Source of the DNA: Methanofollis ethanolicus
GTDB taxonomy: Archaea; Halobacteriota; Methanomicrobia; Methanomicrobiales; Methanofollaceae
Reading direction: 5' to 3'
NCBI RefSeq assembly: GCF_001571385.1
Contig: NZ_BCNW01000001.1
Span: forward strand, 868,001 to 932,000
DNA: 64,000 nt
In this document: positions 1 through 64,000 of the stretch, piece after piece
Layout of the letters: each line of letters begins with the position of its first letter
How positions within the stretch are numbered: position 1 is the first letter of the stretch
The notes under the pieces: model-generated
Databases searched by the model: none
The model's input: the letters and a program-made list of their open reading frames with translations, nothing else
Told to the model about the DNA's origin: nothing
Translations under genes and position numbers: made by a program

Positions 1-609
1 GCCGGGCACGCCCTCGCCCTCTTCCTCCTCCTCGCCCTCGTGGCGCTCGCTCTGACCGCCACCCTCCCGTACCCGCACTCCCTCTTCGTCGCCGGGGTCA
101 TGGCGTACAGCTATGCCGTCGAGGTCTTTTACCAGCTGAAGAAGAGGGACCAGTCCTTCCCGGTCGCCCAGGTCGTCGGGCGGACGGACTTCGCCCTCTT
201 CCCGGTGGCGGGCTACCTCGCCGCGGGGATGCCCGACCTGACCGCCCTCCTGTACTTTCTCTTCTTCTACCCCTACGCCCTCGCTCACCTGGGCGCGAAC
301 GACCTGGTCGACGTGGAAAACGACCGGGCGCGGGGGATGCGGACTGTCCCCCTCCTCTACGGCACGCGGGCGGGCGTCCTCTGGGTCGCGGGGTTCACCG
401 CCGTCCACGGCCTCACGGCCCTCCTCTTCGCCGGGGTGCTCGGGACGGTTGCGCGGGGCGGCCTCCTCCTCGGCTTTCTGCTGCTCGTCGTCGCGAACCT
501 GGTCATCCTCCGGGACCGGACGCCCGAGGCAGCGATGCGGGTCTTGCCCCTCTGTCACCTGGCGATGGTGGTGTATGCCGCGGGGATGGTCCTCGGGGCG
601 GCGGGGTGA
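1..609 (+). CDS. UbiA-family prenyltransferase, C-terminal part
   Basis: The reading frame is open from base 1, so the gene starts upstream of the window and only about 202 C-terminal residues are visible. UbiA-family integral membrane enzymes transfer polyprenyl groups to aromatic or lipid acceptors. In archaea the family includes geranylgeranylglyceryl phosphate geranylgeranyltransferase. The visible part has several hydrophobic helices and an Asp-rich motif NDLVDVENDRARG, which matches the second Mg-prenyl-diphosphate motif of the family, followed by TVPLLYG. The internal GTG at 40 is not needed as a start because the frame runs on upstream. The exact substrate cannot be told. Confidence 0.85.
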   Translation, partial: AGHALALFLLLALVALALTATLPYPHSLFVAGVMAYSYAVEVFYQLKKRDQSFPVAQVVGRTDFALFPVAGYLAAGMPDLTALLYFLFFYPYALAHLGANDLVDVENDRARGMRTVPLLYGTRAGVLWVAGFTAVHGLTALLFAGVLGTVARGGLLLGFLLLVVANLVILRDRTPEAAMRVLPLCHLAMVVYAAGMVLGAAG

Positions 610-916
610 CCCTGCCGCGCGACAAAAGGCCGGCCCCCCGGCCCTGCCGCGGGCAGATCACTTTCGCCACGCTCTCTGAAAAGAAGCGCATAAATACTAT
701 GATTTTACACATTCGGCGAGCTATGCTCTCCTTTATATCTCCTCGGACCTACCTACTCCTCGGTGCGGTGTCGCCCATTCCCCCGACCTTGTTTTGATGC
801 GGCGGCCCCGCCCGGGAGTTGAAAAAAAACATGCGAGAGATATCTCGGGATGTCCCCGGCCGACAGGTCGCGGACGGCACGGCACGACCGAACACGCACG
901 ACGAGGAGGCGGCGCG
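610..916. other. Intergenic region with TATA-like sequences
   Basis: No convincing gene in about 300 bases. It holds TATA-like sequences near 690-699 (ataaatacta) and 731-739 (ctttatatc) that could drive the small-gene/primase cassette to the right. A 10-bp palindrome GAGATATCTC lies near 837-847. Base composition is lower in GC than the flanking genes. Confidence 0.4.
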
Positions 917-1159
917 ATGTGCCCCAGAAGGATAGACGGCAGCCTTCATGTTTCCCCGTGCTCCAACACCGGATCCAGGAAGACCGCCACATCTCCGTCG
1001 ACCCGTGAGGAGATAAACACCACAGAGCCGGTGCCCTTCTACCTGGTGCCGCAGGCGGTGGCGGGGGAGATGCGGCGCCTCGGCGGGGCGGTCAGCGAGG
1101 TCCACGTGAGGCGGGGCGCCCGGCACATGTACGCGGTCACGGTGGTGGTGCGGGAATGA
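917..1159 (+). CDS. Small hypothetical protein of replication cassette
   Basis: An 80-residue product of unknown function. ATG at 917 is preferred because a GAGGAGGC ribosome-binding sequence precedes it at the right distance; a longer frame starts at 794 but its N-terminus is low-complexity Arg/Gly/Pro. The C-terminal half (from FYLVPQAVAGEMRRLGG to HMYAVTVVVRE) looks structured and beta-rich. The stop overlaps the next ATG in an ATGA at 1156-1159, so translation is probably coupled. It is the first gene of a tightly packed set leading into a primase-helicase, which suggests an accessory role in a plasmid- or virus-derived module. No family recognised. Confidence 0.6.
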   Translation: MCPRRIDGSLHVSPCSNTGSRKTATSPSTREEINTTEPVPFYLVPQAVAGEMRRLGGAVSEVHVRRGARHMYAVTVVVRE

Positions 1160-1455
1160 GTGCCACCCTCCGTCTCGGGTCCGACGACGCCGTCTACCTG
1201 CTCGTCGGCCGCGAGCGCTACCGGATCGCCCCCGATGACCTGCAGGACCTGATCGTCCACGGCCACGCGGTGCCGGTGACACGGGAGGGCCCGGCGATCG
1301 TGGGCCACGCGGCGGTGAACCCTGCCGGCCGTGCGGTGAAGGTCTTCACGGTCTCGGGCCACTTCATCGTGCCGCTCGTCTCGTTCCGCCGTGTCGCCAC
1401 GGGCGAGGCCAGGTCGGCCCCGCTCTTCCCCCTGGTGCCGGAGGGGTGGCGATGA
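1156..1455 (+). CDS. Small hypothetical protein of replication cassette
   Basis: A 99-residue protein with no recognised domain. It contains several alternating hydrophobic beta-strand-like stretches (VYLLVGRERYRI, GHFIVPLVSF) and is probably a small globular beta-rich protein. It begins in an ATGA overlap with the gene before it and ends in an ATGA overlap (1452-1455) with the primase-helicase, so the three genes form one translationally coupled unit. Function unknown; context implies involvement in replication or copy control of a mobile element. Confidence 0.65.
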   Translation: MSATLRLGSDDAVYLLVGRERYRIAPDDLQDLIVHGHAVPVTREGPAIVGHAAVNPAGRAVKVFTVSGHFIVPLVSFRRVATGEARSAPLFPLVPEGWR

Positions 1456-4211
1456 TCGCCGACGCTCTCGCCGCCCTGTTCTCCGGCGGCGTGGTGGAGG
1501 TGCGGGCCCTCGCGGACTTTGCCACGCACTCGGGCTACTTCGACGATTTCGCCCGCCTTGCGGCGGCGGCCGAGGCCCTGGACGCCGACCCGGAGGTCCG
1601 CGGGATCTATGTCACCCTCAACGTCGTGAACCCGGCCCTCCTCGCCCGCCGGGCGAACAGGGTGAAGATGCGTCTCTCGCGGAGCGACGCGACGACCGCG
1701 GACGCGGACATCCTCCGCCGCCGCTGGTTGCCCATCGACCTGGACCCGGTGCGGCCGAGCGGGGTGTCCTCGACCGAGGAGGAGCACGAGGCGGCCCTCA
1801 GGCGGGCCGACGCGATCGCCCTCTGGCTTGCTGAGCAGGGGTTCTCCGAACCTATCCGCGCCGACTCCGGGAACGGGGCGCACCTCCTCTACGCGATCGA
1901 CCTCGCGAACGACGACGAGGCGACGGCCCTGGTGAAGGGCGTGCTCGCCACCCTCGACGCGTTGTTCTCGGATGAGACGGTCACCGTCGACACGGCGAAC
2001 TCCAACGCCGCACGCATCTGGAAACTCTACGGCACCTGCTCGCGCAAGGGGGACACCACGCGCGAGAGGCCGCACAGGCGGGCGCGGGTGCTCTCGGCGC
2101 CTGAGGAGAGGGAGGTCGTCCCGCCCGAGAAACTCCGGCAGATCGCCACCCGCCTCCCGGTCGAGGCGCCGCCCACGCCCGCACCGACAGGCGGGAAGAC
2201 CGACCTCGCCGCCTGGCTTTCGGAGCACGGCCTCGGGGTGCGTTCCACCCGCCCCTGGCAGGGCGGCACCCTCTTTGTCCTGGAGGACTGCCCCTTCTCG
2301 ACCGCCCACCGCGACGGCGCCTTCGCCGTCCAGTTCCCGAGCGGTGCGGTCTATGCCGGGTGCCACCACGCGAGTTGCGGCGGCGGGACGCAGAGGTGGC
2401 CCGAACTGCGCGGGATGTACGAGAAACGCACCCGGAAAAAACGGGAGGAGATGCCTCCACCACCCCTCCCTCCGGCACCCGCCGCCTTCGCCCGCGAGGA
2501 GGCGATGAAGATTTTAGAACACGGCGACCCCCTCGCCTTCCTCCTCGACACCTTCGCCCGCGAGCACGTCGGCGACCGCATCGTCGCCGAGTGCCTGGTG
2601 ATGTCCCTCGCCTCGCAGTCGGTGAAGAACACCAACGGCCTCCACGTCTCGGTCTCGGGCACCTCGGGGAAGGGCAAGAGCCACGCCTGCGCCACCATGC
2701 TCAAACAGGTGCCCTTCGCCTACCGCATCGCCGGCACGGTGAGCAACAAGGCCCTCTACTACAACGAGAACCTGCAGCCAGGCACCGTCTTCCTCTTCGA
2801 CGACGTCTCCCTCTCCGACGACCTCCAGGAGGTCCTCAAGGCCGCGACCGCGAACTTCAGGGAGGGAATCGAGCACCAGACCCTCACCAACGACCGCAAA
2901 CTCCAGATCTGCCGGATACCGGAGAGGTGCGTCTGGTGGCTTGCAAAGGTCGAGGACGTCGGCGACGACCAGGTGATGAACCGCATGCTCACCACCTGGA
3001 TCGACGACTCCCTCGAACAGGACGAGCGGGTGCTCAGGCACCGGAAGCGTGCGGAGACGCGGGAGGAAGACGAAGACGAGGAGGAAGACCCGGCCCTGCC
3101 GGTCTGCCGGGCGATATGGGAGGTGCTCAAGGAGGAGCGCGTCCACGTCTCGGTGCCGTACGCCGAGGCAGTGCAGTTCTCCTCCTCGGCCAACCGCAGG
3201 AACCCGGGCATCCTCTTCGACATCATCAAGGCCTCGGCACTCCTCCACCGGTTCGAGCGCGAGGACTACGGCGGCGGCATCCGGGCCGACAGGTCGGACT
3301 TCGAGACGGCGGCCCGGATCTACGCGGCGATCAACGGCGAGGCCGGCGGGCAGGAGACGAAACTCACGAAGAACGAGGCCGCCGCCCTTTCGACGGTGGC
3401 GACGATGGGCTGGGAGCAGTTCACGATCAGGATGCTTCAGGAGGCGCTCGGGCTTTCGTACCACCAGACCCGCCGGATCCTCCACGGCTACAACAACGGC
3501 GGCACCATCTACTCGGGACTGCTGGAGAAGTGTCCGGCGGTCAGTTACCTGGACACCACCGTCTCTTCGGATGTCGACGGCTACCTGGTCCGCCGGCGGG
3601 AGCACCAGTTCTCCTTCGACCCGGAGGCGTACCGGCGGTGGACGGCCGGGGCCCATGTCTGGCTCGACCGCGACCCGCCGGACGACGACACTTTCGCACC
3701 CGGAATGCACCGGGATGGCACCGGAGATGTGCAGAGGACGGGGACGGAGGGACGGCCCCGGAGTACCTATTCTAGAGAGAAGAGAGAGAGATCTCTCTCT
3801 CATAGTACTCTATTGCACCAGACTGAGGGGGCACACACCACCCCTGATCTGTCGGGGTCTCGGGGGGTGTGCGCGCGCGATCGGCGTCCTGATGCACATG
3901 ACGGCAAAGATGGGGGTGAAAGCCAGCCGATCCGCAATCCCGGCCAGAAAATACCATCGTTCATCGACAGTGCCGGCGTGCAGCCCGGTGCAATCCTGTG
4001 CACCCGTGCAACCGGGAGCGGGACGCTCACACTCCCCGGCGTGCTGGACCGCCGGGAGTTCACGCGGGTTTCGACCGACCTGGGGCGGTGCAGCGTCTGC
4101 GGCGAGAGGAGGGCGGTGTTCCGGTCGGCCGACGGGCGGGCTCTGCTCTGCGAGGCGTGTTACGGCCGTCTGGTGCGGGCGTGGAACGCGGCGAAGGGGG
4201 TGAGCGGGTGA
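1452..4211 (+). CDS. Primase-helicase replication protein (AEP-type primase + P-loop ATPase)
   Basis: A 919-residue protein of the kind that starts replication of archaeal plasmids and viruses. Residues 96-98 (DLD) give the metal-binding acids of an archaeo-eukaryotic primase, residues 139-144 (SGNGAH) the nucleotide-binding His motif, and D180 with NAARIWKLYGT the third conserved region. Around 255-325 a Cys/His cluster (CPF, then AGCHHASCGG and WPELR) matches the zinc-binding region found after such primases. A P-loop (GTSGKGKS, about 402) and Walker B (FLFDD, about 445) mark the helicase-type ATPase, followed by a winged-helix-like part and a C-terminal CxxC...CxxC zinc finger (about 880-903). 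ATG at 1452 is chosen over GTG 1446 because it forms an ATGA overlap and has GGAGGGG upstream. The stretch about 760-870 is low-complexity and may be a linker. Confidence 0.82.
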   Translation: MIADALAALFSGGVVEVRALADFATHSGYFDDFARLAAAAEALDADPEVRGIYVTLNVVNPALLARRANRVKMRLSRSDATTADADILRRRWLPIDLDPVRPSGVSSTEEEHEAALRRADAIALWLAEQGFSEPIRADSGNGAHLLYAIDLANDDEATALVKGVLATLDALFSDETVTVDTANSNAARIWKLYGTCSRKGDTTRERPHRRARVLSAPEEREVVPPEKLRQIATRLPVEAPPTPAPTGGKTDLAAWLSEHGLGVRSTRPWQGGTLFVLEDCPFSTAHRDGAFAVQFPSGAVYAGCHHASCGGGTQRWPELRGMYEKRTRKKREEMPPPPLPPAPAAFAREEAMKILEHGDPLAFLLDTFAREHVGDRIVAECLVMSLASQSVKNTNGLHVSVSGTSGKGKSHACATMLKQVPFAYRIAGTVSNKALYYNENLQPGTVFLFDDVSLSDDLQEVLKAATANFREGIEHQTLTNDRKLQICRIPERCVWWLAKVEDVGDDQVMNRMLTTWIDDSLEQDERVLRHRKRAETREEDEDEEEDPALPVCRAIWEVLKEERVHVSVPYAEAVQFSSSANRRNPGILFDIIKASALLHRFEREDYGGGIRADRSDFETAARIYAAINGEAGGQETKLTKNEAAALSTVATMGWEQFTIRMLQEALGLSYHQTRRILHGYNNGGTIYSGLLEKCPAVSYLDTTVSSDVDGYLVRRREHQFSFDPEAYRRWTAGAHVWLDRDPPDDDTFAPGMHRDGTGDVQRTGTEGRPRSTYSREKRERSLSHSTLLHQTEGAHTTPDLSGSRGVCARDRRPDAHDGKDGGESQPIRNPGQKIPSFIDSAGVQPGAILCTRATGSGTLTLPGVLDRREFTRVSTDLGRCSVCGERRAVFRSADGRALLCEACYGRLVRAWNAAKGVSG
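3761..3810. repeat. Perfect 20-bp palindrome inside larger inverted repeat
   Basis: Positions 3782-3801 are a perfect palindrome of alternating GA then TC dinucleotides (GAGAGAGAGATCTCTCTCTC). It is nested inside a second arm pair, GAGTAC at 3761-3766 and GTACTC at 3805-3810, with a bulge on the left arm. It lies within the low-complexity C-terminal part of the primase-helicase gene. It could be a protein-binding site, a hairpin at an origin, or the scar of an insertion. Confidence 0.75.
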
Positions 4212-4215
4212 GTCC

Positions 4216-4527
4216 GTGGCGCATCAGCGGCACGGGATGCCGGTGGCCCCGGAAGGGGGTGAGCGGCTGATCCCCCTGGACCCTCTCCAGACGCCGGCGG
4301 TGCTCCTCGGCATGGCGGGTGCGGTGCTCGTGGCCGGGCGCGGGAGGGGGACGCGGGCGCTGGGGTTTGGGATGTGGGTGATCGGGAACCTGTTCTGGGT
4401 GGCGTACGGGGTCGTGACCGGGAATGTGTACGTGATGGTGATGTTCGGGTTTTACGGGGTGACGGCGGTCGTGGGGGTGGTGAACCAGATCGGTGAAAGA
4501 AGAAAGAAGAGAATTTGTGATCTCTAA
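4216..4527 (+). CDS. Small integral membrane protein, unknown
   Basis: A protein of about 103 residues with three likely membrane helices (AVLLGMAGAVLVAG; GFGMWVIGNLFWVAYGV; VYVMVMFGFYGVTAVVGVV) and a short basic tail (GERRKKR). The pattern of small 3-TM segments resembles the half-repeat of PnuC/SWEET-like transporters, but this is only a topology resemblance. GTG at 4216 lies 4 nt behind the primase stop, so it is probably coupled; ATG at 4237 is an alternative. Probably the last gene of the replication cassette. Confidence 0.6.
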   Translation: MAHQRHGMPVAPEGGERLIPLDPLQTPAVLLGMAGAVLVAGRGRGTRALGFGMWVIGNLFWVAYGVVTGNVYVMVMFGFYGVTAVVGVVNQIGERRKKRICDL

Positions 4528-4530
4528 AAA

Positions 4531-4540
4531 GCCTTTATCT
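4531..4540 (+). promoter_or_regulatory. Candidate TATA box before hsdM1
   Basis: The sequence gcctttatct lies in the AT-rich gap between the membrane-protein gene and the first hsdM. It would place the transcription start near 4560, about 50 nt ahead of the ATG at 4614. Weak evidence, from position and composition only. Confidence 0.35.
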
Positions 4541-4613
4541 GTGACTGATTCGTTTCGATTCACTTTTAGGGGGGAAGATCGACATCTTGACAGATATCAG
4601 GTGAATACAATCG

Positions 4614-6113
4614 ATGGATCCACACGAACAGAACATCCTTTCACTCTCAGAACTGGAATCATGGCTCTTTGCGGCCGCGAACATCCTCCGCGGCCCGATC
4701 GACGCCGCTGATTTCAAGACTTACATCTTCCCTCTCCTCTTCCTGAAGCGGATCTGCGATGTGTACGACGAAGAATACGATCTGGCTGTTGCAGAGGCCG
4801 ATGGGAATATCGAGGAGGCGGAATACAGGGAGAACTTCCGGTTCGTGATCCCCACGGGCTGCCACTGGAAGACTATCAGGGGGCAGAGCGAGGATATCGG
4901 GAAGGCGATCCAGGACGCGATGCGGTGTATCGAGCACGCAAACGAGAAGACGCTCAACCAGATCTTCGGGGATGTGCAGTGGTCGAACAAGGAACGCCTC
5001 TCCGATGCCCTGCTCAAGAACCTGATCGAGCACTTCTCGGAGAAAAACCTCTCGAATGCCTCTGTGGAGTCCGACATCGCCGGGAGGGCCTACGAGTACC
5101 TGATCAAGAAATTTGCGGACGAGTCGAATAAGGCGGCCGGCGAGTTCTATACCCCGCGGATGGTCATCACGTTGATGATGCGGATCCTCAAGCCGCAGGA
5201 GAGGGAGAGCGTCTATGACCCTGCGGTGGGGACGGCCGGGATGCTGCTGGAGGCCCTCTCTTATGTGCAGGAGCATGGGGGCGACATCAACCTCCTCCAC
5301 CTCTACGGGCAGGAGAAGAATATGACAACCTCCTCGATCGCCCGGATGAACCTGATCCTGCACGGCCGCGAGGATTTTCAGATCGTGCGGGGGGACACGC
5401 TCAGGAGCCCGGCGTTTGTGGAGCAGGACCGTCTGAAGACCTTCGACTGCGTGGTGGCAAACCCGCCCTTCTCCCTGAAGAAGTGGGGGGAGGAGGTCTG
5501 GGAGCACGATCCCTATGGCCGGAATTTTGCCGGGATGCCGCCCCAGAGTTATGGCGACTTTGCCTGGGTCCAGCACATGATCGCCTCGATGGCGAAGCCG
5601 AACGGACGGATGGCGATTGTGCTGCCGCAGGGTGCGCTCTTCCGGAAGGGCGCCGAGGGGCGGATCAGAAAGGCGCTCCTGGAGATGGACCTGCTGGAGG
5701 GGGTGATCGGTCTTGGGCCGAACCTCTTCTACGGGACGACGCTTGCGGCGTGCATTCTGGTCTTTCGGTGGCAGAAGGAGGAACGTCTCCGTGAGCGGGT
5801 ACTCTTCATCGATGCGTCGGACGAGTACCAGAAGGGGCGGAACCAGAACCACCTCTGTCCGGAGCATGTGGGCCGGATCTCTGCCTGGTACGAGGGGGGT
5901 CAGGACGTGCCGGGTGCGGTGCGGGTGGCGACGCTCGACGAGATCAGGGGGGAGGACCATAACCTGAACATCTCGCTCTATGTCGAGCCTGTGGTCGAGG
6001 AGGACCCGATGACGGCCGAAGAGGGGCTGGCGCGGGTGAAGGATGCGGCGGCCGCGTGCACCGAGGCCGAGGAGCGGTTGAAGAGGTTGCTTGCCGGGGA
6101 AGGGGGGGTCTGA
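4614..6113 (+). CDS. hsdM: Type I restriction-modification methyltransferase subunit HsdM (copy 1)
   Basis: A 499-residue N6-adenine DNA methyltransferase subunit. The N-terminal HsdM_N region (LESWLFAAANILRGPIDAADFKTYIFPLLFLKR, spread over residues 11-43) is followed by the SAM-binding motif I DPAVGTAGM near residue 202 and the catalytic motif IV NPPF near residue 283. Both are intact. Length is normal for HsdM. With HsdS it would form the modification complex that methylates host DNA and, with HsdR, the restriction complex. It is the first gene of the locus and its stop directly touches the ATG of a second, related hsdM. Two full HsdM genes in one locus is unusual. Confidence 0.95.
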   Translation: MDPHEQNILSLSELESWLFAAANILRGPIDAADFKTYIFPLLFLKRICDVYDEEYDLAVAEADGNIEEAEYRENFRFVIPTGCHWKTIRGQSEDIGKAIQDAMRCIEHANEKTLNQIFGDVQWSNKERLSDALLKNLIEHFSEKNLSNASVESDIAGRAYEYLIKKFADESNKAAGEFYTPRMVITLMMRILKPQERESVYDPAVGTAGMLLEALSYVQEHGGDINLLHLYGQEKNMTTSSIARMNLILHGREDFQIVRGDTLRSPAFVEQDRLKTFDCVVANPPFSLKKWGEEVWEHDPYGRNFAGMPPQSYGDFAWVQHMIASMAKPNGRMAIVLPQGALFRKGAEGRIRKALLEMDLLEGVIGLGPNLFYGTTLAACILVFRWQKEERLRERVLFIDASDEYQKGRNQNHLCPEHVGRISAWYEGGQDVPGAVRVATLDEIRGEDHNLNISLYVEPVVEEDPMTAEEGLARVKDAAAACTEAEERLKRLLAGEGGV

Positions 6114-7592
6114 ATGGCGCCCGAACCGATCACCCAGGCCGAACTGGAGAAGTATCTCTGGGGGGCGGCGGTGCTGCTCAGGGGCTATATCGATGCGAGC
6201 GACTACAAGCAGTACATCTTCCCGCTGCTCTACTTCAAGCGGATCTGCGACTGCTACGACGAGGAGACGGAGCGGGCGCTGGCGGCGTGCGGCGAGGTCT
6301 TCCCTGAGGACCACCGCTTCGTGGTGCCTGAGGGGGCGCACTGGCGTGATGTGCGGGCGGTGACCGAGGATGTGGGGGTGGCGCTCCAGGTGGCGATGCA
6401 CCGGATCGAGGACGCAAACAGGGAGACGCTTGCCGGGATCTTCGGGGACACGTCGTGGACGAACAAGAACTTCCTCTCCGATGCGACGCTCCGCGATCTG
6501 GTGGAGCATTTCTCGTCAGAGACGCTCTCCCTTGCCCATGTGCCGCAGGACGAACTGGGGCAGGGCTACGAGTATCTGATCAAGAAGTTTGCGGACGATT
6601 CGGGACATACGGCGGCGGAGTTCTACACGAACCGGACGCTGGTGCGGTTGATGACGCAGATGCTCGACCCGCAGGAGGGGGAGTCGGTGTACGATCCGAC
6701 CTGCGGGAGTGCGGGGATGCTGCTTGTCGCCGCCCTGCAGGTGCGGGAGCAGGGGAAGGAGTACCGGAGTCTGCGTCTCTTCGGGCAGGAGATCAATTTG
6801 ATCACGTCGTCGATCGGGCGGATGAACCTCCTGCTCCATGGTATCGAGGACTGCACGATTGTGCGGGGCGACACCCTGGCGGACCCGGCGTTTGTGGAGC
6901 ACGACCGTCTGCAGACGTTCGACTGTATCCTTGCCAATCCGCCGTACTCGATCTCGCGCTGGGACAGGGAGGCGTTTTCGAGTGACCGCTGGGGCCGGAA
7001 CCTCTTCGGGGTGCCGCCGCAGGGGCGTGCGGACTACGCCTTTTTCCAGCATATCATCAGGAGCATGGACCCGGCGACGGGGCGGTGTGCGATCCTCTTC
7101 CCGCACGGGGTGCTCTTCCGCGATGCGGAGAGGGAGATGCGCCGCCGGATCGTGGAGGCCGATCTCGTCGAGTGCGTGCTGGGCCTCGGGCCGAACCTCT
7201 TCTACAACTCGCCGATGGAGGCGTGCGTGATCGTCTGCCGGATGCAGAAACCGCCTGCACGACGCGGGCGGGTCCTCTTCATCAACGCGGTGGACGAGGT
7301 GACCCACGAGAAGGCGCAGAGTTTCCTGGAGCCCAGGCATATCGCGAAGATCCTGGCGGCCTACCTGAGCGACGAGGATGTCGAGGGATTTTCCCGCTCT
7401 GTGCCGGTCGAGGAGATCCTGGCGAAGGACGCGAACCTGAGCATCCCCCGGTATGTTGCCCGGTGCGATGACGACGATGCGACCCCGACGTTTGCAGGGG
7501 TGTATGAGGAGTGGACCGAGTATACGACGGAGAAGAGCGACGCGATGGAAGAACTGCGTGCAGTGCTGAAGGAGGTGGGGCTGGATGGGTGA
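6114..7592 (+). CDS. hsdM: Type I restriction-modification methyltransferase subunit HsdM (copy 2)
   Basis: A 492-residue paralogue of the preceding HsdM with the same layout: HsdM_N region starting at residue 7 (TQAELEKYLWGAAVLLRG), motif I DPTCGSAGM near residue 193, and motif IV NPPY near residue 276. Catalytic motifs are intact, so this is not a decayed duplicate. The two copies share many blocks (EYLIKKFADxS, EFYT, RGDTL, PAFVE) but differ throughout, which argues for an old duplication or a true two-subunit design. The ATG follows the stop of copy 1 without a gap, and its 3' end overlaps hsdS by 8 nt. Confidence 0.95.
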   Translation: MAPEPITQAELEKYLWGAAVLLRGYIDASDYKQYIFPLLYFKRICDCYDEETERALAACGEVFPEDHRFVVPEGAHWRDVRAVTEDVGVALQVAMHRIEDANRETLAGIFGDTSWTNKNFLSDATLRDLVEHFSSETLSLAHVPQDELGQGYEYLIKKFADDSGHTAAEFYTNRTLVRLMTQMLDPQEGESVYDPTCGSAGMLLVAALQVREQGKEYRSLRLFGQEINLITSSIGRMNLLLHGIEDCTIVRGDTLADPAFVEHDRLQTFDCILANPPYSISRWDREAFSSDRWGRNLFGVPPQGRADYAFFQHIIRSMDPATGRCAILFPHGVLFRDAEREMRRRIVEADLVECVLGLGPNLFYNSPMEACVIVCRMQKPPARRGRVLFINAVDEVTHEKAQSFLEPRHIAKILAAYLSDEDVEGFSRSVPVEEILAKDANLSIPRYVARCDDDDATPTFAGVYEEWTEYTTEKSDAMEELRAVLKEVGLDG

Positions 7593-8778
7593 GTGTGCAA
7601 TGGTCCGGTTTTCTGAGATGGCCAGTCAGGTCACGACCAAGGTGAAACCTGCCGACACCGACCTCGATCGCTATGTGGGGCTGGAGCACCTTGACCCGGA
7701 GTCCCTGCATATCAGGCGGTGGGGCGTGCCGGGAGATGTCACCGGGGAGAAGATCGTGGTCAGGAAGGGCGACGTCATCTTCGGGAAGCGGCGTGCCTAC
7801 CAGCGGAAGGTCGCCATCGCAGACTTCGACTGTATCTGTTCGGCCCATGCGATGGTTCTCCAGCCCAAAGAGGATGTCATTATCAGGGAAATTTTCCCCT
7901 TCTTCCTCCAGTCGGATCTTTTCATGAACCGTGCGGTCCAGATCTCGGTGGGCGGTCTTTCCCCGACGATCAACTGGAAGGATCTTGCCGGGCAGGAGTT
8001 TCCCCTCCCGCCCATCGAGGAGCAGCGCCGCATTGCCGGGGTGCTCCGGGCGGCGGAGGACGTGATCGTGAAGGACGAGGCGCTCGTCGCCGAGGCCGAG
8101 CACTATAAGCAGGTGATGATGCGGGAGTTGTTCTCGAAGGGGATCGGGCATGAGGAGTTCCATTCAATACGAAAACTAGGTGTTTTACCTAAAATATGGA
8201 CCGTAAAAAAGTTAGGGGAAATTTCAACCATAACTTCAGGTGGAACACCAAATAGAAAAGTCAAAACCTACTGGAACGGAGAAATACCGTGGATAAAAAC
8301 TGGTGAAGTGAATTATAATGTCATAATGGATACTGAAGAAAAAATTACACAAGAAGGACTGGACAATTCCTCTGCAAAGGTGGTACCACCTGGAACATTA
8401 TTAATGGCCCTTTATGGAGAGGGCGTTACAAGAGGTAGGGTCGCTATCACAGGTATCGCTGCAGCAATAAACCAGGCGTGTGCTGTCATTTTTTGTGAAG
8501 ACATTGTTTTAATGAAATATCTTTATTATAACATCTCATATCGCTACAATGATATCCGAGATCTAAGTGGAGGGGCGAATCAAAAAAATTTAAACATCTC
8601 GATAATTAAGGATATTTTAATTCCCCTTCCTCCCCTCCCCGAACAGCGCCAGATCGCCGCCATCCTCTCCGCCATCGACGACACCATCGCCGCCGCCCGT
8701 GGGAGTGTCGAGGCCTCGAAGGCGCTGAAGATGCGGTTGATCAACCAGGTGCTCTCGCCCGCCGGTGAGACGGCGTGA
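7585..8778 (+). CDS. hsdS: Type I restriction-modification specificity subunit HsdS
   Basis: A 397-residue protein that recognises the two halves of the target sequence. Two target-recognition domains are each followed by the conserved PLPPIEEQRRIA (about residue 138) or PLPPLPEQRQIA (about residue 350) and a coiled-coil spacer. ATG at 7585 has GGAGGTGGGG in front and overlaps hsdM copy 2. Codons from about 8161 to 8630 are AT-rich, whereas both flanks are GC-rich. So the second target-recognition domain is foreign and its borders coincide with the conserved spacer blocks, as expected for domain exchange by recombination. Confidence 0.93.
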   Translation: MGECAMVRFSEMASQVTTKVKPADTDLDRYVGLEHLDPESLHIRRWGVPGDVTGEKIVVRKGDVIFGKRRAYQRKVAIADFDCICSAHAMVLQPKEDVIIREIFPFFLQSDLFMNRAVQISVGGLSPTINWKDLAGQEFPLPPIEEQRRIAGVLRAAEDVIVKDEALVAEAEHYKQVMMRELFSKGIGHEEFHSIRKLGVLPKIWTVKKLGEISTITSGGTPNRKVKTYWNGEIPWIKTGEVNYNVIMDTEEKITQEGLDNSSAKVVPPGTLLMALYGEGVTRGRVAITGIAAAINQACAVIFCEDIVLMKYLYYNISYRYNDIRDLSGGANQKNLNISIIKDILIPLPPLPEQRQIAAILSAIDDTIAAARGSVEASKALKMRLINQVLSPAGETA

Positions 8779-8850
8779 TCGACGAGAACATCCTCTCTTT
8801 TTCCGTACCACGCTCCCGAACCCCTGCGCCTTCCCCGACCCGATCGGTAT

Positions 8851-8858
8851 CTTTATGC
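8851..8858 (+). promoter_or_regulatory. Candidate TATA box before the three-gene insert
   Basis: In the 161-nt gap between hsdS and the next ATG (8940), ctttatgc follows a cggtat sequence and would start a transcript near 8880. If real, the TIGR04255-like/unknown/HEPN-like genes have their own promoter instead of depending on hsdM-hsdS read-through. Confidence 0.35.
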
Positions 8859-8939
8859 ATGATGCCACAGGATATCAGGTCAGGAAAGAAGAACCTATTA
8901 CCATCTTCAGAACAAGTGTATACGGGAGCGTGAATATCC

Positions 8940-9680
8940 ATGAATGATTATCGGAACCCACCCATCGTCGAGGCAGTCTGTGAGTTCCGGTTTTCATCAG
9001 ATACACCGTGGGAACAGGACCTCCCCGACCGCTTCTACGACGCCGTCAGAGATCATTTCCCGATCCGCGAGTCCAGAAAGGGACAGAGTCTTGAGATCAA
9101 GGCAAACGCTACCGGCATCGAGAAGCACACCGTGGAGACGGTCGACATACCGGTCTTCTTCACAAAAGACCGTAAGATGCTCGTCCAGCTCGGCCCGCGG
9201 GCACTCTCGGTCCACTGCCTCAGGCCCTATCCCTCATGGGAGGTGTTCGGCCCGACGATCCGCCGGGCCTACGAGATCATCGACTCCCTCACCGGAGGCA
9301 TCAGGGGGTTTGACCGCATCGGCCTCCTCTACGTCGACAAGATCGAGATCCCTGGAGAAACCGTCCGGCTCGAAGACTACTTCGCCTTCTATCCCCACCT
9401 GGGCGAGGGACTTCCCGAGGAAGTCGTGAACTTCATGGTCGGGTGCGACTTCGCGTATAATGACAGGGACATCTGCCGGCTGAAACTGACCCAGGCGATG
9501 CCGGAAAAGCAGAACACCCTGGCATACCTGCTCTCCACAGACTACTTCCTCGCACAAAAAGACACCGTGAGACCCGAAGACGCATGCGCATGGGTGGAAG
9601 AGGCGCACATCAAGGTAAAAGCCCTCTTCAAAGGCTGCATTACGAAAAAGTTGGAAGAAATCTTCGATCTGGAGGAGTGA
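8940..9680 (+). CDS. TIGR04255-like protein, unknown function
   Basis: A 246-residue soluble protein. The N-terminus NPPIVEAVCEFRF is the hallmark of the sporadically distributed TIGR04255 family, whose function is not established. Residues 85-130 (VQLGPRALSVHC, then GIRGFDRIGLLYVDKIEIP) also fit the family. No transmembrane segment or catalytic signature is seen. It sits between hsdS and hsdR, immediately ahead of an unknown gene (stop TGA then ATG, no gap) and a HEPN-like gene. The patchy distribution of the family and the restriction-locus context suggest a defence or toxin-antitoxin role; this is inference. Confidence 0.8.
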   Translation: MNDYRNPPIVEAVCEFRFSSDTPWEQDLPDRFYDAVRDHFPIRESRKGQSLEIKANATGIEKHTVETVDIPVFFTKDRKMLVQLGPRALSVHCLRPYPSWEVFGPTIRRAYEIIDSLTGGIRGFDRIGLLYVDKIEIPGETVRLEDYFAFYPHLGEGLPEEVVNFMVGCDFAYNDRDICRLKLTQAMPEKQNTLAYLLSTDYFLAQKDTVRPEDACAWVEEAHIKVKALFKGCITKKLEEIFDLEE

Positions 9681-10232
9681 ATGACCACATCCCTGCCGTC
9701 CTACCCATTTGAATCTTCCAGAAAAGTCTGGAATTTCCCCGACCTCCCTGAAGAAAAAGCATCGGAAGACTCGTGGATCACGAAACTGCGGAACCGTGTC
9801 AATCGTCTCTTCCGTGACACCAGCGCCAGCTATCAGGACGCATATGCCCTGGACGCTCACGTTGAGAGCCCGAGCCTCTCATATACCGCCGAACTCTCAC
9901 TCCCCACGCTCCTGGCGAAATTGCACGTCGCCATCGCACACCCCGCAGAGGTCATAGACTACATCCTCCAGAATCCCGGCCTCGGCCCGATCGTGATGTA
10001 CGCCTGCCTCCTCACAAAAGACGAATTCAGGCACGACGCAACCATCACCCTCGACCTCTACCAGGACCCGGAGAGCGACGACCGCTACCTGACCATCTAT
10101 GTCAGGCAGAAGAAATACGATAAAAATATCCTCAAGAGGATAGACAAAATTTGTGACGAATACGAGCCCGCCCTCAGGGGTCAGTCCGGCTGGCTCCTCC
10201 TGACCACGGACTATAAACATCCCTCCTCATAA
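9681..10232 (+). CDS. Hypothetical protein within restriction locus
   Basis: A 183-residue soluble protein with no family recognised. The N-terminal 30 residues are Pro/Ser-rich, residues 35-60 look helical (ITKLRNRVNRLFRD), and the C-terminal half alternates strands and helices (PIVMYACLLTKDEF, ATITLDLYQDPES, RYLTIYVRQKKYDKN). It begins directly after the TIGR04255-like stop and ends 2 nt before the HEPN-like ATG, so the three genes are almost certainly co-translated. It may be the partner or antitoxin of the flanking gene products, but nothing in the sequence proves that. Confidence 0.7.
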   Translation: MTTSLPSYPFESSRKVWNFPDLPEEKASEDSWITKLRNRVNRLFRDTSASYQDAYALDAHVESPSLSYTAELSLPTLLAKLHVAIAHPAEVIDYILQNPGLGPIVMYACLLTKDEFRHDATITLDLYQDPESDDRYLTIYVRQKKYDKNILKRIDKICDEYEPALRGQSGWLLLTTDYKHPSS

Positions 10233-10234
10233 CC

Positions 10235-10612
10235 ATGACATTCTCCTGGTCGCAGTTCGTTGAGATTGCCGAATATCTCAAAGAGCAGGGCGAGAAAAAA
10301 ACGATTCCCCTTGAGGCCGCCTACCGATGCTCTATTAGCAGGGCTTATTATGGAGCATTTCGATATGCGAGAGACTACGCAACAGCAAAGATGGGTTTCA
10401 CTCCAAAACAAAGCAGTAAAGATCATTCAGACCTGAGAAATGTGTTTAGAAAAAATAATATGATGAGCATATACCGAAAACTCGACAGTCTCCGCCAGTG
10501 GAGAAATGCGTGTGATTATGACAATCCCTTTAAAGGGACAAATTTTGATTTAGCAACAAATGTTTCTGATTCTATTACCACTGCCCATGAAATCATCGCC
10601 GCCCTCAAATGA
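10235..10612 (+). CDS. HEPN-like small protein within restriction locus
   Basis: A 125-residue, mostly helical protein. The order SRAYYGAFRYARDYA, HSDLRNVF, then LRQWRNACDYDNPF resembles HEPN-type proteins in which an Arg-rich helix ends in RNxxDYD. The canonical R-x4-6-H ribonuclease motif is not clearly present, since C-D-Y-D stands where RN(x)ADYD occurs in related proteins. HEPN proteins are often toxic RNases or nucleotide-handling partners in defence modules. The gene is AT-richer than hsdR and hsdM, so it may have been acquired separately. It ends about 100 nt before hsdR. Confidence 0.65.
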   Translation: MTFSWSQFVEIAEYLKEQGEKKTIPLEAAYRCSISRAYYGAFRYARDYATAKMGFTPKQSSKDHSDLRNVFRKNNMMSIYRKLDSLRQWRNACDYDNPFKGTNFDLATNVSDSITTAHEIIAALK

Positions 10613-10714
10613 TCGGCTGGAAAAGAAACCAATCGAAAATAAAATAACCCTGCGTCCCTATTCTCTCTATCAATTGCCTTTCGAGCAATATTTTATTCAT
10701 CGAGATGACCCCCC

Positions 10715-13618
10715 ATGAGTTTTGACGAAGCAAACACCGTCCGCGACGGCCTCCGGGACCACCTGACGCAGAACGGGTGGACATACATCCCCGCCGCCAC
10801 CCTTCCCCGCACAGAGGGAGACGTGCTGGTCGAACCCTACCTCAAAACCGCTCTCATCAGGCTCAATCCCGAGATCGCCCGCCAGCCCGACCAGGCCGAC
10901 GAGGTCATCTACCGTCTCAGAGCCATCCTCCTCGCCGTCCAGGGCGAGGGACTCGTGCGGGCCAACGAACGCTTCGCCGAGATCCTCTGCGGCGGCCTCT
11001 CCATGCCCTTCGGCGAGAACTACCGCTATGTCCCGGTGAAGATCATCGACTTCGCCCACCCGGCCAGCAACCACTTCGTCACCACCACCGAATATTCCTA
11101 TACCGGCGCCGTCACCAGGCGGGCCGACAACGTCCTCCTCGTCAACGGCATCCCGCTCGTCGTCGGCGAATGCAAGACCCCGGTCCGCCCGGCGATCACC
11201 TGGATCGACGCCGCCGAACAGGTCCACGACGACTACGAGACAAACATCCCCGCCCTCTTCGTCCCGGGCATCTTCGCCTTCGCCACCGAAGGCAAGAAAT
11301 TCTACTACGGCGCCGTCCGCGCCCCCCTCGATGCCTGGGCCCCCTGGAAAGAGGACGAAGACGACGAGGCCGCCTCACCCATCGCCGACGTCATGGACAC
11401 CGCCATGAACCTCCTCGCCCCCGCAACCGTCCTCGACATCCTCAAGAACTACACCCTCTATGCCACCGACGCAAAGAACCGGAAGATCAAGATCGTCTGC
11501 CGCCACCAGCAGTACGACGCCGGCAACAAGATCGTCGACCGCGTCGTGGACGGCCGGATCAAAAAAGGGCTTATCTGGCACTTCCAGGGCTCGGGCAAAT
11601 CCTTCCTCATGGTCTTCGCCGCCCAGAAACTCCGTCTCCACCCGGCCCTCAAAAACCCGACCGTGATCGTCGTCGTGGACAGGACCGACCTCGACACCCA
11701 GATCAACGCCACCTTCCACACCACCGACATCCCCAACACCGTCAATGCCGGCAACCGGGAAGACCTCAGGCGCCTCCTCTCCCAGGACACCAGAAAGATC
11801 ATCATCACCACCATCCACAAGTTCGCCGAGGCCGACGGCGTCCTCAACGACCGGGCCAACATCATCCTCCTCTGCGACGAGGCCCACCGCACACAGGAGG
11901 GCGACCTCGGGCAGAAGATGCGGGAGGCCCTGCCGAACGCTTTCCTCTTCGGCCTCACCGGCACCCCCATCAACCAGGTGGACCGCAACACCTTCAGGGC
12001 CTTCGGAGCAACGGAGGACGAGTCAGGATACCTCAGCATCTACTCGCCCGAGGACGCCATGCGGGACGGCGCCACCCTCCCCCTCCACTTCGAGCCCCGT
12101 CTCATCGAGTATCATATCGATCGGGAGGGGATCGACGAGGCCTTCTCCACCCTCACCGACTCCCTTGATGAAGACGAGACACGGGACCTGATCCGGAGGG
12201 CCAGCCGCCGGTCCACCTTCGTCCACGCCCGTGAACGGATTGAACGGGTGGCCGGGGACATCGTGCACCATTTCAAGGAATCAGTCGAGCCACACGGCTT
12301 TAAGGCGATGATCGTCTGTTATGACCGGCAGTCCTGTGTCCAGTACAAAGAGGCGCTCGATAAACTCCTGCCGCCTGAGGCGTCGGAGATCGTCATGACT
12401 GTGGGCCGCAGCGACCCCGACGAGTGGAAGCACCGCTGGGACCGGAGCAAGGAGGACGAGGAGAAACTCCTCGACCGTTACCGGGACCCGCTCGACCCCC
12501 TGCAGTTTGTCATCGTCACCGCCAAACTCCTCACCGGTTTCGACGCACCCATCCTCCAGACGATGTACCTTGACAAACTCATGAAGAACCACACCCTCCT
12601 GCAGGCGATCTGCCGGACCAACCGACCCTATTCCGGCAAGTCCTTCGGGTTGATCGTGGACTACATCGGGGTCTTCGACGAGGTGGCCAGATCCCTCGCC
12701 TTCGACGAGAAGAGGATGAGAGAGATCGTCACCAACATCGACAGCCTGAAAGACCAGTTCCCCGAGATGCTCGCCGCCTGCCTCGCCCATTTTCCAGGTG
12801 TCGACCGGGGCGTGAACGGGTGGGAGGGCCTCATCGCCGCCCAGCAGTGCATCCCGACTAATGAGGCACGCGATGCCTTCGCCCTCGATTATATCAACCT
12901 TGCAAAACTCTGGGAGGCCATGTCGCCTGACCCCTTCCTGGCGACATACAAGGAGGACTACCGCTGGCTTACTCAGGTCTATGAATCGGTGAGGCCGGTC
13001 AACTGTGCAGGCCGTCTCCTCTGGAAGAAACTCGGGGCGAAAACCCTTGAGATCATCCATGAAAATGTGCACGTCGAAGGGATCAAAGACGACTTCGACG
13101 AGATCGTCATCGACGAGGATACGGTGAGAGACCTCCTGGAGAACAGGGACGAGCACACGATCAAGAAACTGGAGATCCAGATCATCACGCGTCTCAGGAA
13201 ACATGCAAACAATCCGGCATTCGTCAGGCTCGGGGAGCGTCTGGAGCAGATCAAGGAGCAGTACGAGAAGGGTTTCATTGACAGTCTGGAGTTCCTGAAG
13301 TCCCTCATCCAGCTCGCACGCGATGTGGTGATGGCCGAGAAAGAGGTTGAAACAGTCGAGGAGCAGCAGCAGGCGAAGGCAGCCCTGACCGAACTTTTTG
13401 AGGAGGCACGGACCGATACGACGCCGGTGATCATCGAGAGAATCGTCACCGACATCGACGCGGTGGTGCGGGCGGTCAGGTTCGATGGCTGGCAGCAGAG
13501 CAACCCGGGGGAGCGGGACGTGAAGAAGGCCCTCCGTGGGGCGCTCAGAAAGTACCAGTTGCAGAACGACCAGGATCTCTTCGACCGGGCGTATGAATAT
13601 ATCAGGCAGTATTATTGA
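10715..13618 (+). CDS. hsdR: Type I restriction enzyme subunit HsdR
   Basis: A 967-residue restriction and translocation subunit. The N-terminal nuclease domain carries the PD-(D/E)xK-type E-x-K in VVGECKTP (about residue 152). The SF2 motor has a P-loop in FQGSGKSFL (about 291-296), a DEAH box in LLCDEAHRTQ (about 388), motif III LTGTP, and a C-terminal half with FDAPILQTMYLDK and QAICRTNRPY. The C-terminal 150 residues are helical, as in EcoR124-type subunits that bind the HsdMS complex. It completes the locus and shows no truncation. A GAGATGACCCCCC stretch before the ATG offers only a weak ribosome-binding site. Confidence 0.95.
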   Translation: MSFDEANTVRDGLRDHLTQNGWTYIPAATLPRTEGDVLVEPYLKTALIRLNPEIARQPDQADEVIYRLRAILLAVQGEGLVRANERFAEILCGGLSMPFGENYRYVPVKIIDFAHPASNHFVTTTEYSYTGAVTRRADNVLLVNGIPLVVGECKTPVRPAITWIDAAEQVHDDYETNIPALFVPGIFAFATEGKKFYYGAVRAPLDAWAPWKEDEDDEAASPIADVMDTAMNLLAPATVLDILKNYTLYATDAKNRKIKIVCRHQQYDAGNKIVDRVVDGRIKKGLIWHFQGSGKSFLMVFAAQKLRLHPALKNPTVIVVVDRTDLDTQINATFHTTDIPNTVNAGNREDLRRLLSQDTRKIIITTIHKFAEADGVLNDRANIILLCDEAHRTQEGDLGQKMREALPNAFLFGLTGTPINQVDRNTFRAFGATEDESGYLSIYSPEDAMRDGATLPLHFEPRLIEYHIDREGIDEAFSTLTDSLDEDETRDLIRRASRRSTFVHARERIERVAGDIVHHFKESVEPHGFKAMIVCYDRQSCVQYKEALDKLLPPEASEIVMTVGRSDPDEWKHRWDRSKEDEEKLLDRYRDPLDPLQFVIVTAKLLTGFDAPILQTMYLDKLMKNHTLLQAICRTNRPYSGKSFGLIVDYIGVFDEVARSLAFDEKRMREIVTNIDSLKDQFPEMLAACLAHFPGVDRGVNGWEGLIAAQQCIPTNEARDAFALDYINLAKLWEAMSPDPFLATYKEDYRWLTQVYESVRPVNCAGRLLWKKLGAKTLEIIHENVHVEGIKDDFDEIVIDEDTVRDLLENRDEHTIKKLEIQIITRLRKHANNPAFVRLGERLEQIKEQYEKGFIDSLEFLKSLIQLARDVVMAEKEVETVEEQQQAKAALTELFEEARTDTTPVIIERIVTDIDAVVRAVRFDGWQQSNPGERDVKKALRGALRKYQLQNDQDLFDRAYEYIRQYY

Positions 13619-13667
13619 GGGGATGAATATTCCATGGAGGTTTTAAACCACTCCTGCCTGCTCTCCC

Positions 13668-13847
13668 TCACTTCTTCCGGTACACATTCACCCCGATCTT
13701 CACCTCCTCCCTCCCCGGCACCGACACATTTCCATCGGTCGAGGCGATCGTGATCGACTTCCCTGACTTCGACGCCCCAAACTCCTTTGAGAGATCGACC
13801 GTGATCACCAGCCTATCCCCCTCCACCTTCATCTCAACATTTTTCAT
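13668..13847 (-). CDS. Conserved 59-residue small protein
   Basis: A 59-residue protein starting MKNVEMKVEGDRLVITVDL, followed by a Ser/Lys-rich turn (GASKSGKSITIASTDGN), then VPGREEVKIGVNVYRKK. It resembles small conserved proteins seen in both archaea and bacteria. It is mostly beta-strand and of unknown function. Its start codon lies inside the last codons of the orc1 gene on the same strand (14-nt overlap), so the two are co-transcribed and probably translationally coupled. Confidence 0.8.
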   Translation of the reverse strand: MKNVEMKVEGDRLVITVDLSKEFGASKSGKSITIASTDGNVSVPGREEVKIGVNVYRKK

Positions 13848-15021
13848 CGTCGCACACTCCTGCGGGAATGTTCACCGGCACGCCCGATGAACCTGCCGGG
13901 ACCGGTATCACCTCCTCCACCCCGTCCCTCACCTCGATCACCCGCGTCCTCCCCTTCCCCTGCCGCACCGCGAGGTCCACGAGGCGCAGGTGCTCCAACT
14001 TCTTCAGCCTCTCGTGGAAGGTCGTGTAACTCGTCCGCCCCCCTGCGCAGACCCGTTCGTACGCCATCCCCGCCGTCACCGGCCCGCCTCCCTCCCTCTC
14101 CAGGGCGAGGACGACGTCGAGTACCGCCCTCTCCCCGGCCGTGAGCGCCCGCACCGCCATCGCCACATGCAGGTGCCGGGAGACGGCAAAGGCCGCGAGC
14201 ACGTCCCCGGTCGTCACCACGGTCCTCGCCTCCCTCTCGGCCGCCAGGGCCGCCCGCCGGATCATGTCGAGCCCCACCCGCAGGTCGCCGCAGGCGTCTG
14301 TCCGCTCCACCAGGAGGTCGAGGACCGCGGGCGGCACGACGCCCGGGTACAGCCCGGCCCGGATCCGGTCGGCGAGGATGCCCCGCACCTCCGCCGCCGC
14401 GTACGGGGGGAAAAGGATCTCCGAGGCCTGGAGCACCGAGCGGGTGGCCGGGTCGAGGGTGCGGGCGAGGTCGGTCTCCGGGGCGGAGAGGGTGAGGACC
14501 ACGCCGGTCCGCACGCCCGGCCAGGCCTCGTGCATCCTGAGGAGGGGGGCGAGCACCTGGTTCAGCACGCCGTCAGGGATGAGTTCGTTGGCGTCGTCCA
14601 GGCAGACGACCAGGACCGCTCCCCTCTCCGCGAGGGCGTGAGCGATCCCGGCCATCAGCCGCGTGGTCGAGACCCCGGACGGCGGCGGCAGGTGGCCGAC
14701 GAGGGCGAGGAAGATCCGGGAGAAGACGGCGTACTCTGTCTTCTCGGTCTGGCAGGAGACGAGCACCGGCACCACCGTCTGCGTCGTCTCCTCCACCTCG
14801 GCAAAGATCCGGCGGACCGCGGTGGTCTTGCCGGTGCCGGGGATGCCGCGGAGCACGGTGTTCAGGGGGCTGGCGCCGTAGGAGAGGGTGGGCCGCAGGG
14901 CGAAGGTGAGGTCCTCGACCTGGGCGTCGCGGTAGAGGAAGGCCTCGGGGAGGTGGGTGATCTCGAAGAGGTCGGGGTCGCGGAAGAGGGTCTGGTCGCT
15001 CATGAGGGGGGCGTGTGTCAT
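13834..15021 (-). CDS. Orc1/Cdc6-type replication initiator
   Basis: A 395-residue AAA+ ATPase of the archaeal Orc1/Cdc6 family, which binds origin DNA and loads the MCM helicase. Walker A is GIPGTGKTT (59-67), Walker B is VVCLDDANE (about 138-146), and the C-terminal 90 residues form a winged helix (TYTTFHERLKKLEHLRLVDL). ATG 15021 fits a TATA box about 25 nt upstream, implying a leaderless or very short-leader transcript; ATG 15003 is an alternative start. The gene overlaps a 59-aa protein gene downstream. Orc1 genes often lie next to the origin they serve, but no clear origin-recognition repeats were seen in the 15022-15215 gap. Confidence 0.9.
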   Translation of the reverse strand: MTHAPLMSDQTLFRDPDLFEITHLPEAFLYRDAQVEDLTFALRPTLSYGASPLNTVLRGIPGTGKTTAVRRIFAEVEETTQTVVPVLVSCQTEKTEYAVFSRIFLALVGHLPPPSGVSTTRLMAGIAHALAERGAVLVVCLDDANELIPDGVLNQVLAPLLRMHEAWPGVRTGVVLTLSAPETDLARTLDPATRSVLQASEILFPPYAAAEVRGILADRIRAGLYPGVVPPAVLDLLVERTDACGDLRVGLDMIRRAALAAEREARTVVTTGDVLAAFAVSRHLHVAMAVRALTAGERAVLDVVLALEREGGGPVTAGMAYERVCAGGRTSYTTFHERLKKLEHLRLVDLAVRQGKGRTRVIEVRDGVEEVIPVPAGSSGVPVNIPAGVCDDEKC

Positions 15022-15040
15022 GAGGGATCCATACGGAAGG

Positions 15041-15050
15041 AAATATAAAA
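15041..15050 (-). promoter_or_regulatory. TATA box for orc1
   Basis: On the minus strand the sequence reads TTTTATATTT and is preceded by CCCCC. Its centre lies about 25 bases ahead of the ATG at 15021, the normal archaeal TATA-to-start distance, so transcription probably begins at or next to the start codon. A separate CTATAAATT on the plus strand near 15146-15155 would serve the pseudogene to the right. Confidence 0.6.
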
Positions 15051-15215
15051 GGGGGAGTCGGGCGGGGCGTGAAAGTGAAGGGGGCCCTCACCCCCTACCT
15101 GCCCACGACGAAGACAGGGGCGCTACGTGGACCCCACGTCCGCACACTATAAATTGGAGCATGCACCACCCCAGAAGAGCGATGAAATCTCTCTGCCAGA
15201 TCCGGGAACGCAGCA

Positions 15216-16636
15216 GTGTCCTCGCCTCCGCCGTGCGGTCCGGGGGCGAGGCCCACGGATAACCTCGCCTCCCTCCTCGCCCGCTTCGAAGGGCGGCGGG
15301 TCGACTTCAAGGAAGAAGTGAGCGACACCTTCTACAAACTTCTCTCCGCCTTCGCCAACACCGCCGGCGGCACCGCCGTTATTGGCGTCAGGGACAGCGA
15401 CCACGCCGTCACCGGCATCGATCTGCGGAACAACGCCCAGAAAAAAACTCGCAGACAGCATCAGCAGCAGGATCGGCATCCGCCCGGTCATCGAGACCCA
15501 CGAGGTCGACGGCAAAAATATCCTCACTGTCACCGTCGAGCAGAGCAGCACCCCCGTCGCCTGTGACGGACGGTATTACACCCGCGTCGGCGACACCACC
15601 CGCGAGATGCTCCCCGACGAACTGCGGGTCTACTTCCAGCAGAGCATTGAATGGGACGGCGTCCCCGGCACGTTCGACCCCGATGAGATCGACGGGGAGA
15701 GCGTCAGGCGGTTTCTCGCCCTCGCCCACAAGGCCGGCCGCCTCACGGCCATCGACCCGGACGAGCCGGTCGATGCCGTCCTCCGCCGCCTCGGCCTCGT
15801 CAGGGACGGACGCATCACCAACGGCGCCGTCGTCCTCTTCGGCAAGGATCCGCAGACATATTTCCCGAACACCATCCTCAGGATCGGGAGGTTCAGGCGG
15901 GCCGACATCATCATCGGCGACCACGAGATCAGGGGCAATCTCTTCGCCCAGTTCGAGGAGGCTGAGAGGATCATCAAGAACTACATCGGCGTCCGCTATG
16001 ACATCTCAGAGGAGGCGATGCAGGAGTCCTTCCAGAGGAAGGAGGTCTGGGAATATCCTCTCCCGGCGATCAGAGAGGCCCTGCGAGAGCGCCCTCATCC
16101 ACCGGGACTACTTCAACAACACCGTCCAGACCCAGGTCAGGATCTTCGACGATGCTATCCGCTTCCGCAACGCCGGTCGCCTCCCGGAGGGCGTCACCAT
16201 CGAGATGATCCTCAGGGAACATTCTTCCTATCTCCGCAACCCGATGGTCGCCGACATCTTCTACCGTGCCGGACTCGTGGAGCGCTACGGGTCGGGGATC
16301 GAACGGATCATCAGGGCCTTCGGCGATGCTGGCGCCCCGATCCCCACGTTCTCCAGCACGCCCCTCGGTTTCACCATCGACATGCACACAGATACCCTGA
16401 CAGACGATGCCCTGCTGGAGATGGGGCTCGGCGAAAGACAGATCGCGGCAGTTCATTACCTCAAAGAGCACGGCACCATCACCAACAGCCAGTACCAGGA
16501 CCTCAGCGGTGTTTCGGCCACCACTGCCCTCAAAGAACTGAAAGCCCTGGCCGAAGTCGGTATTCTTGAGCGCAGAAGCCCCTCAAAGAAAAAGACGCAC
16601 TATGTGCTGAAGCAGGGATCGGCATCAGATGTATGA
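15216..16636 (+). pseudogene. AlbA_2/HATPase_c_4 putative regulator broken by two frameshifts
   Basis: Three successive reading frames give one protein of about 470 residues. The first part (FKEEVSDTFYKLLSAFANTAGGTAVIGV) is a Schlafen-type AlbA_2 domain. The last part (ALIHRDYFNN, VERYGSGIERI) is the GHKL-type ATP-binding region of the family, followed by a helix-turn-helix (NSQYQDLSGVSATTALKELKAL). The first break is a run of seven A at 15441-15447 where six would keep frame. The second is an extra C near 16084, whose removal restores REALESALIHRDY. Both breaks shift +1. Either this is a young pseudogene or both are sequencing errors. The start is uncertain; GTG at 15216 is the best guess. 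Confidence 0.8.
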
Positions 16637-16987
16637 CCTGGACATACATGAGGGGACGATGTATGACAGTGTGTGACATGTGGATACAATCGCGATGATC
16701 TGATGAAAAGAACGTCTCTTATCCTCTGGACAGATATCCAACTTTCCAGGGGTGTGGATAGTGTGTGGATATCGTATGGACCCTGACCGGTGACGGATAG
16801 ACAACGACGCGGAGAGGGGTCGTCTCTGATCCAGGATCTCCATCACAGAGCATGTCCTTGAACAGCGGGGCATCCACTCTGTCCTGTTCAGGGGGACGGA
16901 GGGATCAGCCTGACGGGTGCGTGATGATCTCCGGGATCTGATCGCAAGGAACCTCTCGCCGGCACGGTTGGGACGAGCCGCCCCTTG
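16637..16987. other. Intergenic region, no gene seen
   Basis: About 350 bases between the broken regulator and a small coiled-coil gene. It has repeated tgtatgac/gtgtggata words and a small inverted repeat ATACAT-(9 nt)-ATGTAT just behind the stop (about 16643-16665) that could act as a terminator. Nothing else is evident. Confidence 0.4.
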
Positions 16988-17239
16988 TCACCCCCACCCG
17001 ATCACCTTCACCACCACGGCAACGATCCCGCCGACCACCCCCCCGGCCCCGGCGGCGATCTGCCTCTCCCTCTTCTCCTCGCCTGCCGCCTCGCTCCGCC
17101 ACCCTTCGAGGGCGCGGAGACGGCCCTCCATCTCCGCGTCCCTCTCCTTCATCTCGGCCAGGGTGCGGCAGATCCATTTCACGTCCCTGTTCGTCTCGAC
17201 GATCTTCTCCCGCAGTTCCCGCTCCCCGGCCATCAGCAT
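16988..17239 (-). CDS. Small coiled-coil/one-TM protein, XhlA-like
   Basis: An 83-residue protein with an N-terminal helical, charged part (ERELREKIVETNRDVKWICR and AEMKERDAEMEGRLRALE) that should form a coiled coil, and one C-terminal membrane helix (AAGAGGVVGGIVAVVVKVIG). This layout is the one seen in XhlA-type phage haemolysin accessory proteins and similar proteins encoded near archaeal proviral genes. It diverges from the gene at 17344. A role in membrane lysis or in anchoring a partner is possible. A second Met at residue 3 is an alternative start. Confidence 0.65.
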   Translation of the reverse strand: MLMAGERELREKIVETNRDVKWICRTLAEMKERDAEMEGRLRALEGWRSEAAGEEKRERQIAAGAGGVVGGIVAVVVKVIGWG

Positions 17240-17343
17240 CTCTCACAGGATGATCGCGGTTAAGGCAGATTAATATTACTTATGGTAATACTGCTCCTCA
17301 GCCTGCGACGGACCCGGGACCTCCAGGCAGGAGACAAGAAAAA

Positions 17344-17847
17344 ATGGCAGATTTTACCCTGTCCACCACGAACAAGACGTCGGTGCGGAAACTGACCGTG
17401 CCGATCGCCGATGCCGCCACTTTCAACGGCATCATCGAGAATGTCCTGACGAACAACCCCTGGGGCTGCACGCCCTGGGAGGGAGCGGGCGAGTCCCACG
17501 ACCCGGTCGAGAAGGCCGGCGAGGCCTACACGGCGCGGGTCATGTACGAGAACGCCCTCGGCCGCGTCGTCGGCACCGCCGCCGCACGCGCCCCCACTCT
17601 CGCCGGGTTCACCGCGGCGAAGGCCGAGGTCCTCGGGAACACCGCCCTGGAGACCGCCATCGGCGGCTCCGCGGTCGCGGACCCGGACAGCGAGGCGTAC
17701 GCCTGCCGCCTCCGTTGCCACGCGGCAAACGGCGAGGTGTACTCCGTCGCCTTCACCCGCACCTCCGTGCGGGTCTCGTCCTACGAGGACGACGCCCTCC
17801 TCGCGGCGGTCGAGGCCTGGGCCGATGGGGTGCCGGCGCTGGGGTGA
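17344..17847 (+). CDS. Hypothetical protein
   Basis: A 167-residue soluble protein with no family recognised. The N-terminus (FTLSTTNKTSVRKLTVPIADAATFNGIIENVLTNNPWG, spread over residues 4-41) suggests a beta strand then a helix. The middle is Ala-rich and helical, and the C-terminus is again beta then helix (YSVAFTRTSVRVSSYEDDALLAAVEAWADG). No signal peptide is present. It is divergent from the coiled-coil/TM gene and may belong to the same proviral remnant. ATG 17344 has AGGCAGGAG upstream. A strong hairpin follows the stop. Confidence 0.65.
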   Translation: MADFTLSTTNKTSVRKLTVPIADAATFNGIIENVLTNNPWGCTPWEGAGESHDPVEKAGEAYTARVMYENALGRVVGTAAARAPTLAGFTAAKAEVLGNTALETAIGGSAVADPDSEAYACRLRCHAANGEVYSVAFTRTSVRVSSYEDDALLAAVEAWADGVPALG

Positions 17848-17852
17848 GAAAG

Positions 17853-17873
17853 GGAGGGGGGGCGATCCCCTCC
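17853..17873 (+). terminator. Hairpin terminator after 17344 gene
   Basis: GGAGGGG at 17853-17859 pairs perfectly with CCCCTCC at 17867-17873, followed by tcctgttttc. It lies six bases after the stop codon and separates the GC-rich gene from the AT-rich helicase gene to the right. Confidence 0.6.
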
Positions 17874-18097
17874 TCCTGTTTTCATCCTCTGTTCTCTGTT
17901 TTCCCGTGTGCATCCCCTCAGCTGTGCCTCTCACGATTGCCCTCTCTTCATCTTCACCCCCCAAACCCTCATCTATTCCTCTCACTTTCAGGCTTGAGTG
18001 TGGGATTTTTAGGCAAAAAAGAATCTAATCGGTGTTGAAAATAATTTTCACGGATTAAATTCCATAATTGTTTTAATGATCTCTAATAATTCTATGT

Positions 18098-21000
18098 ATG
18101 GAAGTTATTTCTGGCATCTATGAGCAACTCATCAACGAATACGTTAACTCTCACATTACATTGCTCAATAAAGAGGGGAAATCTGCATACAAAGATACAA
18201 TTACTCACTATGACCCTCAGGCAATTCTCTCTCGATATCTTCATACAATTCTCTTGAAAGCCCTTCAGACCGCAGATGAAAAGTCCGTTCCCCTTGAAAA
18301 CCAAGTTGTGTTGTGCAATGAGATCATACAGCACATCGCCTGCACAATAAAAGACCCTACTCTCGAACAGTGCAAAATTACAGACGACGCAGAGATCCTT
18401 CTTGCGATCCTGAAAAATGACCGCCATAGTGCAGAAAAAGATATCAAAAAACTTCGTCCTCTAACGTCCATTGCACATAGTAGTTTATTCACAGGCTCTC
18501 CCTATGAACCGAGTCTCGTGGACGAATTGAGAAGAGAAATCACGTCCTCAGATCGGATCGATCTTCTTATCTCTTTTATTAAATGGAGTGGGATACGCCT
18601 TATCATCGACGAATTAAGGGAGTTTGTGAAAGAAGGACGATTACGAATAATAACCACATCATACACCGGTGCAACCGATCTCAAAGCAATCGAAGTCCTC
18701 TCCAAACTCCCCAATACGACGATTAAAATATCGTATGATACCGACAGGACACGATTACACGCAAAAACCTATACATTCCAGAGAAAAAATGGTTTTTCAA
18801 CATCCTACATCGGATCCTCGAACCTTTCAAATCCTGCCATAACAAGCGGTCTGGAATGGAATGTCAAGGTAACAGAGCAGGACTCCTTTGACATCCTCAG
18901 AAAGATCGATGCAACATTTGAGTCCTACTGGAATGATCCTGAATTCATCGAATATAGTGCTGATGGGAAAGAAGAATTACGTCGTGCTCTTTCGAAAGAA
19001 AAGCGTGCTGATATCGAAATTATCCCGATTTTTGATATCAAACCCTATTACTACCAAAAAGAGATCCTCGAAACGTTGAGAGCAGAGCGATCATTACACG
19101 GCAACACCCGAAATCTGATCGTTGCTGCTACAGGAACAGGAAAAACCGTTATCTCAGCATTTGACTATAAGGGACTTGTCTCAACATTTGGAAAGTATCC
19201 TCGACTTCTTTTTGTTGTCCATAGAGAGGAGATACTCAAGCAGAGTCTCAACGTCTTCAGGGGCATTCTCAAAGATCCCAACTTCGGAGATCTCATGGTC
19301 GGCGGGAACGAACCCTCTCAATTAGACCATTTGTTTACTTCAATTCAGAGTTTCAATAGTAGAAACTTGCCCGAATTCACCTCTCCAGACTACTATGATA
19401 TGATCATTGTCGATGAGTTTCATCATGCTGCTGCACCATCATATCAGAAGGTACTGTCATACTACACTCCAAAGATCCTGCTCGGTCTGACGGCAACCCC
19501 CGAACGCATGGATGGCCTTGACATCCTTCAATACTTTAACGGAAAAATTACCGCTGAGATCAGGTTGCCTGAAGCGATCAATCGTAAATTGCTTGCTCCC
19601 TTCCATTACTTCGGTGTTACTGATGTCGTCGACCTCGAAGATCTCCCGTGGAAACGAGGGACATATGATCCTGTGGAACTCTCTCACCTATTCACAGGAA
19701 ACCGAGAACGAGTGGAACAGATCATACAAGCCGTACAAAACTACACAACCGACATTCATGATATAATTGGGCTTGGATTCTGCGTATCTATTGATCATGC
19801 TGAGTTCATGGCAGAATCTTTTACTGAGGCAGGTATCCCTTCAGAGTGTCTGCATACCAAGATCTCACGAGAGGATCGCTTCTCCGTTCAAAAAAGATTG
19901 ATATCTCGTCAGATTTATTTCATCTTTGTCGTTGACCTCTATAATGAGGGTATTGATATCCCTGAGGTGAACACGATCCTCTTCTTACGTCCTACAGAGA
20001 GTCTCACCGTTTTTCTCCAACAACTTGGACGGGGACTTCGCCTCTCTGAGGGGAAAGAGTGCTTGACAGTTCTTGATTTTGTGGGGAGACACAACAAAAA
20101 ATACCAGTTTGGGGATAAATTTGCCGCACTCCTCTCTTCAGGGGCGAGGTCACTATATGAGCAGGTCTCTACCGATTCCTATGATCTCCCGAAGGGGTGC
20201 CATATCCACCTTGAGAAAGTGGCTCAACAGAATGTGCTTGAGAACATAAAGGCAAATCTCACAAACAGATCCTTGCTTCTTGAGAAAATTCGATCATTTG
20301 AAGAAGAAACCGGGAAAAAATTGACCTTCAAAGATTTCTTGTGTCACTCCTCATTACGGCCCCTTGATATCTATCGCAAGGGGACTTTTTCGTCTTTGGC
20401 TGCTGAAGCAGGTGTCTATCCCTCCATCTATGCAACAGATGATCTTTTCACTCAAAACGCGGCATTGAGGTTAGCATCTATTGATTCACCAAAAGTCATT
20501 CAGTTCATCAGATCGTTCTTGGTAGACCCTGACCTCTTTACGTGTGATAGTCTCTCCGAGACGGAGAGACGTATGCTCACCCTCTTCTATTACTCTTTGT
20601 ATGAGGCGCCTCTCCCGTCCAGAGATCTCGCTATTCATGATATGTTCTCTCCTCTTTTCGAGAAGGAGAAAATACGGGACGAGATCTGCGATCTTTTAGA
20701 CTATACTTCTGAACATCTCGATTTTATACCCGAGGATGTGGACATCGGTTTTGAGAGTCCTCTCGAACTCCATTGCAGGTACACGCGGGACCAGATATTT
20801 GCGGCATTGGGTCACTACACCCTGACCGAGAAACCTGCGAAAGGGAGTCGGGAAGGGGTACTGTATCTTGCTGACAAGAATGTCGATGTCTTTCTTATCA
20901 CCCTGAATAAGACCGAAGAACTCTACTCGCCGACAACGATGTACAAGGATTACGCGGTGAATGAAGATTTGTTCCACTGGCAGTCTCAGAGCACGACGTC

Positions 21001-21235
21001 TGAGTCGTCAGGAACAGGTCAGAGATATATCGAGCATGAACGTCGAGGGAGTAAGGTTCTTCTTTTTGTCCGCGAGTTCAAAAAAATTGGGAGTGTTACT
21101 CAACCGTATATGTTCCTCGGAACTGCTCGCTATGTCTCCCATGAGGGAAGTCGGCCGATGAGTATTCTCTGGAGACTGGATCATGCCCTGCCGTCACGTC
21201 TCTTTGTGAAGGCGAATAAAATGTTGATTGGATAA
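18098..21235 (+). CDS. PLD-nuclease/SF2 helicase/DUF3427 fusion, putative defence protein
   Basis: A 1045-residue protein. Residues about 125-270 form a phospholipase D-like nuclease domain with a single HxK motif (RLHAKTYTF, then GSSNLSNPAI). Residues about 305-700 are an SF2 helicase with P-loop AATGTGKT, DEFHH box, GLTATPERMDG and QQLGRGLR. The C-terminal 350 residues match the DUF3427 region that usually follows. With one HKD half-site the nuclease probably works as a dimer. The gene is markedly AT-rich compared with the flanking DNA, which points to horizontal transfer. Such fusions are commonly linked to restriction-like DNA processing; antiphage function here is inference. Confidence 0.88.
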   Translation: MEVISGIYEQLINEYVNSHITLLNKEGKSAYKDTITHYDPQAILSRYLHTILLKALQTADEKSVPLENQVVLCNEIIQHIACTIKDPTLEQCKITDDAEILLAILKNDRHSAEKDIKKLRPLTSIAHSSLFTGSPYEPSLVDELRREITSSDRIDLLISFIKWSGIRLIIDELREFVKEGRLRIITTSYTGATDLKAIEVLSKLPNTTIKISYDTDRTRLHAKTYTFQRKNGFSTSYIGSSNLSNPAITSGLEWNVKVTEQDSFDILRKIDATFESYWNDPEFIEYSADGKEELRRALSKEKRADIEIIPIFDIKPYYYQKEILETLRAERSLHGNTRNLIVAATGTGKTVISAFDYKGLVSTFGKYPRLLFVVHREEILKQSLNVFRGILKDPNFGDLMVGGNEPSQLDHLFTSIQSFNSRNLPEFTSPDYYDMIIVDEFHHAAAPSYQKVLSYYTPKILLGLTATPERMDGLDILQYFNGKITAEIRLPEAINRKLLAPFHYFGVTDVVDLEDLPWKRGTYDPVELSHLFTGNRERVEQIIQAVQNYTTDIHDIIGLGFCVSIDHAEFMAESFTEAGIPSECLHTKISREDRFSVQKRLISRQIYFIFVVDLYNEGIDIPEVNTILFLRPTESLTVFLQQLGRGLRLSEGKECLTVLDFVGRHNKKYQFGDKFAALLSSGARSLYEQVSTDSYDLPKGCHIHLEKVAQQNVLENIKANLTNRSLLLEKIRSFEEETGKKLTFKDFLCHSSLRPLDIYRKGTFSSLAAEAGVYPSIYATDDLFTQNAALRLASIDSPKVIQFIRSFLVDPDLFTCDSLSETERRMLTLFYYSLYEAPLPSRDLAIHDMFSPLFEKEKIRDEICDLLDYTSEHLDFIPEDVDIGFESPLELHCRYTRDQIFAALGHYTLTEKPAKGSREGVLYLADKNVDVFLITLNKTEELYSPTTMYKDYAVNEDLFHWQSQSTTSESSGTGQRYIEHERRGSKVLLFVREFKKIGSVTQPYMFLGTARYVSHEGSRPMSILWRLDHALPSRLFVKANKMLIG

Positions 21236-21316
21236 TACTCCGGCCTTCAGGAACTCTCTCCCCACTTTCACCCCGCCCCCGAAACCCTCATCCCCTCCCC
21301 CTCCCCTCCCTCCTTC

Positions 21317-21514
21317 ATGCCGGACGAAACCCCAACCCCAAAAAAGTCCCTCGACAGACCCGAGGTCGGCGAGTACAAAGGCAACCCCATCCTGAGCATC
21401 CCGGTGGGGAAGAGCGGCCGCCCCTTCAGCTTCGGCTACCAGAAGGCGAAGGCGATCCTCCTCTCCGTCGAGGAGATCCGGGCCTTCGTCAGATCGGTCG
21501 AGGAAAAGGAGTAA
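21317..21514 (+). CDS. Small conserved hypothetical protein
   Basis: A 65-residue protein with the core RPEVGEYKGNPILSIPVG, then FSFGYQKAKAILLSVEEIRAFV. The G-x-P-I-L-S-I-P and F-S-F-G-x-x-K-A-K-A pattern recurs in short uncharacterised proteins, so it is probably a genuine small gene. It is soluble with no catalytic motif. It lies alone between the AT-rich helicase and the minus-strand PPC gene. Confidence 0.65.
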   Translation: MPDETPTPKKSLDRPEVGEYKGNPILSIPVGKSGRPFSFGYQKAKAILLSVEEIRAFVRSVEEKE

Positions 21515-21521
21515 GCAGTCC

Positions 21522-21965
21522 TCACCCTCCCCCGAAGACCGGGAGGTGCACGCCCGTCCGGGCGTCGGGCGCCCTCTCTGCCGCCATCCCGACGAACTCG
21601 ACGACCACCGCCTCCACGACGAGGTAGACCGCCGCACGCTCCCGGAGACACCCCGCCCGCGTCGCCTCGCCCCTCCCGGCCGCGACATGGAGGTGGAGGG
21701 CCGGACCCCCCTCGCCGGGGTAGACCGTGCCCGTGCCGACGACCTCCCAGCCGCCGGCGACCCTCTCCACGTGGGGGACCGGCGGGAAGACCGGCCTCTC
21801 CGGCCCCGTCACGATCCTGCCGTCTTTCAACGCCCCGAGCACCTGGACCATGCCGCAGGCGATCTCTTTCTCCCCGACAAAGCGGGTGAGTTCCGCGAGG
21901 ACGTCCTCGCCGTCGTCGATCCGCAGGGAGAAGACCCGGCCCACCCTGCCTTCGGTGTACTGCAT
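21522..21965 (-). CDS. PPC/DUF296 domain protein
   Basis: A 147-residue protein matching the PPC (DUF296) fold. It begins RVFSLRIDDGEDVLAELTRFV, has the glycine-rich core VQVLGALKDG and the conserved metal-site pattern ALHLHVAAGR. Bacterial and archaeal members are small trimeric proteins, often proposed to bind DNA or a ligand; their biochemical role is unclear. ATG at 21965 is chosen because it begins just ahead of the domain. It is the last gene of a minus-strand set headed by a lipoprotein and CotH, separated by about 70 nt from DUF4956. Confidence 0.82.
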   Translation of the reverse strand: MQYTEGRVGRVFSLRIDDGEDVLAELTRFVGEKEIACGMVQVLGALKDGRIVTGPERPVFPPVPHVERVAGGWEVVGTGTVYPGEGGPALHLHVAAGRGEATRAGCLRERAAVYLVVEAVVVEFVGMAAERAPDARTGVHLPVFGGG

Positions 21966-22035
21966 GGCAGGGCATCGGCCTGAAGGGGGATGAAGGTGCC
22001 GTACGGCAGGATGACTCCCCCTGCCTCCTCCCCTC

Positions 22036-22632
22036 TCACTCCTTGACCCGCGGACACGGCGTGTAATACACGCTGATATCAGCCGTATCGCGGAGAAAAT
22101 TGATCGTCTCGACCTCGCACCTGACAATGTTCAGCCCTGTCCGCTTTCTGAGGTCCGCGATCAACTCGTCCCGGCGGTCGGCCCGCACCAGTTCGATCTT
22201 TTCATAGACGATCTTTTTCCTGCCGAGTTCGGGACGGAACCCCCGGCCCCTCTCCAGGGCCCAGATGATGAGGATGATCACGACGTCCGAGAGGAGCAAC
22301 TGCCCGTATGCACCCGTCCTGAGCAGGATCGAGTTCAGGACCGGCAGGGCCACCATCAGGAACAGGTAGGTCATCTCGCGTATCGGCACCGTCTCCGTCC
22401 GGTAGCGCAGCACCGAGAAAAGGGCGAAGAGACCGAAACCCGCCCCGATCGAGATCTCCACGCTCGTGAACAGCCCCATGATGAAATAGATCACGGTGTT
22501 GAAGGCCAGGAACGTGAAGATGTAGGTGTGCTCGCCGTTTCTCGGGTAATAGATGTACCTGACGATGACGTAGGCGAAGAGCAGGTTGACCAGAGACCCG
22601 GCGATATACAGCACGTCGCTTTCGCTCAGCAT
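22036..22632 (-). CDS. DUF4956 membrane protein
   Basis: A 198-residue protein with about four membrane helices in the first 125 residues (IAGSLVNLLFAYVIVRYIYY; IFTFLAFNTVIYFIMGLF; GFGLFALFSVLRYR; LFLMVALPVLNSILL) and a C-terminal soluble alpha/beta domain (KIVYEKIELVRADRRDEL, then VRCEVETINFLRDTADISVYY). This is the DUF4956 layout. DUF4956 genes typically accompany VTC and CotH genes, as here. The start overlaps the VTC gene by 7 nt, so the two are co-translated. It may anchor or feed the VTC polymerase, which is inference. Confidence 0.88.
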   Translation of the reverse strand: MLSESDVLYIAGSLVNLLFAYVIVRYIYYPRNGEHTYIFTFLAFNTVIYFIMGLFTSVEISIGAGFGLFALFSVLRYRTETVPIREMTYLFLMVALPVLNSILLRTGAYGQLLLSDVVIILIIWALERGRGFRPELGRKKIVYEKIELVRADRRDELIADLRKRTGLNIVRCEVETINFLRDTADISVYYTPCPRVKE

Positions 22633-23423
22633 ACGGCCTCCCCCTCCGCCGAGAGTCTCTCCAGGAAGAGCAGGTTCTCTTTGAACCTGTTGTGCTTCAG
22701 TGCGGGATAGAGGAGCGCCACCCCGATGCAGTACTTCGAGAAGGCCGATGCGCGGACCCCCGCCCTCCTGAAGGCGTCCCTCGCCGGCGACCCGTGCAGG
22801 GCCCGGTCGTGCTTGATCTCTCCCACAACGACATACGGGTACGACCGGGTCTCCTTCGCATTGCCGAACGAGAGGTTCAGGTCGAAGGTGATCCGCTCCC
22901 CGAAGTCCCTGGAGACCAGGGTGACCCGGTCATACGCCGTCGCCAGAACGAGATGGAATGCCCCGGCGTCGGAGGGCAGCACATCGTTCAGGAACGCACT
23001 CGGGTCGGGTCCGGAGAGGTCGGGCAGACCGTCCGTTTCCAGACGCTTCTTGACCGTCCTCCCGGTGTTCTTCTTTTTCTTGACCTCCAGGAACGTCATG
23101 CCCGACGAAAGGTAGCGCCTGAACCGCAGTTTGTAGCGGTTGGCCTTGCCGTTGTGGTGCTGGAGATAGGTCAGGAAGGCGTCGGTGTCATAGTACTGCG
23201 TCTCGTACCTCCCCATCCCCGACCCCTCGACCGTCAGCACCCGGTGCGACGCCCTGAGATCGGCGAGGACCGCCGCGCACTGCTCGACCGTCATCAGGAA
23301 TTTTGTCTCGGTCCTGGCGAGGAGTTGCGCCTCCGAGTCTTTGAGTTCGTCGAGCGTGATCGGGTCAAACCCCTCCAGTCTTGCGGCGAGGCCGCGAGCA
23401 CTATCATCATGGGACTGCATCAT
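22626..23423 (-). CDS. VTC-domain polyphosphate polymerase-like protein
   Basis: A 265-residue protein with the VTC domain, a tunnel-shaped triphosphate-tunnel-type fold that in yeast Vtc4 makes polyphosphate from ATP. Seen here are ARTETKFLM near residue 36, YETQYYDTD, the basic KLRFRRYL, the acidic/basic strand FLEVKKKKN, and VVGEIKHD near the end, which supply the Arg/Lys/Glu lining of the tunnel. It starts 1 nt behind the CotH stop and overlaps DUF4956. Polyphosphate synthesis is a reasonable but untested prediction in this organism. Confidence 0.9.
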   Translation of the reverse strand: MMQSHDDSARGLAARLEGFDPITLDELKDSEAQLLARTETKFLMTVEQCAAVLADLRASHRVLTVEGSGMGRYETQYYDTDAFLTYLQHHNGKANRYKLRFRRYLSSGMTFLEVKKKKNTGRTVKKRLETDGLPDLSGPDPSAFLNDVLPSDAGAFHLVLATAYDRVTLVSRDFGERITFDLNLSFGNAKETRSYPYVVVGEIKHDRALHGSPARDAFRRAGVRASAFSKYCIGVALLYPALKHNRFKENLLFLERLSAEGEAVC

Positions 23424-23424
23424 G

Positions 23425-24972
23425 TCAGGACACCCCCGTCGTGTTTGATCCCTGTTCTGTCGAGAGAAACGCCATGACGGCGTCGTGCCGGCTGTACGCC
23501 TGCTCGATGAGCGCTTCCACCGACGTGTCGAAAGCCGCCCGGTCCCTGAGATTGGTATATCCTTCTTCCTCGCCGTCCGCTCCGACGACGTACGGCGCGA
23601 TCAGGTCGTGGTACGTCTGGTAGGTCTCTGCCATCTTCGACGGTTCGAAGGCAGTCGAGACCGTTTCGTCGAGGGCGTCCAGGTACATATCGTAGTAGAC
23701 CGGGTCATCCATCAGGTACCTGATGAGCGGCCAGTCGTCGCCGACCTCGGTCAGCCCGAGGGAGAGCGCCCGTCCCATGCCGCCGCCGTCGAAGGGCTGC
23801 ATCCCGCCCGGCCCCATCTGTGTCCCGTTGACCGCCGGCGCTCCGCCGTTGAAGCCTCCCTGACCCCTCGGCGTCCCGTTCATTGCCGTCGTTCCGGTGG
23901 GGAGGGCCTCGTTGTTGTCCCACGGTATCCAGGTGATCGTGCCGTCGGCCGGGTCGGTGTAGAGGTAGACATTTTTGCACTGGTTCCCGTAGATGTCCCA
24001 GTTCTGGATGACAGTGCTCACCGCGAGCCAGCGGACGAACGTATCGACATCGAAGACGCTTTCGAGTTCTTCTCTCCACGCTCCGGGGTCCGTCGTCCGG
24101 GTCTCCGCGTTGAGGACGGCATACAGTTCTTCCACATCGCTCCAGTTCTCCTCTTTCTCGTTCGTCTTCTTCTCGAAGCACGTTGTATCGAAGGTTCCCC
24201 CGGCGAATGTCGCCCCAGTCCCTTCAGGCTTGTACACGTTCCCGGAATCGTCGCCGAATTGCGTCTCGATCAGGGTGTCCTCGACGCTCTCGATCAGCGT
24301 GTACAGGCCGACGTACACCGGCCCCTCGCCGTAGTCGACGTAGACCCGGTAGAACGCCGTTGCAGGAGCGACGACCCCGGCGTCGTCGAAGATCTCCGGG
24401 ACGACCCTGTCCCGCAGGAGCGAGTCGTCGTTGTAGCCGTTTTTCAGGTTCAGTTCGTCGAACCCGTAGAACCGCTGGTTCTTGATCGCCGTGTTTTCGT
24501 CCTCGAAGTGGTCGAAGTCGAGTTTGAACGAGAGCTTGTAGGACCCGTCCTGCCACGTCCGCAGGAGTGTGGACTGCCCTTTGAACCTGACCCCGACATC
24601 CGTCCACTCCAAGCCGTCGAAGGTGAGGTCTGCGCCGACCCAGACGGGATCGAAGTCGAAATCGCCGCCTCCCGCTCCCCTGTTCGTTTTCCCGCCGAGT
24701 GTCCCGCACTGATCGGTCATGTCGTCGAGCATCGTCTGCCAGTTTTCCGGCGAGATCTCCAGGGTGATCGTGTTCACCGTATCCTCCGGGAATACGACCG
24801 AATAGTTCGGTTCGACATCGTCTCCATGTGTTTCTTCGGTCCAGTCCGCGGACCTGCCCGAAGCGGCATCGTCGGCACTCCCCGCGGAGACGCATCCGCA
24901 GGTCAGGAGACAGCACCCGCAGGCCAGCACGCAGAGTGCCAGCGTAAAAAAATGGTTTGTCCTGCCTGTCAT
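23425..24972 (-). CDS. CotH-family kinase-like lipoprotein
   Basis: A 515-residue exported protein. The first 30 residues are a signal peptide ending in a Cys-rich stretch with a lipobox-like LLTCGC. The CotH region runs from about residue 60: LKNGYNDDSLLRDRV, YRVYVDYGEG with YVGLYTLIESVED, GNVYKPEG and TWIPWDNNEAL supply the conserved Lys, Glu, Asp and Asn of these secreted protein kinase-like enzymes. A Gly/Asn-rich insert (about 390-430) is unusual. CotH proteins phosphorylate surface proteins in Bacillus spores; the target here is unknown. It is followed immediately by VTC and DUF4956. Confidence 0.9.
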   Translation of the reverse strand: MTGRTNHFFTLALCVLACGCCLLTCGCVSAGSADDAASGRSADWTEETHGDDVEPNYSVVFPEDTVNTITLEISPENWQTMLDDMTDQCGTLGGKTNRGAGGGDFDFDPVWVGADLTFDGLEWTDVGVRFKGQSTLLRTWQDGSYKLSFKLDFDHFEDENTAIKNQRFYGFDELNLKNGYNDDSLLRDRVVPEIFDDAGVVAPATAFYRVYVDYGEGPVYVGLYTLIESVEDTLIETQFGDDSGNVYKPEGTGATFAGGTFDTTCFEKKTNEKEENWSDVEELYAVLNAETRTTDPGAWREELESVFDVDTFVRWLAVSTVIQNWDIYGNQCKNVYLYTDPADGTITWIPWDNNEALPTGTTAMNGTPRGQGGFNGGAPAVNGTQMGPGGMQPFDGGGMGRALSLGLTEVGDDWPLIRYLMDDPVYYDMYLDALDETVSTAFEPSKMAETYQTYHDLIAPYVVGADGEEEGYTNLRDRAAFDTSVEALIEQAYSRHDAVMAFLSTEQGSNTTGVS

Positions 24973-25003
24973 TGTCCTTCCCGTATCTCTTCCCGGTCGC
25001 CCC

Positions 25004-25417
25004 TCACCCGCGTGCGGGCGTCGCCGGTGGGGTGCCGTCCGGTGCGGTGCCGTTCGGCGGCGTGCCTCCGCCCTGCGGATTCCCGAGTGCTTCCCGAAGG
25101 TCTTCGACGGTCACGCCGAGTCTGGACGCCGCCGCCTCGAAGTCGATCCGCCCGCCTTCGCCGGTCCCGAGCGCTTCCTGGAGTTCTTCCTCGGTGACGC
25201 CCAGGGTCGCGGCGGCCGATGCGAGGTCAGGGCCTCCCGGCATTCCATTCCGGGGTGTTGCGCCCTCTGGAATCCCCGGCGTCCCGGCGGCCGATACTCC
25301 CTGGTCCCCGCCGGTGTCGTCGACTGTGGTGCACCCGCCGATCAGGGTGCAGACCACGACACCCGCCAGGACGAGGGCAAAAATCACGCGCTGGTATGCT
25401 TTCTTTTTTTCCGTCAT
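25004..25417 (-). CDS. Lipoprotein with internal helical repeat, head of CotH operon
   Basis: A 137-residue exported protein. A membrane signal (VIFALVLAGVVVCTLIGGC) ends in a lipobox-type Cys. The mature part is rich in Gly/Pro/Thr and contains two copies of a short repeat, AATLGVTEEELQEALG and ASRLGVTVEDLREALG. It lies 31 nt upstream of CotH on the same strand and is the first gene behind a good TATA box. The repeat or the Ser/Thr-rich tails could be the substrate of the CotH kinase; this is inference. No known family. Confidence 0.8.
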   Translation of the reverse strand: MTEKKKAYQRVIFALVLAGVVVCTLIGGCTTVDDTGGDQGVSAAGTPGIPEGATPRNGMPGGPDLASAAATLGVTEEELQEALGTGEGGRIDFEAAASRLGVTVEDLREALGNPQGGGTPPNGTAPDGTPPATPARG

Positions 25418-25496
25418 CTCTCACTCTCCCGGAGAGACTTCCCGGAGTGTCTCCGGTGCCTTCTCCGGCGCTATGATTCCATTCGGCCTTCGGGCA

Positions 25497-25506
25497 GATA
25501 TATTTC
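25497..25506 (-). promoter_or_regulatory. TATA box for lipoprotein-CotH-VTC-DUF4956 operon
   Basis: On the minus strand the sequence reads GAAATATATC, a good archaeal TATA element. It predicts a start of transcription near 25472 and a leader of about 55 nt before the lipoprotein ATG at 25417. No other strong promoter is seen before the following minus-strand genes. Confidence 0.55.
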
Positions 25507-25773
25507 TGAAATGCCTTTTTTCCCTCGGTTTCACGATCTCGTTCATTGATTGAACCGGGCGGTGAGGGGTATCGTCCCCCGGGTGCACAGGGGTCACGGT
25601 CGTTCGGCAGGTGCATGCGGGGGGCGGTCGTCCCCGCGGCACGTCAGGGAAGGATCGTCCTCTACCCTGCCCCCGGCGATATCTTGTTATCGTCCGGGGG
25701 TCCACACAGAGTACTGGAGTCCCGCGTCGCTCTCCCTCCAGGGTGCCGGGGAAACTGCACTGGAACATGCACC

Positions 25774-26058
25774 ATGTCTCTTTCGCCTTCCGACCCGATC
25801 CCCCCGTACCCGCACTGGCAGCGGACGACCTATCGCCTCTCCCGCCCGGTGACCGGAGAGGACGTCGCCGCGTTCGTCCAGGACCAGGACCTCTACTGCC
25901 GGGAAACGGCGGCGGGCGAGATCTCGATCGTCCACAAATTCGGCATCGCCGAGATCCACTGCGTCGTCGGCGAACGGGCGATTGAGGTCTGGTTCGCCCC
26001 GGAGAAAAGCAGCGCCGCGCTGGCGTATGTCGACGCCCTCCTGAGCACGCGGTTCTGA
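25774..26058 (+). CDS. Small hypothetical protein
   Basis: A 94-residue soluble protein. ATG 25774 is preferred over the long N-terminal extension from TTG 25546, which is low-complexity. The structured part reads YRLSRPVTGEDVAAFVQD, then EISIVHKFGIAEIHCVVGERAIEVWF, then a helical AALAYVDALLS, a plausible alpha/beta fold. No family recognised. It stands alone between the CotH promoter region and the minus-strand molbindin. Confidence 0.6.
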   Translation: MSLSPSDPIPPYPHWQRTTYRLSRPVTGEDVAAFVQDQDLYCRETAAGEISIVHKFGIAEIHCVVGERAIEVWFAPEKSSAALAYVDALLSTRF

Positions 26059-26100
26059 CCGCCGTGCGGGCAAAAAAGAGGCCGGGTGCAGTCCCGGCGG

Positions 26101-26310
26101 TCAGTCCTTCCCGATCGTGACCTCGGAGGCCTTGATCAGGGCATAGACCTCGGACCCTTCCCTCAGGTTCATCTTCTCGGCCGAGTAGGTCGTGATGACC
26201 GAGACGATCTCCGCCCCTCCGGCGATGGCGACGGTCACCTCCGTGTTCACAGGCCCTTTCTTGAGCATCTTGATGGTGCCTTTCAACTGGTTTCTCGAAC
26301 TGACTTCCAT
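26101..26310 (-). CDS. Molbindin (single Mop domain molybdate/tungstate-binding protein)
   Basis: A 69-residue protein made of one Mop domain: SSRNQLKGTIKMLKKGPVNTEV at the start, ITTYSAEKMNLREG in the middle and VYALIKASEVTIGKD at the end. These are the classic elements of molbindins, small oligomeric oxyanion-storage proteins. Methanogens need molybdenum or tungsten for formylmethanofuran dehydrogenase, formate dehydrogenase and aldehyde oxidoreductase; the latter enzyme is encoded at 55-57 kb. The ATG at 26310 excludes an upstream low-complexity extension. It lies downstream of a TrmB-type regulator on the same strand. Confidence 0.92.
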   Translation of the reverse strand: MEVSSRNQLKGTIKMLKKGPVNTEVTVAIAGGAEIVSVITTYSAEKMNLREGSEVYALIKASEVTIGKD

Positions 26311-26560
26311 ACTGTCACCAGACACTGTTAGGACCAGGGAGTACGAATCCTTTTCCGTTTTTTCGACCCCGTCCCGCCTGTTGCAACCGGGGCGGGGGAA
26401 AGTCGTTTGCAGACCCCGCCGCGACGGTGATCGTCGGCGAGTGCTCTGTCGGGTATCAGGTGCAGAAGACGCCGTCGAGCCTGTTTGCCCCGGCAAAGGG
26501 AAGGCCGAAGCAGCGGGGTACCGCGAGAATATCAACCTCTCGACCCCGATCTGGTACCCG

Positions 26561-27331
26561 TCACGCCCCCGTATGCACCCTGTTGACCGGCTGGATCTCC
26601 TGCACGATCTTTCGCGACAGATACCCGGCGTACATATCCGGGTATATGAAGATCCCCGTCACCCTCCCGTTTTCCTCCATGACCGAGAGAGACCCCCGGC
26701 TGTCGGCCATCAGGAACATTTTCATCGAGGGCCCGGTGTATTCTCCCTCTTCATGATGAAAGAGGGACGTCTCGATATCGTTCCCCCCCGCATAGGATTT
26801 TATCGGCGCAAACCCGGCGAGTTCTTTCCTTCCGACAACAAGGTACACACAAACCCGTTTTGCCGCGCGTGCACTGTCGCACCCGTATCTGGCGAGAAAT
26901 TCTTCGTCATTGCAGAGCAGGACGATCTCCGATTTCGCCCGGCGCAGCATCATCCGGATCTGGTTGTCCCGGGTCCATTCTGTACAGAGTTTATAGCCCT
27001 GCATAACCGGTTCCGGCGTTTCGGTCTCCATGGCCTTCAGGCGCCGGTACACTTCCTCGAGCGACGTCACGGACTCCCGTTTCAACCGTTCGAACGTCTC
27101 GATACCATCGACGGGCGAGTAGCGGACCGGCGACCTGCCGGAAGAAACGACAAACCCTTTCTGGGCCAGAGAAGTAAGCGTTTCATAGATCCTGCCGCGG
27201 GGGATCTTCGTCTGTTCGTGAAGTTCACGAGCGCTCGCCACCCGCAACGCCGACAGGACCACATACACCTTCGCCTCGTATTCACTCATCCCGATCCCTT
27301 TCAGTTGCAGACGTAACGAATCGTCAATCAT
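26561..27331 (-). CDS. TrmB-family transcriptional regulator
   Basis: A 256-residue regulator. The N-terminal winged helix (LKGIGMSEYEAKVYVVLS, then REL, PRGRIYETLTSLAQKGFV) is typical of TrmB. The C-terminal part is an effector-binding domain (RMMLRRAKSEIVLLCNDEEFL). TrmB proteins mostly control sugar or central metabolic genes, but the ligand cannot be predicted. ATG 27331 is chosen because AAAGGGGGG precedes it; ATG 27358 would add 9 residues. It is divergent from an MFS transporter at 27669 and is its most likely regulator. Confidence 0.88.
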   Translation of the reverse strand: MIDDSLRLQLKGIGMSEYEAKVYVVLSALRVASARELHEQTKIPRGRIYETLTSLAQKGFVVSSGRSPVRYSPVDGIETFERLKRESVTSLEEVYRRLKAMETETPEPVMQGYKLCTEWTRDNQIRMMLRRAKSEIVLLCNDEEFLARYGCDSARAAKRVCVYLVVGRKELAGFAPIKSYAGGNDIETSLFHHEEGEYTGPSMKMFLMADSRGSLSVMEENGRVTGIFIYPDMYAGYLSRKIVQEIQPVNRVHTGA

Positions 27332-27668
27332 AGTATCGGCCCCCCTTTCCGGTCCCATCGTCGAACGATTTTCTTCCCGGAGAATGACAGAGGAAAAGTA
27401 TCGTGAACGTGAAATCGGATTCTATAAAACCGCACATCTGATCGTGCGAGACGGCAATGCCTGTGATATCCCTGTATATCTGGATCATGACGACTCGAGA
27501 TGGTTGCTCCGGGCCCGGCCCTCGCGCGGGGTCGCCCCCGGAAAGCAGAGACGGCGTCGGCAGAGGGACTGCGCCAGGTGAATATGCCGGTTCTTCAGGT
27601 ATCACACTGGCAGCTACTGCGTGCAGGAGCATTTCCTTCATATTTTGACACCGACAACCTGATAGAGC
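27332..27668. other. Divergent intergenic region between TrmB regulator and MFS gene
   Basis: About 340 bases without a convincing gene. A plus-strand TATA-like tctataaaac (about 27420-27429) lies 240 nt ahead of the transporter ATG, which would give a long leader. Short reading frames in this gap are low-complexity and rejected. This is a likely place for TrmB operators, but no palindrome stands out. Confidence 0.4.
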
Positions 27669-28898
27669 ATGTTTCCAAGACCGTTTACACCAACGAAATG
27701 GACATTTCTTTTTCTCATGCTCGCAGCCATGCTGATACTCATGGGCGGGGCGGCCATTGCGCCAGCGCTGCCTCTCATCAGCGAGGCGTTTCCCGATGCG
27801 TCGGACGCCGCCGTCGCCCTGATCGTCACGCTCCCCGCGCTTGCAATCGCCCTCACCGGCGTTTTCATCGGCGCTCTCTCGGATAGAATCGGCAAAATCC
27901 CGGTCCTTGTCGCTTCCGTTGCGATCTTCACCATTGCGGGGAGTTCGGGATTTTATCTCACCTCCCTGTACGCGATACTGGTCGGCAGATTCATTCTCGG
28001 GATCGGCATCGCCGGTATCACCTGCACGACATCCTCTCTGATCGTCTGCTATTACGAGGGAGCGACCCGCACCAGAGTTCTCGGCTATCAGGCGGCCGCA
28101 ATGGGTATCGGGGTCTTGATCCTTGAAGTGAGCGGGGGATTACTCGCCGGTATTTCCTGGCGTGCGGCTTTCCTGATCTACCTGGTCGGCGTTGTCATTC
28201 TCGCAGGCGTTCTTCTCACGATGAAAGAACCCGTTCTTCCGAGCATTGGAAGGAACACGGTGGCGTCCGATGAAAAGTTCCCGGTCGCGCCCCTTCTCGC
28301 AGGATATAGTACTCTGTTTCTCGGGAGTATGCTCTTCTTCCTGATGCCGATAAAGTTCCCGTACTTCATTGCAGGTATGGATGCAGCACGAGTCCTGGGC
28401 GAGAACACCGCGCTTACCAGCGGGGTGTTTCTGGGGATCATGGGCTGTGCCGCATCTTTCATGGGTCTCTTTTATGGGAGACTTGCCTGGAGATTCCACC
28501 GGTACACGATCCTCGCGCTTACGTTTCTCCTCTTTGGCATCGGGTACTGCAGTCTCGGCCTGGCCACGTCGCTTGCCGCCGTCGCGTTCGCGGTGATCTG
28601 TATCGGTTTTGGCAACGGTATTCTGATGCCGACGATCCTGACCTGGATCGCCGCGGTCACGCCGAGACAGTTTCTCGGCAGGGCAAGCGGCGGGTTCTCG
28701 GTGGCCCTGAACATCGGCCAGTTCGCTTCCACTCTCGCCATAGCGTCGGTCACCGCCATTGCCGTGACATACGGCAATCTCTTCCTCATGTTCGGATGCG
28801 TGGCGTTCGTGCTCGCCCTGCCGTATCTTCTCGCGATGATCCGGGCGAAGCACGCTCTTCCGCAGGCGGTCAAGAGCGGGAAAGTCGCAAACGATTGA
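27669..28898 (+). CDS. MFS transporter
   Basis: A 409-residue major facilitator with about 12 membrane helices. The conserved loop GALSDRIGKIPVLV between helices 2 and 3 is the family's G-x-x-x-D-R-x-G signature, and GRFILGIGIAG and LGYQAAAMGIG fit the first half. The substrate is unknown; the overall pattern suits drug/metabolite efflux. It is transcribed away from a TrmB-type regulator, so induction by the exported compound or its relatives is plausible. Confidence 0.9.
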   Translation: MFPRPFTPTKWTFLFLMLAAMLILMGGAAIAPALPLISEAFPDASDAAVALIVTLPALAIALTGVFIGALSDRIGKIPVLVASVAIFTIAGSSGFYLTSLYAILVGRFILGIGIAGITCTTSSLIVCYYEGATRTRVLGYQAAAMGIGVLILEVSGGLLAGISWRAAFLIYLVGVVILAGVLLTMKEPVLPSIGRNTVASDEKFPVAPLLAGYSTLFLGSMLFFLMPIKFPYFIAGMDAARVLGENTALTSGVFLGIMGCAASFMGLFYGRLAWRFHRYTILALTFLLFGIGYCSLGLATSLAAVAFAVICIGFGNGILMPTILTWIAAVTPRQFLGRASGGFSVALNIGQFASTLAIASVTAIAVTYGNLFLMFGCVAFVLALPYLLAMIRAKHALPQAVKSGKVAND

Positions 28899-29083
28899 AC
28901 TGTCCTGACACGGTGATGGAGCACCGGTTCGGTTTCGGTCTCCCTGATCCCACCATTTTTGTGCTATGGATTGTACCACGACGCAGAGCCACAGGAGATG
29001 AACCCGGTGAACTCACCTTCAGACGTGCGGCGTTCCACGCGGTTTTCCATCAGGATCGTCACCGGCGAAAACAAAATTGATAC

Positions 29084-29096
29084 CTCTATATATCGG
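29084..29096 (+). promoter_or_regulatory. TATA box before the 375-aa unknown gene
   Basis: ctctatatatcgg sits about 40 nt upstream of the ATG at 29129, giving a predicted short leader of roughly 10-15 nt that includes a GAGGTGATC ribosome-binding sequence. Confidence 0.55.
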
Positions 29097-29128
29097 CAAT
29101 TATATCGTGACTCCTGAGGTGATCGCTC

Positions 29129-30256
29129 ATGCTCTATTACGCGCAGGGAGATGCGATTGTAACCAGAAATGAATTCTATGAGAAACTGGACTCCGGTGAG
29201 TTGACCGAATTTTACAAAGACCTCTCGCTGAAAAAAAGCACGCGGTCCATCCGCTTCTCCACGGGGGACCTCACGGCGGAAAACGCGGTTGCGCCCGGCC
29301 GACCCGCAACAGGTGAGATCGTTCCGTTCCAGTCGATCGGGATGGGAAAACCTCTTTCCATCATGATCAGGGAGGTCTACACCGGCAGGTACCCGAAAAA
29401 AATCTTTGGAGATCAGTCGGACATGCTCGTGACCTCGGCTGTCAGGAGTCCCTTCACCTACGACGCCAGACCTCGCGCCATGAATTACCTGACGGGGGGC
29501 ATCTCCCGGAAAAAACGCCTGTCCCGCCCTTCGGCCTCAGATATCGGCACTCCCGTCGTCTTTTACTCCCCCGCTCTCGTCGAACCGTCCCTGACTCTTG
29601 ACCTGACTATCGTCTTCGACGACTTCCCGAAAGCGGTCTTCGAGAAGTTCGGGGTTTTGATGAGCACGGCGGCGGCGATCCCGGTGTTCCTGCCGTACTC
29701 CACCTATCTGTTTTCAGCCGGCGTGGTCACGAACCTGATCGGATCTGCGGGAGAGATGGCATTCGACCGCAACCCCGAATTTTCTGCATCCGAGCCCCTC
29801 GATATCTGGCTGCCCGGAAGTGTCCCGGCCCCTTCGGGTTTCGCCCTGATCTCGGATGAAAACGTCGACCGCTACGACGAGACCTTTTTGACGGAGTATC
29901 ATGTCGACGGAAGGGGCCGGGTCGTCGATATGGCGGGCAAACCCTATGCCGGCGACGTCCCCTATATCGTTGTCAGCCTCGACGGTACGCCCCACGACGA
30001 ACTCTCCGCCTTTGCACCGACCGCGGCGAGTGCGGCTGTTCTCTCCCGGTTTTTCGGCATCGCCGACAGACAGACCGAATCGTTCGAACTCCTGGCCGAG
30101 GGGATCAAACTCTACAACGACTACACCTGCCGCAAAAAGGTGGACGAACTCGACGCGACGATCGCCTCTCTCCCCGCGGGCGAAGAGAAAGAGGCTCTTG
30201 TGAAAAAAAAGGAGGCTCTGGCGAAAAACATCCTCACCGATCTGCTCAAGACATAG
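29129..30256 (+). CDS. Hypothetical protein, 375 residues
   Basis: A soluble protein of unknown function. It begins MLYYAQGDAIVTRNEFYEKL and contains a distinct hydrophobic patch at about residues 165-205 (GVLMSTAAAIPVFLPYSTYLFSAGVVTNLIG, spread over this range) that looks like a buried or membrane-contacting helix pair rather than a signal sequence. A beta-rich central region (YIVVSLDGTPHDELSAF) and a C-terminal coiled coil (DELDATIASLPAGEEKEALVKKKEALAK) follow. It is a single-gene unit with its own TATA box. No known domain was recognised. Confidence 0.75.
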   Translation: MLYYAQGDAIVTRNEFYEKLDSGELTEFYKDLSLKKSTRSIRFSTGDLTAENAVAPGRPATGEIVPFQSIGMGKPLSIMIREVYTGRYPKKIFGDQSDMLVTSAVRSPFTYDARPRAMNYLTGGISRKKRLSRPSASDIGTPVVFYSPALVEPSLTLDLTIVFDDFPKAVFEKFGVLMSTAAAIPVFLPYSTYLFSAGVVTNLIGSAGEMAFDRNPEFSASEPLDIWLPGSVPAPSGFALISDENVDRYDETFLTEYHVDGRGRVVDMAGKPYAGDVPYIVVSLDGTPHDELSAFAPTAASAAVLSRFFGIADRQTESFELLAEGIKLYNDYTCRKKVDELDATIASLPAGEEKEALVKKKEALAKNILTDLLKT

Positions 30257-30283
30257 GTCCCGCCGCCGGCACCCTCCCCCACC

Positions 30284-30291
30284 TTTTATAT
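30284..30291 (+). promoter_or_regulatory. TATA box for phosphoribosyltransferase-dnaK unit
   Basis: ttttatat is centred about 27 nt ahead of the ATG at 30315. Transcription would therefore start within a few bases of the ATG, so the first transcript may be leaderless, although a GGGGGGAGAG stretch just before the ATG resembles a ribosome-binding site. Confidence 0.5.
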
Positions 30292-30314
30292 CCCCCGGCC
30301 CCCTGGGGGGAGAG

Positions 30315-30974
30315 ATGATCCCCGCGACCTTCCGCTGCGAAATGGTCGGGTGGGAGAGGGCCGCCCGCCTCTCCCGCCTCCTCGCCGAAAAGATCAAAGC
30401 CTCGGGTTACCGCCCGGACGTGGTGGTCGCCATCGGCCGGGGCGGGTACGTCCCGGCCCGCATCGTCTGCGACTCCCTCCTCATCGGCGCCATGACAGGC
30501 ATCACGATCAAGCACTGGGGGCCCGGCGCCGAAAAAAAGGAGGAGGCAGTGATCCGCTACCCCCTCGCCGCCGACGTCGCGGGCCTCGCCGTCCTGATCG
30601 TCGACGACGTCACCGACACCGGGGAGACCCTCAGCCTCGCGACCGGATACGTGGAAGGATTTTCGCCCCGCGAGGTCAGGACCGCCGTCCTCCACCACAA
30701 ACGCACCTCCGCCGTCCTGCCCGACTACTACGCGGGGTACGTCGGCGACTGGCGGTGGGTGACCTATCCCTGGGCGGCGCACGAGGACCTGGTCGGCTTC
30801 GCCGGGAAGGTCCTGCCCGAAAGGCCTGCCACGCTTGCGGAGGTCGCCGCCGCACTGGAGGAGCGCTACGATATCCGGGCCGGTGCAGAAGAACTCGTCG
30901 CCGCCCTCGCCGACCTGGTCGCCCTCGGCGAGGCCGTGCAGGAGGGCCCCCTGTATCGGCGGGCGTCTCCCTGA
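30315..30974 (+). CDS. Phosphoribosyltransferase domain protein
   Basis: A 219-residue type I phosphoribosyltransferase. The PRPP-binding motif is VLIVDDVTDTGET (about residues 94-106), and the N-terminal strand VVVAIGRGGYVPAR is the characteristic start of the core fold. The spacing and length resemble archaeal hypoxanthine/xanthine-type enzymes used in purine salvage, but the exact base is not decided by the sequence. The last 55 residues are Ala/Glu-rich helices, an addition not needed for catalysis. It lies 54 nt ahead of dnaK. Confidence 0.85.
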   Translation: MIPATFRCEMVGWERAARLSRLLAEKIKASGYRPDVVVAIGRGGYVPARIVCDSLLIGAMTGITIKHWGPGAEKKEEAVIRYPLAADVAGLAVLIVDDVTDTGETLSLATGYVEGFSPREVRTAVLHHKRTSAVLPDYYAGYVGDWRWVTYPWAAHEDLVGFAGKVLPERPATLAEVAAALEERYDIRAGAEELVAALADLVALGEAVQEGPLYRRASP

Positions 30975-31028
30975 TCAGCAACCCTTATCTGCCGCGGGCG
31001 CACCTGCCCATCATCACGGGGGAGAGAG

Positions 31029-32852
31029 ATGACGAAGGAGAAGATCATCGGGATAGATCTCGGGACATCGAACAGCCAGGCGGCGGTGATGGTCGGCGGA
31101 AAACCGGCGATCGTGCCGTCCGCGGAAGGGGCGACCTATGCGGGCAAGATGTTCCCGTCGTACGTCGCCTTCACGAAGGAGGGGCAGATGCTCGTCGGCG
31201 AACCGGCGCGGCGGCAGGTCGTCACCAATCCCGAGGGCACGGTGATGGCGGCGAAGAGGAAGATGGGGACAGACCACGTCTACCGCATCAGGGGGAAGGA
31301 GTACACGCCCCAGCAGGTCTCCGCTTTCCTCCTCCAGAAGATCAAGCGTGACGCCGAGGCATTCCTGGGCGAGAAGGTCGCGAAGGCCGTGATCACCGTC
31401 CCGGCCTACTTCAACGACAACCAGAGGACGGCGACGAAGGACGCGGGCACCATCGCAGGCCTCGAGGTGGTGCGCCTCATCAACGAACCCACCGCCGCCG
31501 CCATGGCCTACGGCCTGGACCGCGGGGGCGAGCAGAAGATCCTGGTCTTCGACTTCGGCGGCGGCACCCTGGACGTCACGGTGATGGAGTTCGGCGAGGG
31601 GACGTTTCGGGTGCTCGCCACCGCGGGCGACACGGCCCTCGGCGGCACAGACATGGACGCCGCCGTCGTCGACTGGATCGCGGAGGAGTTCAGGAAGCAG
31701 GAGGGCATCGACCTCAGGAAGGACCCGACCGCGCTCCAGCGCCTGCGGGAGGCGGCCGAGAAGGCGAAGATCGAACTCTCGAACGTGCAGGAGGCCGAGA
31801 TCAACCTCCCGTTCATCTCCGGCGGCCCCGACGGCCCGAAACACCTGGTGATGAAGATCGGCCGGGCGACACTCGAGCACCTGGTCTCGCCCATCATCGA
31901 GAGGTGCGCCGCCCCCTTCGAGCAGGCGCTCAGCGATGCGAAAGTCTCGAAAGAGGAGATCGGGAAGGTGATCCTGGTCGGCGGGCCGACGCGGATGCCC
32001 GCCGTCCAGCGCTTCGTCGAGGAGCGCACCGGCAGGAAACCGGAGAGGGGCGTCGACCCGATGGAGTGCGTCGCCATCGGCGCGGCTATCCAGGGGGCGA
32101 TCCTGGGCGGCGAGATCACCGACATGGTCCTCCTGGACGTCACGCCCCTCACGCTGGGCATCGAGACTCTCGGCCGGGTCAGGACCGCCCTGATCCCGCG
32201 GAACACCACCATCCCGACGCGGGCGAAGCAGGTCTTCACGACCGCCGCCGACCTCCAGACCTCGGTGACGATCAACGTCCTCCAGGGGGAGAGGCCGATG
32301 GCGCCGGACAACACGAGTCTCGGCCAGTTCAACCTGGTCGGCATCGTGCCGGCGCCGCGGGGCGTCCCGCAGGTCGAGGTCAGTTTCGACATCGACGCCT
32401 CGGGGATCCTGAATGTCTCGGCGAAGGACCTCGGCACCGGAAGAGAGCAGAAGATGACGGTCACCGCCCCGACGAAACTCTCCGGGTCCGAGGTGGACAG
32501 GATGGTGAAGGAGGCGGAGACGTTCGAGGACGAGGACAGGAGGAGGGTCGAGGAGGCGCAGACGCGGAACGAGGCCGACTCCCTCGTCTATGCGGCGGAG
32601 AAGACCCTCGCCGATCTCGGCGAGAAGATGGGGGCCGACCAGAAGGAGAGGGTGGCGGCGGCGGTCGCCGACCTGAAGGGCGCCCTTGCCGGGAAGGAGA
32701 TGGACGCGGTGAAGGCGGCGACCGAGAGGCTCAGGGCCGTCCTCCAGGAGGCCGGGACGACGATCTACCAGGCCGCGGCAGCGGCGCCGTCGGGTGGCGG
32801 CGAGCAGGTCTATGACGCCGAGTACAGGGTGAAGGACGAGAAAAAGCCCTGA
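31029..32852 (+). CDS. dnaK: Hsp70 chaperone DnaK
   Basis: A 607-residue Hsp70. The ATPase domain has [10 protein letters not shown] (7-16), [10 protein letters not shown] and the adenosine motif VGGPTRMP. The substrate domain follows from about residue 380 ([13 protein letters not shown]) with [14 protein letters not shown], and a helical lid and Gly-rich tail end the protein. It folds and protects proteins in the cytoplasm, normally with DnaJ and GrpE. Neither partner gene lies within the neighbouring window sequence, unlike the usual grpE-dnaK-dnaJ order. GGGGGAGAG precedes the ATG. The 3' end nearly touches the NapH-like gene on the other strand. Confidence 0.96.
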
Positions 32853-32860
32853 AGGAGGAG

Positions 32861-33640
32861 TCACCGCCGGGAGTAGCGGAGGGCCCCATCCACCGGGCAG
32901 ACCTCGGCGCACCTGCCGCACATGTAGCACTCGGCCTTCAGGTCTCCCTCTTTCGCCTCGTCGACCGGGCAGGCGCGCTCGCACTTCCCGCACGCGATGC
33001 AGAGGTCTGTCCGCCTGAACCTGTACTGCGCCTTCGCCGCGGCGAGGGCGAGCACCACCCCGTACGGACAGATGAGGCGGCAGAAAGGCCTGTACACCGC
33101 GACGGCGAGGAGCATCAGGGCGGCGAAGACGAAGAAGGAGACAGAGGCGACGTTCAGGAGGAAGAAGTCCTGGAGCCCGAGAAGGCCGAGGACATTGACG
33201 GAGAAGACGACGCCTGCAATGAGGATGACGGCGAGCACCGCAAAACGGACGGCCATCGTCTCCGTCTTCCTGGTGCGTCCGACCCGTGCGTGGCCCGCGA
33301 GGGAGAGGATCTCCTGGACGGCGCCGATAGGGCAGAGGTGCCCGCAGAAGGTCCTGCCACCGGCAAGGGCCGCGACAAAGAAGACGGAGAGGCCGCCGAG
33401 GATGACAGGAAGGAGATCTCCGAGAATCGTGTTGTCGCCGGCGATGACAAGTTGAAGTTGGTACGGCGCCATGGGGGCGAAGGCCACGAAACCGAGGAGG
33501 GCGGCGACGACGAGCAGGGGCAGTCCCCTCCTCCGCATCATCCGCCCGCTGCGCCAGAGGAGCACGAGGGTCGGTGCAAGGAGAAGGGCATAGACAAATC
33601 CGAAGATGGGGAGTATGGAAAGAATGGCGGTAAGGTCCAT
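32861..33640 (-). CDS. NapH/MauN-type membrane 4Fe-4S protein
   Basis: A 259-residue membrane ferredoxin. Five to six helices carry the NapH-type signatures FCGHLCPIGAVQE (about residue 98) and FCRLICPYGVVL (about 187), each a C-x3-C-P. Two C-terminal ferredoxin motifs follow, CIACGKCERACP and CYMCGRCAEVCP, for two [4Fe-4S] clusters. Such proteins pass electrons between quinol or ferredoxin and periplasmic or membrane reductases. No partner enzyme is adjacent. It shares a promoter region with the divergent MFS transporter. Confidence 0.9.
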   Translation of the reverse strand: MDLTAILSILPIFGFVYALLLAPTLVLLWRSGRMMRRRGLPLLVVAALLGFVAFAPMAPYQLQLVIAGDNTILGDLLPVILGGLSVFFVAALAGGRTFCGHLCPIGAVQEILSLAGHARVGRTRKTETMAVRFAVLAVILIAGVVFSVNVLGLLGLQDFFLLNVASVSFFVFAALMLLAVAVYRPFCRLICPYGVVLALAAAKAQYRFRRTDLCIACGKCERACPVDEAKEGDLKAECYMCGRCAEVCPVDGALRYSRR

Positions 33641-33660
33641 GATTCCATTTTACACCTGCC

Positions 33661-33676
33661 GTTATATGTATATAGC
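33661..33676. promoter_or_regulatory. Divergent TATA region
   Basis: gttatatgtatatagc lies in the 99-nt gap between the NapH-like gene (start 33640, minus) and the MFS gene (start 33740, plus). Its TATA-like pattern reads in both directions, so it can serve both genes. This implies joint or competing control. Confidence 0.5.
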
Positions 33677-33739
33677 CCACGAAGGGGTGGGATAGGTTGT
33701 TAGGGCATCAAGGTACATTCTCCTGTATCCTGGTGACAA

Positions 33740-34975
33740 ATGGTGGCGCAGCAGACCGTACAGGGCCGGAGATGGCCCTCCCTTATCACGTACCTCTCAG
33801 TCGTCGGGTTCTTCGCGATTTTCTCCACGACCATCTCGAAGAACCCGGTGCTCCCCCTCTTCTCCAGCGCCCTCGGCGCGGACGAGGCGATGATCGGCCT
33901 CATCGCCGCCGTCTCCCCCGCAGCCGGCATCCTCTTCTCCTTCCCTGTCGGGGTGATGGCCGACCGCATCGGGCCAAAGCGTCTCCTCACCGCGTCGGGG
34001 CTCGTCTTCCTCTCCGCCCCCCTGCTGTACCTCCTGGTCGCCGACCCGCTCTGGCTCGTGCCGGTGCGGTTCTTCCACGGCCTCGCGACCGCCATCCTCG
34101 GGCCTGTCGCCGCGATGATCATCTATTCCCGTTACCCTGATCGGAAGGGGGAGATGAGCGGCCTCTACTCCTCGGCCACCCTCGTCGGGAGGACGGCCGC
34201 CCCTCTCCTCGGCGGGATCGTCCTCTCGGCCTTTGCGGCGTCGACCGGTCTCCTCCCCTATCGCCTGGTCTATCTCGCCGCCTTCCTTGCCGCGGTCCCC
34301 GTCCTCCTCCTCGTACTCCGCATCGACGCCGGCCAGGAGGCGCCACCGGCCGCGGGCGGGGCCGTCTCCCTCCGCTCCTTCGGGGAGAGCCTCGCCTCCT
34401 TCGGGAAGAACCGTCTCCTCCTCTCGACGGCCCTCGTCGAGATGGCGACCTACTTCGCCTTCGGCATCTTCGAAACCTGGCTCCCCCTGTACCTCGTCGC
34501 AGCCGGGACGCCTGCGTACCTTATCGGCCTCCTCTTCGCCCTCCAGGTCCTCGCGATCGCCCTCTCCAAACCTTTCTTCGGGGCGGTCTCCGACAGGACA
34601 GGGCGGCGGACGCAGATCGTGCTCGGCCTCCTCGCCGTCGCCGCCTGTATCGCCGCCGTCCCCCTCACCGCCGCGGCGCCAGTCGTGACCGCGGTCGTCG
34701 TCGGCTTCGGTCTTGCAATCTCTCTCGTCACCGTCTCGACAGGGGCGTATGTCGCCGACATCGCGACGCGGCAGGAACTCGGCGCCTCTGTCGGCGCCTT
34801 CAGTTCGATCATGGACATCGGCCACGCCTCCGGCCCCCTGGTCGCGGGCATCGTCATCGGGAGCGCCGGCTATGCCGCGGGATTCTTCGCCCCCGCCCTC
34901 CTCGCCGTCGCCGTCGCTCTCCTCTTCGTCGTGGCCGGGCGGCGGGAGAGGGGCGGGGCGGTCGAGGGGCGGTGA
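33740..34975 (+). CDS. MFS transporter
   Basis: A 411-residue major facilitator with 12 predicted helices. The loop PVGVMADRIGPKRLL matches the family D-R-x-G signature, and a second related sequence (GAVSDRTGRRTQIV) starts the second half. It is distinct from the MFS protein at 27.7 kb. Substrate unknown. The gene runs into a repeat-rich intergenic region. ATG 33740 has no strong ribosome-binding site; it follows the divergent promoter by about 65 nt. Confidence 0.9.
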   Translation: MVAQQTVQGRRWPSLITYLSVVGFFAIFSTTISKNPVLPLFSSALGADEAMIGLIAAVSPAAGILFSFPVGVMADRIGPKRLLTASGLVFLSAPLLYLLVADPLWLVPVRFFHGLATAILGPVAAMIIYSRYPDRKGEMSGLYSSATLVGRTAAPLLGGIVLSAFAASTGLLPYRLVYLAAFLAAVPVLLLVLRIDAGQEAPPAAGGAVSLRSFGESLASFGKNRLLLSTALVEMATYFAFGIFETWLPLYLVAAGTPAYLIGLLFALQVLAIALSKPFFGAVSDRTGRRTQIVLGLLAVAACIAAVPLTAAAPVVTAVVVGFGLAISLVTVSTGAYVADIATRQELGASVGAFSSIMDIGHASGPLVAGIVIGSAGYAAGFFAPALLAVAVALLFVVAGRRERGGAVEGR

Positions 34976-35029
34976 AATATATCGGCTTTTCGTGAGGGCT
35001 CCGGCGGACACTACGGGGGAAGGTGGTTT

Positions 35030-35530
35030 ATCGGCGGCCTCTGCCGGGGGGTTTCACTCGGAAATCAAAGATTTTCTCAAGGTCGCTATCGCTCCCTCCC
35101 TCCGCCCTCGAAGACTTTGTCTTCTCATGCTCGCTAACGCTCGCACCCCTCATCATCAGGATAGGGTGGGATGGGTATTTCCCTCCTCGGGATCTCTGGT
35201 CTGTCTTCCCCGGCCCTATCTTAGATCGGGGGTCTGGGGGCGTCAGTCCCCCAGTCCAGGGTGTGGGGAAGGCGGTTGATCGGCGTCCTGCGCCGGGGGA
35301 CTACGCCCCCGGTCCCCCGACCTACGATTGGCCCCGGGAAGAGCGAACAGGATTCTATTCGAAGGAAGGGGATTGCCGGATCTCCGCTATTGCGATAGGA
35401 AGAGGGCACTCTCCCCATCAGTATCTCCGTTCTCTCTTCCCCGGCTCTATCCTGAGCGGGGGTCTGGGGGCGTAGTCCCCCAGCCTGGATTATGGGGAAG
35501 GCGGTGGATCGGCATTCCCCCAGCACCCGT
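35030..35530. repeat. GC-rich intergenic repeat cluster A
   Basis: This stretch carries several copies of one hairpin-forming module. One variant is ccgggggact-(loop)-gcccccgg followed by accta/tcttaggatnggnccggggaag words, for example at 35294-35342. The other is gggggtctggggg-cgtagtcccccag, at 35227-35252 and 35458-35482. Both end in ggggaaggcggt(t/g)gatcggc. Loops differ in length and sequence between copies. Matching modules occur near 48.1, 52.0 and 60.8-61.2 kb. No reading frame is convincing. Confidence 0.8.
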
Positions 35531-35629
35531 AGGAGATAGACAGCGGGCCCCCCGTCTCTCTATGGTATCTGAGAAATACAATCGACCCGGAAACGAACGA
35601 CTCGCCCGAACCGCACACACGAAAAAAAG

Positions 35630-35908
35630 GGCTCTGTAGAAATCCTCCTCCATCGGTTGATAGTGCGTGCTGATCCTCTGCCTTCCCCTTCCCATTCGCC
35701 GGGGGACTTTTGCCCCCGGACCCCCGCGCGAGGATTGGTCCCGGGAAGAAAGGGTCGGAGTCCTGGAGGAGGAGGAGGCCATCCCTGCCCCTATCGTAAT
35801 GGCAGGGGGTATGGGGGGCGGCAGCCCCCCGGGACCAGGCACGTCTGAACAGAATTTTTTCCCCTATCACGTCAGGAAGTACTTTCACGCAAGGGTTTCT
35901 ACAGAGCC
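35630..35908. repeat. MITE-like or structured-RNA repeat, copy 1
   Basis: A 279-bp element with perfect 13-bp terminal inverted repeats: GGCTCTGTAGAAA at 35630-35642 and TTTCTACAGAGCC at 35896-35908. The interior has strong hairpins (CCGGGGG-7 nt-CCCCCGG; CCTGCC-11 nt-GGCAGG; GGGGGGC-4 nt-GCCCCCC). A nearly identical copy lies at 60730-61039. A-runs flank both ends, and on the minus strand the right flank is the T-tract just behind the parvulin gene. No coding capacity for a transposase, so it would be non-autonomous if mobile. Confidence 0.85.
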
Positions 35909-35919
35909 AAAAAAAAAGA

Positions 35920-36198
35920 TTATTTCCTGCCGTTGAGGCGGATGACATGCCAGCCGAACTGGGTCTTCACCGGGCCGACGACCTCTCCTTCCTTCGCCGC
36001 GAAACAGGCCTTCTCGAAGGGCGGGACCATCTGCCCCTTCCCGAACCAGCCGAGTTTCCCGCCTTCTTTCCCTGACGGGCAGGACGAATGCTTCCGTGCC
36101 AGAGCCTCGAAGTCCTCGCCCGACCGTATCCGCTCGATCAGTTCCTGTGCCTCTGCCATGCTCCCGACAAGGATGTGGGACGCGTTGCACTGTACCAT
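35920..36198 (-). CDS. Parvulin-type peptidyl-prolyl isomerase
   Basis: A 92-residue single-domain parvulin (rotamase). It starts with NASHILVGSMAEAQELIERI, has the conserved FEALARKHSSCPSG(K)EGGKLGWFGKGQMVPPFE region, and ends VGPVKTQFGWHVIRLNGRK; these carry the active-site His, Cys and Met/Phe positions. No signal peptide, so it works in the cytoplasm, assisting protein folding. Single-gene unit; its 3' end abuts the MITE-like repeat, with only a T-tract between. Confidence 0.95.
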   Translation of the reverse strand: MVQCNASHILVGSMAEAQELIERIRSGEDFEALARKHSSCPSGKEGGKLGWFGKGQMVPPFEKACFAAKEGEVVGPVKTQFGWHVIRLNGRK

Positions 36199-36266
36199 GG
36201 AGAAAAGGTGTGACCTCTCTCTATATCAAGGGGATGAGTCTCCCCTCTCCGTCCGTGCGGACCGTT

Positions 36267-37253
36267 TCAGGCGGCGTCGAGGTGCCGCCGCGCCGCCCCG
36301 GTCGTCTCCCGGCCCTGCGGCGTCCGCTTGACAAACCCGATCCTGATCAGATACGGCTCGTAGACCTCCTCGACAGTCCGCACCTCCTCGCCGACCGAGA
36401 TGGCGATCGTCTTCACGCCCACCGGCCCGCCGCCGAAATCGTCCGCGATCACCGAGAGGATCCGCCGGTCAAGGTCGTCAAGGCCCAGACGGTCGATGCC
36501 GAGCATGGTCAGGGCGCGGTCCGCCGTCTCCCCGTCGATGCGACCGTCGCCCTTCACCAGGGCAAAGTCCCGCACGCGCTTGAGGAGGCGGTTGGCGATC
36601 CTCGGCGTCCCGCGGCTCCGCTGTGCGATCTCACGCGCCCCCTCCGGGGTGATCGGCGTCTGCATGATCGCAGCGCTTCGCTCCACGATCCTGACCAGGT
36701 CGTCGACCTCATAGAGAGTGAGACGGAAGATGAAACCGAACCTGTCCCTGAGAGGAGACCCGAGCATCCCGACCTTCGTCGTCGCCCCCACCAGGGTGAA
36801 GGCTTCAAGCGGGAGCGGGACCGATCGTGCGCCCGGCCCCTCGCCGATCATCACGTCGATGCAGGAGTCCTCCATCGCCGGGTAGAGGATCTCCTCGACC
36901 ACCGGGTTCAAGCGATGGATCTCGTCGATGAAGAGGACGTCGCCGCGTGAAAGCGCCGTCAACTGTGCGGCAAGGTCACCGGGCCTCTCCAGCACCGGCC
37001 CGGAGGTGCTCCTGATCCCGGCCCCCATCTCGTGTGCGATGATCTGGGCGAGCGTCGTCTTCCCGAGCCCCGGAGGGCCGGAGAAGAGGACGTGGTCGAG
37101 GGACTCCCCGCGCTTTTTTGCGGCGGCGATGGCGATGGAGAGGGCCTCTTTGATCTGCGGCTGACCTACGAACTCGTCGAAGCGCGCCGGCCTGATGGCG
37201 GCGTCGTCGGGCTCTTCGCTGAGGGCGGCGGGGGAAGGGATGCGTTCCTTCAT
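36267..37253 (-). CDS. ruvB: Holliday junction branch-migration helicase RuvB
   Basis: A 328-residue AAA+ motor closely matching bacterial RuvB. Walker A is GPPGLGKT (59-66), Walker B is [10 protein letters not shown] (about 106-115), the arginine-finger region reads [13 protein letters not shown], and the winged-helix C-terminus has [11 protein letters not shown] and [17 protein letters not shown]. It drives branch migration with RuvA during recombination repair. It is the third gene of ruvC-ruvA-ruvB, 5 nt behind ruvA. RuvABC is normally bacterial; archaea usually use Hjc/Hel308-type systems, so bacterial origin by transfer is likely. Confidence 0.97.
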
Positions 37254-37258
37254 GGTGC

Positions 37259-37846
37259 TCAGCGCTCCCGGAGGCAGGCAAGTGCGGCGCGGATCAGGCC
37301 CTGCACAGTCGGATCAGGCAGGCCTGGCAGGACCGCGTCGACCGCCTCCTCTGCCTCTTGCGGCGAAAACCCGAGCGATATGAGGGCGCTCGCCGCGTCT
37401 GAGGCCTCGGCAGAGCGCCTGCCGAGGGAGAGGGTATCCGCACACGTCTTCATCTTTTCTTTCAACTCAAGGATCAGGCGTTTCGCGCTCTTCTGCCCGA
37501 TCCCGGGGATCCGGGTGAGCGTCTTCTCGTCGTCGTCGAGGATTGCAAGGGCGAACTCCTCGAACGAGATCCCGGAGAGGATGTTCATGGCGTTCTTGGG
37601 ACCGATGCCTGCGACCCCGATCAGGACCGTGAAGAGTTCCAGCTCACGCTGCTGGAGAAAGCCGAAGAGCTGGATCTCGTCGTCGCGGACCACCATGTGG
37701 GTATAGACCCTGACGCGGCCCTGCGCCTGCTTGAGGTCCTCCAGCGCCGGCCTGGTCACCTGCACCCTGTACCCGACGCCGCCGACCTCGATCACCACCC
37801 ACCGGTCGCCGGTGGACGTCACTTCTCCAGAGAGGTGGGCTATCAT
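37259..37846 (-). CDS. ruvA: Holliday junction binding protein RuvA
   Basis: A 195-residue protein with the RuvA layout: N-terminal OB domain (MIAHLSGEV, then [11 protein letters not shown]), two helix-hairpin-helix motifs ([13 protein letters not shown] and [16 protein letters not shown]), and a small C-terminal domain ([22 protein letters not shown]) that contacts RuvB. ATG at 37846 makes an ATGA-type overlap with the ruvC stop (37843-37846). A longer frame upstream is the shadow of ruvC. It tetramerises on four-way junctions and recruits RuvB. Confidence 0.96.
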
Positions 37847-38319
37847 CGTAATTGCACCATATTGATGTGGCAGAGGGCGATGGCGAGGCCGTCGGCGGCA
37901 TCGTCGGGCTTCGGCACCTCCTCCAGGCGGAGAAGCCTGCGCATCATCTCCTGTACCTGATGTTTGTCGGCACGCCCTGACCCGGTGACCGCCTGTTTGA
38001 TCTGGTTGGGGGTGTACTCGGCGATCGGGATCCCGCGCTGCTCCGCGGCGAGGAGGAGGACGCCTCGCGCCTCGCTGACACGCATCGCCGTGGTGACGTT
38101 CCTGGAGAAGAACAGTTTTTCCAGGACGGCCCATGCGGGTTCGTACTCGTCGAAGAGGCCGCAGACTCTCTCGTAGACCTCAAGCAGCCGTTCCGAGGGT
38201 CTGCAGTCGCCGCCGGTCTCGATGCAGCCGAAGGTCAGCGGCGTCGGAAAGCGGCCGCCGGTGCTGAGGACGCCGTAGCCTGTTCTCCCAATTCCGGGGT
38301 CGATGCCGATGACGATCAT
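37843..38319 (-). CDS. ruvC: Holliday junction resolvase RuvC
   Basis: A 158-residue resolvase. It starts MIVIGIDPGIGRTGYGVL with catalytic D7, has E67 in AVLEKLFF, and the terminal acids D140 and D143 in PKPDDAADGLAIALCH. All four acidic positions of the active site are present. It cuts Holliday junctions in the RuvAB complex. It is the first gene of the ruvC-ruvA-ruvB operon. A short gap with no strong TATA box precedes it. Confidence 0.97.
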   Translation of the reverse strand: MIVIGIDPGIGRTGYGVLSTGGRFPTPLTFGCIETGGDCRPSERLLEVYERVCGLFDEYEPAWAVLEKLFFSRNVTTAMRVSEARGVLLLAAEQRGIPIAEYTPNQIKQAVTGSGRADKHQVQEMMRRLLRLEEVPKPDDAADGLAIALCHINMVQLR

Positions 38320-38744
38320 GGTGGTGTGGTCTCCTGAGTACTCGGTTCTCCAGGTTGATACCTTTTGTTGATCGTCTCTCAGTCCTGCGGCTGTACGGGG
38401 AGGAAACCTTTCAGTGTCGTCGTCTTGTTCCTGACCCGGGAGACTTCAAGGCCGAAGAACGAGCCTATCTCCTCTGCACGGGGAGAACCGCTCCTTCCCC
38501 GCTGGACCAACCCCGTATCCCGACATGCTGCGGACACGAACGCCGCACTCCGGAGCACCCCGTTTCCCGTGAAAGCGGGGCGGCCTCGCTGCCGCAGAGA
38601 TCCGCAGGGGATGGTCGGCCGGGTGTTCCGTGCGACCAGACAGAGCAGGCAGGCAGGTGCCGGGTGAAATTTCTGCCGTTGACGAGAGAGCGAGGCCTGA
38701 CATGAGATAATGATCCCGGTCTGCCGTCCTCGCCGGGAACAGGA
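38320..38744. other. Intergenic region with hairpins, no supported gene
   Basis: About 425 bases. Small reading frames here lack any domain and have untypical composition, so I do not call a gene. A hairpin CCCCG-(12 nt)-CGGGG lies near 38560-38581. It contains the ruvC promoter region and the 3' flank of the metallopeptidase gene. Confidence 0.4.
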
Positions 38745-39830
38745 TCAGAAAGGCCCGACTTTTGCCCATTCTGGGTGATATCTCTTCAGTCGAGCCTTTC
38801 TGGCGTCCGCGTCCGGCATGACCTCCCTGAGGGCGTCGTAGAAGGTCCTCTGGTGATGGGGGTGGCGGATGTGGCAGAGTTCGTGGGCGACGACGTACTC
38901 GATGAGGTCGGAGGGGACCATTGCAAGGCGCTCGTTGAAGACGATCCGCGAGTCCGGGATGCAGTTCCCCCAGAAGGTCTTCATGCAGCGGACCCTGACC
39001 GGCGGGACAGTCACCCCGAGTGCGGCGGCATACCGGGGGAGAGAGCGGTTCACCGCGGCCAGTGTGGTCGTCCTGAGATATGCGGAGACCGTCTCCCTGA
39101 CCGGGTGGTCGTCGGGGACAAGGAGGAGGTCGCCTTCGAGCGAGGCCTCGCCCCTCCCGCATGCCGGGACCGCCCTGATAGTCGTCTCTTTTCCGAAGAG
39201 AAGGAGCGTCCCGCCGTCCCTGTACTCGACCGGGCGCGCCGGCGTTCTCCCGGGGGTGGTGACCGTCTCATGGATGTACGTGGCGTGCGATGCGACAAAT
39301 GAACGGACCGTCTCCTTCGACGCCGCGGCCGGCGCGGTGACGCGGACCGTGTTGTCGGGCAGGACCCTGAGGGTGAGGTTGACCGCCCGCGGGCGGTAGA
39401 TGATCACGTACGGGACTGTCGTGCCGCCGGTGCGGAGGGCGGCGTGCTCCTCGCCCCGCGGGTTTTCCGGCGTCCGCAGGATCCGGGCCTCGCAGGCGCG
39501 GAGGGCGGCGTCGATCTCGTGCCGTGCCGTCCCGTGCGGCGCCTTCACGACGACGCACCCGCCGTCGCCGTGACCGACGGTCACGGTCCGGCAGCGCGGG
39601 CGAAACTCGACAAAAAAAGGGACCAGACGCCCCTGCACCCTGAAGAAACCCGCGGGGGGGTCATGGAGGACGGACACCGCGTGCTCCCTGACGGCGGCGA
39701 GGACCGTCTCCGCCGGTGTGCCGCGGGGCGCCCGGGCGACGACGTCCCGGCTGGTTCCCGGGAGGATCTCGATCCGCCCGGCCCCGGGGACGTATTCGAC
39801 GCGATAGGTGAGGAGGGACCTGTGTGCCAT
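38745..39830 (-). CDS. YgjP/DUF45-type metallopeptidase with triplicated N-terminal module
   Basis: A 361-residue protein. The C-terminal domain holds the zinc site HELCH (316-320) followed by HIRHPHHQRTFYDALREVMPD, the YgjP/SprT-like pattern, ending HPEWAKVGPF. The first 200 residues contain three related units: LTYRVEYVPGAG..., VPFFVEFRPRCR..., VPYVIIYRPRAVN..., each a strand pair followed by VVVKAP/VRVTAP-type strand and a helix. YgjP proteins normally carry one such unit. ATG at 39830 is chosen over 39860 because it begins at the first unit. Cytoplasmic; substrate unknown. Confidence 0.85.
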   Translation of the reverse strand: MAHRSLLTYRVEYVPGAGRIEILPGTSRDVVARAPRGTPAETVLAAVREHAVSVLHDPPAGFFRVQGRLVPFFVEFRPRCRTVTVGHGDGGCVVVKAPHGTARHEIDAALRACEARILRTPENPRGEEHAALRTGGTTVPYVIIYRPRAVNLTLRVLPDNTVRVTAPAAASKETVRSFVASHATYIHETVTTPGRTPARPVEYRDGGTLLLFGKETTIRAVPACGRGEASLEGDLLLVPDDHPVRETVSAYLRTTTLAAVNRSLPRYAAALGVTVPPVRVRCMKTFWGNCIPDSRIVFNERLAMVPSDLIEYVVAHELCHIRHPHHQRTFYDALREVMPDADARKARLKRYHPEWAKVGPF

Positions 39831-39906
39831 GGTCAGGCTCTCTTTTGACGGGGAGCACAAAGAGATACCGGTCGGCGTTGACGGCGAGGGTCGCCGACAG
39901 GGGGCC

Positions 39907-40362
39907 TTACGCGTGGACGCTCAGGGAGCGCTCCCTGCGACCTTCCGGGAAGGGGTGTTCTTTCTCTCCCCTTCCCGCCGCCGCCCTGACCGCCTCGATC
40001 AGTTTCTGGAAAAAATTGTCTCCCTCTCCTACCTTCCGGATGACCCGGTTCACTCCTGCCGTTCGGGCGCGGGCGGTCACGTCGCCGTGCCCGCTTCCGG
40101 TGATCAGGATACAGGGCAGGTCCATCCCGCGGTACCTGACCTCTTTCAGGAGTCTTATGCCGTCCATCCCGGGCATCTCCAGATCGGAAACGCAGACGTC
40201 AAAGTGCTCGCTCTCTATCCGGTCCAGGGCCTCGCCGCCTCTGTGAGCGAGGGTAGTAATGATCTCTCCGGTACTTTCCAGAAAGAGTCCGATCACGTTC
40301 AGGAGGGCGGGATCGTCGTCCACAACAAGGACGCGGATCTGCCTGTCGGTGGGGGGAGCCAT
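39907..40362 (-). CDS. Stand-alone response regulator receiver protein
   Basis: A 151-residue two-component receiver. Phosphoacceptor D60 lies in CVSDLEMPG, the acidic pocket is VVDDDP (14-19), Thr/Ser in LITGS (about 86-90), and Lys110 in VIRKVGEG. No output domain follows, only a basic/acidic tail of about 25 residues. Such archaeal receivers act on other signalling proteins by contact. A histidine kinase lies at 46.6 kb, and pairing is possible but unproven. TATA-like sequences lie about 25-35 nt upstream. Confidence 0.93.
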   Translation of the reverse strand: MAPPTDRQIRVLVVDDDPALLNVIGLFLESTGEIITTLAHRGGEALDRIESEHFDVCVSDLEMPGMDGIRLLKEVRYRGMDLPCILITGSGHGDVTARARTAGVNRVIRKVGEGDNFFQKLIEAVRAAAGRGEKEHPFPEGRRERSLSVHA

Positions 40363-40568
40363 TAGGGTGATAATTATTGTGTGTCGTATATAATGGTATC
40401 TATAATTCCTGGTTATGGCATCGAAAAATACCGCATCTATGGTGCGTCCCTTCGGAAAAAAATCCTCTCTGTTGTCGTGACCCCCGATGCCGACCTATTC
40501 CGGCAGGTACCGACGAAAATCGTCGTAGTTTTCGTATGATTTATCTCTCATGGCGTCCATTTTCCTGT
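40363..40568. promoter_or_regulatory. Divergent AT-rich promoter region
   Basis: Between the receiver gene (minus) and the chagasin-like lipoprotein (plus). The sequence cgtatataatgg near 40386-40397 is TATA-like in both directions. It suits the receiver gene by distance (about 30 nt). The lipoprotein ATG is 170 nt away, so that gene may use another element, perhaps tttatctctc near 40540. Confidence 0.45.
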
Positions 40569-41186
40569 ATGGTACGATACATCATTCTGGGCGCCCTCGC
40601 CCTCCTGTGCTGCGCCTGCATCCTTGGTGCGGGCTGCACCACGACGGGGCCGGCACAGACGAACACGACCACCCCGGTGCCGGTGAACACGACCGCCCCT
40701 GTCACGCCGACGGAGACAGTCATCGGCATGCCCAACCCGGCCGCGGCCTGGTGCCAGGAGCAGGGCTACGGCTATGAGATCAGGAAGGACGCGGCCGGCA
40801 ACGAGTACGGCGTCTGCATCTTCGGCAACGGCACCGAGGCCGACGAGTGGGCGGTCTACCGTGCGGCAATGGGATCTTACAACGAGACGGCGAACGGGAC
40901 CGCGGTCAACGCCACGAAGGGCGACATCGTCGGGATCAGCCTGAGAGAGAACCCGACGACCGGGTACCTCTGGAACGCGACCCTCTCCGCGGGCCTGACC
41001 CTCCTGAACGACACCTACACCATTGACCCCCACGCCGAGGGCATGGTCGGCGTGGGCGGCACCCACCTCTGGCTTGTGCGTGCCGACGCTGCGGGGAACC
41101 AGACCTTCTCCGCTGTCTCCAAGCGCCCCTGGGAGAACACGACCGGGACCGAGAAGACCTTCTCGCTGACGCTGAAGGTCGCCTGA
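40569..41186 (+). CDS. Lipoprotein: DUF333 plus chagasin-type protease inhibitor
   Basis: A 205-residue secreted protein. The signal MVRYIILGALALLCCACILG leads to a lipidation-type Cys23. A Thr/Pro linker is followed by NPAAAWCQEQGYGYEIR..GVCIF, the short DUF333 domain, then GDIVGISLRENPTTGYLW and VGGTHLWLVRADAAGNQTF, which is the chagasin/inhibitor I42 domain with its NPTTGY loop. I42 proteins block papain-family (C1) cysteine proteases. The window also encodes a C1 protease (61260-64000), so the two could interact. ATG 40569 places the signal peptide at the terminus. Confidence 0.88.
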   Translation: MVRYIILGALALLCCACILGAGCTTTGPAQTNTTTPVPVNTTAPVTPTETVIGMPNPAAAWCQEQGYGYEIRKDAAGNEYGVCIFGNGTEADEWAVYRAAMGSYNETANGTAVNATKGDIVGISLRENPTTGYLWNATLSAGLTLLNDTYTIDPHAEGMVGVGGTHLWLVRADAAGNQTFSAVSKRPWENTTGTEKTFSLTLKVA

Positions 41187-41202
41187 TCCCCTCTCCCTTT
41201 TT

Positions 41203-41964
41203 TTATCGCCCGTCCGGATTTTTCGCCGCCACCGCGGCGCACTCGGAGAAATATTCCCCGGCCGCCGTGAGAAACCCGTCCGTCTCGGCATAAAACTCCC
41301 GTGCGAGCAGGAAGATCCGGGAAGCGTCCCCGACCGCCGTGTGCGGACTGATCCTGCCGTCATAGACCTCGGGCACCGGGTACCGGTAGTGGCGGGAGAG
41401 GATCTCCCCCTGTGTGTGGGCGAAATCGATGATACAGGAGGCGCGGTCGAGGGAGAGGACGTCTCTCATGCCGAGAGCCGCCCTGACCTCGTGCTGGAGG
41501 TCGGTGCAGCGGTATCCTGAAAGGTCGAAACCCGCCCGTGCAAGGGCCTTCGACTCCATGCCCCGCGCAAAAAAAGCGAAACGCGAGATCTCGTCCTCGT
41601 CGCAGAGATCTCTCATAAAATCCCCCAGGTCGGTGAAAGACGCGGCCGCCACCTCTCGCGCCCGCCGCCACCCCCTGCCGCCGAGGCGGTGGGAGGGGTC
41701 GTACGGCATGCCGTCCCGTCCCTTTCCCGGATTTGCGACGCTCGTCTCGACGCCTGTCCGCACCCCGAGGGGGCCGACCCTGTTCTGCCAGACCTCGACC
41801 TCGATGTCGTATGCAAAAGTCCTGCCGGCAAACACGGGTCTGTCATCGTCCCGGCCGTAGACCACCGCACCGACTTCGATGGGCATGACGACGCCGCGGT
41901 GCGTCCCGTAGACGTGCCCGAACTCCATGTCGATGCAGGCGATGCGCCCTTCTTCGCGTTCCAT
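41203..41964 (-). CDS. DEDDh-type exonuclease-like protein
   Basis: A 253-residue protein with the layout of the DnaQ/RNase T family. Exo I is ACIDMEFG (D and E), followed by PIEVGAVVYG. A further Asp lies in IIDFAHTQGE, and Exo III is HTAVGDASRIF, giving the H-x3-D typical of DEDDh nucleases. The middle is divergent from bacterial epsilon subunits. ATG 41964 starts directly at the domain and lies 1 nt behind the rubredoxin stop, so both are co-translated. The function is probably 3'-5' trimming of DNA or RNA. Confidence 0.75.
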   Translation of the reverse strand: MEREEGRIACIDMEFGHVYGTHRGVVMPIEVGAVVYGRDDDRPVFAGRTFAYDIEVEVWQNRVGPLGVRTGVETSVANPGKGRDGMPYDPSHRLGGRGWRRAREVAAASFTDLGDFMRDLCDEDEISRFAFFARGMESKALARAGFDLSGYRCTDLQHEVRAALGMRDVLSLDRASCIIDFAHTQGEILSRHYRYPVPEVYDGRISPHTAVGDASRIFLLAREFYAETDGFLTAAGEYFSECAAVAAKNPDGR

Positions 41965-41965
41965 T

Positions 41966-42127
41966 CTATTCGACGCGGACGAAGAACGTCTTGCCCACCC
42001 CGCACCGCGGGCAGATCCAGTCGTCGGGAAGATTTTCAAAAGGCGTTTTCGGCGGGATGTTCTGCGTGTGGTCCCCGCTTGCCGGGTTATAGACAAACCC
42101 GCACTTCGTGCACCTGTACATGTCCAT
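41966..42127 (-). CDS. Rubredoxin
   Basis: A 53-residue protein starting MDMYRCTKCGFVYNPASGD and ending WICPRCGVGKTFFVRVE. The two CxxC pairs (C6, C9; C39, C42) bind one iron. Rubredoxins are small cytoplasmic electron carriers, often used in oxygen and superoxide defence in methanogens. It has its own TATA box 26 nt ahead and is probably leaderless. It precedes an exonuclease-like gene with a 1-nt gap, an odd pairing. Confidence 0.95.
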   Translation of the reverse strand: MDMYRCTKCGFVYNPASGDHTQNIPPKTPFENLPDDWICPRCGVGKTFFVRVE

Positions 42128-42147
42128 GGTCTCTCAGGTGCATGTCA

Positions 42148-42159
42148 CGTATATAATGT
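42148..42159 (-). promoter_or_regulatory. TATA box for rubredoxin-exonuclease pair
   Basis: On the minus strand the sequence reads ACATTATATACG, centred about 26 nt from the rubredoxin ATG at 42127. Transcription therefore begins at or within a few bases of the start codon. Confidence 0.55.
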
Positions 42160-42246
42160 TTTGGGATCGCTCGCTCCTCAGTCCTATCCCTTTTTCGCGG
42201 AATACCGGGAGGTTTATCGCCCTCCCACCCAAAATGTAAGAGAGCG

Positions 42247-43362
42247 ATGTACTACCACCTCATTCTTACCGACGCCTGCAACCTCTGCTGTTCGTACTGC
42301 CGTGCCAGGGACTTTCAGGAGATGGACCCCTGCGGGCGCGAGGTGGCGGTCGACGAGGACGTGCCCCCCGACCTCTCCCTCGACCTTTCCGATCTCTACC
42401 GCTTCCTCTCAGAAGACCCGTCGCCGACCCTCACCTTCTACGGCGGCGAACCGTCGTTGCGCCCTGACCTGATCGAGGAGGTCATGGGCCATGCCCCTCC
42501 CGCCTGCCGGTTCATGGTCCAGACCAACGGCCTCCTCCTCGACCGTCTCGGCCCCGACCTGGTCAACCGCTTCTCGACGATACTGGTCTCCGTCGACGGC
42601 CCCGCGGCCCTCACCGACGCCCACCGCGGCGCCGGGGTCTATGCGCGGGTGATGAAGAATGTGCGGGCGATCCGTGCCGGCGGGTATGCGGGCGAACTCA
42701 TCGCAAGGATGACCGTCGCCGAGGACACCGATATCGAGGAGGCGGTCCTCCACCTTGCCGGCCTCCCGGACTGTGACTCCGTCCACTGGCAGATCGACGC
42801 CAACTTCTGGGGCGACTACTCGGGGCGTGACTTTGCCGCCTGGATGGCGGAGTCGTACAACCCGGGCATACGCCGCCTTGTCGGGAGATGGGTGGCGGCG
42901 ATGCGCGACGAAGGGCGGGTGCCCCGCTGGTACCCCTTCCTGGGGTGCATGGAAGACCTCCTCCTCGGGCAGGGAAGCCGCCTCCGCTGCGGCTGCGGCT
43001 ACGCGAACTACACGATCATGACAGACGGGACCGTCATCCCCTGCCCCTGCATGGTCGGGATGAAGGACTGGTACCTCGGGCACATCTCCTCCACCGTCCC
43101 CCACGACCTCCCTGTCGTCCATGTCGGCACCCCCTGCACGTCCTGTAGCCTCAGGAGTTTCTGCGGAGGGCGGTGCCTGTACTCGAACATCCTCCTCCCC
43201 TGGCCCGAGGAAGGGCGGCGGCTTGTCTGCAGGACGGTGCAGAACCTCCACGACGCCCTGACGGCGGCGCTTCCCGAGGTACGGGGGCTCATCGCGGAGG
43301 GGAGGATCGCCGTCTCCGACTTCTCCTACGAACGCTTCAATGGCTGTGAGATCATTCCCTGA
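42247..43362 (+). CDS. Radical SAM enzyme with C-terminal cluster-binding domain
   Basis: A 371-residue radical SAM enzyme. The CxxxCxxC motif is C11, C15, C18 (DACNLCCSYC), followed by FYGGEP and SVDGP, the usual core motifs. A Cys-rich C-terminus (CGCGYANYTIMTDGTVIPCPC, then CTSCSLRSFCGGRC) is a SPASM-type auxiliary [4Fe-4S] region, as in peptide-modifying maturases. The last residues, FNGCEIIP, and overall length fit the AF1577-like archaeal group proposed to modify peptides. No candidate peptide gene was seen nearby. It overlaps the DNA methyltransferase by 1 nt. Confidence 0.88.
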   Translation: MYYHLILTDACNLCCSYCRARDFQEMDPCGREVAVDEDVPPDLSLDLSDLYRFLSEDPSPTLTFYGGEPSLRPDLIEEVMGHAPPACRFMVQTNGLLLDRLGPDLVNRFSTILVSVDGPAALTDAHRGAGVYARVMKNVRAIRAGGYAGELIARMTVAEDTDIEEAVLHLAGLPDCDSVHWQIDANFWGDYSGRDFAAWMAESYNPGIRRLVGRWVAAMRDEGRVPRWYPFLGCMEDLLLGQGSRLRCGCGYANYTIMTDGTVIPCPCMVGMKDWYLGHISSTVPHDLPVVHVGTPCTSCSLRSFCGGRCLYSNILLPWPEEGRRLVCRTVQNLHDALTAALPEVRGLIAEGRIAVSDFSYERFNGCEIIP

Positions 43363-44621
43363 TGGAAAGATTAAGACTGTTCAGGAGTGATATCACTCTG
43401 ATGCCCCCCTCCCTCGACGACTCTATCGGGAACTTTGTCGCCGCCGACGGGAGTCCGACCTGCCGGGACACTGTTCGCTGCGGCGGGACCGAGGTACCGC
43501 GCTATCGAAACGAGTTCTGGACGGCGCGGCAGCGTCAGGCCTCCTCGATCCACGAGGTCTCGTACCGGGCGTGTTTCAAACCGCAACTCCCCCACTTTTT
43601 CATCGACCTCTTTACGCGGGCCGGGGACGTCGTCTATGACCCCTTCAGCGGCCGGGGCACGACCGCAATCGAGGCGGCCCTCATGGGGCGGCGGGTGATC
43701 GCAAACGACATCAACCCCCTGAGTGCGGTCCTCGCACGGCCGCGCCTCTCGCCCCCCGACCCCGGCGAGGTCGCCGAAAGGCTCGACGAGATCCCGCGGA
43801 GTCGGGGCGGGCGGGCCGGCACCGACCTCTCGATGTTCTACCACCCGAAGACGCGGGCCGAGATCGTTGCCCTGCGGCGGTACCTCCTCGGCCGGAAGGA
43901 GGACGAGGACGCCGTCGACAGATGGATCAGGATGGTGGCGACGAACCGCCTCACCGGCCACTCGAAGGGGTTCTTCTCGGTCTACACCCTCCCGCCGAAT
44001 CAGGCGGTCTCGCCGGAGAGCCAGAGGCGGATCAACGAGAAGAGGGGCCAGAAACCGGAGTACCGCGACACTCACGCCCTCATCCTGAAAAAGTCTCAGC
44101 AACTCCTGACGCGGGTCTCTCCAGAGGAGACGGCTGCCCTCAGGTCCGCCGGGACCGACGCCCTCTTCCTCACGGGCAGGGCCGACGAGACGCCCGCGAT
44201 CCCGGACGCTTCCGTCGCCCTCACCGTCACCTCGCCGCCCTTCCTGGACATCGTCCAGTATGCGAAGGACAACTGGCTGCGGTGCTGGTTCAACGGCCTG
44301 GACGCGGAGGAGGTCGGGGCCGGGATCACGACGGCGCGGACTGTGGAGGAGTGGCAGGCGGTGATGGGCCGGGTCTTTGCCGAACTCTTCAGGGTGACGC
44401 GGCCGGGCGGCCGGGTCGCCTTCGAGGTCGGCGAGGTGCGGCACGGCCGCGTCGCCCTGGACGAGCATGTCGTCCCCCTCGGCGCCTCGGCCGGTTTTGC
44501 TCCCGAGGGGATCATGGTGAACAGTCAGGCCTTCACCAAGACCTCGAATATCTGGGGGATCGCGAACAATGCCGGCGGGACGAACACGAACCGCATCGTC
44601 CTCTTCAGAAAGCCCGAATGA
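43362..44621 (+). CDS. DNA (N4-cytosine or N6-adenine) methyltransferase, orphan
   Basis: A 419-residue SAM-dependent DNA methyltransferase. SAM motif I is DPFSGRGTTAIEA (about 92-104) and the catalytic motif is TSPPFLD (about 289-295), a variant found in N4-cytosine enzymes. The N-terminal region (NEFWTARQRQASSIHEVSYRA) and the middle (IRMVATNRLTGHSKGFFSVYTLPPNQAVS) form the target-recognition part. No restriction enzyme lies beside it, so it may be a solitary methylase. It begins in a 1-nt overlap with the radical SAM gene. Confidence 0.85.
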   Translation: MERLRLFRSDITLMPPSLDDSIGNFVAADGSPTCRDTVRCGGTEVPRYRNEFWTARQRQASSIHEVSYRACFKPQLPHFFIDLFTRAGDVVYDPFSGRGTTAIEAALMGRRVIANDINPLSAVLARPRLSPPDPGEVAERLDEIPRSRGGRAGTDLSMFYHPKTRAEIVALRRYLLGRKEDEDAVDRWIRMVATNRLTGHSKGFFSVYTLPPNQAVSPESQRRINEKRGQKPEYRDTHALILKKSQQLLTRVSPEETAALRSAGTDALFLTGRADETPAIPDASVALTVTSPPFLDIVQYAKDNWLRCWFNGLDAEEVGAGITTARTVEEWQAVMGRVFAELFRVTRPGGRVAFEVGEVRHGRVALDEHVVPLGASAGFAPEGIMVNSQAFTKTSNIWGIANNAGGTNTNRIVLFRKPE

Positions 44622-44660
44622 GGCGGGAAGAGTGCGAAAATATCCGCAGTTATCGATCTC

Positions 44661-44669
44661 GATATATAA
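44661..44669 (+). promoter_or_regulatory. TATA box for beta-propeller gene
   Basis: gatatataa lies 25 nt ahead of the ATG at 44690, so the transcript should be leaderless or nearly so. Confidence 0.55.
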
Positions 44670-44689
44670 TGCCGTGCCCATGATCCCTC

Positions 44690-46495
44690 ATGGACCGGTG
44701 GATACTCCTGCCCCTTGCCGGGGCCCTGCTGATCGTTCTCGTCTGGGGCCTCGCCCTCTTCCTCCCCGACGCGGGGGGAGGGGTGGACGAAAGCGGCCTG
44801 CGCACTTTCTCCTCCGACAGTGACGTGATCGATTTCCTGAAAGAGCATGCGGCGACGTCCCCGCCGGGCGGGTACGTGGACGGCGTCGCACCCGATACGG
44901 CGCCGGGAGAGGCGGCCCGGACCCTTGCCCCCACGATGGCCCCGACGGCCGGCGGTGCTGTCGACTCTTCCTCGACGAACGTGCAGGTGGCCGGGGTGGA
45001 CGAGGCCGACGTCGTCAAGAACGACGACGAGTACCTCTATATCCTGCGGGAGGGCGAGTTCGTCATCGTCCGCGCCGTCCCGCCCGGCGAGGCTGAGGTC
45101 GTCGGCCGTGCGGCGGTGGACGGGTGGCCGCGGGCGCTCTTCCTCGACGGCGACCGTCTTGTCGTCTTCACCGTGAAGACGGAGGACGACATGGTCACCC
45201 CGGAGGGGAGCGCGGCGCCGGTGCCGGTGCACAGGGAGGTGACCGCCGCAAAGATCTGGTCGGTGGAAGACCGGGCGAACCCCCGTCTCATCGACACCGT
45301 CACCGTCACCGGGGCCTACGAGGGTGCGCGGCTCATCGACGGCGTGGTCTGGCTCATGACCGCGGAGCGTCCCGACCCGCCCGTCTATCCCCTGCCCGAG
45401 GCCGGGGGCGTCCGTCCCTCGATCTACACCCCGCCCGTCCCCCAGAGATACTACACCTTCCACACCCTCGCCTCCTTCCCGGTGGCGGGCGGCCGCGAAG
45501 CGTCGGCGGTCTCCTTCCTCCTCGGCGACGGCGGGACGATGTACGTCTCGGCGACGAACCTGTACCTCGCCTACTATGACGCTCCCGGCGGGAAGTCGGT
45601 CGTCCACCGCTTCGCCCTTGCGCCCGGCGGCGCCGCCTATGCGGCGACCGGCATGATCAACGGCACGGTGAAGAACCAGTTCTCGATGGACGAGGCGGGC
45701 GACACCCTCAGGGTGGCGACAACCTCTTTCCAGAACAACAGCACGAGCGGGGTCTACCTCCTCGACAGGGATATGGGGGTGCGGGGCGCCCTCGAAGGGA
45801 TCGCGCCGGGCGAGCGGATCTACGCGGCCCGCTTCATCGGCGACCGCCTCTACCTGGTCACATTCAGGCAGGTCGACCCCCTCTTCGTCATCGACCTCTC
45901 CGGGACGAAACCCGCCGTCCTCGGCGCCCTGAAGATACCGGGGTACTCGGAGTACCTCCACCCCTGCGGCGACCACTGCCTCATCGGCGTCGGCAGGGAG
46001 ACGGCGGTGAATGAGTGGGGCGGCACCGTCACCGGCGGCCTGAAGGTCGCCCTCTTCGACGTCGGCAATGTCTCGGCCCCGACTGTCGTGGACACCGCTG
46101 TCATCGGCGGCCAGATGACCGGGTCGCCGGCCCTCGAGGACCACAAAGCCTTCTTCTTCGACGAAAGACGCGGCGTCCTGGTCCTCCCTGTCTTCGACCA
46201 CGGACAGAATTATCCTGTCTCTTCCTCTCCCTGGAACGGGGCGTACGTCTTTACCGTCTTCGAAGGGGAGGGCATCGACCATATCGGGACCATCGCCCAC
46301 GAACCGTCATGGGACGGGCGGGTGGAGAGGACGGTGCGCTTCGGCGAGACCCTGGCCACGATCTCCGAACTCTCGGTCGTCCTGACCGACCTTCCCGACT
46401 GCACCCGTGCGGGTTCTGTCGTCCTCGGTGAGTCGAGCGTGCCCCCGCCGGTGGTGACCACCCCGCCGCCCGTGCCCCCCGCGATGGGGGGGTGA
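44690..46495 (+). CDS. Membrane-anchored beta-propeller domain protein
   Basis: A 601-residue surface protein. One N-terminal membrane anchor (WILLPLAGALLIVLVWGLALFL) precedes a linker and the phrase STNVQVAGVDEADVVKND near residue 97, the hallmark of the Beta_propel family (PF09826). Multiple strands with repeated G-D-x-L/I-x-V elements follow to the C-terminus, which ends in a Pro-rich tail. Exact role unknown; homologues lie on the outside of many archaea. It overlaps nothing and runs into a histidine kinase. Confidence 0.9.
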   Translation: MDRWILLPLAGALLIVLVWGLALFLPDAGGGVDESGLRTFSSDSDVIDFLKEHAATSPPGGYVDGVAPDTAPGEAARTLAPTMAPTAGGAVDSSSTNVQVAGVDEADVVKNDDEYLYILREGEFVIVRAVPPGEAEVVGRAAVDGWPRALFLDGDRLVVFTVKTEDDMVTPEGSAAPVPVHREVTAAKIWSVEDRANPRLIDTVTVTGAYEGARLIDGVVWLMTAERPDPPVYPLPEAGGVRPSIYTPPVPQRYYTFHTLASFPVAGGREASAVSFLLGDGGTMYVSATNLYLAYYDAPGGKSVVHRFALAPGGAAYAATGMINGTVKNQFSMDEAGDTLRVATTSFQNNSTSGVYLLDRDMGVRGALEGIAPGERIYAARFIGDRLYLVTFRQVDPLFVIDLSGTKPAVLGALKIPGYSEYLHPCGDHCLIGVGRETAVNEWGGTVTGGLKVALFDVGNVSAPTVVDTAVIGGQMTGSPALEDHKAFFFDERRGVLVLPVFDHGQNYPVSSSPWNGAYVFTVFEGEGIDHIGTIAHEPSWDGRVERTVRFGETLATISELSVVLTDLPDCTRAGSVVLGESSVPPPVVTTPPPVPPAMGG

Positions 46496-46560
46496 CGGCC
46501 CCGGTCATCTCATACAATCCCATATTTTTATTGTCCCTGCCGGAGAGGTCTTCTGAAGCT

Positions 46561-47991
46561 ATGGTTATCGAGTACCCCGAACCCGCAGCCATATTGCGGG
46601 CCCTCCCCCTGCCTGTCGGCGTGATCGACCGGGACGGCCGCGTCATCCGGGCGAACCCGATCTTTTCGTCGGTGCCGGACGACCTGCTCTCTTCGCCGGA
46701 CGTCGCCGCATTCCTCGCGCATGTGCGGGAAGAGGGCGCCGCCTCCGCCACCCTCTGCGTCGGCCCGGACTGTTTCGCGGTGAAGGGGCGGGTGGTGCCG
46801 GGGCCGGGTGGCCATGTCGTCGTCGCCCTCGTCCCCGACAGGGATACAGGGCAGGGCGGGTGCCGTCTTGCCGTCCTCGTCGGCATCATGAGGGCCGCCA
46901 CCGCGCCGACCTCCCTCCAGGAGACGCTGGCGGCGGTGGTGGAGAAGACCGTCGCCCTCCTCGACTTCGATGCCGGGGCGGTCTACTTCGTCGAGAAAGG
47001 CGGGGCCTCGGCCGCGCGGCGCGCCGACGCCGGACTGTACCGTCTCTACTTCCCCGACGCCATAGCTGTCGGCGGCGACGGGGACGACTGGTCCAGCATC
47101 TTCTCCGACGGCAGGGCCCGGTATGGCGAGGTCTACCTCGGCGTCGCCCATGCCGAGGGGGAACTCGGCGTCTATTCCCACGCGGTCGTCCCGGTCTCCC
47201 TCCCCTCAGGACAGGTGATCGGCGCCCTCGCCATCGCAAACAGCAGTTTCCACTCCTTCTCTCCCCTGGAGAAGGAGACCCTGGAGGCGATCGGCAGGGA
47301 GGTCGGCGGCATCATCCACAAGGCCGCCCTTGCCGACGACCTTGCGGCCGCCAGGACCGAGGCCGACCTCTACCTCGACGTGCTGACGCACGACATCAAC
47401 AACGCGAACAGTGTGGCGATGGGCTACCTGGAGATGCTCAGGGAGGAGGTCGCCGGGGAAGAGGCGGTCTTTGCCGGGAAGTGCCTCTCCGGGATCCGGC
47501 AGAGTTGCGGGATCATCGACCGGGTCCAGGTCCTGCGGGCCTGCCAGCAGGAACCGACCCTCCGCGCCGTGCCCCTCGACCCGGTGATCAGGTCTGCCAT
47601 CGACGGTTTCCCCGGTGCGTCGGTCACGTACGCGGGGACCGGGGCCGCCGTCAGGGCCGACGACCTCCTCCCCCGCATCTTCGAGAACCTCATCGGCAAC
47701 AGTCTGAAGCACGGGGGCGCGGAGGTCGGGATCGCGATCGACGTCTCTGCGGAGAACGGCGGGGTCGATGTCAGGGTCAGCGACACCGGCCCCGGCATCC
47801 CTCCCGAGGCAAGAAAAAAAGTCTTCGAGCGTTTCTTCAGGTACACCCGCTCCCGGCCGGGGCAGGGCCTCGGCCTCTATATCGTGGGGACGCTGGTCCA
47901 GAGGTACGGCGGCGAGATAAGGGTGGAGGACCGTGTCGAGGGGAGGCCCGGTGAGGGCGCCGCCTTCTGCTTCACTCTCAGGTCTGGCTGA
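46561..47991 (+). CDS. Sensor histidine kinase
   Basis: A 476-residue soluble kinase. A PAS-like start (PEPAAILRALPLPVGVIDRDGRVIRAN, spread over residues 6-32) is followed by a GAF-like domain (about 105-260; LLDFDAGAVYFVE, GQVIGALAIANS). The phosphoacceptor H277 lies in LTHDINN. The ATPase has N-box NLIGNSLKHGG, G1 DTGPGIP, F-box FERFFR and G2 GQGLGLYIV. No membrane helix, so it senses an intracellular signal. ATG 46561 with GGAGAGG upstream is preferred over the frame opening at 46492. No receiver gene is adjacent; the nearest is at 39.9 kb. Confidence 0.92.
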   Translation: MVIEYPEPAAILRALPLPVGVIDRDGRVIRANPIFSSVPDDLLSSPDVAAFLAHVREEGAASATLCVGPDCFAVKGRVVPGPGGHVVVALVPDRDTGQGGCRLAVLVGIMRAATAPTSLQETLAAVVEKTVALLDFDAGAVYFVEKGGASAARRADAGLYRLYFPDAIAVGGDGDDWSSIFSDGRARYGEVYLGVAHAEGELGVYSHAVVPVSLPSGQVIGALAIANSSFHSFSPLEKETLEAIGREVGGIIHKAALADDLAAARTEADLYLDVLTHDINNANSVAMGYLEMLREEVAGEEAVFAGKCLSGIRQSCGIIDRVQVLRACQQEPTLRAVPLDPVIRSAIDGFPGASVTYAGTGAAVRADDLLPRIFENLIGNSLKHGGAEVGIAIDVSAENGGVDVRVSDTGPGIPPEARKKVFERFFRYTRSRPGQGLGLYIVGTLVQRYGGEIRVEDRVEGRPGEGAAFCFTLRSG

Positions 47992-48008
47992 TAGCGGCTT
48001 TGGAGAAT

Positions 48009-48062
48009 CGCTCGTGAAACGAAGTTTCAAGCGGTTCTTTGAAAATCACCTCAGTGGTTTTC
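48009..48062. terminator. Twin hairpins after histidine kinase
   Basis: Two consecutive hairpins. The first pairs TGAAAC (48015-48020) with GTTTCA (48024-48029), extended by CGCT/AGCG across a 2-nt bulge. The second pairs GAAAATCAC (48041-48049) with GTGGTTTTC (48054-48062) around a 4-nt loop. They lie just behind the kinase stop at 47991 and border repeat cluster B. Confidence 0.55.
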
Positions 48063-48099
48063 ATGGTAAATCCTCGTTTTCGGGCTGATGTGTCTCCCA

Positions 48100-48440
48100 A
48101 CTCCCTGAGAGAAGACATAGTTTCACCGCCTTCCCCTCAATCCAGACCGGGGGACTCCTCGCTATCGCTCGTCGCCCCCGGACCCCCGATCTTAGGATAG
48201 GGCAGGGGAAGGGTAATCCTGAACTAGCGAGTCTTCTATCCGCCCGCTGTCCAGAGTATGAGTCTTGTGGCTGCGAATGGAGTGAGGTCAAGAAGGTCGA
48301 AGACCTTCGCTGTGTGAACGAAGGGAGCATGAGAATACAGGATATTGGAAATATCCTGTTCCGGCAGATCTCCGCTCTGCCCAGGGGTCGAAGACCTTCG
48401 AGCAGTCCCCCGGCACGGGCACGCCAGAAAAAAATGTGCA
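48100..48440. repeat. GC-rich intergenic repeat cluster B
   Basis: Carries the same module as the other clusters: accgggggact-(loop)-gtcgcccccggacccccg with tcttaggatagggc(a)ggggaag at about 48145-48212. To its right are a near-perfect hairpin ACAGGATATT-gga-AATATCCTGT (48337-48359) and two copies of ggtcgaagaccttcg (about 48295 and 48385). No gene is seen. It lies between the kinase and the STAS gene, which converge on it. Confidence 0.75.
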
Positions 48441-48452
48441 GATTCCTGATCT

Positions 48453-48809
48453 TTACCTTTTTTCCGCCGCCTGCACGGCCTCGCCGACGTCCGGGTGGAT
48501 GGGGATGATCCGGTCGAACCCCGCGGTGACGAGCACGTCCCGCACCCTCGGCTGCGGCCCGGCGATGGAGAGGTCGCCGCCGCCCTTCCGCATCTCCTTG
48601 AGTGCCGTCAGCATCACCCGCAGACCCGAGGAACTCGTGTAGGTGAGGCCGCCGAGGTCGAGCACCACGGCGGGGGGGTGCCGCACGGTCACCGCCGCGA
48701 GCGCCTCCGCTGCGGCCGACGAGGAGACGGCGTCGAGCCTCCCCTGCAGGGAGACGACGACCGCCTGCCCTTCCGACCGCTCGGAGACCGCTATCTCCTC
48801 TGTATTCAT
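48453..48809 (-). CDS. STAS domain protein (anti-sigma factor antagonist-like)
   Basis: A 118-residue STAS protein like SpoIIAA. It has AVVVSLQGRLDAVSSSAAAEAL, then AVVLDLGGLTYTSSSGLRVML, where the Ser of YTSSSGLR is the site phosphorylated in bacterial partners. In bacteria this class is switched by a Ser/Thr kinase and phosphatase. No kinase or phosphatase gene of that type is adjacent, so the partners must be elsewhere. Archaea lack sigma factors, so the target is a different protein. It is transcribed toward repeat cluster B. Confidence 0.93.
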   Translation of the reverse strand: MNTEEIAVSERSEGQAVVVSLQGRLDAVSSSAAAEALAAVTVRHPPAVVLDLGGLTYTSSSGLRVMLTALKEMRKGGGDLSIAGPQPRVRDVLVTAGFDRIIPIHPDVGEAVQAAEKR

Positions 48810-48849
48810 GGGGGAGAGAGTCGCCCTCGCCCCTCAAAAACCTTCGTCC

Positions 48850-49683
48850 TCAGGTCACCGTGACCTGCCGGAAGCGCCAGCGTGCGAGGAGATAGGTGAG
48901 GGCGGCGAAGACGAGGAGGACGCAGAAGGAGAAGGCGACGTCCCCGGCCGTCGTCACGTAGCGGACGCCGAGGGCGGTGAAGTCCGGGCCGATGGCGAAG
49001 TACCTGAGGCCGGTGATGAGGTGGGTGAGGGGGTTTACCGCCGCGAGGGCCCTGAGGGCGTCGGGCAGGGTGGCCGTCGGGTACAGGGCGTTCGAGGCGA
49101 AGAAGATCGGGAGGGTGAGCAGGGTGATCACCGCCTGCAACCCCTCCGGCGTCTCCATCGTGACCGCGATCGCCGAGGAGAGGAAGAGGAAACCGAGGGC
49201 GAAGACGCCGACGAAGGCGAGCATCCCCGCGACGGCCGCGACCGTCTCCATCGCGCCGAAACCCGCGAAGAACTCGACGCCGAGGAGGAGGCCGAAACCG
49301 GTGATGACGATTGCCTGGAGGTACGACTTGGTCACGCCCGAGAGAGCGATGCCGACGATGATACTGCCGCGGGGGAGGGGGCTTGCGACGATCTCCCGGA
49401 GGAGGCCCCAGTTTTTGTCGAAGAGGAAGATGATCCCGCCGTACAGGCTCGTGAAGAGCGTGGTCAGGGCGATCACCCCGGCGCACATGAAGGTGAGGTA
49501 CCCGACTGTCGTCGTGCCCGGTGCGGCGGCGGCCGGGGCGAAGCGGTCGAAGGAACTCGCCATCCCGATCCCGAAGAAGGCGAGCCAGAGGGCGGGCTGG
49601 ACGAGGGAGGCTACGAGGACCGACTTGAAGCGGACGAAGCGGAGGAGGTCGCGCCAGGTGATGGTGAGAAAGCGGAGGTCCAT
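48850..49683 (-). CDS. ABC-2 type transporter permease
   Basis: A 277-residue permease with six membrane helices of the ABC-2 (DrrB-like) type, including ASLVQPALWLAFFGIGM and the conserved region FLFDKNWGLLREIVASPLPRG ahead of helix 3. The usual final helix (AFSFCVLLVFAALTYLLARWRF) is present. The gene directly abuts the ATP-binding gene and the pair should form an exporter. Substrates of this family include drugs and lipids; the sequence does not tell which. Confidence 0.93.
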   Translation of the reverse strand: MDLRFLTITWRDLLRFVRFKSVLVASLVQPALWLAFFGIGMASSFDRFAPAAAAPGTTTVGYLTFMCAGVIALTTLFTSLYGGIIFLFDKNWGLLREIVASPLPRGSIIVGIALSGVTKSYLQAIVITGFGLLLGVEFFAGFGAMETVAAVAGMLAFVGVFALGFLFLSSAIAVTMETPEGLQAVITLLTLPIFFASNALYPTATLPDALRALAAVNPLTHLITGLRYFAIGPDFTALGVRYVTTAGDVAFSFCVLLVFAALTYLLARWRFRQVTVT

Positions 49684-50625
49684 CTACGTCTCCCCGGCGA
49701 GCGCCCGCCCGGTGAAGTGGACGAAGACGTCGTCCATCGAGGGCTTCTTCATGTTCACCGCCGTGACCCTGATCCCCTCCTCGGCCATCGCCGCCATGAC
49801 GCCTGGGAGGAGGCGGGTGCCGTCCGCGGCCGTCATGAGGAGCACCCCCCTCGCCTTCTCCCGCACCTCCTTCACGGCGGGCATCGCCCTGAGGACGGCC
49901 GCGGCACGGTCCCTCTCCGCGGTCTCCAGGTAGATGAGGTCCTGGCCGAGGGCGTTTTTCAGGTCGATGGGTCGGCCCTGGAGGACGATCCGCCCGCCGT
50001 CGACGAGATTGATCCGGTCGGAGAGGTGGTCGGCCTCGTCCATGTAGTGGGTGGTCAGGAAGATCGTCGTCCCGGCCCTGTTCACCTCCCGGATCGCCTC
50101 CCAGATCCGCCGGCGCGTCTGCGGGTCGAGACCGATCGTCGGTTCGTCCAGGAAGAGCACCTTCGGGCGGGTCATGAGGCCGCGGGCGATCTCAAGCCGC
50201 CTCTTCATCCCGCCGGAGAGGTGGCGGGTGAGGACGTCCCTCTTCTCGGTCAGGTCGACGAGGGCGAGGAGGTCGTCGATGCTCCTCCTCCTCTCCTCCG
50301 TCTCCATGCCGTACAGGCGGCCGTGGAACTCCAGGGTCTCGCCGACCGTCATGTCGCGGTCCAGGGTGACCTCCTGGAAGACGATCCCGATCGCCTCCCG
50401 CACGCGGTCGGGCTCGGCCGCCACGTCGAACCCGGCCACCACGGCCCGCCCTCTCTGGAGGGGGAGGAGGGTGGTGAGCACGTTGATCACCGTGCTCTTC
50501 CCGGCGCCGTTCGGCCCGAGGAAGGAGAAGATCTCCCCTTCCTCGACGGTGAAGCTGATCCCCTGCACCGCCTTCACTGTCCCGAAGGAGTGTTCGAGAC
50601 CCTCAACCTCGATGACCGCCGCCAT
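49684..50625 (-). CDS. ABC transporter ATP-binding protein (DrrA-like)
   Basis: A 313-residue ATPase with Walker A GPNGAGKST (37-45), Q-loop VFQEVTL, signature LSGGMKRRLE, Walker B VLFLDEPTIGLD and H-loop LTTHYMDEAD. The C-terminal extension (ending GRALAGET) is of DrrA type. It powers the ABC-2 permease encoded directly behind it; stop and start codons are adjacent (49684/49683). Possible function: export of an antibiotic-like or lipid molecule. The set is preceded by the Clp1-like gene on the same strand. Confidence 0.95.
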   Translation of the reverse strand: MAAVIEVEGLEHSFGTVKAVQGISFTVEEGEIFSFLGPNGAGKSTVINVLTTLLPLQRGRAVVAGFDVAAEPDRVREAIGIVFQEVTLDRDMTVGETLEFHGRLYGMETEERRRSIDDLLALVDLTEKRDVLTRHLSGGMKRRLEIARGLMTRPKVLFLDEPTIGLDPQTRRRIWEAIREVNRAGTTIFLTTHYMDEADHLSDRINLVDGGRIVLQGRPIDLKNALGQDLIYLETAERDRAAAVLRAMPAVKEVREKARGVLLMTAADGTRLLPGVMAAMAEEGIRVTAVNMKKPSMDDVFVHFTGRALAGET

Positions 50626-50644
50626 CCTTCCCTCTTTCCCTGCC

Positions 50645-51442
50645 TCATTCCTCTTGAAGATAGCGGGGCGGCAGGTCGGGCCTGAAGTCCGCGACCTCCA
50701 GACAGGCGGGGGCGCCGGGTGCGGGCGGCGGCGCCGTCAGGGTGACGCCCTCAGGCCCCGCGGCGCCGACGATACCGGCGGTGAGGACCCAGCCGTCGGC
50801 GTCGAGGAGGGCGGCGAAGTGGCCGGGGGTCGGGGCGTGGCCGATGCGGCGCACCTCGTTGCCGACGACGATCTCCCCCGCATCCTCCATGTGGCGGGCG
50901 AACCGTTCGGCACGGTACCGCCGCCTCTCCCCCTGCGACCGCCGCCGCACCGCGGGCGCCGGGGGGATGCGGTGGACCTGCACGGCCGGGAAAGGTGCGA
51001 GGATGCGGCCGATCTCCGCCTGCCTGCCGATGGCGACGATCTGGTCGGGCCTGAGGACCTCGATCGTCCGCCTCTGGAACTCCACGCCCCCGTCGCCCCA
51101 GATGTACCCGCAGGAGTCGACGAGGACGACTTCCGGGCCTTCGGCGACGGCGGCGTCGAGGAGGCGCCTGATGCCGGAGAGGGTCGCGAGGAGGGCGTGC
51201 GAGGGGGAGAACGCCCCGGTGAACCGCAGGCGGACCCTCCCGTCCGGGTGAGAGAGGCCGAGGGTGCCGGGCGGGCCGAGGACCGACTGTCCAGGGTCGC
51301 CATCGATGTAGGCGACGCCCCCTCTCTGTGCGGCGATCCAGCGGGCGAGGGTCGTCTTGCCGCAGTCGCTCGCGCCGAGGAGGAAGACGGTCCCCTCGAG
51401 GTCCTGCACGACTCTATCCCAGCGCGGTTCAGGGACGATCAT
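50645..51442 (-). CDS. Clp1/Nol9-like polynucleotide kinase
   Basis: A 265-residue P-loop protein related to Clp1/Grc3/Nol9 5'-OH polynucleotide kinases. Walker A reads GASDCGKTT (about 23-31), and YIDGDPGQSVLGPPGTLGL supplies the catalytic Asp and the loop typical of the family, with VVLVDSCGYIWGDGG as Walker B. A C-terminal beta domain follows. ATG 51442 is chosen because the upstream extension is not conserved-looking. Archaeal members phosphorylate RNA or DNA 5' ends in RNA repair or tRNA processing. It precedes the ABC genes by 19 nt. Confidence 0.85.
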   Translation of the reverse strand: MIVPEPRWDRVVQDLEGTVFLLGASDCGKTTLARWIAAQRGGVAYIDGDPGQSVLGPPGTLGLSHPDGRVRLRFTGAFSPSHALLATLSGIRRLLDAAVAEGPEVVLVDSCGYIWGDGGVEFQRRTIEVLRPDQIVAIGRQAEIGRILAPFPAVQVHRIPPAPAVRRRSQGERRRYRAERFARHMEDAGEIVVGNEVRRIGHAPTPGHFAALLDADGWVLTAGIVGAAGPEGVTLTAPPPAPGAPACLEVADFRPDLPPRYLQEE

Positions 51443-51513
51443 CTGATGCCATCGGCATGGGCTATCTTCAAATATACCTCTATCCCCAGTAGGGCCCGAA
51501 GAGGGGAGGAAAC

Positions 51514-51936
51514 ATGACACTGATGGAGTGCTGCCAGGTGCCGGTCGTGAGCGTCCCGCCGGAGACGCCGGTCTTCGACGTCGCCGCGATCATGGCCGAG
51601 CAGAATGTGGGGAGCGTCGTCGTCGTGGAGAAGAAGAAGCCCGTCGGGATCGTCACCGACCGGGACATCACCGTGCGGGTCACGGCGCAGGCGCTGGACC
51701 CGAAACAGATCCCGGCACGGACGGTGATGACCGCAGACCTCCTTGTGCTGCCCGGGACGACCGGCCTCTATGAGGCGCTGGAAGCGATCCGGAAGAAGGG
51801 GGTGAGGCGAGTCCCTGTCGTGGACGAGCACGGCGCCCTCACCGGGATCATCACGGTCGACGACATCATCCGCCTCCTTGCGGCCGAGATGGAGGGCATC
51901 TCCGCCGTCATCCGCGCGGGGACGCCGGTGATCTGA
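51514..51936 (+). CDS. CBS-domain pair protein
   Basis: A 140-residue protein with two CBS domains: VVSVPPETPVFDVAAIMAEQ with GIVTDRDITVR, and VMTADLLVLPGTTGLYEALE with RRVPVVDEHGALTGIITVDDI. Such pairs bind adenine nucleotides or SAM and act as energy sensors or regulators. No fused enzyme. It has AGGGGAGGAAAC before the ATG, a strong ribosome-binding site, and is divergent from the Clp1-like gene. Confidence 0.95.
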   Translation: MTLMECCQVPVVSVPPETPVFDVAAIMAEQNVGSVVVVEKKKPVGIVTDRDITVRVTAQALDPKQIPARTVMTADLLVLPGTTGLYEALEAIRKKGVRRVPVVDEHGALTGIITVDDIIRLLAAEMEGISAVIRAGTPVI

Positions 51937-51989
51937 GGACCGATCTTTTTTTGGTAGGGGTGTGGGGATCTGCCCGGTCCTGTGAAAGG

Positions 51990-52370
51990 GAGCGCGGAGC
52001 AACCGCCTTCCCCATAATCTCGACCGGGGGACACGGCCCCCCGGACCCCCTCTTGCGATTAGTCCGGGGAAGACAGAGCAGAGATCCTGAGGAAGAGATT
52101 GCCATCCCCCGTCTATCCTAATGGCAGGGGTCCGGGGGCGGTAGTCCCCCGGTGGAATGCGTCGATCAACTGCCTTCCCCACACTGCCCGCCAGGGGTTT
52201 CACCCCCGGACCCCCGTCTAGGATAGGGCCGGGGAAGTGCGAAGCGGGAATCCTCTGGAGGGAGACTGCCATCCACCCCCAATCCTGAGCGGGGTCCAGG
52301 GGCGGCAGTCCCCCGGTAGAATGCGTCGATCCACTGAAGGGAGACTGCCGTCCCCCGTCTATCCCGAGCG
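51990..52370. repeat. GC-rich intergenic repeat cluster C
   Basis: At least two tandem units. Each has ccgggggac/acccccgg... with (tc)taggatagggccggggaag or a close variant (52020-52070; 52190-52235) and a second module gattgccatcccccgtctat-cctaatggcaggggtccgggggcggtagtccccc (about 52098-52160; repeated with changes at about 52263-52315). Units end in ggtggaatgcgtcgatcaactg or variants. No gene. It lies between the CBS and DUF2721 genes. Confidence 0.8.
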
Positions 52371-52465
52371 TGAAAACCCCTATCTCCCTCCTCTTCCAGA
52401 GCCCTTTTTTCCCCTCACGAGAAACCCTGATCCGCACGCCACAACGACAACGTGCGGAGCATCAC

Positions 52466-52912
52466 ATGACGACAGCAGACATCATCCAGACGATGCTCGC
52501 CCCGGGACTCATGATCTCGGCGTGCGGACTCCTCATTCTCGGCATGAACAACAAGTACTCCCTTGTCTTCAACAGGATCCGCCTCCTCGACGAGGAGAAA
52601 AGAAAGATTTTCAGGTGCGGCGACGGGGACCCCGAGCACCGGCAGAACGTCTGCGCGCAACTCGCCGAACTGCGGGTGCGGGCGCGCCGCGAGAGGAACG
52701 CCATCCTCTCTTACTCGGCGTCGGTGGCGGCCTTCGTCGTCACCTCCCTCCTGATCGGCCTCTCCGACGTCCAGGGCCTGCCCGGCCTCTCCGTCCTCAC
52801 CATCCTCTCCTTCCTTGTCGGGATGGTGCTCGTCCTCGCCGGCGTCCTCTTTGCGGCGCAGGAAGCCCTGATGGGCTACGATATCATCTGCATCGACATG
52901 AAAGACGGGTGA
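52466..52912 (+). CDS. DUF2721 family membrane protein
   Basis: A 148-residue protein with three membrane helices: LAPGLMISACGLLILGM, ILSYSASVAAFVVTSLLIGL and VLTILSFLVGMVLVLAGVLFAA. Between the first two lies the conserved cytoplasmic part NKYSLVFNRIRLLDEEKR. This order matches DUF2721, a widespread family of unknown function. ATG at 52466 excludes an N-terminal stretch derived from the repeat. It is convergent with the PEBP gene. Confidence 0.82.
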   Translation: MTTADIIQTMLAPGLMISACGLLILGMNNKYSLVFNRIRLLDEEKRKIFRCGDGDPEHRQNVCAQLAELRVRARRERNAILSYSASVAAFVVTSLLIGLSDVQGLPGLSVLTILSFLVGMVLVLAGVLFAAQEALMGYDIICIDMKDG

Positions 52913-52919
52913 ACCTCCC

Positions 52920-53408
52920 TCAGGGCCGCCTGTACATCGCGAAAATCTCGCCGTACTCGAGGGCGTGCCCCTGCATGGCGGCGACGAGGGCGTGCTGGTC
53001 GGAACCGGGCGCGAGGTCGAGGCGCGTGTCCAGGCCGTAGACCCGGAAATAATACCTGTGCGCCTCGCCCCGCGGCGGGCACGGCCCCAGGTAGCCGATC
53101 CTCCCATAACTGTTCGTCCCCTGGACCATGCCGACCGGTGCCTCCACCACCTTCTCCGGCGGGACGCCCTCCGGGACCACCGCCCGCCCGTCGGAGTAGC
53201 GCAGGGGCTCGATGTTCCAGGCGAGCCAGGGGGAGAAGGAACACCCCTGCTCGTAGGGGTTGTGCACGATCAGGGCGACCGACGGCGTCGACACTCCGGT
53301 GATCGTGAGCCGCGGCGACGTCCCCGCGCCGTCGCAGGTGTGCCGCACGGGAAACTCGACGAACCCGAGGTCGACGCCGATCCTGTGCAGACTCCGCTCT
53401 CCTGTCAT
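52920..53408 (-). CDS. YbhB/YbcL-like PEBP family protein
   Basis: A 162-residue protein of the phosphatidylethanolamine-binding family. It has RHTCDGAGTSPRLTITG near the N-terminus (the D-G-x-x-x-S-P-P-like ligand motif), SVALIVHNPYEQG, WLAWNIEP and the C-terminal GPCPPRGEAHRYYFRVYGLD pattern. No signal peptide, so probably cytoplasmic. The ligand and role are unknown. The ATG at 53408 drops an upstream non-conserved stretch. It shares its upstream region with the divergent RNase H gene. Confidence 0.93.
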   Translation of the reverse strand: MTGERSLHRIGVDLGFVEFPVRHTCDGAGTSPRLTITGVSTPSVALIVHNPYEQGCSFSPWLAWNIEPLRYSDGRAVVPEGVPPEKVVEAPVGMVQGTNSYGRIGYLGPCPPRGEAHRYYFRVYGLDTRLDLAPGSDQHALVAAMQGHALEYGEIFAMYRRP

Positions 53409-53513
53409 GACCCGACCTCTGTCCCGCCTCCTATATATCCCGCGGGGTGAGGTCGGACCTGTCCACAACCATCAGCCATATGTAGCGTCCCTTCCAACTC
53501 TACTGGGAGAGCC

Positions 53514-53933
53514 ATGTCTGACGAGGGTGGGCTTGATATCTATACGGACGGGGCGGCGCGGGGCAACCCCGGTCATGCCGCCTATGCCTACCTCCTCGTC
53601 GCGGACGGCGCCGTCGTCCTCGAAGGCTCGGCCTATGCCGGTGTCACGACGAACAACACCGCCGAGTACCTCGCCATCATCCACGCCCTCGAAGCGGCGT
53701 CCGCGAGGACGGACGGCGACCTGTCCGTCCATTCGGACAGCGAACTCGTGGTCAGGCAGATGACCGGCGAATACAGGGTGAACAAGGAGCACCTCAGGGA
53801 CCTGAAGGCCCGCGTGCTCGCCCTGGTCGGCAGGTTCAGGTCGGTCCGTTTCGTCTCCGTCCGCCGGACCAACCCTTTTATCGCGCAGGCCGACCGCCTC
53901 TGCAACGAAGAACTCGACCGGAGGGGAGCCTGA
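53514..53933 (+). CDS. rnhA: Ribonuclease HI
   Basis: A 139-residue RNase HI. The four acidic residues are D12 (IYTDGAARGNPG), E51 (NNTAEYLAIIHAL), D75 (VHSDSELVV) and D127 (AQADRLCNE). It is short, without the basic protrusion of E. coli RNase HI, as in many archaeal types. It cuts RNA in RNA-DNA hybrids. GGGAGAG precedes the ATG. First gene of a four-gene unit with the two Cas4-like genes and TrmO. Confidence 0.95.
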   Translation: MSDEGGLDIYTDGAARGNPGHAAYAYLLVADGAVVLEGSAYAGVTTNNTAEYLAIIHALEAASARTDGDLSVHSDSELVVRQMTGEYRVNKEHLRDLKARVLALVGRFRSVRFVSVRRTNPFIAQADRLCNEELDRRGA

Positions 53934-53956
53934 CGGGCGACAGGGACGCCCCGCAG

Positions 53957-54193
53957 GTGATCTCCGCGGCCGAGATCGCCGAGTTCACGTACTGTGCTCT
54001 CTCCTGGCAGTTCGGCCGGAACGGCCGGAACACCACCTCCGCGTCGAGCGAGCGGGGGATGCAGAAACACGCCGAGGTCGGAAAAAAACTCTTTGCCGTT
54101 GAAAAAGCGCGGCGGGAGTTCTGGCTCCTGACCATCCTCGGCTATGCCCTGCTCGCCCTCGCCCTGATCATCCTCCTCAGGTGGTTGCAGTGA
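53957..54193 (+). CDS. Cas4-like split protein, N-terminal part with TM anchor
   Basis: A 78-residue protein. Its first 45 residues match the N-terminus of Cas4-family nucleases: ISAAEIAEFTYCALSWQF carries C13, the single N-terminal Cys of the [4Fe-4S] site, and SERGMQKHAEVG carries H38, the motif-I His. After about 20 more residues it ends in a membrane helix (FWLLTILGYALLALALIILLRWL). It has no nuclease core of its own. GTG 53957 is the assumed start; the frame is open further up. The next gene overlaps it in GTGA. Confidence 0.75.
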   Translation: MISAAEIAEFTYCALSWQFGRNGRNTTSASSERGMQKHAEVGKKLFAVEKARREFWLLTILGYALLALALIILLRWLQ

Positions 54194-54741
54194 ACATCTA
54201 TCTGGGCGAGGTTTTGATCCTCCTCCTCCTCGGTGCGCTTGCGTTCTTCATCTTCGCGATCAGGAGGCACTACTCCGTTCAGCCAATGAGAGATAAATTC
54301 GGGATCCCCGAGGGCGAACTCCTGTACACCGACCTCGACAAGGAAACCGGGACCTTCTTCTCGGAGACCCACCGGATCTCGGGGAGGCCGGACTATGTGC
54401 TGCGGGACGAGATGACCGGCGCCTATGTCCCGGTCGAGGTGAAGAGCGGGCGGGCGAGAAAGCCGTACTGGAACCACATCCTTCAGCTCGCCGCGTACTG
54501 CCTCCTTGTCGAGGAGCACTACGGCGTGCGCGTGCCGTACGGCATCCTGGTCTATGGCGAGGGGAAACAGCACAGGATCGAGTTCACCGACGACCTGAGA
54601 GAGCAGGTGCTCTCGACCGTGGCCGAGATGCGGCGGTGCCTGGACGGCGCCCAGGTCAGGCGGAACCACAATGCCCCGGGGCGGTGCCGGGGGTGCGGCC
54701 ACCGGGAGGTCTGCCTCCTCGCGCTGGAGGAGGAGGAATGA
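54190..54741 (+). CDS. Cas4-like split protein, nuclease part with TM anchor
   Basis: A 183-residue protein. An N-terminal membrane helix (VLILLLLGALAFFIFAI) leads to the PD-(D/E)xK core: D68 in SGRPDYVL, E83 and K85 in VEVKSGRARKPY, and Q99/Y103 in HILQLAAY. Three Cys at the end (C166, C169 and C175) complete a Cas4-like [4Fe-4S] site that otherwise needs one N-terminal Cys; that Cys is in the preceding protein. The start is GTG 54190 in a GTGA overlap with AGGTGG upstream. It would act as a 5'-3' DNA exonuclease or processing nuclease at the membrane. Confidence 0.82.
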   Translation: MNIYLGEVLILLLLGALAFFIFAIRRHYSVQPMRDKFGIPEGELLYTDLDKETGTFFSETHRISGRPDYVLRDEMTGAYVPVEVKSGRARKPYWNHILQLAAYCLLVEEHYGVRVPYGILVYGEGKQHRIEFTDDLREQVLSTVAEMRRCLDGAQVRRNHNAPGRCRGCGHREVCLLALEEEE

Positions 54742-55151
54742 TGGACCTCGTGCCCATCGGGGTGATCAGATCGCCGTACACAACGCCCGGCGACGCCCCG
54801 CGGCAGGGGCGTCTCTCCGATGTGGTGAGCGAGATCGAGGTCTTCCCCGCGTACGCCCCGGCCCTTTCCGATATCGGGAAACACCGTCACCTGATCGTGC
54901 TGTACTGGCTCGACCGCGCCGACAGGTCGGCCCTGACGGCGACGCCGCCGGGGACGGAGCGGGAACTCGGCGTCTTCTCGACCCGGTCGCCGAATAGGCC
55001 AAACCCCATCGCCCTCTGTCTCGTCGACCTCGTCGCGGTCGAGGGCCTGACCCTCAGGGTCCGCGGCCTGGACGCCCTCGACGGCAGTCTGCTCCTGGAC
55101 ATCAAACCCTATTCTCCCGCAATCGACACCGTCTCCGGGGAGGCGGTCTGA
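54738..55151 (+). CDS. trmO: tRNA methyltransferase TrmO (TsaA family)
   Basis: A 137-residue single-domain TrmO. It has DLVPIGVIRSPYTTPGDAPRQG at the start, then HLIVLYWLDRAD and GVFSTRSPNRPNPIALCLVDL, the conserved region of the SAM-binding beta barrel. TrmO N6-methylates t6A37 in tRNA(Thr). The start is in an ATGA overlap with the Cas4-like gene. Last gene of the RNase HI unit and convergent with the aldehyde oxidoreductase gene. Confidence 0.92.
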   Translation: MMDLVPIGVIRSPYTTPGDAPRQGRLSDVVSEIEVFPAYAPALSDIGKHRHLIVLYWLDRADRSALTATPPGTERELGVFSTRSPNRPNPIALCLVDLVAVEGLTLRVRGLDALDGSLLLDIKPYSPAIDTVSGEAV

Positions 55152-55159
55152 ACCGCCCC

Positions 55160-56995
55160 TCACCGGGCCGGCAGGGAGTACGGTGTTCTTTCTTTTTTCC
55201 CGGCCCGCGGGAGAGACACGTTGATCCCGAGTTCTTTCAGTTTTTCCGGCGTCGGGACACCGTCCTCGTCCCAGCCCCGTAAGCGGTAATACTCCGAGAG
55301 GAGGGGCTCCCTCTCCCAGACCCGCCCTGCCGGCGCCCCGTCCTGCAGGGGTTCGGTGAGGAGACGGGGGGGCAGGGTGTCGTCGGCCTTCGTGTACCCG
55401 GCCTGCAGGTTGAAGACCTGCTGGAGGTTCCAGATCCGTTCACCTATCCGCATCAGGTCCGCGGCTGTCACGGCCATGCCCGTCACCCCGCGGACTAGGG
55501 CGGCATAGTCGTCGGCCCCGAGGGCGAAGGAGGAGAAGAGGCAGATCCCCGAGGAGTCGATCGCCGCGGTGAGGTCCTGGAAGGCCTTCGTCCACTCCGC
55601 CTTCCCCTCGTCTGCGAAGGGGTCGAGTTGCATGGGCAGGCCGAGCACCTCGGGCGAGATCAGGTAGGCGTAGACATGGTCGCCGCCGCGGACCGAGGTG
55701 GCGTACGCCAGGCCGTGGCCCTGGAGGCCCCGCGGGTCGTATGCCGGGAGTTCCTGCCTCTTGACCGACATCGAGAGTTCGGGGTGGCCGTGGCGGGCGG
55801 CGAAGGCATAACTCCCGTCGGCGAGGTCGGCCCCCACCCCCTGCCGATAGCCCATCTCCTCGATGAGGGGGACGACCTTCTCGCATTCTCCGAAGCTGAT
55901 GCCCGCGTCATAATACCCCTTCTCCGTCATCTCCATCGCCGCGGCGATCGTGCCGCCGACAGAGATGGTGTCGAGGCCGAGGTCGTTGCAGAGGTTGTTC
56001 GCCCGGATCGTCATGGGGAGGTCGTGGCAGCCGATGTCCGGCCCGAAGGCCCAGAGAGTCTCGTACTCCGGGCCGTCCCCTTCGACCCCGTCGATCTCTG
56101 TCCGCCGCCCGCAGCAGACGATGCAGGAGTGGCAGCACTTCTTCGTCTTCAGGTAGCGGTCGGCGAGTTCCTCACCCGAGACCGCGGAGGCTTCGGGGTC
56201 GTACCCGCTCTGGAAGTTCTTCGTCGGCAGGATATGGTGCTCGTTGATGATGTTGACGAGAATAGCGGTGCCGTAGGCGGGCAGGCCCTTCCCTGTCACC
56301 GGGTTCTCCCTGAGTTTCCTGCGGGCGGCGACCTTTGTCTCGTCGAGCGCCGCCTGGTCGGCGACCTCGATCTTCCCCTCGCCGCGGGCCGCGACCGCCT
56401 TGAGGTTCTTGCTCCCCATCACCGCCCCGACGCCGCCCCGTCCCGCCGACCTGTAGGTCTCGTTCATGATCGAGGAGATGAGGCTCAATCTCTCGCCGGC
56501 AGGCCCGATGCAGAGCACCTCGGTCTTCGGGCCGTCTGTCTCGGCCTCGATCGCGTGGACCGTCTCCCCGACCCGCAGGCCCCAGTGGCCTGAGGCGTCC
56601 CTGATCTCGGCCTCGCCGTCGTGGACCCAGAGATAGACGGGCTTTTCTGCCTTCCCCCTGACGACGACCGCGTCGAACCCGGCCCTCTTCAGTTCCTTCC
56701 CGAAGAACCCGCCCGAGTTCGCACTCGTCAGCGTCCCGTTCAGGGGCGAGCGCGTCACCACGTCGAAGCGCGACCCGAGAGGGACGCCCGTGCCCGTAAG
56801 GGGTCCGGTGGCGAAGACCAGGATGTTCTCCGGGCCCAGGGGACCGGTGGAGGCGTCTATCCCGTCGGAGAGGATATGGACCCCGAGGCCCCTTCCCCCG
56901 AGATAGTCTCTCTTCAGGTCGTCGGGGTACGGCACCGGCGTACACGTCCCGGCAGTCAGGTCGACCTCCAGCAGTCTGTCGGCATATCCTTTCAT
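55160..56995 (-). CDS. aor: Tungsten-containing aldehyde:ferredoxin oxidoreductase
   Basis: A 611-residue tungstopterin enzyme that oxidises aldehydes to acids with ferredoxin as acceptor. The N-terminal VDLTAGTCTPVPYPDDLKRDYLGGRGLG (spread over residues 9-36) and ATGPLTGTGVPLGSR build the cofactor site. GRGGVGAVMGSKNLKA is the characteristic pterin-binding loop. C-rich KKCCHSCIVCCGRR gives the [4Fe-4S] ligands, with the last Cys in the C-terminal half, and NDLGLDTISVGG is the conserved D-x-x-G-L-D motif. Normal length. Cytoplasmic. It would use the tungsten handled by molbindin. Confidence 0.95.
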   Translation of the reverse strand: MKGYADRLLEVDLTAGTCTPVPYPDDLKRDYLGGRGLGVHILSDGIDASTGPLGPENILVFATGPLTGTGVPLGSRFDVVTRSPLNGTLTSANSGGFFGKELKRAGFDAVVVRGKAEKPVYLWVHDGEAEIRDASGHWGLRVGETVHAIEAETDGPKTEVLCIGPAGERLSLISSIMNETYRSAGRGGVGAVMGSKNLKAVAARGEGKIEVADQAALDETKVAARRKLRENPVTGKGLPAYGTAILVNIINEHHILPTKNFQSGYDPEASAVSGEELADRYLKTKKCCHSCIVCCGRRTEIDGVEGDGPEYETLWAFGPDIGCHDLPMTIRANNLCNDLGLDTISVGGTIAAAMEMTEKGYYDAGISFGECEKVVPLIEEMGYRQGVGADLADGSYAFAARHGHPELSMSVKRQELPAYDPRGLQGHGLAYATSVRGGDHVYAYLISPEVLGLPMQLDPFADEGKAEWTKAFQDLTAAIDSSGICLFSSFALGADDYAALVRGVTGMAVTAADLMRIGERIWNLQQVFNLQAGYTKADDTLPPRLLTEPLQDGAPAGRVWEREPLLSEYYRLRGWDEDGVPTPEKLKELGINVSLPRAGKKERTPYSLPAR

Positions 56996-57188
56996 GGTCC
57001 CTCCACCCCTCAGGGGACGCCGGGATCAGATAAATGTACCCTGCCGATCTTTTTCCCTGGCCGCGGGCCTCTCCTTTCCCTGCCGGTTCTCCGGGAACGG
57101 CCTTTTGCCGGTATCTAAAGCCTTTAACGGGCGAGCACACAGATACTTATAGAAGTGTTAAGAGCACACCAATCTGGGAGATAATCTC

Positions 57189-58067
57189 ATGGCAGATAAA
57201 GAAGTTCAGCAGGAAAACTGCTCAGGCAACTGCTCCTCATGCCCGAGCGCCCAGAAGGAAGGGTGCGATTCCCCGCAGAAGGGCCTCCCTCCCAAGGCGA
57301 AGATCGACGTCAAGCACGTGATCCTGGTCCTCTCAGGCAAGGGCGGCGTCGGCAAGACGACCGTCTCCGTCAACCTCGCCTCCGCCCTCGCCAACCACGG
57401 CAAGACTGTCGGCCTCCTCGACCTCGACATCCACGGCCCGAATGTGCCGAAGATGGTCGGCGCCGAGGGGCAGCACCTGAATGTCATGGGCAACAAGATC
57501 GAGCCTGTCCAGATCACCGGCAACCTCTCTGTCGTCTCGATGGAGTTCCTCCTCCCTGACGCCGAGACCCCGGTCATCTGGCGCGGGCCCATGAAGATGT
57601 CCGTGATCCAGCAGTTCCTGGAAGACGTGAACTGGGGCGCCCTCGACTACCTGGTCGTCGACCTCCCGCCCGGGACCGGCGACGAGGCCCTCTCCATTAT
57701 CCAGCTCGCCCCCAATGTCGACGGCGCCGTCATCGTCACCACCCCGCAGGAGGTCTCGACGATGGACTCGAAGAAGGCGGTGAAGTTCGTCGAGAAGCTC
57801 GAACTCCCGGTACTCGGCATCATCGAGAACATGAGCGGGCTCATCTGTCCCGACTGCGGGAAGGAGATCGACATCTTCGGCAAGGGCGGCGGCAAGAAAG
57901 CTGCCGAAGAGCTCGGTGTCCCCTTCCTCGGCGCCATCCCCATCGACATCGAGATGCGGAAGGCCGGCGACGAAGGCAGGCCCTTCATCAACAGGCACGC
58001 CGATTCCCCCTCCTGGAAGGCAATCGACGCCGTGATGGAGAACCTGGTGAAGGTCGTTGAGGGGTAA
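57189..58067 (+). CDS. Mrp/NBP35-type iron-sulfur cluster carrier ATPase
   Basis: A 292-residue P-loop ATPase for [4Fe-4S] assembly. The N-terminus holds four Cys (C11, C15, C18, C26), as in NBP35/Nubp1. The deviant Walker A LSGKGGVGKTT (about 51-61) and DLDIHGPNVPKM are those of the Mrp/MinD group. CPDC (C220 and C223) is the bridging cluster site. ATG 57189 has GGGAGATAATC in front. It is followed directly by a 102-residue gene (stop and ATG adjacent), so that protein probably works with it. Confidence 0.95.
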   Translation: MADKEVQQENCSGNCSSCPSAQKEGCDSPQKGLPPKAKIDVKHVILVLSGKGGVGKTTVSVNLASALANHGKTVGLLDLDIHGPNVPKMVGAEGQHLNVMGNKIEPVQITGNLSVVSMEFLLPDAETPVIWRGPMKMSVIQQFLEDVNWGALDYLVVDLPPGTGDEALSIIQLAPNVDGAVIVTTPQEVSTMDSKKAVKFVEKLELPVLGIIENMSGLICPDCGKEIDIFGKGGGKKAAEELGVPFLGAIPIDIEMRKAGDEGRPFINRHADSPSWKAIDAVMENLVKVVEG

Positions 58068-58376
58068 ATGGATCTTCTCCGGGTGCTCCAGGGGAATGGG
58101 AAGCCCCTCGGCATCTATACCCGGATCGCTGCGGCGGTCCAGGACATAACCTCTTTTCCCGACCTCATCGAGCCGATCTATGCCGAGACCGCCGGTTTTT
58201 CCGATGTCGACCTCGACAGCCTCCGCTTTGCCCTCCTCCGTCTTCAGGTCTATGCCGATGTCCACCGGTACGAGGACATGGAGGGGACGCAACGGATGAA
58301 GTACGTGGCGCAGGTCCTTGAGAAGATCATATTCGGTTCGCTGATGCTCGGCGGGGAGCCCCCGGCCGGAGAGTAG
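58068..58376 (+). CDS. Small hypothetical protein coupled to Mrp/NBP35
   Basis: A 102-residue, mostly helical soluble protein. No Cys and no catalytic motif. It starts right after the NBP35 stop with no gap, so it is co-translated. It contains GIYTRIAAAVQDITSFPDLIEP (spread over residues 14-35) and VDLDSLRFALLRLQVYADVHRYEDMEG (38-64). No known family. A helper in cluster delivery or a scaffold contact is possible, by context only. Confidence 0.65.
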   Translation: MDLLRVLQGNGKPLGIYTRIAAAVQDITSFPDLIEPIYAETAGFSDVDLDSLRFALLRLQVYADVHRYEDMEGTQRMKYVAQVLEKIIFGSLMLGGEPPAGE

Positions 58377-58575
58377 CCGGTATCCTTCTCTTTTTCCGGG
58401 ACTCACTGTGCCCGTCCCCGGCACCGGGGTGGCAGGGCCGGGACGATGCGCAGGTAGGAAATTTCCTTCCCCCTTCGATCTTCTCCCGAAGATACCTGTT
58501 AATTTCCACTAGATAGATATATTCTGGCCTATTTTTTTGTATTTCCAAAGAAATATTTTTTATGTGATTCGACAC

Positions 58576-58585
58576 GTATAAAACC
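58576..58585 (+). promoter_or_regulatory. TATA box for glutamate dehydrogenase
   Basis: gtataaaacc lies about 43 nt before the ATG at 58624, so the leader is about 20 nt and includes GGTGA as a weak ribosome-binding site. The gap 58377-58575 otherwise holds only AT-rich sequence and an oligo-T tract. Confidence 0.6.
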
Positions 58586-58623
58586 GATCGCATGCAATCT
58601 TATCTGGAATATTGGTGAATGCA

Positions 58624-59868
58624 ATGACCAATGACAACCCGTTTGAGATGGTGAAGCAGCAGATCAGTGCCTGCTCAGAATACCTGCACCTCCCCCAGAA
58701 CGTCGAGGAGTACCTCAAGACCCCGATGCGGGAGATCCACGTGGCATTCCCGGTCAGGATGGACGACGGCTCTTTCAAGGTCTTCCAGGGCTACCGTGTC
58801 CAGTACAACAACGCCCTCGGCCCCACGAAGGGCGGCATCAGGTTCCACCCCGGCGAGACGATCGACACGATCCGGTCCCTTGCGGCCCTCATGACCTGGA
58901 AGTGCTCCCTCCTCGACCTCCCCCTCGGCGGCGGCAAGGGCGGCGTCATCTGCAACCCCAAGGAACTCTCCGCCGGCGAACTCGAGAGGCTCAGCCGCGC
59001 CTATATCCGCGCGATCTACAAGGTCATCGGTCCCGACTGCGACGTCCCGGCCCCTGACGTCTACACCACCCCCCAGATCATGGCCTGGATGATGGACGAG
59101 TACTGCACCCTCGTCGGCCACAATGCCTGCGGCGTCATCACCGGCAAGCCGGTCGTCCTCGGCGGCTCTGAGGGCCGCGGCGACGCCACAGCCCGCGGCG
59201 GCTGGTTCGTCATCAGGGAAGCGGCAAAGGACAACAACATCGATCTTGCGAAGGCAAAGATCGCCGTCCAGGGCTTCGGCAATGCCGGTTCCCACGCTGC
59301 GACCCTCGGCAAATCCTTCGGCTGCACCATCGTTGCGGTGAGCGACAGCCACGGCGGCGTCTACAACGAGAACGGCCTCGACATCCCGACCCTCGTCGCC
59401 TACAAGCAGAAGACCGGCTCGGTCAGGGACTTCCCCGGTGCGAAGAACATCACCAACGAAGAACTCCTTGAGCTCAAGGTCGACATCCTTGTCCCGGCCG
59501 CCCTGGAGAACGCGATCAACGCCTCCAACGCCGACAAGGTCGGGGCAAAGATCGTCGCCGAACTCGCGAACGGCCCTGTCTCTCCGGAAGCCGACGCGAT
59601 CCTCTTCGCAAAGAAGATCCCGGTCATCCCGGACTTCCTCTGCAACTCCGGCGGTGTGACGGTCTCGTACTTCGAGATGGTCCAGAACTTCTCTCTCGAC
59701 CGCTGGGACGAGGAGAGTGTCCGCGCTCGCCTTGAGCGGAAGATGACGAAGGCCTACCACGAGGTCTACGCCGTTGCACAGGAACACTCCATCTCTCTCC
59801 GCGAGGCCGCGTACACCCTCGCGATGAAGCGCGTCGTCGACGCGATGAAGCTCCGCGGCTGGGTCTGA
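58624..59868 (+). CDS. gdhA: Glu/Leu/Phe/Val dehydrogenase (glutamate dehydrogenase)
   Basis: A 414-residue hexameric-type enzyme that converts 2-oxoglutarate and ammonia to glutamate and back. The catalytic region reads LPLGGGKGGVICNP (K in GGGKGG), DVPAPDVYTTPQIMAWM holds the second catalytic Asp, and QGFGNAGSH is the NAD(P)-binding motif. Length is normal. ATG 58624 is chosen because GGTGA precedes it; TTG 58612 would add four residues. Single-gene unit. Confidence 0.97.
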   Translation: MTNDNPFEMVKQQISACSEYLHLPQNVEEYLKTPMREIHVAFPVRMDDGSFKVFQGYRVQYNNALGPTKGGIRFHPGETIDTIRSLAALMTWKCSLLDLPLGGGKGGVICNPKELSAGELERLSRAYIRAIYKVIGPDCDVPAPDVYTTPQIMAWMMDEYCTLVGHNACGVITGKPVVLGGSEGRGDATARGGWFVIREAAKDNNIDLAKAKIAVQGFGNAGSHAATLGKSFGCTIVAVSDSHGGVYNENGLDIPTLVAYKQKTGSVRDFPGAKNITNEELLELKVDILVPAALENAINASNADKVGAKIVAELANGPVSPEADAILFAKKIPVIPDFLCNSGGVTVSYFEMVQNFSLDRWDEESVRARLERKMTKAYHEVYAVAQEHSISLREAAYTLAMKRVVDAMKLRGWV

Positions 59869-59968
59869 ACCGGTTTTTCCGCACCGGCCCGATACCTTTT
59901 TTTCTCTTCTGTGCGTCTTCGCAGATTTTTTTGCTCCCGTGCGCCTGTAGTACACAGGTGAATGTGCG

Positions 59969-60712
59969 ATGGTACGCCTGAACTGGGAGGCAAAACTCGG
60001 CCTCTTTCTGGTTGCCGTGAGCGTCGTCGTCTATGCGGCGAAGTTCTACGTCCTTGGCAATGTCGAGAATACCTACTACTATGTCTTCAACGCCCTCGGC
60101 TTCCTCCCCCTCAATGTCCTGCTCGTGACCCTCATCCTGAATCAACTCCTCACGATCCGGTCGAAAAGGGAGAAACTGGAGAAGATGAACATGGTCATCG
60201 GGACCTTCTTCTCCGAGGTCGGGACCGCCCTTCTGATCCGTCTCTCGGACCGCGACCCCGACCTGGACACGGTGAGGCAGGACCTGATCGTCGGGAACGA
60301 CTGGTCAGACGAGGACTTCGCGCGGGTGCGGGCCCGCCTGGAGACGTACTCCTGGTCGGCCGCGGCAGACAGGGACGAACTCGTCGCCCTGCGGTCGTTC
60401 CTGATGGCAAAGAGGAACTTCCTCCTGCGACTCCTCGAAAACCCGGTGCTCCTGGAGCACGAGACGTTCACCGGGGTGCTGAGGGCGGTCTTTCACCTCA
60501 CCGACGAACTCGAACGCCGGGAGGACCTGGCGCACACGCCCGAGGCCGACCTGAGGCACCTCACCGGCGACGTCAACCGTGTCTACGGCCTCCTCGTCGC
60601 CCAGTGGCTCGACTACATGCAGTACCTGAAGACCAACTACCCGTACCTCTTCTCTCTCGCGATGCGGACGAACCCCTTCGACGAGACAGCGTCGCCGGTG
60701 GTCAGGGAATAA
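59969..60712 (+). CDS. Hypothetical membrane protein with coiled-coil helical domain
   Basis: A 247-residue protein. Two N-terminal membrane helices (LGLFLVAVSVVVYAAKFYVLG; VFNALGFLPLNVLLVTLILNQLL) are followed by a cytoplasmic helical domain starting SKREKLEKMNMVIGTFFSEVG. No catalytic motif. This two-TM-plus-helical arrangement is common in archaeal proteins of unknown function. It ends at an oligo-T tract that is also the border of the second MITE-like repeat copy. Confidence 0.8.
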   Translation: MVRLNWEAKLGLFLVAVSVVVYAAKFYVLGNVENTYYYVFNALGFLPLNVLLVTLILNQLLTIRSKREKLEKMNMVIGTFFSEVGTALLIRLSDRDPDLDTVRQDLIVGNDWSDEDFARVRARLETYSWSAAADRDELVALRSFLMAKRNFLLRLLENPVLLEHETFTGVLRAVFHLTDELERREDLAHTPEADLRHLTGDVNRVYGLLVAQWLDYMQYLKTNYPYLFSLAMRTNPFDETASPVVRE

Positions 60713-60729
60713 TTTTCTTTTTTCGAGAT

Positions 60730-61039
60730 CTGTAGAAATCCTCCTCCATCGGTTGATAGTGCGTGCTGATCCTCTGCCTTCCCCTTCCCGTTCTCCGGGG
60801 GACTACACTCGAAGACCTGATGGTCTTCTCATGCTCCCTTCGGTCGCAGCCCCCGGACCCCTGCTCAGGATTGGTCCCGGGAAGAAAGGGTCGGAGTCCT
60901 GGAGGAGGCGGCCATCCCTGCCCCTATCGTAATGGCAGGGGGTATGGGGAGCGGCAGCCCCCCGGACCAGGCACTTCTGAACAGAATTTTTCCCCTATCA
61001 CTTCAGGAAGTACTTTCCCGCAAGGGTTTCTACAGAGCC
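60730..61039. repeat. MITE-like or structured-RNA repeat, copy 2
   Basis: A near-identical copy of the 35630-35908 element, in the same orientation. It has ctgtagaaatcc at its left end and ggtttctacagagcc at the right. The interior repeats the hairpins, with a longer loop insert near 60800-60850. A perfect 16-bp direct repeat, CTTTTTTCGAGATCTG, lies at 60717-60732 and 61040-61055, and so overlaps the left end by 3 nt. It starts right behind the 59969 gene. The direct repeat looks like a target duplication. Confidence 0.85.
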
Positions 61040-61099
61040 CTTTTTTCGAGATCTGGCGGCTCACGCAGAGTGGGGTTGCTGTCTGCTCCTTGATCTCGG

Positions 61100-61215
61100 G
61101 GCGTGCGTGGAGTCTTCCTGCCTTCCCCACAATCTGGACCGGGGAAGACAGAACAGGAAATCCTGAAGAATAGATTTGCCGTCCCTCCCTATCCCATGTC
61201 CGGGGGACGTGCTCC
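61100..61215. repeat. GC-rich intergenic repeat cluster D
   Basis: Continues the family to the right of the MITE-like copy with ctgccttccccacaatctgg-accggggaagacagaacagg and tgccgtccctccctatcc-catgtccgggggacgtgc. These match words of clusters A and C, but the unit is shortened. No gene in the 61056-61259 stretch. Confidence 0.65.
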
Positions 61216-61259
61216 TCGGCACAGGAATATTCCCGGGCAGAAAAAAAGGGAGAGGTGGT

Positions 61260-64000
61260 TCAGCGTCTCCCTGCCCTGAGGAATGCGGCGCCGATTGCGA
61301 GGGCCGCGGTCCAGAGGGGCAGAGGCGACTGCTGTGTCGTCGGCGGGACCGTTTCTGTTCCGGTTTCTGCCGGCGTCGCAACGGCCGACCCGGCGCTGGC
61401 CGAGGTCACGACCGGTGTCGGGGTTGCGGGCGTGCCGCCCGCTGCCGCGATGGCAAAGAGGGAGAGACCGTCGGTCCCGGCCTCGAAGTGGGCCATGCCG
61501 TCCTTTTCATCGGTGACCACGGTCGTGAGGGACTGCCATGCGCCGTCGACGTACCTGAGAAGTCTGACGTCGCCGGCCGTGCAGGCGTGCGCCTCCAGCC
61601 ATGCCGACGGCACGGCGAAGGCGATCGTCTCGCCGGAGAGCATGTCGTCGGTCGCGTGATAGAGAGTCGCCTCCACATAGGCATAGACTGCGCCATCGGG
61701 AGCGTCGGCCGCCGACGGGCGTGTGGCCTTCTCCACTCCGACCATGAGTCTGTCGATCTCGCCCTTCGCCCGGAGGGTGACCGCCGTGAACGGCGTGTCA
61801 CGCATCGTCAGGGTGACGTTCTCCTCGGCATGCAGTCCGCCTGCCGCACCGACCGCCGCCTCGGAGTGACCGCCGCCGCTGCTGTGCGAGGAGACCAGGG
61901 CGGGCGTCGTGGTGGTGGGTTCCGCTGTCGGGTCGGGCAGCACCGAGACTGCCGCGAGGCCGAAGGTGCAGAAACCGTCGGGCGACTCGAACCTGAGGAC
62001 CACCCTCTCGCCCTCTCTCCGGACCTCTTCGGGCAGGAGGATGCTGGTGCTACCGTCGTCGCCGATGCGCACGACTCTGATGTTTGCGACGCCGCCGCAG
62101 GCATCCACCCATGCGGCCGGGACACTCATCGTCACCGTGGCATTCCTGATCTCGCTCCCGTCCGTAAGGTTGGTCGTCCTGACTTCAAGGGACGCGGCAA
62201 GAGCGTCGATCTGCAGTCTGTTCTCCGCGGCACCCTGCTGGAAGGCGCTCATGGTCTCTGCAGATGCATTGTTCCCGAGGACCGTGGAGATTGCCGCTCC
62301 TGCTGGCAGACTGGAAAGTTCCGCGCTGACGCCTGCCGAAACTTCACCGGCGCCCTCTGAAACGACCGAGACAGCCCGTGTCTCCAGGATGATCCCCTGG
62401 ATGGTGCCGGTGATGGTGCCGTTTTCCTCGACGGCGTCGCCCGGCGTGATGAAGGTCAGGTTGAAGGTGTCTCCCGCGACCCGGATCCTCTTCCCGTCGT
62501 CGGAGACTGACGTCCGGCCGGACGCGTTCACCGAGACATTCTGCCCGGTGACGGTGCACCCGGGCACGTCCAGGGAGGCCTTTATTCCCTGTTTATCCGT
62601 GCCAGACGGGCTGACCGCGACGCTGCTCGTGTTTGACCTGGTGGTGACCAGGCAACCGTCGTCGCCGTCGACCTGCCGCACGGCGATCCTGAGGTTCGAA
62701 GTTCCGCCCAGGAGGCCTTTCACCCTGACCGTGCCGAGCACGACGTTCGTGTCGCCTGCACGGACAGTGTCGTCGAGGTCGACGGCCCGCATCATGACGC
62801 CGCCGTCGGTCTCACGGGAAAGGTTGAACCTCGCCCAGTCGGGGAAGGAGGCGCCGGTGACCGTGGCGACCTCCGGGTCGGCGACCGAGACGTCCATCTC
62901 ATACCCGGCAAGACCCCAGGGGGCGCGGTTCATGGTGATGACGACCTCGGTCTCCTCACCTGCATTCAGAGACGAGTGTTCGGTGCTGAAAGAGAGTCTC
63001 GGCTCCTCGTAGACGGTGTAGGCCTTCAGGCAGACATTTGTGTCCGGCATCTGGGTGGTGAGGTCTTCCCACGCGACGCCGTCGGCACTGATATAACTCT
63101 CGCCGGCCGCCGCCTTTGCGCTCATCGAGAAATCTGCGATCGGTTTCTCGACCGCGAGGGGCTGGTAGTAGTCGGGCGTCGTGAGTTTGACGACCACCGA
63201 GAATCTCTGGCCGGGCCTCAGGGGCACGGGCGCCGCAAGTGGGAAGGTGTGGTAACCGGGCAGGACCTGGGTGCCGGAGATTGTCGTCACCGGACCGTCG
63301 GCTGAGATGGGGCCGTCTGCCGGGTCAAGGTAGACCGAGATCTCGTAGGCGGCGTTCGGTGCCGTCGTGAAAAATCCGACCGCGCCCAGGCTGTTGCCCG
63401 ACGTGGCGGTGAAGACGTTGGCGGCGTACGCCGTCTCGCTCCCGAGACCGACCGCAGCGGTCCAGCCCAGGGGGTCGTGGAGGTAGACGTCCCGGTAGTT
63501 GTCCGTATCCTCTGCCGTGAAGACCGCCTTGCAGCCGCGGTCGGCGTCATAGTACGACTGGTAGAAGTAGCCGTCGTCGCCCCAGTCGGCGTTCCACGAG
63601 TTCCTCACGATGAACGCACCGTCGCCCGGCGGGGTGAAGGTGAAGTTCTCCTTGCTGTAGGTGTCGTCCCAGCCGACGATCAGGACGGCATGACCGTCGC
63701 CGACGAGCCAGGGATCATAATAACTGGCATATTCCTCGTTGTAAAAACCGTTCGACCAGTACATCGAGGAATACACGCCGCCGTACTCCTTGACAGCCTG
63801 CTTGATCAGGGTGACATTGGAGCGGTCTGTCCGCGCGGGGAAGAAATCCACGTCCTGGACATGCTTCTGGACGGTAAGCCCCTCAGGGGAGACGCCGGAG
63901 ACCTCGCTGTATGGATCGTCCGACTCGTTCACCGGGCCCGACCAGCGGGAGAAGTAGGCGGTTGCCATGTAGGCGTTTCCGCCTTCGTCGTGGGTATAGT
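61260..64000 (-). CDS. Papain-family (C1A) surface protease with lectin-like, cohesin-like and C-terminal anchor regions, partial
   Basis: The frame is open to the window end, so the N-terminus and catalytic Cys are outside; about 913 residues are visible. GHAVLIVGWDD contains the catalytic His and IVRNSWNADWGDDGYFYQSYYD (spread over its range) the catalytic Asn of C1A proteases. A lectin-like beta domain follows (NVFTATSGNSLGAVGFFT), then a cohesin-like part (LSFSTEHSSLNAGEETEVVI), then the PGF-pre-PGF region. A Thr/Pro-rich stretch ends in QSPLPLWTAALAIGAAFLRAGRR-type C-terminus: a short hydrophobic helix and basic tail typical of archaeosortase-type signals. It is exported and surface-attached. 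Confidence 0.9.
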   Translation of the reverse strand, partial: YTHDEGGNAYMATAYFSRWSGPVNESDDPYSEVSGVSPEGLTVQKHVQDVDFFPARTDRSNVTLIKQAVKEYGGVYSSMYWSNGFYNEEYASYYDPWLVGDGHAVLIVGWDDTYSKENFTFTPPGDGAFIVRNSWNADWGDDGYFYQSYYDADRGCKAVFTAEDTDNYRDVYLHDPLGWTAAVGLGSETAYAANVFTATSGNSLGAVGFFTTAPNAAYEISVYLDPADGPISADGPVTTISGTQVLPGYHTFPLAAPVPLRPGQRFSVVVKLTTPDYYQPLAVEKPIADFSMSAKAAAGESYISADGVAWEDLTTQMPDTNVCLKAYTVYEEPRLSFSTEHSSLNAGEETEVVITMNRAPWGLAGYEMDVSVADPEVATVTGASFPDWARFNLSRETDGGVMMRAVDLDDTVRAGDTNVVLGTVRVKGLLGGTSNLRIAVRQVDGDDGCLVTTRSNTSSVAVSPSGTDKQGIKASLDVPGCTVTGQNVSVNASGRTSVSDDGKRIRVAGDTFNLTFITPGDAVEENGTITGTIQGIILETRAVSVVSEGAGEVSAGVSAELSSLPAGAAISTVLGNNASAETMSAFQQGAAENRLQIDALAASLEVRTTNLTDGSEIRNATVTMSVPAAWVDACGGVANIRVVRIGDDGSTSILLPEEVRREGERVVLRFESPDGFCTFGLAAVSVLPDPTAEPTTTTPALVSSHSSGGGHSEAAVGAAGGLHAEENVTLTMRDTPFTAVTLRAKGEIDRLMVGVEKATRPSAADAPDGAVYAYVEATLYHATDDMLSGETIAFAVPSAWLEAHACTAGDVRLLRYVDGAWQSLTTVVTDEKDGMAHFEAGTDGLSLFAIAAAGGTPATPTPVVTSASAGSAVATPAETGTETVPPTTQQSPLPLWTAALAIGAAFLRAGRR

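Follow-up and report, generated by a model that had tools for sequence, protein, structure and literature searches.

A Methanofollis ethanolicus locus with two different HsdM genes is very probably an archaeal PacII-like m6A/m4C Type I restriction-modification system

In classical Type I restriction-modification (R-M) systems, one kind of methylase subunit (M) suffices. A non-canonical kind has been described in which an M1 subunit (motif NPPF) makes m6A and an M2 subunit (motif NPPY) makes m4C, on opposite strands and within an M1M2S heteromer (PMC9613975). The discovery of m4C Type I systems is credited to Morgan et al. 2016 by the papers that cite it (PMC9613975, PMC6158711), and these systems, as summarised in PMC9613975, have in common with the locus studied here the pairing of an NPPF-type (m6A) with an NPPY-type (m4C) subunit. 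This bacterial m6A/m4C kind was described in 2016 and its crystal structure in 2022; for PacII, the activity of M1M2S has been shown and the M1M2S-DNA complex solved (PDB 7vru and 7vs4; PMC9613975). Here, we compared with these systems a Type I locus at positions 4614-13618 of a 64,000-nucleotide stretch of the Methanofollis ethanolicus genome (hereafter “the window”). The locus shares HsdM, HsdS, and HsdR folds and a type of second specificity domain (TRD2) with EcoR124I and EcoKI (M2S/R2M2S), but it encodes two different M rather than two copies of one, with M2 belonging to another subfamily, and thus departs from the single-HsdM composition of classical systems. It agrees instead with the PacII kind in having two HsdM with one HsdS and one HsdR, in its pocket motifs, in the subfamily placement of its M proteins, and in a cytosine-type TRD. 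We therefore regard the locus as very probably an archaeal member of the PacII-like m6A/m4C kind, whose M1M2S heteromer would yield both m4C and m6A. Our literature search pairing Methanofollis with Type I or m4C systems found no paper mentioning Methanofollis.

The ORF listing of the window places seven uninterrupted ORFs in the locus, all on the + strand and arranged like an operon. The genes hsdM1 (4614-6113; 499 aa) and hsdM2 (6114-7592; 492 aa) abut, the M1 stop ending at 6113 and M2 starting at 6114, and the start of hsdS (7585-8778; 397 aa) lies within the last M2 codons, with an overlap of 8 bases, so that M1, M2, and S look translationally coupled. Both M proteins contain HsdM_N and N6_Mtase (Pfam; E 8e-100 and 5e-85), with the motifs DPAVGTAGM/NPPF in M1 and DPTCGSAGM/NPPY in M2; HsdS has two Methylase_S stretches (Pfam) and matches 1yf2_A and 7vru_C, the latter being PacII S, in the PDB. 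The motor-nuclease gene hsdR (10715-13618; 967 aa) encodes an EcoR124 HsdR homologue with HSDR_N, SWI2_SNF2, and Type I R domain 3 (Pfam), and scores 524.7 bits, over the cut-off, with NCBIfam hsdR. An earlier note on this DNA had described two adjacent intact HsdM genes sharing one HsdS and one HsdR, and the ORFs, Pfam and NCBIfam matches, and motifs bear this description out. The genome as a whole (2.71 Mb in three contigs) holds four N6_Mtase matches, two of which are the M1 and M2 of the window. The presence of a normal HsdR also separates the locus from MADS (mad2/mad5), to which it has distant HsdM/HsdS-like homology; MADS was rejected as an identification, as the matches were weak and far below the NCBIfam cut-offs.

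Each M protein found its best PDB match in a different PacII subunit: M1 in 7vru_A, the PacII M1 (E 8e-169, versus 1e-127 for PacII M2), and M2 in 7vru_B, the PacII M2 (E 1e-166, versus 2e-136 for PacII M1). The identities were 54.8% between the M1 proteins, where 12 of 12 tested residues were identical, and 53.3% between the M2 proteins. As in PacII, the class-specific pocket residues are AGEF/NPPF in M1 and AAEF/NPPY in M2, all matching the PacII subunits. The window M2 retains the PacII M2 pocket (F180, N285-P-P-Y288, and F373) together with R29, K167/K168, and H175, and departs from PacII M2 at K15, D19, R130, K291, and R410; the last of these, a base-contacting Arg in PacII M2, is Lys in the window, a change shared by 19 of 87 M2 sequences. 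Among 162 M sequences, motif IV and the H175 column each separated the two subfamilies completely: the NPPF-type F together with G was present in 75/75 M1 and the NPPY-type Y in 87/87 M2, and the H175 column held His in 87/87 M2 and Lys or Arg in all M1. Arg29 of PacII M2 has been described as conserved in M2 and not in M1 (PMC9613975); we rejected it as an M2-only marker, because 60 of the 75 M1 sequences also carry Arg at this position (residue 26 in M1 and residue 23 in M2) and another 12 carry Lys. The distinction between NPPF and NPPY, which the earlier note does not mention, is the known m6A/m4C distinction. About 13 two-M loci (L043/L094, L072, L077, L087, L090, L101, L104, L112, and others) have M2 frames longer than 700 aa, several of them reaching about 900-960 aa, which would fit proteins in which M2 and S are fused.

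The two specificity domains of HsdS differ in their likeness to PacII. The first, TRD1 (7585-8034; about aa 1-150), is identical to PacII TRD1 at 89 of 140 positions (64%) and retains all six of R75, R76, Y78, Q79, K81, and H94, which in PacII contact CCC and its backbone (PMC9613975), whereas TRD2 (8182-8652; about aa 200-356) is identical at 41 of 127 (about 32%), so that the adenine half-site should differ from that of PacII. The coiled-coil region has diverged as well. Among 78 fetched two-M loci with TRD1 relatives, 71 had both arginines (R75/R76), 32 the full RRYQKH set, and 27 a D replacing H, while TRD2 was matched in few fetched two-M loci and was mostly unalignable. The HsdS genes near M loci of the same order that lack an M1-M2 pair (pairless loci) gave the reverse picture. 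TRD2 matched their domains at 27-45%, including 42-45% identity to both TRDs of the HsdS at L151, from a genome of the order with no two-M locus detected; TRD1 gave one weak partial match to pairless HsdS, in control loci mostly fetched with 1.5 kb flanks, so that S genes often lay outside the covered sequence. Since TRD1 recurs in two-M loci and is nearly absent from the pairless controls, and TRD2 behaves in the opposite way, TRD1 looks like a special cytosine-side domain and TRD2 like an ordinary adenine-side domain.

By homology to PacII, we infer how such an enzyme would be assembled and what it would do. HsdS would bind one M1 and one M2, with the NPPY-type M2 placed over TRD1, the predicted reader of a CCC half-site, where M2 would make m4C, and the NPPF-type M1 placed over TRD2, making m6A in the second half-site on the opposite strand. 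The joining of HsdR would then complete an R2M1M2S nuclease, which would cleave DNA without both marks. The predicted marks are thus m4C in the CCC half-site and m6A in its partner. This would explain why the locus has two methylase genes that differ from each other: very probably, one acts on adenine in one strand and the other on cytosine in the opposite strand. The earlier note had proposed an M1-M2-S heteromer with each M matched to one half-site or strand, and had implied a second 6mA for M2. The heteromer is supported in outline by homology to PacII, although such an arrangement is already published, and the same homology leads us to expect m4C rather than 6mA from M2.

That expectation needs to be weighed against a reading in which the M1M2S heteromer forms with adenine as the target of M1 and M2 alike (asymmetric m6A/m6A) and the NPPY subunit is just an alternative kind of adenine methylase. 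NPPY was rejected as sole proof of m4C since M.TaqI is an adenine methylase with NPPY, and we therefore based the m4C call on subfamily and TRD1 evidence. In addition, PacII M2 also methylates adenine when offered one, keeping this activity on altered DNA (PMC9613975). What M2 makes therefore depends on whether TRD1 presents it with a cytosine. The unchanged CCC-reading residues of TRD1 and the grouping of the window M2 in one clade with PacII M2, a subunit for which m4C has been shown by experiment, argue against an adenine product, and we consider this reading very unlikely.

We built a tree of both HsdM copies (86 rows), an analysis that the earlier note had suggested. All 35 M2 rows, including PacII M2, formed one clade with 100/100 support. 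The M1 rows did not form one resolved clade, and the window M1 lay together with PacII M1 opposite the M2 clade. M1 and M2 together were set apart (100/99) from 16 divergent M rows of pairless loci of the same order, an outgroup that consists only of the divergent methylases of this order, such that closer m6A-only relatives may exist. The five nearest loci were identical for the window M1 and the window M2, which indicates that the pair was inherited together.

The two M proteins are 51% identical over 464 aa, which excludes a recent duplication, as the earlier note had recognised from differences throughout the copies. Both are 93-97% conserved in other Methanofollis loci, and the relatives with 96-97% M2 identity are Methanofollis. 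Adjacent M1-M2 pairs were found in 10 of 150 genomes of the order Methanomicrobiales, four of these ten being Methanofollis, and a scan of named genomes yielded at least 80 loci, from archaea (Methanofollis, Methanoculleus, Methanoperedens, Methanoregulaceae, and Methanomassiliicoccus) and bacteria (Verrucomicrobiota, Planctomycetota, Chloroflexota, Bacteroidota, Pseudomonadota, and others). In 86 of the 90 loci fetched (a few being one locus fetched twice), the two M genes shared a strand and M1 came upstream; the exceptions were mostly at contig ends. The earlier note had allowed that the tandem layout might be common and already described; with its recurrence across bacterial phyla and methanogen families and the publication of the PacII kind, it is both. 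These observations bear on whether one HsdM might be redundant or decaying, leaving an ordinary M2S homodimer enzyme. A single M is enough in classical systems, but here both genes are intact and conserved, each M retains its own subfamily residues, and the two are kept together in nearly all fetched loci, so that we rejected a recent duplicate or decaying copy and judge such an enzyme highly improbable. It is scarcely credible that two overlapping Type I systems came to share S and R by chance or recombination, as two M genes beside one S might suggest, because the same set of genes (M1, M2, S, and R) is found again in other phyla and the trees of the two M proteins are parallel.

Besides its methanogenic archaeal host, the locus differs from PacII in a three-gene cassette (8940-10612) between hsdS and hsdR, which is likewise absent from the earlier note. 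It comprises a TIGR04255-family protein (8940-9680; NCBIfam TIGR04255, E 6e-39), a 183-aa protein (9681-10232) with no Pfam, NCBIfam, or PADLOC match, and a 125-aa protein (10235-10612) that is HEPN-like by eye only and had no family or PDB match; our literature search found no mention of TIGR04255. The 183-aa and 125-aa proteins accompany their cassette neighbours in other genomes, and about a dozen Methanomicrobiales genomes have kept the three genes together as a unit, in most cases not near a two-M locus (L146-L155). The cassette occurs in other contexts in at least nine other genomes of the order, in one case next to a fragment of HsdR where the contig ends and in another near CRISPR-Cas-like genes (named by eye). 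In two-M loci from other genera, its place is taken by different genes. As the cassette is found elsewhere without two-M loci, we treat it as nested cargo: the TIGR04255 gene and its neighbours are probably a passenger outside the R-M enzyme. That the cassette might be a separate, undescribed archaeal defence module, working with or guarding the surrounding R-M system, is a tentative idea that we think rather unlikely.

Several neighbouring genes were also observed. Upstream of the R-M genes lies a 921-aa protein without a Pfam family (1446-4211), and proteins that begin similarly (VVEVRAL...HSGYFDD) are encoded upstream of M1 at L036, in another genome (G039), and next to the three-gene cassette at L150 and L153. 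On the other side, the locus is adjoined by a Cdc6/Orc1-like AAA ATPase (13834-15021, - strand; Pfam), and further along are a Schlafen AlbA_2/RecG-C-terminal-like gene (15216-16636), probably frameshifted, with its AlbA_2 and HATPase_c_4 matches in different ORFs, and another probable defence gene encoding a 1045-aa PLD nuclease, ResIII helicase, and DUF3427 protein (18098-21235).

Overall, this locus leaves the understanding of Type I enzymes unchanged. It adds a well-defined Methanofollis member, with CCC as the predicted motif of its m4C side, to the PacII-type m6A/m4C systems. Our comparison further shows that two-M systems conserve the TRD on the cytosine side and vary in the one on the adenine side. 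A methylome study that looked only for a bipartite 6mA motif, as the earlier note had proposed, would miss half the signal, and calling 4mC alongside 6mA would be advisable in nanopore or PacBio methylomes of methanogens.

Follow-up and report, generated by a model that had tools for sequence, protein, structure and literature searches.

A membrane-tethered Cas4-like nuclease probably made as two translationally coupled chains in Methanofollis and other archaea

Cas4 is customarily regarded as one soluble enzyme, and characterised archaeal Cas4 proteins have 5'-3' exonuclease activity (PMC12538437). The text of a phylogenomic survey of Cas4 (PMC5704561) mentions neither split nor membrane-anchored forms; because short fragments were discarded in that survey, halves of Cas4 may have been dropped from it. 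No description of a split or membrane Cas4 was found in the open-access literature that we searched, most subscription papers being outside that search. We analysed a 64,000-nucleotide stretch of a methanogen genome (the window, G000:C1:868001-932000), together with its relatives in the genus Methanofollis, other archaea, and bacterial plasmids. We consider it highly probable that the window encodes a solo-Cas4 nuclease that is tethered to the membrane and produced as two coupled chains, the assembly of the chains, the interchain cluster, and the activity being inferred. The original prediction, made from the sequence of the window alone, proved largely right and understated.

The two nuclease genes lie on the plus strand in a coupled operon, the first gene of which (53514..53933, stop codon TGA at 53931) encodes an RNase HI of 139 residues (Pfam RVT_3, 5.5e-14; RNase_H, 4.4e-12). 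It is joined by CTGA to gene 1, gene 1 by GTGA to gene 2, and gene 2 by ATGA to a TrmO-like tRNA methyltransferase gene (54738..55151, plus strand; Pfam TrmO_N, 2.6e-33). Gene 1 as called (53957..54193, plus strand) has a GTG start and encodes 78 residues forming an N-terminal Cas4-like part with its C-terminus predicted outside; its product carries C13 (the first Fe-S cysteine) and H38 (the motif histidine) and ends, immediately before the stop codon, in a hydrophobic helix, ...FWLLTILGYALLALALIILLRWLQ. The coding sequence of this helix, TM1, extends approximately from 54120 to 54190 on the plus strand, as judged from hydropathy and positive-inside counts. Gene 2 (54190..54741, plus strand) also has a GTG start and encodes 183 residues, beginning with a hydrophobic helix, TM2 (approximate limits 54196..54264, plus strand), which is followed by an Arg/His-rich inner flank, RRHYSVQPMRDK, and then by the C-terminal Cas4-like part with the motifs PD(Y), E-V-K, Q-L-A-A-Y, and C-x2-C-x5-C. 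Both proteins had been predicted with exactly this arrangement of helices and motif residues, which the sequence bears out. At the coupling junction (54179..54193, plus strand), the two genes share four nucleotides in a start-stop overlap (GTGA, 54190-54193), and an SD-like AGGTGG (54179-54184) lies in the last codons of gene 1; the predicted coupling is supported by these features and by overlaps in nearly all of the related pairs.

The called GTG is probably not the true start of gene 1. A CTG at 53930, directly 3' of GGAGGGG, overlaps the RNase HI stop codon as CTGA and would add nine residues (53930..53956, plus strand) before the GTG. This CTG and the upstream GGAGG are kept in four species, the window's own clade, and other relatives have an ATG nearby; we infer that the non-standard CTG is the real start. 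Elsewhere in the window, a gene for a NUBPL/NBP35-type Fe-S cluster carrier ATPase (57189-58067) lies 2.4 kb downstream of the nuclease genes, and a carrier ATPase of this type is also found near the pair at one other locus (L011). A CLP1-type P-loop (polynucleotide kinase-like) gene is located upstream of the operon on the minus strand (50645-51517).

Comparison with family models placed the pair in the Cas4 family. The gene 2 product alone matched Pfam Cas_Cas4 (8.2e-14) and NCBIfam TIGR00372, the latter with 80.7 bits over model positions 65-179, above the curated cut-off of 65 bits. When both window proteins were joined without the hairpin, the score rose to 82.5 bits and the match covered positions 7-179 of 180, nearly the full model, which supports the Cas4 relative that had been proposed; the N part adds less than 2 bits. 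The gene 1 product alone matched no Pfam or NCBIfam model. In PADLOC, the gene 2 product and a fused relative were similar mainly to Cas4, Cas4-containing Cas1, and DruK, with no similarity for the gene 1 product. In a fused relative, Pfam PDDEXK_1 matched residues 11-267 over model positions 2-246 of 247. The PD-(D/E)XK catalytic residues of the Cas4 family are present in the window pair, with the histidine on one chain and the rest on the other.

When the RNase HI - Cas4-like - TrmO arrangement was examined in the genus, it was found in all 12 Methanofollis genomes studied; in eight of these the Cas4-like gene is split between the two helices, and in four species it is a single open frame of 274-278 residues that keeps both helices as an internal hairpin. 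A four-nucleotide NTGA overlap joins the genes in seven of the eight split members. In the eighth (G002, a one-contig genome), GCG replaces the GTG start, with gene 1 four codons longer. A scan with a profile of the composite, confined to other families of the window's phylum apart from one locus from a Thermoplasmatota MAG, yielded 26 further archaeal loci, of which 25 are split. The complete archaeal loci thus total 38, of which 33 are split; the 5 fused ones are those of the four Methanofollis species and one from a distant archaeon (L110, family f28). The split lies between the two helices in every split locus, a recurrence beyond chance, and the gene 2 start falls inside or adjoins the gene 1 stop in nearly all archaeal pairs. 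Matches outside the genus from the first search (L013-L030) were excluded from the group, being either soluble Cas4 or distant Cas4-like proteins that lack a membrane helix. Almost all of the soluble Cas4 genes met in the same archaeal searches consist of one open frame, and the split therefore goes with the membrane helices.

The existence of four congeneric species with one continuous chain raised the question of whether a recent indel, or the assembly, had simply interrupted a single-chain gene, leaving a frame error or a decaying pseudogene. The original prediction would have failed had most relatives carried a single chain, and the survey of fused and split versions gave the opposite result: the same place is split in two thirds of the genus and in all but one of the loci outside it, with start-stop overlaps in nearly all of them. 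An assembly error is not the cause, since the split is found in genomes of one to three contigs (G000, G002, G004, and G129). In close split species of the genus, G002 included, dN/dS was 0.04-0.17 in both halves, and both are under purifying selection. With the motif residues also kept throughout, the conserved split refutes a broken gene, a reading to which we assign practically no weight. A tree of the archaeal loci required two changes between the split and fused states, some of its deep branches being weak and long. If it is rooted among the split lineages, the split would be the older state and fusion would have arisen twice.

All ten motif residues are kept in the 38 archaeal loci: C22, H50, D160, E175, K177, Q191, Y195, C258, C261, and C267 in the numbering of a fused relative. 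Their division is equally constant, the first cysteine and the histidine lying in the first part, and the aspartate, E-x-K, Q-x3-Y, and the other three cysteines in the second, so that in split loci the four Fe-S cysteines of the Cas4 family are distributed 1 and 3 between the chains. The predicted division of the cluster site and the active-site residues between two halves thus holds as a motif layout across the whole set. It is conceivable that the Cas4 motifs are retained in a membrane anchor that binds DNA or senses redox state and is no nuclease; a cluster site spanning two chains might act as a redox switch, and a virus protein that derives from Cas4 and has been inactivated is on record (TTV1, cited in PMC5704561). 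However, a non-catalytic derivative would not be expected to keep H, D, E, K, and Q invariant in all 38 loci, and we regard such an anchor as improbable.

The fold was examined in an AlphaFold model of a fused relative (L061), which was computed from a nine-row alignment and is not a two-chain prediction. In the model (pTM 0.71, mean pLDDT 75), helices 41-89 and 97-130 form a hairpin that sits on a core resembling Cas4, Dna2, and AdnAB, with the Fe-S regions (22-39 and 250-277) at pLDDT below 50. A Foldseek search of the model against the PDB returned 16 matches at E<=0.001, all of them Cas4, ACE1, AdnAB, Dna2, or MGME1, with Cas4 at the top. The TM-scores were low (0.28-0.40 by query length) because the long hairpin is missing from the targets. 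Among solved Cas4 structures, 8d3l was matched by sequence (1.3e-7), and 4r5q aligned weakly in two pieces, one spanning the N-terminal Cys/His stretch and one the core, which flank the hairpin. The natural fused chains with an internal hairpin are evidence of the Rosetta-stone type that the two halves belong together. They and the model fit the earlier idea that the two helices pair as a hairpin, the two-chain assembly itself remaining an inference.

The distribution of charged residues around the helices revealed a strong positive-inside signal. Summed over the split pairs, there are 120 lysines and arginines in the 15 residues before TM1 and 6 after it, and 2 before TM2 and 122 in the 15 residues after it. 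This orients protein 1 with its N-terminus inside and its C-terminus outside and protein 2 the opposite way, with both catalytic parts in the cytoplasm.

Bacterial relatives were sought with gene 2 among plasmids; bacterial chromosomes were hardly covered, and the genome collection was scanned with peptides conserved in the archaeal genus. Each plasmid match to gene 2 follows a small gene of the gene 1 kind. The pairs encode 91 and 169 residues on the planctomycete plasmid Paludisphaera borealis PALBO2, with a four-nucleotide overlap, 88 and 169 residues on Singulisphaera pSINAC03, also planctomycete, and 81 and 162 residues on Bacillus subtilis plasmids, where the separate chains match TIGR00372 model positions 1-44 and 61-179. 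Variant pairs occur on plasmids of Aeromonas, Microbulbifer, Vibrio, Burkholderia, and Pseudomonas. In this proteobacterial variant, the N part is fused to a CFI-box-like domain and lacks a clear helix, the helix of gene 2 is kept, and the tyrosine of Q-x3-Y is lost; the CFI-box model (NF041770) was confirmed for the Aeromonas first gene. The joining of CFI-box-CTERM to the Cas4 N part was observed at plasmid loci L124, L126, and L128, where the domain may replace the membrane helix; no paper on this domain (NF041770) was found. On a small, hand-picked set of eight plasmid pairs, the archaeal N profile scored 22-43 bits on seven first genes, that of Burkholderia failing, and the archaeal C profile 35-91 bits on all eight second genes. 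Relatives of the Aeromonas first gene were present in 41 plasmid records, 19 typed as conjugative and 13 as mobilizable, with the caveat that some may match through the CFI-box only. A phage origin was ruled out on empty searches: neither the window C-chain nor the Aeromonas C-chain had a match among 50,697 phage records, and viral contigs, scanned twice, yielded no relative. E. coli genomes contained no DNA matching the Aeromonas pair.

The plasmid pairs also bear on how the second chain is translated. Programmed ribosomal frameshifting at the junction would make the mature enzyme of every species one chain with the hairpin inside it, a possibility to which the fused versions, the usual placement of gene 2 in the -1 frame, and the two split loci without the usual gene 2 start at the junction (G002, with GCG, and L064, with ATA) lend some support. 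However, inspection by eye revealed no common slippery sequence at the junctions, and gene 2 of one genus (g58) uses the other frame (offset -5). In the B. subtilis plasmid pair, the gene 1 stop codon lies within an SD-like GAGGTGA just upstream of the ATG of gene 2, which thus appears to be separately started, arguing against frameshifting; the NTGA overlaps and SD-like sequences elsewhere fit coupled re-initiation. We therefore hold frameshifting to be unlikely, and two coupled chains remain our preferred reading. At L006 / L114 (G002) and at L064:6261, gene 2 has no ATG, GTG, or TTG start, and its mode of translation is unexplained.

We propose a mechanism that builds on features established by computation, namely the fold family, the split, the helices, their topology, motif conservation, and selection. 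Protein 1, with a single helix, its N-terminus in, and its C-terminus out, would contribute the N-terminal part, which holds the first cluster cysteine and the motif-I histidine. Protein 2, with one helix in the reverse orientation (N-out, C-in), would contribute the PD-(D/E)XK core, Q-x3-Y, and the other three cysteines. TM1 and TM2 may pair in the membrane like the hairpin kept by fused relatives, and this pairing would unite both cytoplasmic parts into one Cas4 fold. The metal site would then combine the histidine of chain 1 with the aspartate, glutamate, and lysine of chain 2, and the Fe-S cluster would probably be held 1+3 across the chains; either chain alone is predicted to be inactive. 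Given the activity of characterised archaeal Cas4 proteins (PMC12538437), the assembled pair may be expected to act at the inner face of the membrane as a metal-dependent exonuclease on DNA ends, working 5'-3' on single strands.

With respect to context, the original prediction had stated that no CRISPR genes are present. This holds for the locus, where RNase HI and TrmO are the neighbours and no cas1, cas2, or other cas genes adjoin, and a CRISPR association of the locus was rejected on that basis; it does not hold for the genome, in which cas1 is present elsewhere. Cas1 was found in 30 of the 31 genomes with the pair, and a distant CRISPR link is thus not excluded. Clustering of the neighbours of the archaeal loci revealed no conserved third partner, only gene 1 itself recurring across many families. 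The company of the pair is DNA-related and unfixed, and its cellular role is left open because the neighbouring genes are not conserved between families. Several f22 archaea (L092-L099 and L118) have, on reading of the loci, genes of the staphylococcal-nuclease (thermonuclease) type downstream of the pair, apparently exported; Pfam SNase genes also lie near the pair on B. subtilis plasmids (L122:4173-4721 and L129:7394-7942). In L106 (family f9), an integrase-like gene recognised by reading lies 82-982 bases downstream of gene 2 and suggests a mobile region.

Membrane anchoring and the plasmid distribution incline us, tentatively, towards a role in which DNA arriving at the membrane, by entry or by transfer, is processed or destroyed; this role is unproven. 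About equally plausible, and likewise short of an even chance in our assessment, is a role of the same two-chain nuclease in DNA repair or replication at the membrane and not on incoming DNA. RNase HI is coupled upstream throughout the genus, the end of gene 2 is overlapped by a gene for a Hef/FANCM-like helicase in L105 (family f26), and a helicase gene lies upstream of the pair on Bacillus plasmids. Set against repair, these neighbours are not common to different families, and the pair is carried on mobile plasmids, several times near transfer genes. The broadest reading is an ancient two-subunit class of membrane nuclease, shared by archaea and bacterial plasmids, in which neither the Fe-S cluster nor the active site is present except at the interchain joint, and in which assembly, or loss of the cluster, would switch DNA destruction on or off at the site of DNA entry; we consider it doubtful as a whole.

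In genome annotation, gene 2 is named Cas4, Dna2/Cas4, or PD-(D/E)XK, and gene 1 is 'hypothetical' or 'CFI-box'. If both chains form one enzyme, the annotated Cas4-domain proteins are half-enzymes that would seem inactive or clusterless when assayed alone, and two different membrane proteins would, unusually, share a single catalytic site and a single Fe-S cluster (1+3). The natural fused versions are built-in controls. Conjugative plasmids would then also encode a membrane-located nuclease, so that the DNA-entry role can be tested directly, for example with the B. subtilis plasmid pairs.

Compared with known systems, the two-chain form meets both the curated and the motif definitions of Cas4 and looks like an overlooked and ancient form of it. 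The window pair departs from known members in not being a single soluble chain, which is usual for Cas4 but lies outside the motif and curated-model definition. With Cas4 and solo-Cas4 (TIGR00372, PF01930, COG1468; SSO0001, Pcal_0546, and the type I-C protein 8d3l) it shares the same ten motif residues and a matching fold, and like solo-Cas4 it lies outside CRISPR loci; described Cas4 proteins are single chains, whereas the window encodes two polypeptides with one membrane helix each. The nuclease domains of PDDEXK_1 (PF12705)/AddB, AdnAB, and Dna2 belong to the same PD-(D/E)XK fold class, in agreement with the Foldseek matches to AdnAB and Dna2, and AddB and Dna2 share the 1+3 cysteine layout. 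These, however, are domains of large helicase-nucleases, and no helicase domain was matched by Pfam in the window proteins (78 and 183 residues); we know of no AddB, AdnAB, or Dna2 nuclease domain that is split internally or membrane-anchored. The Argonaute-associated ACE1 (9iab, 9iac; Foldseek E 1.4e-5) is likewise a Cas4-family protein outside CRISPR, but it was solved as a single chain linked to Argonaute, and no Argonaute adjoins the window pair. The plasmid pairs of CFI-box-CTERM and PD-(D/E)XK proteins (NF041770) have the same overlapping order, the N part followed by helix and core, and differ in carrying the CFI-box domain instead of a clear N-part helix and in lacking the tyrosine of Q-x3-Y.
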